Shown here one piece after another: positions 1 through 35,222 of a stretch of 35,222 nucleotides of DNA; position 1 is the stretch's first letter; every line of letters starts with the position of its first letter. Origin of the DNA: a virus. Made by a program: the position numbers and the translations under genes. The stretch covers positions 1 to 35,222 of IMG/VR virus record IMGVR_UViG_3300047321_000565. One strand, 5' to 3'. Below the pieces are notes generated by a model that worked only from the letters and a program-made list of their open reading frames with translations, was not told the origin of the DNA and searched no databases.

Positions 1-20
1 ACACTGACCAGGAGCCGACT

Positions 21-218
21 ATGGCACGCACCCAACAACAACAATCTGACATTGACCAGGCCCAAGGCCGCCTCGACGGTATCCAAGAGGCCCTCGAATG
101 CCTCATGCGCACCATGCGCGACGACGACCTGGCACTTTTGCTCATCGAGCGCCGCAATATGGCACGCACCGAGCTGTGCTACTTCATTGAGCAGGCCAAC
201 GCTCAGGCGGTGGCCTAA
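21..218 (+). CDS. Small helical protein, unknown function
   Basis: A 65-residue protein with a Gln-rich N-terminus (four consecutive Q) followed by one or two predicted amphipathic helices rich in Glu, Arg and Leu. The start ATG is preceded by AGGAG at positions 10-14 with 6 bases of spacing, which is a good ribosome binding site. Its TAA stop shares a base with the next ATG (TAATG), so the two genes are probably translationally coupled. I recognise no family. It is the first gene of the rightward run of small early genes. Confidence 0.6.
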   Translation: MARTQQQQSDIDQAQGRLDGIQEALECLMRTMRDDDLALLLIERRNMARTELCYFIEQANAQAVA

Positions 219-406
219 TGCATCCCGAACTAGACCCCAAAGCGCTGTATGCGTACCTACATGAGCTGGTCGATAGCGTGACCCGGCACAATGATGAATG
301 CGACGACGACCTATTGGAATGCGATTGCGGTGCGGACACGCCCGGCGGCGATTTGGTGGAAGCTTGCTTTGCCGAGCTGGCACGGTTGCGCGCGGGCCAC
401 CCCTAA
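218..406 (+). CDS. Small acidic protein, unknown function
   Basis: A 62-residue acidic protein with a DECDDDLLECDCG-type cluster holding three Cys near the middle and a fourth Cys later. Metal binding is possible but unproven. It starts inside the stop of the preceding gene (TAATG). No family is recognised. Confidence 0.55.
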   Translation: MHPELDPKALYAYLHELVDSVTRHNDECDDDLLECDCGADTPGGDLVEACFAELARLRAGHP

Positions 407-456
407 CGGGTAAGGCGGGGGGTATGGTATGGGTATGGCCTGCAAAGGAGCTGCCC

Positions 457-681
457 ATGCCCACACCGTCCATTGTCGGCCTATGCTACCAGGGCCATCT
501 GCCCAAAACAGACATGCGGTTGCATCAATCCGAGCCTGAGAGCTTTGTGCTAGAGCTTGGCGACGGCAGCGTGCCGCTCACGCTAGAGCAGCTGCGGGCC
601 ATGCCTGAGGCCGTAGCCGAGCTTGTGGCCTACGTGCTCAAGCGCCAGACCATGGCCAAGAATTTGTTGGAGAACGGATGA
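457..681 (+). CDS. Small protein, unknown function
   Basis: A 74-residue protein. ATG 457 is chosen because AAAGGAG lies at 444-450 with 6 bases of spacing. The frame is open further upstream, but that extension is low-complexity and overlaps the preceding gene. The middle part (FVLELGDGSVPLTLEQLRAM) resembles a small beta-hairpin plus helix seen in many phage orphan proteins. The stop overlaps the next start as ATGA. Confidence 0.6.
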   Translation: MPTPSIVGLCYQGHLPKTDMRLHQSEPESFVLELGDGSVPLTLEQLRAMPEAVAELVAYVLKRQTMAKNLLENG

Positions 682-851
682 GGCCCGCCAAACCACCGGC
701 TGTTTGCGCCTGCCCGCCCGCAAACGTGACCGCTCTGTATCATCGGGACCGGCGCTTTGCGTGTTGGATCTGCCTTACGTGCGAGCAGCGCTTTGACGCC
801 GACGGCCACGCGCTCAGAGTTTCGCGTAAAGGGCAGCCGACGGCATCTTGA
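678..851 (+). CDS. Putative zinc-binding small protein
   Basis: A 57-residue frame beginning in an ATGA overlap with the preceding gene. It has Cys at residues 10, 12, 29, 32 and 35, arranged as a CxC pair and a CxxCxxC cluster, with His22 and His44 nearby. This is compatible with a small zinc-ribbon fold. Supporting it are the coupled start and a strongly basic, Cys-patterned composition. A different overlapping frame from 757 is longer but has no such pattern and no ribosome binding site, so I treat it as a shadow. The function is unknown. Confidence 0.5.
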   Translation: MRPAKPPAVCACPPANVTALYHRDRRFACWICLTCEQRFDADGHALRVSRKGQPTAS

Positions 852-876
852 GAACGCTTTGCAGTATTTGCATAAA
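848..876 (+). promoter_or_regulatory. Candidate sigma-70-type promoter
   Basis: TTGAGA at 848-853 (5 of 6 to TTGACA) is followed after 17 bases by CATAAA at 871-876 (4 of 6 to TATAAT). It sits at the start of the longest gene-free stretch, upstream of the gene at 1235. It is only a sequence match; the host consensus is unknown. Confidence 0.25.
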
Positions 877-1234
877 ATCGTGGCAACGCGGTGCGCCAAA
901 ACCTGCGCGGCTGACAAAGTGTCGCGGCTACAGGTGGCTTATAGTGGCTCAAACAGCGAATGTAATAAATCGACATGCGACCCTATTTGAGCTTGCGCTG
1001 CGGGCTGATAGCAACGCAGTTAGCAGCTGACAACGGCGCTAAACGCGGGCGCGTGTCCTAGCTGCACTTGCATGGCCAGCGGAAAACAGAGCGGGCAACT
1101 TGCGTGCCAGCTGTAGATGCGCTTGCATAGGCGCAAAGAGAACGGCTGCGGGAGGCCCAGAGCGAAGATTGGGCTCGGGTACTCGTTTCACTCGCATCCA
1201 AACTCTTCAGACGCAAGCAGAAAATACACAAGAC
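852..1234 (+). other. 383-base stretch without a convincing gene
   Basis: No frame here combines a ribosome binding site with protein-like composition. It holds the promoter-like match at 848-876 and imperfect copies of an ACTTGCRTGCCAGC-like motif (near 1065-1080 and 1096-1109), plus a looser copy near 1120-1130. It may be an untranslated leader, a small RNA or a regulatory region. I cannot tell which. Confidence 0.4.
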
Positions 1235-1600
1235 ATGCCCCGAAAACCCTTCTGGGAAGCTGATAGCAAAGCCGATATCACGGTGCCAAAGCCTCTTGAG
1301 CGCCATCTAACCAGCATACCGAAACATACACAGCCGACGCCCAACCGGGTTAACAATCGACTGAGCTTTTCCGACAATCTCTCGCAGCTCTATGAGCTGT
1401 GGGAGGCGCAAAGAGCTGAGCTGCAAGCGAGCGCCGATCCTCTGCCCAAGCGCATCGAGGCCCTGGGCCGCCTGGCTCGCGTGCTGCCCCAGCTCCAGGT
1501 GGCCGAGCGGCTGCACAAGGCCAAGCGCGGTGAGAAGGCCATCGATGAGATGTCCGACGAGGAACTGGAAGCCATGCTTTTGAAGGAATCCAAGGAATAG
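1235..1600 (+). CDS. Unknown DNA-associated-type phage protein
   Basis: A 121-residue protein with a basic, Pro-rich N-terminal third and a helical C-terminal half. It ends in an acidic MSDEELEAMLLKE-like motif. Comparable acidic endings occur in some small terminase subunits, but the gene lies 6 kb from the large terminase and shows no clear helix-turn-helix, so that role is only a guess. ATG 1235 is chosen because residues encoded upstream look like noise. No strong ribosome binding site precedes it. The last codons contribute the first copy of the downstream GGAATCCA repeat. Confidence 0.5.
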   Translation: MPRKPFWEADSKADITVPKPLERHLTSIPKHTQPTPNRVNNRLSFSDNLSQLYELWEAQRAELQASADPLPKRIEALGRLARVLPQLQVAERLHKAKRGEKAIDEMSDEELEAMLLKESKE

Positions 1601-1707
1601 AGGGTATTGAGCTCTAGGAATCCAGGGTATTGCAGGCTTTGAAGGTATTGATGGGATCCAGGGGTGTCGGGGTTCTCCTGGTTCTCAGGGTTCTCAGGTT
1701 TTTGAGG
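1585..1707 (+). repeat. Short direct repeat cluster (iteron-like)
   Basis: GGRATCCARGG occurs at 1585, 1617 and 1653. RGGTATTG occurs at 1601, 1624 and 1643. Tandem 9-mers of the GTTCTC(C/A)(T/G)G type occupy 1672-1698, with a diverged fourth unit to about 1707. The cluster lies between two plus-strand genes. Such repeats can be replication-origin iterons, regulator binding sites or recombination-expanded spacer. Nothing here decides between them. Confidence 0.55.
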
Positions 1708-1868
1708 TCTTTCTGAGATTTCAGGTTTCGGGATCGATTTCCCCATATAAATCCCTTGGGCCTTTGGTAGGACCCATAAACGTATTTCAGAGCATTTTAC
1801 CATACAGGGTGGTTATCGTCGTGTCCGTGTGCTAGTTGCGTGTTTCGCCACCCATACAGGAGCGCACC

Positions 1869-2090
1869 ATGCAAGCCAGCCAGCATTACATTCTTAAGCT
1901 CGACGCTGTGGACATGGCGACGATTGTGGCGACTTTGGCCATGGTTGCCGCCACGAACGCGCAGGCAACAGAGCAGCCGTTGGCCACGCTCGACGCGGTG
2001 CAATTCCAACTGCGCAGCCAGGGGCTGGATGCAACCGATGTCATAAAAAAACAGGGCACATTGTTTGGCACGCGCGGTGCTAAGCCATGA
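1869..2090 (+). CDS. Small protein, unknown function
   Basis: A 73-residue protein with an Ala/Thr/Met-rich middle (DMATIVATLAMVAATNAQA) that could be a buried helix, followed by a more polar second half. AGGAG at 1858-1862 with 6 bases of spacing supports ATG 1869. The end overlaps the next gene by ATGA. It is the first gene of a chain of four overlapping small genes, three of which encode membrane segments. Confidence 0.6.
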   Translation: MQASQHYILKLDAVDMATIVATLAMVAATNAQATEQPLATLDAVQFQLRSQGLDATDVIKKQGTLFGTRGAKP

Positions 2091-2272
2091 GCCAGCTGTG
2101 GCCTTTCATCGCGCTGGCTGTGCCGGTCGTGTGCACGCTGCTGGGTTATGGCATGGGCTACTTGCGTGGCTGCTTTGTAGGCGCCGCGCGTGCGACGCGA
2201 ATTTATAAGGCCGGGCTCGACGCCAACACGGCTATCCTTGAGCAATATTTGCAGACCCGAGACGACGCATGA
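2087..2272 (+). CDS. Small single-pass membrane protein
   Basis: A 61-residue protein. Residues 4-25 form a hydrophobic transmembrane segment, followed by a basic patch (RATRIYKAG) and a helical tail, so the C-terminus probably stays in the cytoplasm. It overlaps both neighbours by ATGA. A lysis-accessory role (holin or spanin partner) is possible only by size and topology. Confidence 0.6.
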   Translation: MSQLWPFIALAVPVVCTLLGYGMGYLRGCFVGAARATRIYKAGLDANTAILEQYLQTRDDA

Positions 2273-2346
2273 TGCACGCGGCCTTTATGACCTTTCTGTG
2301 CCTAGCCGCCTGTTACCTGCGCTACTTGGAGGCATCCGAGCCATGA
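2269..2346 (+). CDS. 25-residue hydrophobic peptide
   Basis: A 25-codon frame that starts in an ATGA overlap with the gene before it and ends in an ATGA overlap with the gene after it. It encodes a hydrophobic stretch (FMTFLCLAACYLRYL) ending in EASEP. Overlaps of the same type on both sides, in a region where all neighbours use them, are the main evidence that it is translated. It might instead only carry ribosomes to the next gene. Confidence 0.45.
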   Translation: MMHAAFMTFLCLAACYLRYLEASEP

Positions 2347-2564
2347 GCGGCCCCGAAGCACTGTTTGGCGTGCTCGTGAGCATGACCGGCGGCTTTTGCA
2401 TTGGGCTGACTGTAGGCCGAGCGCAGGCGGACAAAGCCCGGCGCGACTTTGAAGAATGGCGCGCCGGTGTGCTCGAGACCATGGCTCAAGACGCCAAGGA
2501 TGCGCGCAACTGGAGCAAGTTCACCGACCACGTTATCGCCATGGATGAACGACGCGGCAAATAG
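2343..2564 (+). CDS. Small membrane-anchored coiled-coil protein
   Basis: A 73-residue protein. Residues 5-25 are hydrophobic and Gly-rich and look like a membrane anchor. They are followed by a long charged helix (about residues 27-65) containing ADKARRDFEEW. The layout resembles i-spanin or anchor-type phage proteins, but no lipoprotein partner is visible nearby. ATG 2343 is chosen because it overlaps the preceding stop as ATGA. Confidence 0.6.
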   Translation: MSGPEALFGVLVSMTGGFCIGLTVGRAQADKARRDFEEWRAGVLETMAQDAKDARNWSKFTDHVIAMDERRGK

Positions 2565-2565
2565 C

Positions 2566-2590
2566 TACGAAAACACCGTAAGTTTTCGTA
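2566..2590 (+). promoter_or_regulatory. Perfect 9-bp inverted repeat upstream of the gene at 2602
   Basis: TACGAAAAC and GTTTTCGTA form a perfect 9-bp stem with a 7-base loop, directly after a stop codon and 11 bases before ATG 2602. No T-tract follows, so it is not a standard terminator. It could be a dimeric repressor operator, or an RNA hairpin near the ribosome binding region of the next gene. TAAAAT at 2589-2594 could be a -10 element overlapping it. Confidence 0.5.
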
Positions 2591-2601
2591 AAATACGGCC
2601 C

Positions 2602-2880
2602 ATGTTAAGCGCATTACAAAAAGCAGCCTGCGAGGCCACCTGGCGGGCGCTCATGCAACGCGGCGAGGACAAGACGGGCCTGGGGCTCGACAAAACCCAC
2701 CCCCGCCCCCTTTTGCGCCAGCGTATTATGGACTTTGCCTATACAGCGCCGCAGAGCCACCTGGTGGCGTTGACCCTGCCTGAGCTGCAGCAGCATGGCC
2801 CCTTGCCAGCAGGCTACGGCAACAAATGGGGCGCGCGGCCGCTGCTGGATTCGCCGCCGCCCACAGACGCTGCCCCATAG
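2602..2880 (+). CDS. Small protein, unknown function
   Basis: A 92-residue protein starting at ATG 2602, just after the perfect inverted repeat at 2566-2590. No good ribosome binding site precedes it. The middle (residues about 30-60) is basic and helical, and the C-terminus is Pro-rich. I recognise no domain. Confidence 0.5.
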   Translation: MLSALQKAACEATWRALMQRGEDKTGLGLDKTHPRPLLRQRIMDFAYTAPQSHLVALTLPELQQHGPLPAGYGNKWGARPLLDSPPPTDAAP

Positions 2881-2919
2881 GGTTGCGCCCGCGTGTCTTG
2901 TGGTGTTAGTGCAGGCACC

Positions 2920-3090
2920 ATGGCCGACAAATACACAGACGAGCGCTTTGGCAACGTGGATGGCGTGATTCGCAAGCTCATCGATGAGGTGATTGCCACG
3001 CAGCGCGAGCTGGCCGCCAACCGGCAGACCACAGCGCAGGCACTGGCCGCCATCATGGCGCGTATTGAGCGCCTAGAGGAGCGCAAATGA
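2920..3090 (+). CDS. Small coiled-coil protein
   Basis: A 56-residue protein that is almost entirely a predicted charged helix with heptad-like spacing (IDEVIATQRELAANRQ, then a LAAIMARIERLEERK-type end). ATG 2920 fits the protein pattern better than upstream GTG 2893, whose extra nine residues look unrelated. The stop overlaps the next start as ATGA. Together with the next gene it may form a heteromeric coiled coil. Confidence 0.55.
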   Translation: MADKYTDERFGNVDGVIRKLIDEVIATQRELAANRQTTAQALAAIMARIERLEERK

Positions 3091-3275
3091 CCGACATTGA
3101 TATCGACAGACGCTTCGACCGCCTGCAGGACGCCGCCGACGTGCAAAAACGCATTGGCGCGCAGTATGCCAAGCGCCTCGACGCCCTCGAAGCTGAGATG
3201 AAGGTGCTGCGCGAGGCGATGACAACGCTGATTGAAACAGCGCCCACCCCAGCTGGCGAATCGCCCCATGGATAA
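3087..3275 (+). CDS. Small coiled-coil protein
   Basis: A 62-residue protein with a long heptad-patterned helix (residues about 8-50; RRFDRLQDAADVQKR, then KRLDALEAEMKVL) and a short Pro-rich end. It starts in an ATGA overlap with another coiled-coil gene. The function is unknown. Pairing of the two proteins is an inference from their shared architecture and coupling. Confidence 0.55.
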   Translation: MTDIDIDRRFDRLQDAADVQKRIGAQYAKRLDALEAEMKVLREAMTTLIETAPTPAGESPHG

Positions 3276-3477
3276 AGCGCCCTTGCGCACGCCGGTGCAT
3301 TACAGCCTGCGCGACATCGAGGTGCGTCTTGTGACCTTGCGCGACGTGCAAGAAAACATCGACGTCTACAAAACGCCCGTGGGCATACGTTGCGCGATTG
3401 CCGACATGGTGCAGGAGGCTATGGTGCGGCTAGAGGCGGCCGAAAAAAAGCAAACCCCGCCCCCCACCCCCCGTTAG
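3268..3477 (+). CDS. Small helical protein, unknown function
   Basis: A 69-residue protein from ATG 3268, overlapping the preceding gene by 8 bases. Two predicted helices are followed by a lysine- and proline-rich tail. That tail is encoded by a C-rich run at 3456-3472, which is a possible assembly-error or slippage site. No family is recognised. Confidence 0.5.
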   Translation: MDKAPLRTPVHYSLRDIEVRLVTLRDVQENIDVYKTPVGIRCAIADMVQEAMVRLEAAEKKQTPPPTPR

Positions 3478-3559
3478 CGCGGCTTGTGTGCATAGGGGTG
3501 TAGACACGCTCGCGCAATCCTGCTTTACGGGGCGCGCCCATGGGGCTGGATAGGTCTAG

Positions 3560-3620
3560 GCCAACCTTTGTGGCTTAGCTAGTGGACTGACGCCAGCCTT
3601 CGTGGGCCTTACCACTGGAC
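3560..3620 (+). repeat. Imperfect tandem repeat, 32-base period
   Basis: Two copies (3560-3587 and 3592-3620) share GCCARCCTTYGTGG at the start and TGGAC at the end. They lie in the 156-base spacer just before the ribosome binding site of the gene at 3634, so they may be protein-binding sites controlling it. Confidence 0.4.
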
Positions 3621-3633
3621 ACAGGAGCTTTTT

Positions 3634-3963
3634 GTGAAACATGCAGACCACGCTATGGATTTCAAACAAGCGCAGGGCATTATGTCGGACATTATCGAGC
3701 ACAACGTCCCCGACCAGACATTCGACGGTAATCAGATGGACCCATCGAGCGCCCATATGACCGACAAAGAGCAATGGCGCTACTATGGCGGCAAGCGGCG
3801 CGCTTTGGCTGAGGTCGAAGCCGATTTGTGCGCGCTGTCACTCGATGTGGCGCGCGCATCTGTGGCCTCTAAGCTCGATTACCTGCGCGAATTTCTGCAT
3901 CACATTGAATTGCGCATGGAGGCCAAGCGGCGCGGGGTGGATTACCCCAACAATTCGCATTAA
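3634..3963 (+). CDS. Small protein, unknown function
   Basis: A 109-residue protein. GTG 3634 is chosen because AGGAG lies at 3623-3627 with 6 bases of spacing. The N-terminus is acidic and His-containing. The C-terminal half is a helical region (ALAEVEADLCALSLDVARA, then a DYLREFLHHIELRMEAKRR-like helix), so it is probably an oligomerising helical protein. It is preceded by the tandem repeat at 3560-3620 and starts a new cluster. Confidence 0.6.
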   Translation: MKHADHAMDFKQAQGIMSDIIEHNVPDQTFDGNQMDPSSAHMTDKEQWRYYGGKRRALAEVEADLCALSLDVARASVASKLDYLREFLHHIELRMEAKRRGVDYPNNSH

Positions 3964-4073
3964 CGTCTTTATGCGTTGTGACGGTCTGATTCATTGTCCA
4001 CAATGCCGGCGCCTGTGCTTTAGGCCGTCACCTCCTAAAGTGCAGGCGTTGTCTTAGAAAGTGCACCGTAAGC

Positions 4074-4313
4074 ATGAGGGTTTTAACGGCTAAGCAAATA
4101 ATTTTTACCTTAACCGGTAAAGGCGACGATGGCGTTGCGGACGTTAAGACGTCGTTTGCTTTAGGCGAGCGCTACGCCACCATTAGGTGCGAGGTGACAG
4201 ACACCGATGCGCTCGTGCCCACCGATGAATACGTCGTGGACATCGACCAAATGCCATTGCTCATCTCGCTATTTAGAGAAATTTTGAACCTCAGAATGAA
4301 CCCAGACGTTTAA
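4074..4313 (+). CDS. Small protein, unknown function
   Basis: A 79-residue protein with alternating hydrophobic and polar residues suggesting several beta strands, then a C-terminal helix (PLLISLFREILNL). The 110-base spacer before it contains CACCTCCT at 4029-4036, a match to the anti-Shine-Dalgarno end of 16S rRNA. The ATG itself has no clear ribosome binding site. No family is recognised. Confidence 0.55.
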   Translation: MRVLTAKQIIFTLTGKGDDGVADVKTSFALGERYATIRCEVTDTDALVPTDEYVVDIDQMPLLISLFREILNLRMNPDV

Positions 4314-4328
4314 TGGCCAGGTAGCATC

Positions 4329-4535
4329 ATGCAGCAGCAGCTTAGTTTCGCCTTTGACAACCTCTATCCGCGTTTGATTCTTGTTCGTGACGGCGCTATC
4401 CGTGCCTATGCCGAATTGCCTGACACTAGTCGATGGACCCTCGATGCCAGAGCGCGCCATGCCGGGCCAACACAGCCCGCTGACGGACAAACGCGGGACG
4501 ATTGTCGGCAGATACCCCTCCAATACCGAGCATGA
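4329..4535 (+). CDS. Possible small protein, C-terminus doubtful
   Basis: A 68-residue frame from ATG 4329, with a weak AGGTAG upstream. Residues 1-33 look protein-like (MQQQLSFAFDNLYPRLILV). The later half is Arg/Asp/Gln-rich and overlaps the start region of the membrane protein below in another frame. Either the two genes really overlap by about 75 bases or a frameshift joins them. Confidence 0.35.
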   Translation: MQQQLSFAFDNLYPRLILVRDGAIRAYAELPDTSRWTLDARARHAGPTQPADGQTRDDCRQIPLQYRA

Positions 4536-4680
4536 GGGGCTACACTGGGGGCATGTGGCTGTCGGCGTCTTCTGGGGGTTTATCCTCTCGCTCTTGTTTG
4601 CCCTTGCGGCCAACTGGTTCGTCAACCGCAACGCCCCGTGCGATTTATCCAACTGGCACGATGACTTTGAAGACGACTGA
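4459..4680 (+). CDS. Small single-pass membrane protein
   Basis: About 73 residues. A transmembrane helix at residues 34-54 (VGVFWGFILSLLFALAANWF) is followed by an acidic C-terminus (HDDFEDD). ATG 4459 is one of several possible starts; 4444 and 4408 are in frame and would add 5 and 17 residues. The next gene starts inside its 3' end. A lysis or superinfection-exclusion role would be guesswork. Confidence 0.55.
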   Translation: MPGQHSPLTDKRGTIVGRYPSNTEHEGLHWGHVAVGVFWGFILSLLFALAANWFVNRNAPCDLSNWHDDFEDD

Positions 4681-5032
4681 GCCGCGCCTGAGCACCTCCG
4701 AGGCCATCGCCCTGGTGTTTGCCCACGATTACGACCGCTTCCCGACCTACCCCGTCATGCAGCCGCGCCCCGGCAGCGTCGTGTACATGAGCCTGCGCGC
4801 CGCCCGCGCCCCGAGCCTCACCCCGGTGCCCGAACGCTCCGAGGTAGACCTCAACAAGCCCCTGCCATCGCCGCCCTTCGATCTGGAGCTGTTCCCACGG
4901 CCACCCGAGCGCGTCTTTATGCGCCGCCCACGTTTGCGTCCGCGCCCAGACAGTGAGCTTTTGCCCGTGCCCTGCGATTGGTTGCCTCTGCCCGAGGGCA
5001 TCGCGCGTGTGCCCGGATTTAATTTCTTCTAA
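4661..5032 (+). CDS. Pro/Arg-rich protein, unknown function
   Basis: A 123-residue protein from ATG 4661, overlapping the preceding gene by 20 bases. The N-terminal 40 residues look folded (SEAIALVFAHDYDRFPTYP). The rest is extremely rich in proline, arginine and leucine (PPFDLELFPRPPERVF and similar), which suggests an extended or disordered region. No domain is recognised. Confidence 0.55.
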   Translation: MTLKTTEPRLSTSEAIALVFAHDYDRFPTYPVMQPRPGSVVYMSLRAARAPSLTPVPERSEVDLNKPLPSPPFDLELFPRPPERVFMRRPRLRPRPDSELLPVPCDWLPLPEGIARVPGFNFF

Positions 5033-5059
5033 GGCGGCCCGCTGCGCTACACTCGCGCT

Positions 5060-5593
5060 ATGGCAACTGACGTGCGCGATAGTGAGATTATGGCGGCCAT
5101 AGGCCAGGCCCTACAGCGGCCAGCGCCCGTGCGCACCCGCTCATCGCAGGCGTCTTCACCCAGGAGCGCGGCAATGGACGGTATGGTATTGAGCTTTGAT
5201 GAGACCCAACGTGTGCGCCAGATCCGTCAGCGCAGCAGCGGCGCTGTGCCCACCCTCGCCAGAGCCGAGCCGCCCGCGCAGCCCTACCTCACCGCCGTGC
5301 GCCCCACCGCCGTCGAGCCGCCCAAGCTCTGGCAAAAAATCTGGCAGGGCATGCCGTGCGTGGGCAGCGCCGAGCAGGCGCCCACCCCCGCAAAACCTAC
5401 CGGCGGAGTTTGGGTTACTTGTAACCCGCCTATACCAATTAGTAGCCTTGATGGCCTGCGCGTGGGCTATCAGGTGCGCACGACGCAGGGGATGGATATA
5501 ATCTACGGCGTGCCCATGCCCACGGCCAACGATGCCACTGAAATGGTGACGATGTACCGCGATTTAACCGCCGTCGCCGATGCGCAGCCGTGA
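5060..5593 (+). CDS. Hypothetical phage protein
   Basis: A 177-residue protein. The N-terminal 110 residues are Ala/Pro/Arg/Ser-rich and probably disordered. The C-terminal 65 residues alternate hydrophobic and polar residues and look folded (DGLRVGYQVRTTQGMDIIYG). No ribosome binding site precedes ATG 5060. Instead a TACACT at 5048-5053 sits 6 bases before it, which would suit a leaderless transcript if it is a -10 element. The stop overlaps the next start as GTGA. Confidence 0.55.
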   Translation: MATDVRDSEIMAAIGQALQRPAPVRTRSSQASSPRSAAMDGMVLSFDETQRVRQIRQRSSGAVPTLARAEPPAQPYLTAVRPTAVEPPKLWQKIWQGMPCVGSAEQAPTPAKPTGGVWVTCNPPIPISSLDGLRVGYQVRTTQGMDIIYGVPMPTANDATEMVTMYRDLTAVADAQP

Positions 5594-5790
5594 AATTGGG
5601 ACCCGCCACCGCAAGTTATGACGATTGGCTGTTTGACCGGCTCAAACACCCCGCCCAGCTTGTCGAATACTTGCGCGCGCACATCTCTGACGATGCCGAG
5701 GAGCTGGACGCCGAGACCGAGCTGACCTTGGCGCGCATGGCCATCGCCTGCGCCGCCGACCGCATCGAGAAGGGGCTACAGCCTGCGTGA
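5590..5790 (+). CDS. Small helical protein, possible antidote-like N-terminus
   Basis: A 66-residue protein starting at a GTG in a GTGA overlap. The N-terminal motif (YDDWLFDRLKHPAQLVEYL) resembles the start of HigA-type addiction-module antidotes found in many phages. The following residues do not form a recognisable helix-turn-helix, so DNA binding is uncertain. It ends in a GTGA overlap with the next gene. Confidence 0.5.
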   Translation: MKLGPATASYDDWLFDRLKHPAQLVEYLRAHISDDAEELDAETELTLARMAIACAADRIEKGLQPA

Positions 5791-5984
5791 AGCCCATCAT
5801 CCTCACCGACACCACCCGCAAATGTCCCTACTGTTTTGGCGATTTCGAGCGCTTTTATGGCGAATCGGACGCCAACTGGGCGCGGCACATCTATTGCGGC
5901 AAAGTGTGCGCCGGCAAAGGCGGCGTTGTGGAGCGCAAACAGCGTATGGCAGCTAAAAGACGGGTCATATGCGGCGACTTGTGA
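5787..5984 (+). CDS. Putative zinc-finger small protein
   Basis: A 65-residue protein with a CPYC knuckle near residues 13-16 and a second pair in IYCGKVCAGKG near residues 37-41, about 20 residues apart. This is a typical spacing for a four-Cys zinc finger, and a basic tail (ERKQRMAAKRR) follows. It probably binds nucleic acid or a host protein. It starts and ends in GTGA overlaps. Confidence 0.55.
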   Translation: MKPIILTDTTRKCPYCFGDFERFYGESDANWARHIYCGKVCAGKGGVVERKQRMAAKRRVICGDL

Positions 5985-6073
5985 CCGATTGGCTCTTATT
6001 TGCCGTGGTTTTGACCCTATTTGGTACTTTGTGGTTCATTCTGAGCCAACTTAGCCCCCGAGGTGCCCCATGA
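5981..6073 (+). CDS. 30-residue single-pass membrane peptide
   Basis: A 30-codon frame starting at GTG in a GTGA overlap with the zinc-finger gene and ending in an ATGA overlap with the next gene. It encodes VTDW, then an uninterrupted hydrophobic helix (LLFAVVLTLFGTLWFIL), then SQLSPRGAP. Size and topology match minute phage lysis or membrane-modulating peptides, but the function is unknown. It resembles the 25-residue peptide at 2269 in layout, not in sequence. Confidence 0.5.
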   Translation: MTDWLLFAVVLTLFGTLWFILSQLSPRGAP

Positions 6074-6351
6074 GCAGCACATCCGTCCCCACCGTCAGCA
6101 TCACGCCCACAAACACCACTGCTTCGGCCGCCGGCGCTACCGTCAGCGCGGGTCAGACGCCGCAAGCAAGCAGCGCGCAAACGACACCGCTGTATACCGT
6201 GTACGCCAAATACGATACCGACCCCCGTTCCTTCCCTGTCGGCACCTACCTCAGCTATGACGACGCCAAAGCGGGGATGCAGGCCCAAGTGATTAACGGC
6301 GCAGATCTCAAAATCTTTGAGATGGATGTCATCGACCGAACGGCGGGCTAA
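6070..6351 (+). CDS. Small protein, unknown function
   Basis: A 93-residue protein. The first 40 residues are Ser/Thr/Ala-rich and likely disordered. The rest forms a compact beta-alpha pattern (YTVYAKYDTDPRSFPVGTYL, then DDAKAGM). ATG 6070 overlaps the stop of the 30-residue peptide gene. Confidence 0.55.
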   Translation: MSSTSVPTVSITPTNTTASAAGATVSAGQTPQASSAQTTPLYTVYAKYDTDPRSFPVGTYLSYDDAKAGMQAQVINGADLKIFEMDVIDRTAG

Positions 6352-6972
6352 GTGGGGCACAATCGTAGCGGCCGCGCTCTGCGCAACGGCCGCGCGGCCA
6401 ACATCGAGGTGCAACGCGAGCAGGCCGCCATCGCCCGCGCGGCCCAAGTCAAATTTGCCCGCAAAGTTGTCGAAGATTTGCCGCCGCCCGAGCCGGCCAA
6501 AGTCGCCATGCGCGGCTGGAAGCCCGAAGATCTCAATTTCATCATCGACAGCTGGGCCTCGAGCTATCGCTACAGCTCCGACGTCGCCCACACCGACAAA
6601 GAGGTGTACAAAGTCGAGCAGAGAAGCCGCATCTACAGGCTCATTCCTCGCTCGCGCATCATCGTCGCCAACCGTGAGGGCACCCCCGATGAGATATTGG
6701 GGTGGATCTGCTTTGAACCGCCGCGCGCCTTGGGCCAGCTGCCCATCTTGCACTACGTGCTCGTGCAACGCGCCGTGCAGCTGCAGGGCATCGGCACAGC
6801 CCTTGTCGAGCTGTGTCGCAAAACGGCCCAAGAGCCCGATTCGCCCATCTGGGGCACCCACCACACCTCGCCCATGCGTCACCTCAAAGACAAATGGCAG
6901 GTGATGCACAACGACTTTTTGCTAGAACAAGACAAACAATCAGCCGGGAGCCGCATCCATGGAAGCTACTGA
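6352..6972 (+). CDS. GNAT-family acetyltransferase-like protein
   Basis: A 206-residue protein starting at GTG immediately after the preceding TAA. After a basic N-terminus it shows the layout of a GNAT fold: strand-rich middle (IIVANREG, then EILGWICFEP), strand LHYVLVQ, and motif A as QLQGIGTALVEL near residues 142-153, matching the Q/RxxGxG/A acetyl-CoA pyrophosphate loop. The substrate is unknown. Similar GNAT-like genes sit just upstream of terminase genes in other short-tailed phages, so a structural or packaging-linked role is possible. The next gene starts inside its 3' end. Confidence 0.6.
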   Translation: MGHNRSGRALRNGRAANIEVQREQAAIARAAQVKFARKVVEDLPPPEPAKVAMRGWKPEDLNFIIDSWASSYRYSSDVAHTDKEVYKVEQRSRIYRLIPRSRIIVANREGTPDEILGWICFEPPRALGQLPILHYVLVQRAVQLQGIGTALVELCRKTAQEPDSPIWGTHHTSPMRHLKDKWQVMHNDFLLEQDKQSAGSRIHGSY

Positions 6973-7354
6973 TAAAATCAGCGCCGAATTTGTATCGTTC
7001 GTCAAAACCCTCATTCTCAACAGTGCCGCCGGGGGTCACCAAGCAGACCACTGGCGCGCCGAAAATGGCTGGACGGTGCAGCTGTGGCCACAATCGGGCA
7101 TCATCGAGATTGCCCACAAGCTCAATGGTCACCTCATGCTCGTCGGACCCAGCCAATGGCAGAGCATCTGGCTCAGAGATGGCGGCATGACCCTAAGCCC
7201 CTCGGTGCCCGCCTCCACAGATGCCATACCGGCGCCAAACCACGACCCGCAGCCGCAAAAGCGCATGACAAAACAGGACAGGCTCAATGCCGAAACAAAA
7301 TTGGCTGCTATCCGCAGAGGGGCTGACCTCGATGATCTGCCCGCCGGCCAATGA
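6959..7354 (+). CDS. Hypothetical phage protein
   Basis: A 131-residue protein from ATG 6959, which overlaps the GNAT-like gene by 14 bases. GGGAG lies about 9 bases upstream. The first 75 residues look folded and beta-rich, with Trp-containing strands (ENGWTVQLWPQSGIIEIAH). The C-terminal 50 residues are Pro-rich, then basic. No family is recognised. Confidence 0.6.
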   Translation: MEATDKISAEFVSFVKTLILNSAAGGHQADHWRAENGWTVQLWPQSGIIEIAHKLNGHLMLVGPSQWQSIWLRDGGMTLSPSVPASTDAIPAPNHDPQPQKRMTKQDRLNAETKLAAIRRGADLDDLPAGQ

Positions 7355-7571
7355 GGCACGTCTGCGGGCGGCGCGCGCCCCGCATCGTGACGAGCAGCAC
7401 CTGCACGCCATCGGCGAGCACATCCGCCGCGAATCCGACCACGGCGAATACGATGTGCAGGTGCCAAGCCGCATGCTGTCGGGCCATGTGCAACACACAC
7501 TCGAGACGCTGGGGTATCGGCTGCATGTCGGCCCCGACGTGGCGGTTATTTGCTGGGAGCCGGTGACTTGA
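7332..7571 (+). CDS. Small protein, unknown function
   Basis: About 79 residues from ATG 7332, overlapping the preceding gene by 23 bases. The C-terminal part (EYDVQVPSRMLSGHVQHTL, then ETLGYRLHVGPDVAVICW) resembles a class of small phage proteins with a GEY-strand, helix, GY-strand plan and a terminal ISW/ICW-like strand. I recall that class as orphans often found near structural genes. The stop codon overlaps the proposed TTG start of the large terminase (TTGA). Confidence 0.5.
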   Translation: MICPPANEARLRAARAPHRDEQHLHAIGEHIRRESDHGEYDVQVPSRMLSGHVQHTLETLGYRLHVGPDVAVICWEPVT

Positions 7572-9142
7572 GCCAGGCGCTCAGTGCTGTAGACCGCAGA
7601 AAGGCCCTGCAGGAGCTGGCGCGCCGCCGAGAGCTGACGAGCAAAGCCAAGCTCTTATATGCGCCGACAAAACGCGAAGCCCAGGCGGCTCAGGCGCTGC
7701 GCGGCCTGTGGTTTGACAAACAGCGGGCCTTTTTTGAAAGCCGCGCCACCCGCCGCGTGGCTTTTTGCACGCGCCGCGCCGGCAAAACCATTGGCCTGGC
7801 CCTGTGGTTTGCCGTCGAGCTGTTAGAATATCCAAGCGGCTTGAGCCTGTATTTGGCGCAAACCAACAAAGCCGTAAAATCGTACATGTGGCGTGAGCTG
7901 AAAATGCTCAAAGAACAGTACGACTTGCCCTTCACATTTAACGAATCGAATTTGTGGATTAAGCATGACCGCGGCGGCGGCATGATTGTGCTCTCGGGCG
8001 CCGACAAGGCCGACTACATCGAGAATTTTCGTGGCCCCAAATGGCGCAAGGTGGCCCTCGACGAATCGGCGACGTTTGGCGCTATGATTGAAAACCTCAT
8101 CTTGGAGGTCATCGGCCCCGCCCTCAGAGATGAAGGCGGCCACCTCGTTATGGTGGGCACCGCCGGCCGCAAAAAAGAGGGGCTGTTCTATGAGGCGTGC
8201 CACGGGCTGCGCAAACGCAAAAGCAACGGCAAGCCCGTTTATGAGCTGCATGAATGGACCTTGCAGGACAACCCGCACCTCTCAAGTGAGGCCAAAGACC
8301 TCGATCTCATCCTCGACGAAGAAGGCTTTGGCGGCTACGACGACCCGCGTTTTCAGCGCGAATACCTTAAAATCTGGAACATCGGCGACACCGAGCGCAT
8401 CTTCGCATACGCCCCTGGCAAAAATGATTACGACGAGCTGCCCGAGGGCAACAGCTATCGCTTTTTGCTCAGCATGGACTTTGCCTGGAATGACGACACC
8501 GCCATCGTCGTCGTCGCCTACTCGCCCACAGACGGCACCATCTACTTTCACGACTGCTGGAGCAAAAACCACCAGTATGCCGACGACGTTGCCGCCCGCG
8601 TCATCGACTACCGCCAGAGCTATGGCGCCAAACGCTACGTGGGCGATGTGGGCGGCTATGGCAAAGCCATTACCACGCAGCTGGCCCGCGACTACGGCCT
8701 GCATATCGAGCCTGCCAAGAAAATGGAGAAGCTCAGCTACGTGGAATTTCTTAATTCCGGCTTTATGCGGGGCGACGTGAAAGTACGCCGGGGCAAATGT
8801 GATAAGCTAGCCCAGCAATTTATGACGGTGGGCTGGAATGAGACCCGCACAGATGCCGGCAACCATGAGAAGGACGACTTGTGCTTTGCCGCAACCTACG
8901 GGTGGCGGGCGGCCAAGTTTTCGGGTGCCGGCAAACAAGCCTTGACCCAAGAGGCCAATCAAACCCCCCAGCAACGCGCCATTGCTTTTGCCACCCGCGA
9001 AAAGCTCGAGGCGCTCAGGGCCAAAGACAATGACCGAAACAAGGCATGGTATCTCAAAACAGACGACGGACCATATCCTGACGCTCATCAAGGCGGGCGC
9101 TCGGAATGGCGTGACCTACTTGAAGGTAGCGGATCATTTTGA
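7568..9142 (+). CDS. terL: Terminase large subunit (packaging ATPase and nuclease)
   Basis: The DNA-packaging motor: it cuts concatemers and pumps DNA into the prohead. About 524 residues, a normal size. From TTG 7568, Walker A is CTRRAGKT at residues 67-74 and Walker B is VALDES at about 162-167. The C-terminal RNase H-like nuclease has acidic residues in SMDFAW (about 302), GDVGG (about 359) and DDLCFA (about 436). TTG 7568 is preferred over TTG 7550 because GGGAG lies 8 bases before it and it overlaps the previous stop. No small terminase gene is evident next to it. Its last 113 bases are shared, in another frame, with the gene at 9030. Confidence 0.93.
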   Translation: MSQALSAVDRRKALQELARRRELTSKAKLLYAPTKREAQAAQALRGLWFDKQRAFFESRATRRVAFCTRRAGKTIGLALWFAVELLEYPSGLSLYLAQTNKAVKSYMWRELKMLKEQYDLPFTFNESNLWIKHDRGGGMIVLSGADKADYIENFRGPKWRKVALDESATFGAMIENLILEVIGPALRDEGGHLVMVGTAGRKKEGLFYEACHGLRKRKSNGKPVYELHEWTLQDNPHLSSEAKDLDLILDEEGFGGYDDPRFQREYLKIWNIGDTERIFAYAPGKNDYDELPEGNSYRFLLSMDFAWNDDTAIVVVAYSPTDGTIYFHDCWSKNHQYADDVAARVIDYRQSYGAKRYVGDVGGYGKAITTQLARDYGLHIEPAKKMEKLSYVEFLNSGFMRGDVKVRRGKCDKLAQQFMTVGWNETRTDAGNHEKDDLCFAATYGWRAAKFSGAGKQALTQEANQTPQQRAIAFATREKLEALRAKDNDRNKAWYLKTDDGPYPDAHQGGRSEWRDLLEGSGSF

Positions 9143-9389
9143 GGTGGCTTTTAGCGGCCGTCGCCGCATACGCCCAAGCCCCACCCCCCCAAGCCCCGAC
9201 ACGACCGACATGGCCTCGGACTACGTCGAGCCCGACGAAGAGATTGTGTCCGGCAAAAATCAGTCGCGCCACAGCCAAGACGGACCCGACCAGGAGCTTG
9301 CTCGCGTCGCCGCCGAATACGATGCTTGGGCTGACGACAACAACGCCCCATCGAGCCCCTTTGTGGAGCGAAAGCCAGACGAGGTTTAA
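9030..9389 (+). CDS. Small protein overlapping the terminase 3' end
   Basis: A 119-residue frame whose first third lies inside the terminase gene in a different frame. Residues 13-33 (TTDHILTLIKAGARNGVTYL and on to KVADHFEVAF) match a pattern I recall for small phage proteins between terminase and portal: an ILxLIKxA helix, a G, then a LKVxDxEVxF hairpin. That is why ATG 9030 is preferred to ATG 9210, which would give only 59 residues. A Pro-rich linker and an acidic tail follow. Function is unknown, and the start remains uncertain. Confidence 0.55.
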   Translation: MTETRHGISKQTTDHILTLIKAGARNGVTYLKVADHFEVAFSGRRRIRPSPTPPSPDTTDMASDYVEPDEEIVSGKNQSRHSQDGPDQELARVAAEYDAWADDNNAPSSPFVERKPDEV

Positions 9390-9392
9390 GCC

Positions 9393-11402
9393 ATGGCCAT
9401 CCGCAAACCCTTCGGCCCTCGAGAAGAGACATACGACGCCCCCGCCGGCCGAGGGGTAGCGCGCGCGCCTGTGATGGCGCGTAAAAAAGTGCAGGGCGGC
9501 AACAGCTGGATTACAGATCCAGAGCCGCACAAGGTGGCCGTCGAGACCGCCGAGGCCATCATTCGCGGCCAGGGCGGCAGGCTTAAAGACAACACCCGTT
9601 GGATGAGCCTGTACGCCAACCAAGATTTTATGTCGCCCTACAGCCAGATCCCAGGCCAAGGTTCGGCCGGCATGCCGCGCATGAGCGACAACCAGCTGCG
9701 CATCCACACCGATACCCTCGTCGGCAAGCTCGTACAGGGCAACTCGCGCATCACCATGCTCACCGCCGGCGGCAACTGGGAGCAGTGGAACAAGGCCCGC
9801 AAAATCGAAAGTGCCCTCGAGGGCGAATTTGCGCGCATGAAATTGTACGGCAAAGCCCAAGTCGTCGGCACCCACGGCGTCGTCACCGGCACGGGCTGCC
9901 TCAAAATCATGCAGGGCGCCGACGGTAAAAGCATCGAGTGCTCGCCGGTGTTTGCCAACAACATCTTTGTGGACAACGAAGAGGTGGCCTACGGCGCGCC
10001 TACCAAATACCTCGAGCTGCGCTATGTGATGCTCGACACCTTGATGAGCCAATTCCCGGACAAGGCCGACCAGATTATGCGCGCCAAGTGCAAAAATCCG
10101 CCGAGCTTTGCCTGGACGCCTTACAGCCCCGGCATGATTCCCGTCTACGAATGGTGGGCCATGCCCACCGGCACCCCCGGCACCGACGGCTACCGTATGG
10201 GCCGCCACATCATCTGCATCGCCGGCTGCACCCTCAATGACCCGTCCGAGTGGGATTGGGAGGATCCCTTCCCACCGCTCATCTTCTTCAAACCGGGCGA
10301 TGGCCCAATGGGGTTTTATGGCCAGGGATTCGTCGAACAGACAGCGCCCACCCAAATTACCCTCAACAAAACCATCAATGTCATGGAACGGGCCGCACAC
10401 CTGGGGATTGCTCCCCACTGGTACACCCCCGAGGGTTCGGGCATCCAAGGGCGCCACCTCGACAATGTCCCCGGTAGTCTCATCGAATACTCGGGAGCCG
10501 AGCCCAAATGGGTCGTGACCCCGCCTTTTCATGCCGCAGCCCCGCAATACGTGCAGATGCTGCGCTCGATGATATCGGACTACTTTGGCGCCAACGCCCT
10601 CGAGACTGGCGGCCAGCTGCCTGTGGACCGCCTCGATTCTAAAAAGGCCCTGCGCCAATACCAGGACATGTCGGCGACGCGCATCACCACCGTCATCGAG
10701 CGCTGGCAGGACTTTTACATCGAGGTTGCAGAGCGGGTCATTATGATTGCGCGCAACATCGCCAAAGCCCAGGGCGGCTATCCGGTGCTCGTCAAAAAGA
10801 CCTACAAAGAGGCCATACAGCTCGACTGGCGTGACCTCGATATCGGCAAAGATGCCTATATGCTCAGGCCCGCGCCGACGAACATGCTCTCGGGCACCCC
10901 CTCGAGCAAGCTGCAGGACATTCAAGACCTCATGCAGTCGGGGCTCATCTCGCAAAAGCAGGGCCAGCGCATGCTGCAGGGGCCGCCGGATATCCAGGCC
11001 GCCATCGGCGAGGCCACAGCCACAGAAGACGATATCGACCGCCTCATCGAGCAATTCGTCGAGGGCAGCTTCGACTCGACCGACCCGCTCAAGCAGGCCT
11101 ACCGCCCGCCCAACAGCTATCAAGATCTGCCGCGCGGCATCAAACGGGTGGCCGACGCCTTTTTGCAATACTCGGGTTTGGGCTTGAGCGAGGAGCGCCT
11201 TTCGCTGTTTACACAATGGCTCGAAGAAGCAAACGACAAGCTTAATGAACTGCAGCAGCAGCAGGCGTCGCCAGCCACACCCGGCCCCGCTGCCATGCCG
11301 CCCAACTTAGCAGGAGCGCCGCCCAATGGACCAGCAGCCCCAAACCCCGTCCCCCCAGGCCCAACCCCACCCGGACAGCCAGGGGCTGCCGGACCTGCCT
11401 AA
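9393..11402 (+). CDS. Portal protein
   Basis: The dodecameric ring at the packaging vertex through which DNA enters and leaves. The protein is 669 residues, close to the size of portals of P22-type and related podophages. The sequence shows the usual portal composition: an N-terminal helical start, an RWMSLYANQDFM segment, a long mixed body, a wing/stem region and a C-terminal Gln/Pro-rich tail. Position between terminase and scaffold supports the call. The 3' end (Pro/Ala/Gly-rich) overlaps the scaffold gene by 77 bases. A 720-codon open frame on the opposite strand is a GC-bias shadow. Confidence 0.88.
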   Translation: MAIRKPFGPREETYDAPAGRGVARAPVMARKKVQGGNSWITDPEPHKVAVETAEAIIRGQGGRLKDNTRWMSLYANQDFMSPYSQIPGQGSAGMPRMSDNQLRIHTDTLVGKLVQGNSRITMLTAGGNWEQWNKARKIESALEGEFARMKLYGKAQVVGTHGVVTGTGCLKIMQGADGKSIECSPVFANNIFVDNEEVAYGAPTKYLELRYVMLDTLMSQFPDKADQIMRAKCKNPPSFAWTPYSPGMIPVYEWWAMPTGTPGTDGYRMGRHIICIAGCTLNDPSEWDWEDPFPPLIFFKPGDGPMGFYGQGFVEQTAPTQITLNKTINVMERAAHLGIAPHWYTPEGSGIQGRHLDNVPGSLIEYSGAEPKWVVTPPFHAAAPQYVQMLRSMISDYFGANALETGGQLPVDRLDSKKALRQYQDMSATRITTVIERWQDFYIEVAERVIMIARNIAKAQGGYPVLVKKTYKEAIQLDWRDLDIGKDAYMLRPAPTNMLSGTPSSKLQDIQDLMQSGLISQKQGQRMLQGPPDIQAAIGEATATEDDIDRLIEQFVEGSFDSTDPLKQAYRPPNSYQDLPRGIKRVADAFLQYSGLGLSEERLSLFTQWLEEANDKLNELQQQQASPATPGPAAMPPNLAGAPPNGPAAPNPVPPGPTPPGQPGAAGPA

Positions 11403-12375
11403 GACCGCCGAGGTCAACGCCAAAAATGATGCGGCCGTCCGTGACCGCTTCTCACCCGAAGCCATGCGTCAAAAGCGTGACAAGGCTATTGCGGCCCTGC
11501 GCGCCGAGCGCGGCATCGCCGATCCTAAAGCAGAAGGCACAGACACACCCAGCCCGTCGCCAGCCACAGATGAGCAAACCAAGGCGCAGGCCCCGGCAGC
11601 CAAACCAGAGACAAAAGCGGATATGTCGAAGCCGCAGCCAGCTGTAGAAGACGACGCATTGGCCAAGCGACTAGCCGACTTTGACAAAAAACAACAGGGT
11701 CTGGCCGCCCAAGAGCAAAAGCTCGTACAGCTCAAGCAAGAGGCCGAGCACCGCCAACAAGACGCCGACAAGCGCATCAAAGACCTTGAGCTGGCGCTCG
11801 CCGACCCCTTGGATTTTATGTCCAAGGTCGGCATGACCGAGGCCGAATTCAAAGCCTTCTTAGGCCAGGGCGGCACCCTGACCGCCGAGCAGCGCCGCCT
11901 GCGCGAATCCGAGAAGGCCAACCAGGCTTTGCAGGCCCGCCTCGAGGAGCTGGAGCGCAAGCAGCAGCAGGGCCAGGCGCAGATTGCCGAGCAGATGGAG
12001 GTGGCCGAATTCAAGGGGCAGATGGACGAGTACAAATTGCTCAAGCGCATGGGCGGTATGCAGGCCGTGTTGCAAAAGCGCGCGCAGCTGCAGACGCAGC
12101 TTGGCCAGCCCGTCAGCCTCAAGCAAACCGCCGAAGGCCTCGAAAAGCAGTACCACGCCTCTCTGTCCGGCTTATTGCAGGAGGAGGAGATACGGACTAC
12201 GTTTAATCTATCAACGGGACAACAGCCGAATGGGTCACAAGCCGCCACGCCCAAAACGTTGAATGGTAACTTTGCGAGCGCCACACAGCCCGCCTCGGCG
12301 CAAAAGCCGGCGTGGAATGACTGGGCCGCAAAACGCGCACTGGCAATCAAAGCCATGCAGGCCGACCGCCAATAA
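11326..12375 (+). CDS. Scaffolding-type protein
   Basis: A 349-residue hydrophilic protein between portal and capsid genes, the usual site of the assembly scaffold. The N-terminal 110 residues are Pro/Gln/Ala-rich and charged. Residues about 112-155 and 185-240 form long coiled-coil helices (KQQGLAAQEQKLVQLKQEAE; LEELERKQQQGQAQI). Scaffolds of podophages have this elongated helical layout. ATG 11326 has AGGAG at 11312-11316. Its first 77 bases lie in the portal gene in another frame. The function is inferred from position and composition. Confidence 0.75.
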   Translation: MDQQPQTPSPQAQPHPDSQGLPDLPKTAEVNAKNDAAVRDRFSPEAMRQKRDKAIAALRAERGIADPKAEGTDTPSPSPATDEQTKAQAPAAKPETKADMSKPQPAVEDDALAKRLADFDKKQQGLAAQEQKLVQLKQEAEHRQQDADKRIKDLELALADPLDFMSKVGMTEAEFKAFLGQGGTLTAEQRRLRESEKANQALQARLEELERKQQQGQAQIAEQMEVAEFKGQMDEYKLLKRMGGMQAVLQKRAQLQTQLGQPVSLKQTAEGLEKQYHASLSGLLQEEEIRTTFNLSTGQQPNGSQAATPKTLNGNFASATQPASAQKPAWNDWAAKRALAIKAMQADRQ

Positions 12376-12425
12376 GGGCGAAGAAGGCCGCAGTGTGCGC
12401 GGACACATTCTAAAGGACGTGGCAC

Positions 12426-13733
12426 ATGGCCATCGGCATTCCAAACTTTCAGACGCTCTACAAAACATATTATCCAGCTTCAGACCTGGATTATATGATT
12501 CCCAAAAACCTGCCCCTACTGAATATGATTGACCGTGACGGCGAATTGTCCGGCGACGTTATCGATCACCCATTCTTGTACGGCACCCCACAAGGGTATT
12601 CTGCCGATTTCTCGACCGCGCAGAGCCAAGCAGGCAACGCGCCTCGCTCTGTACGTGCCAGCCTGAGAGTATCTCAGGCATATAGCATGGTAGAATTCGA
12701 CGATAAGGACGAGGCATTATCCGACGGCGAGGCCGCCTACGCGGACCTGTTCCAAAAGACGATGACCGGCCGCATCGAGAGCTTTTTGAACAACCTCGAC
12801 TTGGATCTACACGTCGGCGGCACCGGCTGGCGCGGTACGGTTTTGGCCATCGCCGGCCAGGCCAACCCCTTCAACCCCACGCAGGTCATCCCCACGGGCG
12901 CCGTCGCTGTCACCGCAGGCTTCGGTGTCGAGGCCACCTTCGAGCAGGACCAGCAGCTGCAGGCCGCAACCTACACGGGCTTTCCGGTCTCAGGCTCCAT
13001 CTACCCCCCAGCTGACGGACGTACGCCCACCACGCTTTCGAGCCCGGTGCAGATTACACTCGTCGATCCCAACAACCGTCTGCTCTATTTGAGCGACGCC
13101 AGCTCCTTTGTGGTTGGCTCGTTTATCTGCCAAGCAGGTGGCGCGCTGGGCTTTAGCTCCGCCAACCTTCGCGGCGGTATTATCGGCCTTGACGGCTGGA
13201 ATCCCTACGGCGGCGTTGTTACGGGCGAGAACTTTTGCGGTATCGACCGCAGCCGCTTTGCCACCCGCATGGCCGGCTACTTTTTTGATGGCAGCCGATT
13301 CTCAATGGAGGATGCCATCAAGCGTCTGTCCGCCAAGATGAGCGTCGGTGGTTCGCGTACATCGAACGTCGCTTTGATGCATCCGCTCGACATGGACGCC
13401 ATGGACAGCAAGATGGCGACCTTCGGCCGCTACTCGACGTTTGACACCGCGACTTATGGCTTTGATTCCATTGTCATCAAGGGTGCAGCTGGCCGCATCG
13501 ATGTCGTGGCGGATCCGCATATGCCCCAGGGCTTTGCGCGTCTGCTCGACCCAACAGCCATTAAATTCCGCCACAAGTATGAGCTGCCCCACATCGTTGA
13601 GGTGGGCGGCAAAAACGTCGAGCAAGGTGCCAACTTTGACGGCCGCACAGCGCGACTGCGTATGTACGGTCAGCTCTGCGTGATGAAGCCGATGAACCTC
13701 GGCATTGTGAAGCTGCCCCAGGTGCTCGTCTAA
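12426..13733 (+). CDS. Major capsid protein
   Basis: The HK97-fold shell protein. It is 435 residues with AAGGACG about 9 bases upstream of ATG 12426, a strong site suited to high expression. The N-terminus (GIPNFQTLYKTYYP) is followed by an E-loop-like region and a large mixed alpha/beta body. A domain with VTAGFGVEATFEQDQQL and a beta-rich insertion lies near residues 160-240. The C-terminal P-domain-like part includes SNVALMHPLDMDAM and VADPHMPQGFARLLDP, phrases typical of capsid proteins that follow a scaffold gene. Position directly after the scaffold is the strongest support. Confidence 0.87.
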   Translation: MAIGIPNFQTLYKTYYPASDLDYMIPKNLPLLNMIDRDGELSGDVIDHPFLYGTPQGYSADFSTAQSQAGNAPRSVRASLRVSQAYSMVEFDDKDEALSDGEAAYADLFQKTMTGRIESFLNNLDLDLHVGGTGWRGTVLAIAGQANPFNPTQVIPTGAVAVTAGFGVEATFEQDQQLQAATYTGFPVSGSIYPPADGRTPTTLSSPVQITLVDPNNRLLYLSDASSFVVGSFICQAGGALGFSSANLRGGIIGLDGWNPYGGVVTGENFCGIDRSRFATRMAGYFFDGSRFSMEDAIKRLSAKMSVGGSRTSNVALMHPLDMDAMDSKMATFGRYSTFDTATYGFDSIVIKGAAGRIDVVADPHMPQGFARLLDPTAIKFRHKYELPHIVEVGGKNVEQGANFDGRTARLRMYGQLCVMKPMNLGIVKLPQVLV

Positions 13734-13833
13734 CAACCAACGTGTTGGGGCTCGGTGAAAATCCGGTAAGAAGCACGCGCGTTTTCTCAGCGGTTTACGC
13801 GCACGCAACCCCCACCATTTAAAGGACAGTGCC

Positions 13834-14346
13834 ATGACACTTTTCAGGATGAACCAAGCCTACGGCACCAGCGCCGAGGTCTGCGAGTTAATGGGTTACG
13901 CGTATTTCACAAATACCGCAGCGCCAGCAGCCAACACCCTCGTCACGCAGACGGCGACGACAGTGCCGGCTGCAACGGCAGGACAAAGGCTCGCCCAAGC
14001 TTATACGCTTGGCCCCGATGCACGCGTGCCTGTCGTGATGAACCCCACCATAGCCTACCACCCCGCCGTCGCACCGGGTGCATCGACCTCGGTCGTCATG
14101 CTCGATTGCCGTGCATTCCCCGCCGATATCATCATGGCGCAAGGCATGTATGCGCCGCCGCCATCGGCAACAGCGGGCAACCTGCCGGCCATCACAAGCG
14201 CAGGCAACTGCGTTTTGTTGGCCATCGATAACGTCAACAAGTTTATCTATTTTGGTTTTACAAACTTGTCGGGCACAGCCCAGGTGCCTTCAAACGGCAG
14301 CAGTCTGCAATTTGACGTGACCTTTATGGACACGTACACCGTTTGA
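13834..14346 (+). CDS. Probable capsid decoration or virion protein
   Basis: A 170-residue Ala/Thr/Pro/Val-rich, beta-predicted protein lying right after the capsid gene. AAAGGA sits a few bases before ATG 13834. Head decoration or stabilisation proteins usually occupy this place, but I recognise no specific fold. The 100-base gap before it contains a CCAAC/GTTGG mini-hairpin at 13738-13754 and no T-tract. Confidence 0.5.
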   Translation: MTLFRMNQAYGTSAEVCELMGYAYFTNTAAPAANTLVTQTATTVPAATAGQRLAQAYTLGPDARVPVVMNPTIAYHPAVAPGASTSVVMLDCRAFPADIIMAQGMYAPPPSATAGNLPAITSAGNCVLLAIDNVNKFIYFGFTNLSGTAQVPSNGSSLQFDVTFMDTYTV

Positions 14347-14368
14347 CTTTGAAAGGCTCCGTGACGTC

Positions 14369-15091
14369 ATGGCCAACGAACAGTATCTCTACAAGTTAGT
14401 GACCCGAATCAGGCAGCGCTCGGATCAACTCAACTCAGATACGTTCGATGACGCCACGGAGCTTCTGCCTGCCTGCCACGCCTCGCTCGCGCAGCTGTAT
14501 GAAATTATGGTGAGCACCTGGCGCGACTGGTACACCATACCGCGCCCCCTCTCGCTCATCGCCAATCAAATTGCCTACAGCCTGCCTGCAGACCTTCGCG
14601 CCCTCAACGACGTGTTTTTGATGTACAACGGCGGCAAGTCGCGCATCGGCCTCGAGCAATTCGAGCCCTGGGATTTAGGCCGCTATACCAATGCACTGGC
14701 TGGCCAATACCCCACCGCCTACTGCGTGATGCGCGGGCTGCTCTACCTTGTGCCCGGACCCTCGGCCGATGCCCCCAACGCCGTCGAGCTGTCATACATC
14801 CCGCAATACAAAGCCCCCCTGCTCAACTACTCGCCCATGGACGATGTGCTGCCCAACGGTTGGGATGAATGGGTCATATGCGACGTGTTGCAAAAGATGA
14901 GCGTCAAGACGCGCCTTTTGAACATGGACGATGTGATGAACAGCAAAAAAGAGGCGTTTGACCGGCTGACAAAAGCCGCCAATCAGCGCACCGGCGTCGC
15001 CAAGCAAATGCGCGACGCTTACGCCAACAACATCGGCACCTTTTCAGTCGGAGGCATGGTGGGCGGCTCGGCCGTCTGGGCGGTGCCCTAA
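14369..15091 (+). CDS. Head-tail adaptor protein
   Basis: A 240-residue helical protein. The layout is N-terminal helices (ATELLPACHASLAQLYEIM), a W/P-containing strand (YSLPADLRALNDVFL), a beta-hairpin with RGLLYLVPGPSADAPN, the phrase VELSYIPQYKAPLL, and C-terminal helices. It matches the pattern I know for adaptor (gp4-like) connectors that close the portal and attach the tail in short-tailed phages. AAAGG lies upstream of ATG 14369. The gene is followed directly by a TAAATG junction. Confidence 0.65.
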   Translation: MANEQYLYKLVTRIRQRSDQLNSDTFDDATELLPACHASLAQLYEIMVSTWRDWYTIPRPLSLIANQIAYSLPADLRALNDVFLMYNGGKSRIGLEQFEPWDLGRYTNALAGQYPTAYCVMRGLLYLVPGPSADAPNAVELSYIPQYKAPLLNYSPMDDVLPNGWDEWVICDVLQKMSVKTRLLNMDDVMNSKKEAFDRLTKAANQRTGVAKQMRDAYANNIGTFSVGGMVGGSAVWAVP

Positions 15092-15955
15092 ATGGCGCTC
15101 AAAATTCCCAACACGCTGTCGAATCTCATCTTCTCAGACAGCCAATCAGCCAGCCTTGTGCAGCAGTCGCTCACCTCGTCCGTGCAGCCGCTGCTCAACT
15201 TTATCAACCAATACTTTACGACCTCGGGCTCGGGCAGCTCGGTGCTCTTGACGCTCAACCAGGCGCTGACCTTAACCAAGCAGCTGCTTTTAACGACGGG
15301 TACAATCACCTCGCCGAGCATGGCCTTTGCGCAAAACAACACCCTGGGCGTCTTCTACGACCAGGCCAACCAGCGCATGGGTCTGTGCATCAACAATACG
15401 CTCGTCGGCTTTATCTCGTCTGCAGGCATGAGCAGCCAAGCGCCTTCGGCTGCGGGCAACAGCTTCAACTTTTGCAACAGCTCGGGCACGGTACTGGCCA
15501 CCGTCAACAACGCCGGCACATTTACCTCGTACGCCCCAGCGGGCACGCCCAACTTTGTGTCGCAAAATGGATTTCGCAATCTAGTGCCCATCGGCACATT
15601 GACGAACGTCACGCTGCCCGCCTCGACAAGCTCGCCCATGCAGACCGCCTCGCCCAATGGGCTCGCATGTTTCGTCAATGTGCCCTTCGCGGGCAGCATC
15701 GTGGGCTACAGCTATGTGACAACATCGCCCAATGCGGGGGTGGCCGGATACGTCGGGCGCAACGGAACCATTATTTGGAACTGTCAGACGCAGACAGGGG
15801 CAGGTACCACGCTTGGGGCGACAGGCACGGCCGCGAAAGGCGCCTACACTTTTGGCGCCAACGATTCTCTTTATTTCTATGCGCGCAGCTCATCCACCTC
15901 CACAGCAGCATCTGCCTACGTGCAGGCATACATCACCATTGAAATGGGGGGCTAA
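15092..15955 (+). CDS. Tail fibre or tail-associated protein
   Basis: A 287-residue protein rich in Ser, Thr, Gly, Asn and Ala. It starts directly after the previous stop. The N-terminal 80 residues are helical/polar. The middle holds a repeat-like segment typical of fibre or spike N-terminal parts (SMAFAQNNTLGVFYDQANQR). The C-terminal 110 residues form a beta-sandwich-like sequence (PFAGSIVGYSYVTTSPNAG; AYVQAYITIEMGG), which could be a receptor-binding or trimerising knob. Position next to the nozzle gene supports a tail role. Confidence 0.55.
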   Translation: MALKIPNTLSNLIFSDSQSASLVQQSLTSSVQPLLNFINQYFTTSGSGSSVLLTLNQALTLTKQLLLTTGTITSPSMAFAQNNTLGVFYDQANQRMGLCINNTLVGFISSAGMSSQAPSAAGNSFNFCNSSGTVLATVNNAGTFTSYAPAGTPNFVSQNGFRNLVPIGTLTNVTLPASTSSPMQTASPNGLACFVNVPFAGSIVGYSYVTTSPNAGVAGYVGRNGTIIWNCQTQTGAGTTLGATGTAAKGAYTFGANDSLYFYARSSSTSTAASAYVQAYITIEMGG

Positions 15956-15960
15956 GACGC

Positions 15961-18900
15961 ATGGCAGAATCCATCACCCACGACCTGGCCAACAACGACG
16001 TCAAAGACCAGGATTTCGACGGCGGCCTCAACGTCAAAGCCGACCCAAGCTCGGTCAAACCACCGCAGACAACGCGCGCTGACAACATCTGGTATGTCAC
16101 CCCCGGCCAGGTCAAACAGCTGCCGGCGTTTGCCACGCAAAATCTTCTGCCGGGCCGCAGCATCTACGCCGTCGCGCCTCGAGACAGCGCGGCCCCAGGC
16201 GTCAAAGGCGATATCCTCACGCTGACCGACAACGCTTTGCCCACAGCGCTCAACAGCACACGCTGGTATCACAACCTCGGTGCGACGGTATCGCGCGGCG
16301 TGCCCGCCCCGCCCTATACCCTCACAACCCGCCCCGTGGCCCCGTCAGCCTCGCCGACGTCAAACGGCTACGCGACGATGGACCCCAACGCCACAGCCCC
16401 CATCCTCGCGCGCCAAGAGGTGCCAGCTGCCGGACGTGGCCCGCTCATCGCCACGTTCGTCTACAACAACGGCGCACAGATTACGTACATGCAATCGACG
16501 TATGCCGACACCGGCGGCGATATTGTCATGTCGAATCCGACGCCCTCTTTTTTGAGCGCCGGCACCGGCATCGTCGCCTCGGGCGTGGCCGGTCAGTCCT
16601 ACTGCTGCTTGGCCGTGGGCGGCAGCACAGGCACGCTGTACTTTTTGAATTTCGACGGCTCGACCGCGAAGACCGCCGTCACCTTTACAAACAACGGCAC
16701 GCAAAACCCAGGCTACGATTTCGTCACGCACAATGGCGTCACCTATTTCGTCTACATGCCGACGAGCACCACCGTCTCGATGATCAACTGCGCGACGGGC
16801 GCGACGATTGCTTTGGCCTCGGGCGTCACAAATACGGCCGCAACCCCGTTTTTTGCCTGCTCGCCCATCACCCACACCGTGGTCAACGGCACGACCTATC
16901 TGTTTTTTGGCGTCGGCGGCAAATTCTACTGCTCCTCCATCACCACAAGCGGCGCCATCACCGGGCTCAATAGCCTCACGTTGCCCACCCCCACCCAGGC
17001 CACCGCCACGGGCCTGCCTTACGTGTACGGCACCGGCGCCATCAACATCCTCGACACAGTCGGCGGCTATGGCCCCAATGCCAGCTTCGGCATCACGCTG
17101 TTTGTGACCTACCCCGAGAAGGTCTACCTGTCGGGCACGACAACTGTGGTCGGCGATATCTATTCTGTCACAACGCTGACGTTTACATGGTCTGCCGCTG
17201 CCGGCTTTAGCACCCCCGTTGCCAGCTATTTTCGCACAGTCGGCGGCGCGCAGCTGGCCAGCAAAAGCTTTTGCGCCTGCCCGCCCGAGGCAAGCTTTGC
17301 CGGACCGACGCAAAGCAAAGCCGCCTACTGCCTTGTGCGCACAGGCTCGGCTGAGATGCTTGGCTCGCAATACGGCCAGCCCACCTATTTTTTGCTGGAT
17401 CAAAACGCCAACATCGTGGCGCGCTTTGGCGACGGCACCGGACCTTCGGCAACCCTCGAGGCAATCAATCAGACGCTGCCTGTGACGTACTATCAGGGCC
17501 TGAGCATTCCCTACTTTTCGACGAGCGCCACCACGCCCAACGAATCGAGCCTACTCGATATCATCCTGCCCGCCTGGTATCTGGCCGACGCCAAATTCAC
17601 CATCACGACCATCTCGAGCCCGGCCAATCAGCCGCCCTATGTCGTGACGAACCCCGCACCGCAAAATGCCCGCTGGGCACCTCTGCTCGCCATCTTCAGC
17701 ATGCCCAATCAGCTGGCATTGCCGCCGGTCGTCAATCAGCAAAACAGCGCCATCATGTCCGGCCCCATGACGCTCATCCATGATGGCGCCCAGGCCGTCG
17801 AGGCGGGCTACCATACGGCCACCTTCAACATAAACGCGGCCTCAGTGCCCACGAGCGGCACCACCTTGGGCGCAGCCGGCACCTACTATTACGTGGCCGC
17901 ATGGCGCTGGACGGACGCCCAGGGGCGCGTGCACCGCTCGGCGCCGTCTTTGCCGCTCACAGTAGCCTCAGCTTCGACGTTCTACGGCACGACGATGTAT
18001 GTGCCCCTGCCCATAAGCCAGCGCGTCAACTCGCAATCACAGCCCATCTGTGAGCTGTATCGCACCGTCGTCAACGCCACCGACGGCATCTATTACTTTG
18101 TGGCCTCCATACAGGGCACCTCGCCCTACGCCAGCAGCAGCGCGGCGATGCCCTACACGACGACGACGCAGGGCTCGCCAAGCTACGCGGTCACCATTAG
18201 TGACCTGAGCATCACCAACGCCAACCTCACAAGCCAGCCCCGGCTCTACACCGCCTACAACGTCAACGCCGCCGCCGCGACGTATGTCTCGACCGCCCCA
18301 CCCCCGTTCGTTTGGCAGGTGGGCACAAAAGCGCGCATCTTCGGCCTCGCCTGCGTGCAGGGGCAATGGCGCCTGTATTACTCGAGCGTGTCGCAATTTG
18401 GCATTCCGCCCGAGTGGAACCCGACAAACTACGCGGCCATCCCGCCCGATATCGGCACGCCCCGCTCGCTGGAGGCCATGGATGACAAGGTCATCGTGCT
18501 CGGCAGCCAAGCGCTGGCTGTGATGAATGGCGATGGCCCTGCCGCCTCCAACACCGTCGGCGTGCCCAACCCCGGCGATGGCTTCTCTCAGGTCGTGCCT
18601 TTGCCGCAGCCGGCAGGCGCCTATGGCACCGGCGCGCCTGTGCGGCTGCCCTCGGGCATCGCCTATCAAAGCACCTCGGGCATTCAAATGGTCGGCCGAG
18701 ACCTGACGCAGACACCCATCGGCGCGCCGGTAGACCCTCTGACGGGCCGGCAGACAAACAACGCCGGCATGCCCTATGGCCGCGCCGCCTTTTTGCCCAG
18801 CCTGCAGTCGATTGTCTGGTGCAACACGCAGGGCGCGCCCCTCGTCTACAACTACATGATGCAAAAATGGAGCACCTGGCCGCTTTTATCGGGCGCGCAG

Positions 18901-19452
18901 TCCATCGCGCAGCGCACCGATGGCAGCATATGGGTGGCTTTGCAGCCTATCTCGGGGCCGCAGACTTTGAGCACCGCAGACTTGGGCATGCTCGGGCAAA
19001 GCTACAGCATGTCGGCGACGGGCCAGACCCTCGGCACGGTGGCCATGGTCCTCGAGACGCCGTGGATCCAGGTGGGCACGACGCAATTTGGCGAGGGCGA
19101 GCTGTATGAGATGCAGCTGGGCGGCATATGGCTTGCGCCCCACGCGCTCACCATCGAGCAGGCCTACAACTACAACGTCTACAATCAATTCAAACCGGCC
19201 AAAGTGCTCGCGGTGCCCACCGCGCCGGCCAACTATCAATTCCGTGTGCGGCCGGTGGCCACCTCCAGGGTGTGGAGCGTGCGCTATCGCATCACGCTCA
19301 GCGCCTTGCCGGCAGGCACCTACAACAACGTGGCCTACCCCGCAGGCTCACTTGCGGGCGCCGGATATAACCTGGCCACCCTCAGTGATATGGTACTGTC
19401 ATTCGCAACCAAACAGGGCGCCAGCCGGGTCAGCGCCGCAAGCTCGAGGTAG
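15961..19452 (+). CDS. Tail nozzle-like (DNA-stabilisation) protein
   Basis: A 1163-residue protein beginning MAESITHDLAN. It opens with the FDGGLNVKADPSSVKPPQTT motif seen at the N-terminus of gp10/nozzle-type proteins of short-tailed phages. The long middle is beta-rich with Gly/Thr/Pro runs. The C-terminal third contains IGTPRSLEAMDDKVIVLGS, then GIAYQSTSGIQMVGRDL, then WCNTQGAPLVYNYMMQKWST, the beta-propeller blades of that family. It is much larger than P22 gp10 (about 470 residues), so it carries extra domains near residues 100-800. Confidence 0.72.
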   Translation: MAESITHDLANNDVKDQDFDGGLNVKADPSSVKPPQTTRADNIWYVTPGQVKQLPAFATQNLLPGRSIYAVAPRDSAAPGVKGDILTLTDNALPTALNSTRWYHNLGATVSRGVPAPPYTLTTRPVAPSASPTSNGYATMDPNATAPILARQEVPAAGRGPLIATFVYNNGAQITYMQSTYADTGGDIVMSNPTPSFLSAGTGIVASGVAGQSYCCLAVGGSTGTLYFLNFDGSTAKTAVTFTNNGTQNPGYDFVTHNGVTYFVYMPTSTTVSMINCATGATIALASGVTNTAATPFFACSPITHTVVNGTTYLFFGVGGKFYCSSITTSGAITGLNSLTLPTPTQATATGLPYVYGTGAINILDTVGGYGPNASFGITLFVTYPEKVYLSGTTTVVGDIYSVTTLTFTWSAAAGFSTPVASYFRTVGGAQLASKSFCACPPEASFAGPTQSKAAYCLVRTGSAEMLGSQYGQPTYFLLDQNANIVARFGDGTGPSATLEAINQTLPVTYYQGLSIPYFSTSATTPNESSLLDIILPAWYLADAKFTITTISSPANQPPYVVTNPAPQNARWAPLLAIFSMPNQLALPPVVNQQNSAIMSGPMTLIHDGAQAVEAGYHTATFNINAASVPTSGTTLGAAGTYYYVAAWRWTDAQGRVHRSAPSLPLTVASASTFYGTTMYVPLPISQRVNSQSQPICELYRTVVNATDGIYYFVASIQGTSPYASSSAAMPYTTTTQGSPSYAVTISDLSITNANLTSQPRLYTAYNVNAAAATYVSTAPPPFVWQVGTKARIFGLACVQGQWRLYYSSVSQFGIPPEWNPTNYAAIPPDIGTPRSLEAMDDKVIVLGSQALAVMNGDGPAASNTVGVPNPGDGFSQVVPLPQPAGAYGTGAPVRLPSGIAYQSTSGIQMVGRDLTQTPIGAPVDPLTGRQTNNAGMPYGRAAFLPSLQSIVWCNTQGAPLVYNYMMQKWSTWPLLSGAQSIAQRTDGSIWVALQPISGPQTLSTADLGMLGQSYSMSATGQTLGTVAMVLETPWIQVGTTQFGEGELYEMQLGGIWLAPHALTIEQAYNYNVYNQFKPAKVLAVPTAPANYQFRVRPVATSRVWSVRYRITLSALPAGTYNNVAYPAGSLAGAGYNLATLSDMVLSFATKQGASRVSAASSR

Positions 19453-19455
19453 ACG

Positions 19456-20874
19456 ATGGCATCGACAGCGACAACATCGGGCGGTTGGGCCGCCTCCTCG
19501 CCCTACATCGGCGCCAATGCGACGACAAACGCCAATCAGGCCGTGGTGGGCTCGGATGGCAATGTGGCGACGACGCCGGCCACCGATGTGGGCGCGCAGC
19601 TTGGCCAGGCCCTCAGCGCCTACCACACCCACCAGGCTACCGCGACGCCAGCCATCACAGCTGCCGCCACACCTTTGACGACGAACAGTCAGGGTTATGG
19701 CGCAGCAGCTGCCAATCAAAACAACCTCGATTTAGGCGCCGCCATACAGGCGAGCACGCCCAACACGACGCCTGCACCTACAAGCTATGCGGCCCCAGGG
19801 CAGAGCAAGCTTGGCATCGCCATCCAGCCGACGGCCTCGATGCCGTCGGTGGCGCAGACCCTACAGGGCGCATTGAAAGGCACGCAGGCTACAGCAGCCA
19901 CTAGTGGCGCGCCTACAAGCTCGCCTGCGTCGCAATCGCCTTACATCACCTATATGGGCAGCAACGGACAAATGAATGCTGCCAGGTACGATAGCACGAC
20001 TGGGCAGTATGTGGACGTAGACCCCAATAGCATTAACTGGGGTAGCACGCTTACCGCCGTCAAAACGGGCGTCAAAGATGCGACTGGGCACGACACCTAT
20101 AAGATGCCCACAAACATTACTTTTGCCGACGGCACTACGGCCGCCTATCAGGATTACAGCAATCAGGGCAAAACTTTCAGCCTCACCAATTACAACACGC
20201 AACTGTCGGCAGCTGCGGCGGCGCAAAAGGCTGCTTTGGATGGCCTTGCCTCGGGCTCCAACGCGGCGCGCACCAGCATACAAAACACAGACACGACCGC
20301 TGCCCCCGCCGGCATCAACAACAACCAAGACTTTATCAACCAGCTTTCAGGCCAGCTGCAGGATATCAACACCTCGGCGGGCGTGCAGGCGGCCGACGAG
20401 ACGAGCGCCAACACCCAAAGCGCCATCAATTCGCAGCTGTCTACCTCGGCCTACCAGTCGGGCGATATCGGTGCGGCAGCGCGCTACGGTGCTGGCTCGG
20501 CCGTCAGTGCTGAGGGCGCAGGCGCACTGAGCCATGAGCAGGCTGCGGCCAACGCCTATGACGCAACGTTTGCGCAGATAGGTCAGGCGGCAAGTCAACA
20601 GCTCACCGTGGCGGATCAAGAGACGCAGGCGCAAGCATCTGCCGATGTGCAGAGCATTGCCGACGAGGTCTCAAGCCTACAATCGCAGCTGGGCCAGCTC
20701 GATGCGACGACGGCCAACCAGGTCAATCAACACCTGGCGCAACTGCAGGACCAGATTGCTGCCTACCAAAATGGGGTGGCCAGCTATACCGGCACAGCAC
20801 AAGCGAGCGCCAACGATTTCAAAGCCATTCTCTCAGCTGCCGCGCAAGTCGGCACCATCATCGCAGCAGCGTAA
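19456..20874 (+). CDS. Probable internal virion/ejection protein
   Basis: A 472-residue protein very rich in Ala, Gln, Thr, Ser and Asn. The N-terminal half is disordered-looking and Ala/Thr/Pro-rich. The C-terminal part is a long coiled-coil helix (roughly residues 370-450; SSLQSQLGQLDATTANQVN). Position after the nozzle and before three similar genes suggests a protein injected with the DNA into the cell envelope, as in T7 gp14-16 or P22 gp7/16/20. Sequence identity to those is not claimed. Confidence 0.5.
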   Translation: MASTATTSGGWAASSPYIGANATTNANQAVVGSDGNVATTPATDVGAQLGQALSAYHTHQATATPAITAAATPLTTNSQGYGAAAANQNNLDLGAAIQASTPNTTPAPTSYAAPGQSKLGIAIQPTASMPSVAQTLQGALKGTQATAATSGAPTSSPASQSPYITYMGSNGQMNAARYDSTTGQYVDVDPNSINWGSTLTAVKTGVKDATGHDTYKMPTNITFADGTTAAYQDYSNQGKTFSLTNYNTQLSAAAAAQKAALDGLASGSNAARTSIQNTDTTAAPAGINNNQDFINQLSGQLQDINTSAGVQAADETSANTQSAINSQLSTSAYQSGDIGAAARYGAGSAVSAEGAGALSHEQAAANAYDATFAQIGQAASQQLTVADQETQAQASADVQSIADEVSSLQSQLGQLDATTANQVNQHLAQLQDQIAAYQNGVASYTGTAQASANDFKAILSAAAQVGTIIAAA

Positions 20875-20883
20875 GGGGGCATC

Positions 20884-21846
20884 ATGGGCAACTGGGATTG
20901 GTTAAGCGGCATCGGCGCCGAAGACGAGCAAAACGCCAACCACGGTTTTGCGGCGCAGATTGCCCGCAGCACCGCGAAAGGCTCGGGCTTTTATCAAACA
21001 GACGCGACAGGTGACGGCGCCACCGCCCTGCAGGACACTGCCGCAAACGTTGCCAAGCAAAAAGCCGTGGCCAACTGGGCGCAGGCCAACGCCTCGGCCA
21101 GCCAGCTCAGCGGCATTGCCAACCAAGCGACGCAGATGGGTCTCAATGGTGGCCAGCAGGGCGCTGCCGCCGTACACGCAGCCCAGGCCGCCATTGCCAA
21201 CTCGGGCGGCGGCTTGGGTGGGCTCAAAGCCGTGGGTCAAGCGGGCGCGCAGGATGCGCTTGGCGCATCGAAGATTGCTCAGAGCGAATCGAGCAATTTT
21301 TTAAGCCAAGCCTCGACCGAGAAGAATGCGGTCAGCTCCGCCAAATTGCAGCAGCTGGTCGTCAATGCGGCTTTGGCCCACGCCAACCGGCAGAATGCGC
21401 TTGCGGCAAACAACGTGGGCCTGGGCGTGACGAATCTGCAAAACAGCACAGCCACGCAGCTCAACACAGCTGCCATGCAGACCAACCGCAAAAGCGACGC
21501 GCTGCAAATTGCCGAGAGCAACGCCGAATCGGCCAATGCTCTGCAGTATGCGACGGCGCTGACAAGCGGCTTGGCCTCGGGCGCAGGCGCGCTCAGCTCG
21601 GCCATCGGCAGCACAAGCGATGGCACCTCGGCTGTCAGCGACTTTCAAAACAACCTGGGCTCGACGACGCTATCAACAGATCCAAGCTTGGGCCTGACAA
21701 ATACCCCCGACTATTCGACTGCGTCTTTAACAGACCCCACAGCCGATGGGCTCAACTACACCAGCAGCACCGCCGCTGCGCCTACGCAGCTCACGCTCGA
21801 CCAATCTCTGTTTTCGACGCCATCTAACATCTTCGGCGTATACTGA
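20884..21846 (+). CDS. Probable internal virion/ejection protein
   Basis: A 320-residue protein with an extreme Ala/Asn/Gln/Ser/Gly content and predicted long helices (QTDATGDGATALQDTAANVA; SSAKLQQLVVNAALAHANRQ). The C-terminal 110 residues become Thr/Ser/Leu-rich and look disordered. It begins MGNWDWLSG. Composition and context link it to the preceding gene and the two that follow. The ejection role is inferred. Confidence 0.5.
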   Translation: MGNWDWLSGIGAEDEQNANHGFAAQIARSTAKGSGFYQTDATGDGATALQDTAANVAKQKAVANWAQANASASQLSGIANQATQMGLNGGQQGAAAVHAAQAAIANSGGGLGGLKAVGQAGAQDALGASKIAQSESSNFLSQASTEKNAVSSAKLQQLVVNAALAHANRQNALAANNVGLGVTNLQNSTATQLNTAAMQTNRKSDALQIAESNAESANALQYATALTSGLASGAGALSSAIGSTSDGTSAVSDFQNNLGSTTLSTDPSLGLTNTPDYSTASLTDPTADGLNYTSSTAAAPTQLTLDQSLFSTPSNIFGVY

Positions 21847-21854
21847 GGCCCATC

Positions 21855-23486
21855 ATGGCAGACTTAAGCACACTGACGCCCGAGCAACGCCAAGCCATCC
21901 TGATGCACCTGCAGGGCGGCGGTGACCCGGCGCACGCGGCAGCGGTGGCCGATGGCGCCATCACGCCGGCCCTGGCGCAACAGATGGCGCAGGCCGCGCC
22001 TGACAGCTCGGCGTCACTGCTCAACCCCGAGCAGATGCGCGCTCTGGCTGCAGCCGGTCAGCCCACCGATGGATCTGTGCCGGTCAGCCCTCAAGAGGTA
22101 GCGGCAGCCCAGGCGGCCATGGACGCGCCGGCGGCAGCCGCGCCGGTTGTCGCGGTCGATTCCAACTTACCCCCAAACCCCCGCGGTAAGGCCACCTCGC
22201 TTATCGATAGTCTTGGCACCGCCGGCCAAGACACGTTGAAGAAAAGTGCGGAGTTTTCGGGTGCAATACCCGAAGCAGCCAAGCGCACCGCTGAGGCAGG
22301 TGTCGTTGCGGCACAAGCAAAGGCTGCCTATCAAGTGCCGTTAGACGAAGCGACGCACGATGTGCTCGAACGCAGCAATACAGAGCTAAGTGATTTAGAC
22401 CGACGTGAAAGCGAAGCATTGCAGCTGCGCCAAGACACCATGGACAAAGTGCTTCGGCAGATGCTCGATTCCGCAAATGATGTGGCGCAGGCAGCACCCC
22501 ACGATTTCTGGGCCGACAAGTCTACGTCGAGCCGCATCTTCGGCATTCTCTCGCAAATTGCTGGCGGCATGGCCAATGGTTTGGCCAATCAACCCGGCCA
22601 GCCCACCCCGTTAGATAGAGTTATCCAGCGCGACCTCGATCAACAACGGCTGGAATTTGCGCAAAAAAGTCAGACCGGCAATCAGGCGTCGGGTATCTAC
22701 AACGATCTCGTCAAAGCCACTGGTTCGACGACCGAAGCCTACGGCGCTTTGCGCGTTGCTGCTTACAAACGTGTTTTAGGACAAATTGAGGAATTAAAAA
22801 CGCAAAACCCAGCGCTCAAAGAAAGCGCAGAATTGGCTGCTACGGAAGCAAGTATCAATCAAAAGCTGACCGATACGTTGTCTGCGACAGCCAAACAGCT
22901 TGGCGAGACGGGCATCAATGCGCAGAAGAATGCTCTGACGAATGCGACAAGCATCGCAAACAACGATGCCGACAACGCCACGCAGCTCAAGGTGGCTGAT
23001 AAAAACGCAGCCGCGAAACTAGGCGCGGCAAAAGCTGCCAACGATGATACCTATGAGCGCGATGGCATCGTTGTTGTTCCGAACAAACAGCCCATTCCAA
23101 TTCCGAAAAGCAACGCCGCAATCATAGACAAGACTCGCGCGGCCTACGACGTCATCAACGATCAAGTCAACCATGTCGAGGCTATTTTGCACGACGATGG
23201 CGCCATGCCGACGGACGTCAAAGCAGCGCTTTTAGCCCAGGCCAAAGCCACCATCGTGCGCGAGATTGGCGCCGGCTATAACGCCGGCAACAGGCCAGCG
23301 GATATCTACAACGCCATGGTGGCGGGCGGCGTGCCCAAAAACCTGGCGCAGACAGCGTTGAGCTTTTTTACAGCCGATGAGATGGCTCCTGAAGCGACGA
23401 TTGCCTCGATGAGAGCCACAGCGGCTGCCATCAAATCCAACGTCAACGCCCAGCTTCGCTACTTTAACCGACAGCTGGCTGAATAA
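21855..23486 (+). CDS. Probable internal virion/ejection protein
   Basis: A 543-residue hydrophilic helical protein. The first 100 residues hold Ala/Gln-rich helices. Around residues 120-220 is an amphipathic charged region (LSDLDRRESEALQLRQDTM). Residues about 280-400 form long helices and residues 420-540 are more globular. It overlaps the next gene as TAATG, so the two are produced together. Context and composition support an ejection role. Confidence 0.5.
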   Translation: MADLSTLTPEQRQAILMHLQGGGDPAHAAAVADGAITPALAQQMAQAAPDSSASLLNPEQMRALAAAGQPTDGSVPVSPQEVAAAQAAMDAPAAAAPVVAVDSNLPPNPRGKATSLIDSLGTAGQDTLKKSAEFSGAIPEAAKRTAEAGVVAAQAKAAYQVPLDEATHDVLERSNTELSDLDRRESEALQLRQDTMDKVLRQMLDSANDVAQAAPHDFWADKSTSSRIFGILSQIAGGMANGLANQPGQPTPLDRVIQRDLDQQRLEFAQKSQTGNQASGIYNDLVKATGSTTEAYGALRVAAYKRVLGQIEELKTQNPALKESAELAATEASINQKLTDTLSATAKQLGETGINAQKNALTNATSIANNDADNATQLKVADKNAAAKLGAAKAANDDTYERDGIVVVPNKQPIPIPKSNAAIIDKTRAAYDVINDQVNHVEAILHDDGAMPTDVKAALLAQAKATIVREIGAGYNAGNRPADIYNAMVAGGVPKNLAQTALSFFTADEMAPEATIASMRATAAAIKSNVNAQLRYFNRQLAE

Positions 23487-25858
23487 TGGCAGACGAGACG
23501 CAAGAGCTATCACCCGTCGTCAATGACAGGCCGCCGCCAGGCCGGGTGCAGCTCGTTAGCCCCTATGACCAGCGCGTGTACACCGTCGATGAAAAGTATA
23601 TCGACACGTACAAGCAGCAGGGCTTTGTGCCGCCCTCCACAGCCCAGGTGCGCAGCGAAAACATTCTGCGCAACTATGAGCACAGCTGGCGCAGCAAAGC
23701 CGCAGCCGTTGGCGAAGGGCTTATCCAAGGCGTTCCGGGCGCTACAACCCTCGCCTCCAAAATTCTGCCGGACCAAACCTTCCAATCGCTGCAGCAGGAC
23801 ACCGCCCTCAATCAGCAGGCACATCCCTATTACAACATTGGCGGCCGTGTCCTAGGCGGCATCGGCACCGTGGCGGCGCTCACAGCCACAGGCGGCGCGG
23901 TAGGCGGGGCCTTGGGCCTGGGCGGCGCAGCTGCAGCTGAGGGCACCCTCGCCGGCGGCGCAGAGCTGGGCTCGGCGTTGCTCGGCGAGACGGGCGCAGC
24001 CGCAGCTGAGGGCTCGACGCTCGGTGCAGAATTTGCCACGCCTTTGGCGGCCGGAGCTGGCGAGCAAGCCGCCACCCTAGGGGCCGAGGGCGCCATCGAC
24101 AGTGCCGGCAACACTTTGAGCACATCGCTTGGCAAAGTCACCGCCCCAAGCTGGGGGCAGGCGGCGGGCAAGGTCGGCAAAAGCATCGCCGAAAATGCGG
24201 CCATCGGCGGCATATTCAAGGTAGGCGAGGGGTCTGACAATACGGCCATGGCGCACGCGCTCGAGCCCAACGGCCAAGAGCATCTGAGCTATGGCTGGAA
24301 GTCAGCGCTCACCGACTTCATCGACGGCGCCGAATCGGGCGCAGCCTGGGGCGCGGGCTTTGAGGGCCTGGGCGCGGCCTTCAAAGGCGCAGCCGCCAAG
24401 CTCGCTCCGTTGGCGCAAAAGCAGCTTGAGCGCGGTCTATTTGACACGCAAAAGCTCAACGAAGCGCTGCAGGGCGTTGCCGACACCAGCATCATGCAGA
24501 CGGTGCGCGAGATGAATTTGACTGAGCTGCCCAAAGAGAAGCTGCAGGGCTCTGTCACCTCGGCCCTCAAAGGCGTCGAGGGGCGTATGAATATTTTTAA
24601 AGACGCCATCCCCGATGCCCGCATGACAGTGCAAGACCACATCGCCACCCAGGGCGAGCTAGACATGCTGCTTGCCGGTTCGTCGTCGGGGCAAAAGTTT
24701 GCCAAGACCTTCGCCGGCAACGAGGCCACCTTCCAAGAGCTGCAGATGTTTCGCCGCAAGCTCTATGATGCTGTGGACTACAGCCGTATGGATCTGCCCG
24801 AAAATCAGGCCTTCGAGGCGGCGGGGCAAGCGGTCAAAAAGTCGATGCTCAAATTGCTCGAGAATGCAGACCCCGGCGTGCAGGCCAATCAGTCGGGCCT
24901 TGCCAACGAATGGAATGCCCTCGACCAGAAATACCACGACCTCAACATCATACAGACGTCGCTTAAAAAGGGCGCAGACAAGTCGAGCCTGCCTTGGCTG
25001 GCTGGTGTTGTCGGCGTCGCAACGGTGGCCAAGCTGGGCGCTGGGGCCGTCGGTGTGCCTGGCGTGGGCACAGCTGTCGCCGGCACCGTGGGCCTGATTA
25101 AATCGGTCGAAGCCTTCAAGCGCTTTGTGACCGATTCCAACCTGGGCGCCATCAACAAAAACCTGGCCAAAGGCTTTGATGCCTCGGCCTCGGGTCTATC
25201 CAAAGCTGTGGAGGGCGGTCTGTATGGCGGCATTGCGGCCTACAGCAAAAAAGACCTGGCCAAAAACTATCAGGCAGCCGCCGCCCAATCGACCGCCTGG
25301 ATGCAGGACCGCGAGCAGGGCGTCGTCAACACCCGCGAGGCGCTTGAGCATTCGGGCGTGCCCTCGAGCATGGCCATGCCCATGGCCACCCTGACGGCGC
25401 AAAAGCAGGATTATCTGGCCCAGGCGATGCCCCGCCCGCCCCGCGTCGCCGCCGACATTGTCACCCATTCGCAGCCCGACCTGCCGGCGCAGAACAAATG
25501 GCTTGGCAAGGTGCGCTCGATGCAAGACCCCAAATACGCCATCGCCCACCCGACGGCCTCAAACCTTGAGGTGCTGCAAAAGTTTTATCCGAGCATCTTA
25601 GAAGACACGCAAAACGCGGTACTCGAGCAGGTGCGCAACAATCCGAGCCTGCCGCTCGATTCCAAGCTGTGGGCCTCGAAGATCCTCGGCCGACCCATCA
25701 CCCCTGCCGCCACCCATATGTTCTACACGGTGCTCACAGCCGCCAGGCAGCAATCTGACCAGGCTGCGGCCCAACAGGGGCAAACTGGCGGCGGCGCACA
25801 AAAACCCGTACAGTCGTCAGGCACTCGCCTCGACGCGCTACAAAACCCACAGGACTAA
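23486..25858 (+). CDS. Large ejection/internal core protein
   Basis: A 790-residue protein. After a polar N-terminus (residues 1-110) it has a Gly/Ala-rich hydrophobic region at roughly residues 125-200 (GIGTVAALTATGGAVGGALG, then LGGAAAAEGTLAGGAELGS). Such regions often insert into membranes. A long helical body follows, including a second Gly/Val/Ala-rich hydrophobic patch near residues 505-540. Size and location suggest the core protein that helps form a channel across the envelope during DNA ejection. No lysozyme domain is visible. Confidence 0.55.
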   Translation: MADETQELSPVVNDRPPPGRVQLVSPYDQRVYTVDEKYIDTYKQQGFVPPSTAQVRSENILRNYEHSWRSKAAAVGEGLIQGVPGATTLASKILPDQTFQSLQQDTALNQQAHPYYNIGGRVLGGIGTVAALTATGGAVGGALGLGGAAAAEGTLAGGAELGSALLGETGAAAAEGSTLGAEFATPLAAGAGEQAATLGAEGAIDSAGNTLSTSLGKVTAPSWGQAAGKVGKSIAENAAIGGIFKVGEGSDNTAMAHALEPNGQEHLSYGWKSALTDFIDGAESGAAWGAGFEGLGAAFKGAAAKLAPLAQKQLERGLFDTQKLNEALQGVADTSIMQTVREMNLTELPKEKLQGSVTSALKGVEGRMNIFKDAIPDARMTVQDHIATQGELDMLLAGSSSGQKFAKTFAGNEATFQELQMFRRKLYDAVDYSRMDLPENQAFEAAGQAVKKSMLKLLENADPGVQANQSGLANEWNALDQKYHDLNIIQTSLKKGADKSSLPWLAGVVGVATVAKLGAGAVGVPGVGTAVAGTVGLIKSVEAFKRFVTDSNLGAINKNLAKGFDASASGLSKAVEGGLYGGIAAYSKKDLAKNYQAAAAQSTAWMQDREQGVVNTREALEHSGVPSSMAMPMATLTAQKQDYLAQAMPRPPRVAADIVTHSQPDLPAQNKWLGKVRSMQDPKYAIAHPTASNLEVLQKFYPSILEDTQNAVLEQVRNNPSLPLDSKLWASKILGRPITPAATHMFYTVLTAARQQSDQAAAQQGQTGGGAQKPVQSSGTRLDALQNPQD

Positions 25859-25861
25859 CCC

Positions 25862-26257
25862 ATGGCCCAGCGTTTTAATGCCGACACCAGTATCCCCGAC
25901 GCCATGGTGGTGCCCACCGCCGCCGCCTCTCAGGGCTATTACTCCGACGCCATTAGTCTTTTGGGCTGCACAAGCGTGTCCATCACCTACTACTCCTCCA
26001 ATGGTGTTGCCGGTACGCTCAACGCACAGGTGACCGATTTTGACACCTTCAATACGACAGGCGGGCTGAGCCCCACGCGTGAGCAGACGTTTAACAATTC
26101 GGGCCAATCGGCCGTAAGCATATCGGGGCCAACTGTGGGCACCTACACGCTGGCATCTTCGTTAAGCGGCGCGAAATGGCTTAGGCTATGGTTTCAATGC
26201 AGCACCGCAGGCAATTTTCGTGCTGCCATCACCCTCAAGGCCAACGTGGCCAGCTAA
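25862..26257 (+). CDS. Small beta-rich probable virion protein
   Basis: A 131-residue protein with strand-turn-strand pattern and many Ser/Thr/Gly/Asn residues (CTSVSITYYSSNGVAGTLNA; GTYTLASSLSGAKWLRLWF). It resembles small beta-sandwich decoration or fibre-tip domains. It starts 3 bases after the preceding stop and is followed by a similar protein. The role is inferred from composition and location. Confidence 0.5.
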   Translation: MAQRFNADTSIPDAMVVPTAAASQGYYSDAISLLGCTSVSITYYSSNGVAGTLNAQVTDFDTFNTTGGLSPTREQTFNNSGQSAVSISGPTVGTYTLASSLSGAKWLRLWFQCSTAGNFRAAITLKANVAS

Positions 26258-26275
26258 CCTCAAAAGGATTTAGAC

Positions 26276-26797
26276 ATGCCTTATCTCAACAGCGGCCTAT
26301 GGTTGGCCGACATCAATACCAAGACCCCCGCAATCAGCCACATCTTGTCCTACAAGGGCGTGATGAGCGCTGCGAACACCACGCAGACACTGACCTTGCC
26401 CAACCCCAACAACAACCCAGGCCAGGTCGTGCCGGTCAGTCCCTCGACCATCTCGGCCAACGTCAGCTCTGAGCCGCAGCAGGGCAAGCGCCTGATTATC
26501 ACGCAGATTGTCGTGCGCGATTGCAACGGCAACTTGTCAGGCTCAGGTGCAACCGCCGGTGGATCTGTCTCGCTCATCGACGTGACACAAAGTAACGCCG
26601 TGCTCGCCACCGTGACCTCAGCCGCCTCGGCGACGCAGCCTGCCATCCAAGTGTCGGCGCAACAGCCGCCCGCCACCGCCGTCGTCATCAACCCCTACGA
26701 CCAGCTGGGCTTTACATACACCGCCCCAACTGGCGCTACCGCAACAGCCACCATTTTCACTGCCGACGTCTTCGGATACTGGCAGCAGGGAGTTTAA
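26276..26797 (+). CDS. Beta-rich probable virion protein
   Basis: A 173-residue protein with alternating strands (GKRLIITQIVVRDCNGNLSG; AVVINPYDQLGFTYTAPTG) and an AAAAGGATTTAGACATG start region that contains a good ribosome binding site. The layout (N-terminal arm, then a beta-sandwich) fits a minor capsid, fibre or adhesin-like virion protein. I recognise no named family. Confidence 0.5.
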   Translation: MPYLNSGLWLADINTKTPAISHILSYKGVMSAANTTQTLTLPNPNNNPGQVVPVSPSTISANVSSEPQQGKRLIITQIVVRDCNGNLSGSGATAGGSVSLIDVTQSNAVLATVTSAASATQPAIQVSAQQPPATAVVINPYDQLGFTYTAPTGATATATIFTADVFGYWQQGV

Positions 26798-26798
26798 C

Positions 26799-27008
26799 AT
26801 GAGCTTCAAGTCTTTTATGCAGGGCCTTAAATCCTCCCCCGCACTAAAAAAAGCAGGGCACGACAGCCTGTCGGCCGTCGAAGCTGCGGGCTCTACATTT
26901 TTTAGCTCACTTGAAAACGCCATCGATACAAGCTCGGCACAGGGCTTGGTCGAAGCCACCATTCTGCATGGCGTGGTTGGCGTCATTACCAAAGCTGAGG
27001 GCAAATAA
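26799..27008 (+). CDS. Small helical protein, unknown function
   Basis: A 69-residue, mostly helical protein (MSFKSFMQGLKSSPALKK; LVEATILHGVVGVITKAEGK) starting one base after the previous stop. Short amphipathic and hydrophobic stretches could be membrane-active, so a holin-like or antiholin-like role is possible but unsupported. The stop overlaps the next ATG as TAATG. Confidence 0.5.
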   Translation: MSFKSFMQGLKSSPALKKAGHDSLSAVEAAGSTFFSSLENAIDTSSAQGLVEATILHGVVGVITKAEGK

Positions 27009-27172
27009 TGGCAGAGCCAAAAACCAAAGTGCCCGCTGTGCCTAAGCGCGGCGTGATGAGCAACAAGGCTACCTCGACCAACACCTCGGGTGCGGTGCGT
27101 GGCAAGACAGCTCAGGCGGACGGGCACAAGGCGGACGTAAACCGTCTCGCCAACGCAATTCCCAAAAAGTAA
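27008..27172 (+). CDS. Small basic protein, unknown function
   Basis: A 54-residue basic, Lys/Arg/Ala/Thr-rich protein from ATG 27008 in a TAATG overlap, ending in KK just before TAA at 27170-27172. Tight coupling to both neighbours and lysine-rich composition suggest a virion accessory protein, possibly DNA-binding. No domain is recognisable. Confidence 0.5.
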   Translation: MAEPKTKVPAVPKRGVMSNKATSTNTSGAVRGKTAQADGHKADVNRLANAIPKK

Positions 27173-27181
27173 GGGTAGAGC

Positions 27182-27652
27182 ATGGCGCTGCAAAACCAAC
27201 GCGCCCTGTATTGGCGCGGCGAAGACTTGGGCTACGGGGGTGGCAACACCCGCGAAAACACCGTCACCATGACGGTGCCTGCTTCGTCGCGCCCAAACCT
27301 GCAGACCATGGTGCTGCGCGGCACGGCAGCCATTCCCTTGCTCTTGTCGAATCCGGCACTGACGAGCATCCTGCCCAATATCCGCTGCGTCGTGAACCGC
27401 AGCCCGCTGTATTACATGACGCTAATTGCAACGTGCGCGCCGTTTGGTTCAGGCGCAGCGCAGACGCTTGTGCACCTGCCCATCCCGCCTTTGCAGACGT
27501 TGTTTTTGCCCAACAACATTGTGATGGATGCAAACACGCAGATCGTCGCCAACAGTACATTTACGGTGCCTGTGCCCGTCGGCAATGTGGCCTCAGTGCT
27601 CATCGCAACATCCACTCAGGCGTTGACGTTCGACGTGTTGCAAGAAAACTAG
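27182..27652 (+). CDS. Beta-rich probable virion protein
   Basis: A 156-residue protein rich in Val, Thr, Pro, Leu and Asn (PNLQTMVLRGTAAIPLLLSN; TQIVANSTFTVPVPVGNVAS). The strand pattern fits a small structural or receptor-associated protein. AAGGG and a GAGC lie near ATG 27182. No family is recognised. Confidence 0.5.
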   Translation: MALQNQRALYWRGEDLGYGGGNTRENTVTMTVPASSRPNLQTMVLRGTAAIPLLLSNPALTSILPNIRCVVNRSPLYYMTLIATCAPFGSGAAQTLVHLPIPPLQTLFLPNNIVMDANTQIVANSTFTVPVPVGNVASVLIATSTQALTFDVLQEN

Positions 27653-27658
27653 GGCGGC

Positions 27659-28090
27659 ATGTCAAAAATTATCACCACGCGCCTCGAGTATGCTGCCTTC
27701 AATGATGCCACGCTATCTTCGACCCCGCCCACCTACCCGCCCCCTCTGGATGTTTACCAGGCGGGCTACGTGGGCACTGCTGCGGACGCCTATGGTATTG
27801 TGCCTGTCAGTAGCACTGGCGCCAGTGTTGCCTTGGGCATTCCCGCTGGCGCTACGTGCATCATCGTGGGCGACGCGGCCAACACGGCCCCCATTGTTTT
27901 GGCGCAGGCGGCCGTGCCAAAAACCCCCGGTGCAACCGCCGCCGCCCTAAACTGGCCTGTGCAGGTTAATCAAATTGTGACGCTGCCTGGCGTGCTGAAT
28001 AACGGGGCCATCACCGTACAGGGCACGACCACCGCAGGCGTGGCGACGACGACTGTCGCCTTTGCATGCATCATTTTGTGGAGCCTGTAA
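27659..28090 (+). CDS. Beta-rich probable virion protein
   Basis: A 143-residue protein with Ala/Val/Pro/Thr-rich strands (GASVALGIPAGATCIIVGDA). It follows the preceding gene by 6 bases. The plan looks similar to the adjacent 156-residue protein, but there is no clear sequence match. The HNH gene follows almost immediately. Confidence 0.5.
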   Translation: MSKIITTRLEYAAFNDATLSSTPPTYPPPLDVYQAGYVGTAADAYGIVPVSSTGASVALGIPAGATCIIVGDAANTAPIVLAQAAVPKTPGATAAALNWPVQVNQIVTLPGVLNNGAITVQGTTTAGVATTTVAFACIILWSL

Positions 28091-28091
28091 G

Positions 28092-28625
28092 ATGGCGAGC
28101 AAGCCAGGTCGCACCTGGGTAATTGACAGGCCAAATTTTCAGCTCGGCGAGCCCGAGATGTGTGACAGGTTTTGGTCTTGTGTCTCTGTGGGGCCGGCCT
28201 CGGAGTGTTGGCTTTGGAAGCGCGGCCGTTCTCCGAAAGGCTACGGCCAATTTGCATATACGCCCGTCAAATACAAGCAAGTCATGCGGCGAGCACACCG
28301 TGTTGCCCTCATGTTATCGGGTCAAATTGTACGTGACCACGATATGGTCTTGCACGCATGCAATAACCCCCCGTGCTGCAATCCAAATCATCTTAGAGTC
28401 GGCACGGCCGAGGACAATTGGGCCGACCGACACGGCAATGGGATGTGCTCGGGCGGGGTCCCACAGGGTTCGGCACATGGCCAAGCCAAATTGACAGAAG
28501 AGGTCGTGCGCAAAATGCGGTTGCGTCACCCAGATGCGACTATTAAGAGCCTTGCCGATAAGTATGGAGTAGGCAGAAGGACGGCTAGCGATGCTATCCG
28601 AGGTGTCACCTGGAAGCACGTTTAG
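28092..28625 (+). CDS. HNH homing endonuclease with C-terminal helix-turn-helix
   Basis: A 177-residue protein of the phage HNH_3 type. It has an N-terminal wrapped domain with CWLWKRGRS near residues 39-47, AHRVALMLSG near 68-77, then the nuclease core VLHACNNPPCCNPNHLRVGT with His88, Cys90, Cys95/96, Asn97 and His100. A GTAEDNWADR motif follows. The C-terminal 40 residues (KLTEEVVRKMRLRHPD; ADKYGVGRRTASDAI) resemble a DNA-binding helix-turn-helix. Such free-standing enzymes cut alleles lacking them and spread by repair. It lies between a virion gene and the transglycosylase, whose start overlaps its 3' end. Confidence 0.8.
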   Translation: MASKPGRTWVIDRPNFQLGEPEMCDRFWSCVSVGPASECWLWKRGRSPKGYGQFAYTPVKYKQVMRRAHRVALMLSGQIVRDHDMVLHACNNPPCCNPNHLRVGTAEDNWADRHGNGMCSGGVPQGSAHGQAKLTEEVVRKMRLRHPDATIKSLADKYGVGRRTASDAIRGVTWKHV

Positions 28626-29085
28626 CATGCTATTTGCGGCGCGCGAGACCATGTATCTGCATATGCTTGCACAAGCCTTCGCCGCGCAGGGGTTGCCGCC
28701 CGAGTGGGGGCCTGCGTTCGCGCGCACCGAATCAAACTTTGAGGCAACAGCACACAGCACAGCAGCAGGCGACGTAAAGCGCGGTGGCAGTTTTGGGCTT
28801 TGCCAAATCAGCTATCTGACGGCCAAAGCGCTCGGCTATACGGGGCTGCCGCAAGGGCTCAACGATCCACAGTGCAACGCAGAGCTGGCCGCCAAGCTGT
28901 GCAAAAAGAACATGACCGATTACCACGTCACGTCTTTGCTCGATGTGGCGGCGCTGTACAACTCGGGCAAACGCTACGCCGCTGCACCCGCCTCGACAAA
29001 GACTGTGTATGTCACAAAGGTCGTGCGTTTTGCTGCCATGTACAAAGTGCGTCTTGCCCAAACCCCGGCGCCTTCCATACCCTGA
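28591..29085 (+). CDS. Lytic transglycosylase (SLT-type endolysin or virion lysin)
   Basis: A peptidoglycan-cleaving enzyme of the soluble lytic transglycosylase fold. It has about 164 residues. Glu47 in FARTESNF is the expected catalytic acid, GLCQIS at 69-74 is the GLMQI-type motif, and ALYNSG at about 118-123 is the AYN-type motif. ATG 28591 (AAGGA at 28578-28582) is preferred. ATG 28627 just after the HNH stop is a shorter option. It is the last rightward gene. Because the start overlaps the HNH gene, insertion of the HNH gene may have changed its N-terminus. Confidence 0.78.
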   Translation: MLSEVSPGSTFSMLFAARETMYLHMLAQAFAAQGLPPEWGPAFARTESNFEATAHSTAAGDVKRGGSFGLCQISYLTAKALGYTGLPQGLNDPQCNAELAAKLCKKNMTDYHVTSLLDVAALYNSGKRYAAAPASTKTVYVTKVVRFAAMYKVRLAQTPAPSIP

Positions 29086-29132
29086 GCATCAACATGGCAA
29101 TCGTTTGGTTACGGCTGCATATGTTTGGCTTG

Positions 29133-29164
29133 GGGTGTCTTCGGTAATTCTGCCGGGGGCACCC
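29133..29164. terminator. Strong hairpin between converging gene blocks
   Basis: A 12-bp stem (29133-29144 with 29153-29164, three G-U wobbles in RNA) and an 8-base loop lie between the last rightward gene (stop 29085) and the last leftward gene (stop 29166). No T-tract follows in either direction. If it terminates transcription it may act with a factor, or it may simply block polymerase collision. Confidence 0.45.
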
Positions 29165-29165
29165 A

Positions 29166-29540
29166 CTACGCCGTCTCGCCGGCCTTCTGCCGCGCCAGGC
29201 GATTCGAGATGGCAATGCTGAGCGTGCTCGCTGCCATGATAAAAGCGCCCACGGCCAAAGCGCCCAGGCAGTATGAGATGCGCACGGGCAATGGAATGCG
29301 CCGGCCCCAGATGCGCGGCACCGTGATGGGCGTCTGCACCGTCATCGGCTGCATGGCGGGCCTAATGTGCTCGAGGGTGTTGGGGCTTAGGGCTGCACCA
29401 TTGATGGCGATGCCTGGCATGGTCACGGGCCGACTAAAGTAATCGCGCTCGCCGAAACGCTCGTCTGGCGTGCGCGGCTCGACAGTGTTGACGACAGCCA
29501 TAAGGCTCGGCAGACGCGGCGGCGAGGGGCGAGTATTCAT
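29166..29540 (-). CDS. Small single-pass membrane protein
   Basis: A protein of about 124 residues from ATG 29540. The N-terminal 90 residues are Pro/Arg/Thr-rich and likely disordered. They are followed by a hydrophobic segment (ISYCLGALAVGAFIMAASTLS) and a short basic tail (RLARQKAGETA). TTG 29579 is a possible longer start that overlaps the preceding stop. It is the last gene of the leftward block and lies next to the convergence hairpin. A lysis or envelope function is possible but not shown. Confidence 0.5.
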   Translation of the reverse strand: MNTRPSPPRLPSLMAVVNTVEPRTPDERFGERDYFSRPVTMPGIAINGAALSPNTLEHIRPAMQPMTVQTPITVPRIWGRRIPLPVRISYCLGALAVGAFIMAASTLSIAISNRLARQKAGETA

Positions 29541-29571
29541 GCCGCAAGGATGCGCCTGCTCTGCGGGCAGC

Positions 29572-29871
29572 TCAATCAAAAAGGTGGGCGATGTGCGCCA
29601 AACCTTTGCGCTCGATCTGGCGGACGCGCTCGCGGCTTACCCCGCAAATCACAGCCACCTCGTCGCGCGTTGCGCCCCCTTCATCGGCGACGTCGAGCGA
29701 GCAGCTGTGCGGCACCTCATGCAGTGCCTCGGTGTCGGCGCCAAAGTTAAACAAAATGCCGCCCTGAGCTTTGACGTCGAGAAACAAATGGTGCCGGCAG
29801 GACACAAAGGGGCATGGCCGCACCCCCTGCACGCATTCGGCGCGCGTGCCGGGGCGCTGCGAATCGCGCAC
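29572..29871 (-). CDS. Sigma-70 region 4-like DNA-binding regulator
   Basis: A protein of at least 99 residues with an N-terminal Cys/His motif RPCPFVSCRHHLFLDV and a C-terminal helix-turn-helix GATRDEVAVICGVSRERVRQ, continuing into IERKGLAHI. This matches sigma-70 region 4.2 (VSRERVRQIE). I recall similar proteins in Myxococcota and related groups, including phages. It probably binds promoter -35 elements or RNA polymerase and redirects transcription. The GTG at 29871 is the first ordinary start, but the frame stays open for 31 codons upstream without ATG, GTG or TTG. See findings. Confidence 0.7.
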   Translation of the reverse strand: MRDSQRPGTRAECVQGVRPCPFVSCRHHLFLDVKAQGGILFNFGADTEALHEVPHSCSLDVADEGGATRDEVAVICGVSRERVRQIERKGLAHIAHLFD

Positions 29872-29951
29872 CTCGGCCTGGGCGCCGGACTTGGCGCTCT
29901 TTGCTGCACGGCGCGTCAGCTCACGAAAGCCGCTTGTGGTTCGGGTCTTGT

Positions 29952-30641
29952 TCAGAAAGGAATGTTATCAGGCATCCCTATGCTATCAAAGACCTCGATG
30001 GGCTCGTTGCCGCGCGCCGCCGTGGGCCGCTTGGCGTAAAAATTCGTGAAGGGGTAGCGCGGCTTTTTTTGGTTGGGCATGCGGCGCAAGTAAAAGCGCG
30101 TGCCGCTGAGCACCTCGACGGCGTCGCCCATCGACAGGCTATGGATATGGTCCACCATGTCGAGGGTTGCCTCACCGATGACCTTCTCGCGGGCCTTGAA
30201 GCCTTCCTTGCTGAGCGGCTGCCCGTCGAAGCCATAGAAGGTTTCGTCTTCTTTGCGCTCATACAAGGCAAAGCGTTCGGGCTCGCACGCGCTAAAGATG
30301 CGCGTGACATCTTGCACGCGGCGCGCGTGTCGTTTGCGCACCATCTCTTGATCGGCCACCTGCATGTCGCTCTCTTGAAACGGCAGCGTTAAGTATTCTG
30401 TGTGTGTGCCGACCTGCGTCTCATCGCTGTCTGTCAAAACACGCAGCTTGAGCATCACTTGCTTGTCGCCAAAGTTATTTTTGTGCAGCGTCGCGTATTG
30501 CACCTCGACCTTGTAGGCTATCTCTTGCTCGAGCGGCATATCGCCTGGCGCCACATAGGGGGCATCTGCGTTGCTTGCGGCCTTTTCAAGCGGCTCGATA
30601 TCGGGGTGATGTTCCATCCACTGCTGGCGAAGGGTATTCAT
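29952..30641 (-). CDS. Single-stranded DNA-binding protein (SSB-like) with DNIPF tail
   Basis: A 229-residue protein. The body has a beta-rich N-terminal half (IAYKVEVQYATLHKNNFGDK; VMLKLRVLTDSDETQVGTH) compatible with an OB fold. The key evidence is the C-terminus: IEVFDSIGMPDNIPF ends almost exactly like the bacterial SSB tip (acidic residues then DDIPF), which docks recombination and replication proteins. It lies next to a Sak4-like ATPase. ATG 30641 overlaps the preceding stop as ATGA. DUF669-type phage SSB-like proteins play this role elsewhere. It probably coats ssDNA during recombination. Confidence 0.68.
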   Translation of the reverse strand: MNTLRQQWMEHHPDIEPLEKAASNADAPYVAPGDMPLEQEIAYKVEVQYATLHKNNFGDKQVMLKLRVLTDSDETQVGTHTEYLTLPFQESDMQVADQEMVRKRHARRVQDVTRIFSACEPERFALYERKEDETFYGFDGQPLSKEGFKAREKVIGEATLDMVDHIHSLSMGDAVEVLSGTRFYLRRMPNQKKPRYPFTNFYAKRPTAARGNEPIEVFDSIGMPDNIPF

Positions 30642-30844
30642 TGCGCGGGCTCCAATACGGGCAATACAGCGTTGAGTGCAGCGATTAGATTGTTGGCGTC
30701 GTCGAGTGTGAAATACAGCTGCGTGTTGTCTGTCTGTCCATACACGACCTCAATGCGCACCTGGCCATTGGGCGTCTCGGACACGACAAGATCTGCCGAC
30801 GTGCCTTCCACAACGACACTTTTAAGATTGCGTGGGTTCGTCAT
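30638..30844 (-). CDS. Small acidic/beta protein, unknown function
   Basis: A 68-residue protein from ATG 30844, with strands (LVVSETPNGQVRIEVVYGQT) and a helix (DDANNLIAALNAVLPVL). Its start region uses A8GG as ribosome binding site, and this lies inside the preceding gene. The stop overlaps the SSB-like gene start. Position in the recombination block suggests an accessory role. No family is recognised. Confidence 0.55.
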   Translation of the reverse strand: MTNPRNLKSVVVEGTSADLVVSETPNGQVRIEVVYGQTDNTQLYFTLDDANNLIAALNAVLPVLEPAQ

Positions 30845-31106
30845 TGGGCACCTTTTTTTTAAGTCTATACAAATCGAGAATCGCTGCTTTAGGCCATTGC
30901 TTGGGCCGCTCGTAGCCCATGGCTTCGCTTATCATCTTTGTAGCAGCAACGAGGCGACGACGTGTTGCGCGTGCCCATAGCTCATTTAAAAGTATGCGGC
31001 CATCGACCACCTGCATGTGCCTTTGACTGCTAATGCTTTCTTCAAGGTCGCAAAGCAGTGTGTGGATCGTTCTGTATGCTTGCTCGAGCTTCTTTTTGTT
31101 GCTCAC
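30822..31106 (-). CDS. Small basic helical protein, unknown function
   Basis: A 94-residue Lys/Arg/Leu-rich protein starting at GTG 31106 in a GTGA overlap with the ATPase gene. It is entirely helical in appearance (KKKLEQAYRTIHTLLCDLEE; ELWARATRRRLVAATKMIS). A run of eight A (30853-30860 on the minus strand) lies near its 3' end. Slippage there would fuse it to the next gene. It may bind DNA or the ATPase. Confidence 0.55.
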   Translation of the reverse strand: MSNKKKLEQAYRTIHTLLCDLEESISSQRHMQVVDGRILLNELWARATRRRLVAATKMISEAMGYERPKQWPKAAILDLYRLKKKVPNDEPTQS

Positions 31107-31903
31107 GATTGGCTCCCGTAAGCACGCGCCAACAGCGCACGCAGTGTGATGCTGCCGTCTTCGGTCGGCTGCAAAACATTTTGCGCACGGCTTTTGGCCT
31201 CATGGCGCATCGACGCTGTGGTGTGCGTGAGGTAGTGCACCTCGCCGCGTATGCGTTTGACCTGACGCTGCAAAACAAAGCTCGCGTTGTCGATCCACGG
31301 TTGCTTGATGCCTTTGACCAGATCGATGGTCAGCTGTGCGCGCTCGCCGCCAATGGCTTTGGCACTAGCCGCAAGTGCCGCCTCGGGCTTCTCGCCGGGG
31401 CCTTGCGAGCTTTTGACCTGAGCGTTGCCAATGACCGTCACGTTCGTCAGCTTGGAGAAGGCGTAAAACAATTTACGACCCTCAGCCGCCACCCGCCCCC
31501 AGCCCTGCTGATCAGCGGGCTTAATCATCTCGAGGATAAGATTCTGCGGGTGCGCCAAATCGACAACGACCACTTTGATAGAGCCGTCCTTAAACAAACC
31601 TTCAGCCTGCTTGAGCTTTTGCTCGAGCATCTGACAATACGCCGGCCAGGTTGGAATGCCGGTCATGTCGAGCACCGAGCCAGGTACAAGACCCGCGCTC
31701 ACAGCCCCCATCACACCCTCGCTGTCGCCCTGGATTAAAAGTACATCTTGGCAGATGACCCGTTCGCCGGCAGGGATTTTATCGCCCGCGAATTTAGACG
31801 CTGAGATGCTGAAGGTTGTTTTGCCTGTGCCCCCTGAGCCGACAACCAACAGGCGGCGGTTGGCATTGTTGATGGCTTGATTGGCAGACTGGAAAATGCT
31901 CAT
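31103..31903 (-). CDS. Sak4-like RecA-fold ATPase (single-strand annealing)
   Basis: A 266-residue AAA/RecA-fold ATPase. Walker A is GSGGTGKT at residues 22-29, and Walker B is VVVVD ending at Asp115. This resembles the Sak4/AAA_24 group of phage recombinases, which act with an SSB-like partner to anneal single strands. ATG 31903 is chosen because GGAG lies 6 bases before it; the upstream extension looks like noise. The inverted repeat at 31915-31942 lies just ahead. It probably works with the SSB-like and Cas4-like products nearby. Confidence 0.75.
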   Translation of the reverse strand: MSIFQSANQAINNANRRLLVVGSGGTGKTTFSISASKFAGDKIPAGERVICQDVLLIQGDSEGVMGAVSAGLVPGSVLDMTGIPTWPAYCQMLEQKLKQAEGLFKDGSIKVVVVDLAHPQNLILEMIKPADQQGWGRVAAEGRKLFYAFSKLTNVTVIGNAQVKSSQGPGEKPEAALAASAKAIGGERAQLTIDLVKGIKQPWIDNASFVLQRQVKRIRGEVHYLTHTTASMRHEAKSRAQNVLQPTEDGSITLRALLARAYGSQS

Positions 31904-31914
31904 GTAAAACTCCG

Positions 31915-31942
31915 GTACAAGGTGATGCAATCGTGTTTGTAC
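31915..31942 (-). promoter_or_regulatory. Inverted repeat ahead of the ATPase gene
   Basis: GTACAA at 31915-31920 and TTGTAC at 31937-31942 form a 6-bp dyad separated by 16 bases, just upstream of the ATPase gene. It may be a regulator binding site or a weak leader hairpin. The statistical support is low because the stem is short. Confidence 0.25.
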
Positions 31943-31975
31943 TAGGTCTGACAGGCAAATGCACGCCTTATTGCG

Positions 31976-32158
31976 TCAAAATAATGGGCCGGATATGGCG
32001 CACTTTTTGATGCCGCGCCCATTGCCGCGCATAAAGTCTGTGTCGCTTAGCTTGGCATCGCAGTAAAAGCATCGGACAAAAGCGTGATACCCGCAATCCA
32101 GCCACATATGCCATTCGATGCGCGTAAAGAACTGTTTTTTACGTTGTCGTTTGTTCAT
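31976..32158 (-). CDS. Small Cys-containing protein, possible zinc binder
   Basis: A 60-residue protein directly after the previous stop (TAGATG). Basic N-terminus (MNKRQRKKQFF), then Cys22, Cys30, Cys33 and Cys53, with the CFYC pair as the core of a possible zinc knuckle. Its HNH-adjacent position and Cys content suggest a nucleic-acid-associated accessory role. No family is recognised. Confidence 0.5.
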   Translation of the reverse strand: MNKRQRKKQFFTRIEWHMWLDCGYHAFVRCFYCDAKLSDTDFMRGNGRGIKKCAISGPLF

Positions 32159-32506
32159 CTAGTGTCGCCTATTGATGTAGACGCCATCCTTCCACATCAA
32201 ATACATATTGCAGCTCGGGTTACACGTTCGCTTGGCCTCCCATTGCTCGTCTGTGCGCCACCGTCCGCTTGTGTAGCGCCGCCCAAAGACGCCGCCGCAC
32301 CACAGGCATTGCTTATGCTCGTCGTCGGTTTCGACGGGCTCAGGTTCGGCCCACGTCTCGTAGCTTAGGATGCGCCGAATGGTTTTGGGGTGGATCTGAT
32401 ATTTGCGTGCCTCGGCCGCCACATCACACTTGTCGCCGAGCTGCCGCAGCCTATCGACGACGCGCTGTGATAGCTTGGCGCCGCTCATCGGTTTTTGTTT
32501 ACCCAT
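32159..32506 (-). CDS. Helix-turn-helix protein with C-terminal zinc ribbon
   Basis: A 115-residue protein from ATG 32506. The frame is open further upstream, but that part overlaps the endonuclease gene and looks hydrophobic and noisy. The N-terminal half contains KLSQRVVDRLRQLGDKCDVA, then ARKYQIHPKTIRRIL, a helix-turn-helix plan. The C-terminal half has CLWCGGVFG and CNPSC, a likely four-Cys zinc ribbon. It probably binds DNA. It may have been brought in together with the adjacent homing endonuclease. Confidence 0.6.
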   Translation of the reverse strand: MGKQKPMSGAKLSQRVVDRLRQLGDKCDVAAEARKYQIHPKTIRRILSYETWAEPEPVETDDEHKQCLWCGGVFGRRYTSGRWRTDEQWEAKRTCNPSCNMYLMWKDGVYINRRH

Positions 32507-32972
32507 TCGGAAAATTCTGGAACGCAGCTGGACCATATAGATGGCGAGCAGCGGCATCGTAAGCGCGAGCAGCAGCGACAGGGTCATTAAAATTGCCCAG
32601 GTAACGGCGAGACTTGGCAAACATAATAACTGCGGCATAGGTCAAACCGTTTGGTTGCGCCTGCACGCCTTTGTACCCGAAGCGATTGCGGCTTGGCTTG
32701 TTTTGGGTATTCGCCCCACGGTCTACAGCGCGCAGATTGAGCCGTTGATTATTTAGCTTATCGCCGTCGATATGGTCTACCTCGAACCCAGCCGCAGTGG
32801 GGCAAACCTCCCGGTGCATGTAGATACGTGGCCCGGTTTTATTTTGCCCGGCCAGCCATGTGGTACGGCCGGCATAGCCATGGCTAAACCCCCACCTATG
32901 CAAAGCAAGGGCCGCATAATCTTCGTCATCGACGCGAGCTATCCTGCCTTGCGTCAGCTCAATTTCTCTCAC
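32499..32972 (-). CDS. HNH homing endonuclease with C-terminal AP2 domain
   Basis: A 157-residue protein starting at GTG 32972 in a GTGA overlap with the Cas4-like gene. The HNH core is YMHREVCPTAAG, then FEVDHIDGDKLNNQRLNLR with the DHIDGDxLNNxxxNLR signature, then N-rich NTQNKPS. The C-terminal AP2-type domain holds GYKGVQAQPNGLTYAAVI and RRYLGNFNDPVAAARAYD. This is a well-known mobile phage endonuclease layout. It interrupts an otherwise tight block of recombination genes and ends inside the start region of the following gene. Confidence 0.85.
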   Translation of the reverse strand: MREIELTQGRIARVDDEDYAALALHRWGFSHGYAGRTTWLAGQNKTGPRIYMHREVCPTAAGFEVDHIDGDKLNNQRLNLRAVDRGANTQNKPSRNRFGYKGVQAQPNGLTYAAVIMFAKSRRYLGNFNDPVAAARAYDAAARHLYGPAAFQNFPNG

Positions 32973-33868
32973 GTTTGATCACACCCATCGTTTAAGTGGG
33001 GGCAGCGCATGCCTCTAAAATCCACGCAATGCGCGCGGTTCGGTATGTCCTGCAGCACATTGAGCGCCCCCTGTTTGACCATGCCCGCCATCGTTTCGGG
33101 CCGTGTCATGCTGGAGTAACACAGGATTGCGCCAAAATCATCGGGTTTGACGATGCGCTCACGCCGGCGCGCCTGTTTGTAGATGACGTCGAAGATAATG
33201 CCCATGCACGGCTCATCGGGATGCTCGAGATTGTACGCGGTTGGATACCACAGCGCCTGATTGCCCTCACGAAAGGGCGCATCTGAACCCGGTTGGCTTG
33301 CCGTTTTGTAATCGATGATATAGCGCCCCGGCACCAGCTCGCCCTTCAGACTGGGGCGGCGTCTATAAATTTCTTCGAGGTTTTCATCGTGGATATCCAC
33401 AACCATATCGAGGGCAGCCGTCACCATACGCCCATACAGACCCGTAATCAGCTCACAACTACGTGCCGAGTGCGGCAACTTGTACTCGACGCGCAGCGTC
33501 GTGCCCCAAAAGCCTTTGCGGTGCAGGCGCGCGTACCCCTTGAACAGATGGATGGCCTCGACAACGTTCGGGTTGTCGTGGGCCAGATACATGCCCTCGA
33601 GCGTGGGGTCTGCGGTCTGCCAGGCCTCATGCAGCCAGTGGTAGATGGAGCCAACAGCCAAAGCGTGCAGGCTTGGCGGAATCGGCCACCGCTCGGCCCG
33701 AGCAAGCTGCGAGCGCTCGCGTGAGAGCCTGGCTTTGCGGCCGCAGCTGGCGGCCTGGGCATAAAAGCTTGCGCCCTCGCCCGAGCCGCCGGTGTAGCAC
33801 GCAGCCCGGCACGCCTCTAAAAAAGCAGCCTTTAACGGCTCATTCTCGCTCATCACAAAAGATGCCAT
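32969..33868 (-). CDS. Cas4-like PD-(D/E)XK nuclease with Fe-S-type cysteines
   Basis: About 299 residues. The nuclease core shows Asp154 (ALDMVVDIH), Asp186-Tyr187-Lys188 (YIIDYK), and Gln204/Tyr208 (QALWY), the QxxxY motif of the RecB/Cas4 group. One Cys lies at 42 (AASCGRKA) and three at 281, 289 and 296 (HCVDFRGMRC-type ending), the one-plus-three arrangement that holds a 4Fe-4S cluster in Cas4, Dna2 and AddB. It probably resects DNA ends for recombination. ATG 33868 is preferred to TTG 33895. It follows the RuvC gene within the same block. Confidence 0.8.
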   Translation of the reverse strand: MASFVMSENEPLKAAFLEACRAACYTGGSGEGASFYAQAASCGRKARLSRERSQLARAERWPIPPSLHALAVGSIYHWLHEAWQTADPTLEGMYLAHDNPNVVEAIHLFKGYARLHRKGFWGTTLRVEYKLPHSARSCELITGLYGRMVTAALDMVVDIHDENLEEIYRRRPSLKGELVPGRYIIDYKTASQPGSDAPFREGNQALWYPTAYNLEHPDEPCMGIIFDVIYKQARRRERIVKPDDFGAILCYSSMTRPETMAGMVKQGALNVLQDIPNRAHCVDFRGMRCPHLNDGCDQT

Positions 33869-33898
33869 ATCTGCTTTGCCCCCGCTGAGGAGCAAAAA

Positions 33899-34591
33899 CT
33901 AACAGGGTTGTGCTTCGTGTACATCGCCCGATGCGTCATGCTCTGGCGCATTGGGCACAAAATCGTACAGGCGGCGTGTAAGGGCCGAATCCATGCCCAA
34001 AAGGGCGTGTCCGGTGGCGTCGGCGAGGTGTTCGCGCTGGCCGGCTGGGAAGTAGTCGAGCAGGGTTTTGCAGCCGGTGACGATATCGCCGACGGAGGCG
34101 ATGACGGCCTCTTTTTTGCCGACGTGTTTGCCGGTGACGAGCTTTTTCATCGCTTGGGGCGTAAAGCTCAAAAGCCAGGCGCCGTGGCTGCGCACCATGC
34201 CCGAGATGAGCCCATAGACGAGCGCCGTCTTCCAGCCCGAGCTATTGGGGGCGCCAAAAGGGCGGTACAGCTCCATGGCCACCACAGTCGGCTGCCAGCG
34301 CTCGAGGTAGGCCTTGAGGCTCTGGCGCATAATCTCGATGCGCCGGTCATCGTCGGTCTCGCCCGGATTGTGGGTCATGCGCTGCTTTGAGGTGCGCATC
34401 AACTCGAGCGCCAAGCAGCGGGGGTTGGGCTTTGCAATCTCGACCTCGATGACCGACACGCCGCAAAAGGCGATGCCAGGGTCGATGCCCATGACCCGCA
34501 CAAAGCCAGGCTCCGGCCCGCGCTCGGTGCGCGGCAGGCGATGCTTGTCGTGTTCGCTCAAATACTTGGGCCTGTTTGGATCTGCCTTCAT
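33899..34591 (-). CDS. ruvC-like: RuvC-like Holliday junction resolvase
   Basis: A 230-residue RNase H-fold resolvase. GIDPG with Asp37, VVAMEL with Glu107, KHVGKKEAV at about 155-163, and EHLADATGHAL with Glu187/Asp191 match the four acidic motifs and basic loop of RuvC. It cuts Holliday junctions made by recombination or branched DNA before packaging. ATG 34591 lies 3 bases after the preceding stop. The N-terminal 30 residues are a basic, Pro-rich extension not usual in bacterial RuvC. Confidence 0.82.
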   Translation of the reverse strand: MKADPNRPKYLSEHDKHRLPRTERGPEPGFVRVMGIDPGIAFCGVSVIEVEIAKPNPRCLALELMRTSKQRMTHNPGETDDDRRIEIMRQSLKAYLERWQPTVVAMELYRPFGAPNSSGWKTALVYGLISGMVRSHGAWLLSFTPQAMKKLVTGKHVGKKEAVIASVGDIVTGCKTLLDYFPAGQREHLADATGHALLGMDSALTRRLYDFVPNAPEHDASGDVHEAQPC

Positions 34592-34594
34592 GCC

Positions 34595-35155
34595 TCAGCG
34601 CCTTCCTTGCCCAGATTGCAGGCGGCTTAATAAAACTCGATTGGGCATACGGCAGTTTGGATCTGCGGCGGCGGCATCGTAGACCCGCCGCACCTCGGCG
34701 CGGGTGAATTGCGCGGCAAGCAGCTCGGCGCGTTTGGGCTCAGGCACCGCGCAGATGGCGTCTAGCTCATCGGGCGTGATGGGCACGCGCTCGAATTTGA
34801 TGGCCTCGGGGCGGCTTTTGGGGGTGAGCTGCTCGCGGGCATAGGCCTCGTCTACCGGGCGGCCATGCCGAGCAAGGCTTTTGGCGCGCATCTTCTGCAC
34901 CCAGGGGTTGGTCTCATAATCTTGAGAATCATTCTCATCGGGCTCGGTCTCGGCCGGCTGCACAGGTTCGGGGGCAGCCTCGAAGACTTGGCGAACCTTG
35001 GGCGGGTGCGCTTCGGTCGTGGGTTGTGCTTTGGCAAACAACCCCTCGAGCATCCCCACCGGGTCTATTTGCCGCAGCCTCTCGGCCGGCCTCGGCCCCT
35101 GTTCAGCAGGTTTGGGGGGCGGGGTGGGGGCCTGTTCTTTTTTAATTTCACCCAC
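34595..35155 (-). CDS. Hypothetical protein, possibly incomplete at the window edge
   Basis: A 186-residue protein from GTG 35155. The N-terminal 90 residues are Pro/Glu/Gln-rich and likely disordered. The C-terminal half (about residues 90-180) is charged and helical (YAREQLTPKSRPEAIK; KRAELLAAQFTRAEVRRV). The frame stays open to the window edge through a C-rich sequence encoding Pro runs, so the true start may lie outside. It precedes the RuvC-like gene in the same block and may be a partner. Confidence 0.5.
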   Translation of the reverse strand: MGEIKKEQAPTPPPKPAEQGPRPAERLRQIDPVGMLEGLFAKAQPTTEAHPPKVRQVFEAAPEPVQPAETEPDENDSQDYETNPWVQKMRAKSLARHGRPVDEAYAREQLTPKSRPEAIKFERVPITPDELDAICAVPEPKRAELLAAQFTRAEVRRVYDAAAADPNCRMPNRVLLSRLQSGQGRR

Positions 35156-35207
35156 CCCCCGATTAGCGACGAGGTGGGGTGCAGGTGGGGGGGGTGGGGA
35201 AGGGGGG
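35114..35207 (+). other. G-rich tract with G-quadruplex potential
   Basis: The plus strand has G-runs at 35114-35119, 35121-35124 and 35126-35130, and again at 35176-35179, 35187-35194, 35196-35199 and 35202-35207. The second set meets the G3+N1-7 quadruplex rule with loops of 7, 1 and 2 bases. It lies at the window edge, in or just upstream of the start of the leftward block. It may be an origin, a packaging or terminus signal, or an assembly artefact. Confidence 0.4.
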
Positions 35208-35222
35208 TTAGAATTGCTGCTA

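Follow-up and report, generated by a model that had tools for sequence, protein, structure and literature searches.

The window, meaning the whole stretch of DNA analyzed here, corresponds to the 35,222-base record of an uncultivated virus. On its minus strand lies a recombination operon in the order RuvC, PD-(D/E)XK exonuclease-like protein, HNH endonuclease, small ORFs, Sak4-like ATPase, a 94-aa protein, a 68-aa protein, and an SSB-like protein, with the following features:

33899-34591, minus strand: RuvC-like Holliday junction resolvase (PF02075, 1.1e-10; phrog_159, 2.7e-20)
32969-33895, minus strand: PD-(D/E)XK exonuclease-like protein (phrog_1218 exonuclease, 0.005; weak PDDEXK_1 match)
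32499-32972, minus strand: HNH endonuclease with a weak AP2 match, upstream of sak4
31103-31930, minus strand: Sak4-like RecA-core ATPase with the Walker A motif GSGGTGKTT (phrog_124 Sak4, 9.8e-6)
30822-31106, minus strand: 94-aa unknown protein, overlapping its neighbors on both sides
30638-30844, minus strand: 68-aa unknown protein, overlapping the start of the SSB-like gene by ATGA
29952-30641, minus strand: predicted OB-fold SSB (DUF669-like), 229 aa (from the ORF, a homologue, an AF2 model, and Foldseek)
29955-29972, minus strand: SSB-Ct-like tip PDNIPF, the last six residues, with the stop codon next (from the translation)

The SSB-like gene and sak4 share an overlapping operon with two small genes between them, the successive overlaps being 4, 23, and 4 bases, with GTGA and ATGA junctions. 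These overlaps suggest translational coupling, which is probable for the ATGA overlap between the 68-aa gene and the SSB-like gene. No family match was found for the 94-aa protein in PHROGs or Pfam, and the PHROG matches of the 68-aa protein are weak and to function-unknown families only. The Sak4-like ATPase, the presumed partner of the SSB-like protein, has an AAA_24 match (5e-5) under the curated cut-off, and its 46–47% identical homologue in a sister phage passes that cut-off. The sister phage also carries counterparts of the exonuclease-like protein (41% identical) and of the HNH endonuclease (44% identical; L173:3461-3973), the latter at the equivalent place upstream of sak4; this HNH/AP2 protein is likely a homing endonuclease. 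A further gene just downstream of the SSB-like one (29572-29871, minus strand) encodes 99 aa that include a sigma-70 region 4 domain (PF04545, 2.6e-7, above the cut-off); its product is possibly a small phage transcription factor. Elsewhere in the window, the terminase (7550-9142, plus strand) shows a distant likeness to those of HTVC010P-type pelagiphages; its matches among phage records were all distant (21–30% identity). For the head proteins there is a weak resemblance to models of podovirus portals and of SU10-type capsids.

Translation of the SSB-like ORF, which begins with ATG, confirmed the bacterial-SSB-like DNIPF tip reported in the initial annotation, the last residues of the protein being ...EPIEVFDSIGMPDNIPF, with MPDNIPF at the very end. 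This end carries the D-D-x-P-F tip feature of the bacterial type, with flanks that are only modestly acidic; the preceding stretch, described earlier as acidic, is indeed so, but mildly, with 3 acidic residues among the last 16. Among the 223 window ORFs of at least 60 aa, no other ends in PF. In a background set of 2518 non-redundant ORFs of at least 100 aa from related phage loci, spurious ORFs included, a PF end was found in 15 (0.6%) and the pattern [DEN]x?[ILVMA]PF in 8 (0.3%), the latter comprising three DUF669-type proteins, one classical SSB, three small proteins that are OB/ssDNA-binding-like by eye, and one non-SSB. Thus, given these frequencies and carriers, the tip is both rare and informative. 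Small unannotated phage proteins with VPF or IPF after acidic residues and an OB/ssDNA-binding-like look were seen at L119:1095-1403, L077:9037-9375, and L024:8095-8496.

Direct searches with the SSB-like protein returned nothing from phage records (tblastn), IMG/VR, or GTDB genomes, and the portal, major capsid, and Sak4 queries, each used alone, returned nothing from phage records; relatives were reached via terminase profiles (A1, A2). The window terminase has relatives on at least 394 IMG/VR stretches (loci including L089-L168), the nearest being the 45-kb IMGVR_UViG_3300034069_000999 (G032/L089), with a terminase 52% identical to that of the window. One true homologue of the SSB-like protein was found, namely a 214-aa protein of the sister phage (L171:1459-2103; E 7.5e-24), with 30% identity across the whole OB region. 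It is encoded directly downstream of the Sak4 homologue, in a neighborhood where the exonuclease and HNH genes are conserved too, and ends in STPVYKHEDGDAPF, with the acidic PF tip HEDGDAPF. The linker ahead of the tip is unalignable between the two proteins, yet the acidic PF tip is kept; tail conservation in homologues had been named as support in the initial annotation, and it is now seen in one close homologue.

Profile scans with the two-sequence alignment recovered the same sister protein only, with no further homologue. No homologue of the SSB-like protein was found in records whose terminase is less similar (≤36% identity), except for a short match in G030 (29 residues, 2.6e-4, 15.5 bits), or in L174-L176, in which Sak4 relatives are present. 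A gene upstream of Sak4 in L174-L176, with a DEMTDIPV end, was considered as an SSB candidate and rejected, being a glycosyl hydrolase 108 endolysin. In the sister phage, the gene that directly follows the SSB gene downstream is for a Dam-type N6-adenine methyltransferase (L172:5924-6532, minus strand); none was seen at the corresponding place in the window. Terminase large subunits with intein-like (Hint/Intein_splicing) stretches after about residue 415 were encountered at L009:1665-3797 and L010:1021-3408.

Comparison of protein ends indicates that the tip is common in the Sak4-adjacent/DUF669-type class of SSBs, but not universal. In the five terminase-related phages searched that have a strong Sak4 match, the next gene always belongs to one family of 138–174 aa, one member of which passes the Pfam DUF669 cut-off; the last residues are MPF or VPF in four of the five proteins and LRF in the fifth. 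In L188, the Sak4-like ATPase is followed by a classical SSB with a DDDIPF end. In a combined alignment, 13 of 14 DUF669-type proteins end in PF, and the most conserved columns are the P and F of the tip, together with a G and a Y, while HK620-type SSBs end in PF in four of eight cases and in F in seven of eight. Some Sak4-adjacent SSBs have no tip, including N4 gp45, which adjoins Sak4 (LFGKK end), and the Shewanella 3/49 protein (GDDWE end). These tipless proteins, together with the modest acidity of the tail, would suit a chance or neutral C-terminus without a docking role in an SSB that works without its tip. Such neutrality is improbable, however, because an end so infrequent in the background is shared by the window protein and a homologue only 30% identical to it, despite the unalignable linker, and by nearly all of the DUF669-type proteins.

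The SSB-like protein has no match in Pfam up to E 1, hence none to PF00436 or PF05037, no meaningful match in PHROGs, and none among PDB sequences. The DUF669 (PF05037) profile leaves the sister homologue unmatched too, and the HK620 SSB is likewise missed by it. Because neither profile matches, the protein cannot be filed under Pfam DUF669 or PF00436; the lack of a Pfam SSB domain agrees with the initial description of a protein unlike a classic bacterial SSB. Profile-profile alignment by hhalign to DUF669-type and HK620-type sets was not significant (P 0.021, 0.028, and 0.047), but it has little power, a control between two DUF669-type sets having failed as well. With the HK620 SSB, the P of 0.028 came from the predicted first strands alone.

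With a single sequence, AlphaFold was uninformative (pLDDT 39), and with one homologue added (two sequences) the best model reached a pLDDT of 69 and a pTM of 0.68. In this AF2 model, strands span residues 41-54, 60-69, 76-85, 182-189, and 198-204, and helices span residues 98-119 and 145-167. The resulting b1-b2-b3-a-a-b4-b5 order supports a predicted OB-like fold in which a long helical insertion separates strands 3 and 4; an OB fold was among the supporting observations named in the initial annotation. Residues 205-229 were modeled with low confidence and are probably disordered, and the tip lies at the end of this segment—an arrangement consistent with the exposed tail that was also named there as support.

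A Foldseek search of a viral library gave 25 matches below 1e-3. Ranks 2-4, 15, and 19 were taken by DUF669 proteins, and matches to such proteins had E values of 6.6e-5 to 7.4e-5, prob 1.0, and TM 0.3–0.5; among the best 50 viral matches, all function-carrying names were DUF669/SSB, the others being uncharacterized or unnamed. Against the PDB, no match fell below 1e-3, and the best was PrgE (4e-3, prob 0.99), an atypical OB-fold protein that binds ssDNA and dsDNA (PMC11137577), followed by weaker matches to Endonuclease V and many bacterial SSBs. Given the low TM-scores, these matches support the class of fold without supporting close relatedness. Kinship to DUF669, a family that the initial annotation had named for a profile search, is supported in a structural sense, through the matches to DUF669 proteins. 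The low TM-scores, the Endonuclease V matches, the long helical insertion, and the lack of a family match could also be accommodated if the protein were some other OB/beta-barrel product of the recombination operon, such as an accessory protein or mediator of Sak4. That the protein is not an SSB nevertheless seems unlikely: its named viral structural matches are DUF669/SSB, it sits where the Sak4 module has its SSB, and no Pfam SSB domain was found among the window ORFs scanned, which were a subset.

An experimental precedent is available in HK620, whose SSB adjoins sak4 and ends in NDYPPF; removal of these six residues lowers recombineering tenfold. Without them Sak4 does not bind DNA coated by the SSB, and most of the stimulation of recombineering also depends on them (PMC5928155). 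As many as 80% of sak4 genes lie next to an ssb gene (PMC5928155). As in the window, the gene for the HK620 SSB (HkaK, NP_112044) belongs to a recombination operon and has a Sak4-like gene beside it; the HK620 protein is of OB type and was assigned to DUF669 by its authors (PMC5928155), the window protein being OB-like by model, and the two tips, NDYPPF and PDNIPF, are both bacterial-SSB-like. The proteins differ in length (195 versus 229 aa) and have no detectable sequence similarity, and in the window two small genes separate sak4 from the SSB-like gene.

The DUF669 (PF05037) SSBs, such as Lactobacillus phage Lc-Nu gp30, Streptococcus phage DT1 gp33, and the Sak4-adjacent proteins of L180-L184, share with the window protein the order of strands, with helices between strands 3 and 4, a disordered linker, and a terminal PF. 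Their genes often lie beside Sak4 or helicase/primase genes, and they are its best named Foldseek neighbors; the window protein differs in leaving the PF05037 model unmatched and in its longer helical insertion. The closest solved structure by Foldseek, that of PrgE from plasmid pCF10 (PDB 8s4s, 8s4t), likewise belongs to an atypical OB-fold DNA-binding protein, but PrgE functions in plasmid conjugation and, at E 4e-3 and TM below 0.5, is no more than a distant relative. The bacterial SSB (PF00436) is alike in the expected OB fold and the C-terminal tip, whereas its domain layout is different and its profile is unmatched. Judged from the model and by analogy, the SSB-like protein appears to resemble a DUF669 SSB structurally and to work like one.

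Overall, the SSB-like gene product is likely a Sak4-partnered OB-fold phage SSB. It would be the phage's own SSB, with a DUF669-like OB architecture that has diverged past the reach of current family models, and would probably coat ssDNA during phage replication and recombination. By analogy with HK620, the flexible C-terminus with its DNIPF tip would most likely recruit or stimulate the co-encoded Sak4-like annealase, the tip thereby bringing Sak4 to single-stranded phage DNA. This recruitment is proposed because of the HK620 precedent and the matching layout of the gene pair in the window, and it is reasonably probable that Sak4 is the main partner of the tip. The tip may in addition contact partners of the host SSB.

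A chiefly host-directed tip, docking partners of the host SSB (e.g., RecO, PriA, RecQ, or the polymerase chi subunit) and so recruiting or sequestering them, is a possible but less favored explanation, and one not exclusive of Sak4 recruitment. DNIPF is nearer to the bacterial DDIPF than is the NDYPPF of HK620, and the bacterial tip binds many partners (PMC5928155); on the other hand, a candidate partner closer at hand, with experimental precedent, is the Sak4-like protein encoded alongside, and the tip of the sister protein, DGDAPF, departs further from the bacterial consensus. The initial annotation had put forward use of, or competition for, host SSB partners; as the leading mechanism this gives way to the phage's Sak4, to which the operon context and the HK620 precedent point first. 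It is doubtful that the protein represents a separate phage SSB family, characterized by the long helical insertion, that gained its SSB-Ct tip independently of DUF669, with the tip serving both its own Sak4 and host repair proteins; if this were true, phage and host SSBs would share one docking code.

The sequence is new and unusual, and the pairing of sak4 with a gene for a tipped SSB is already known. With the Sak4-partnered SSB as the preferred reading, this pair reaches into a large group of uncultivated phages whose SSB escapes current family models. In these sets, a PF tip serves well to flag ssDNA-binding proteins where phage genomes lack annotation, and combining position as the gene after sak4 with a PF end could reveal hidden SSBs.
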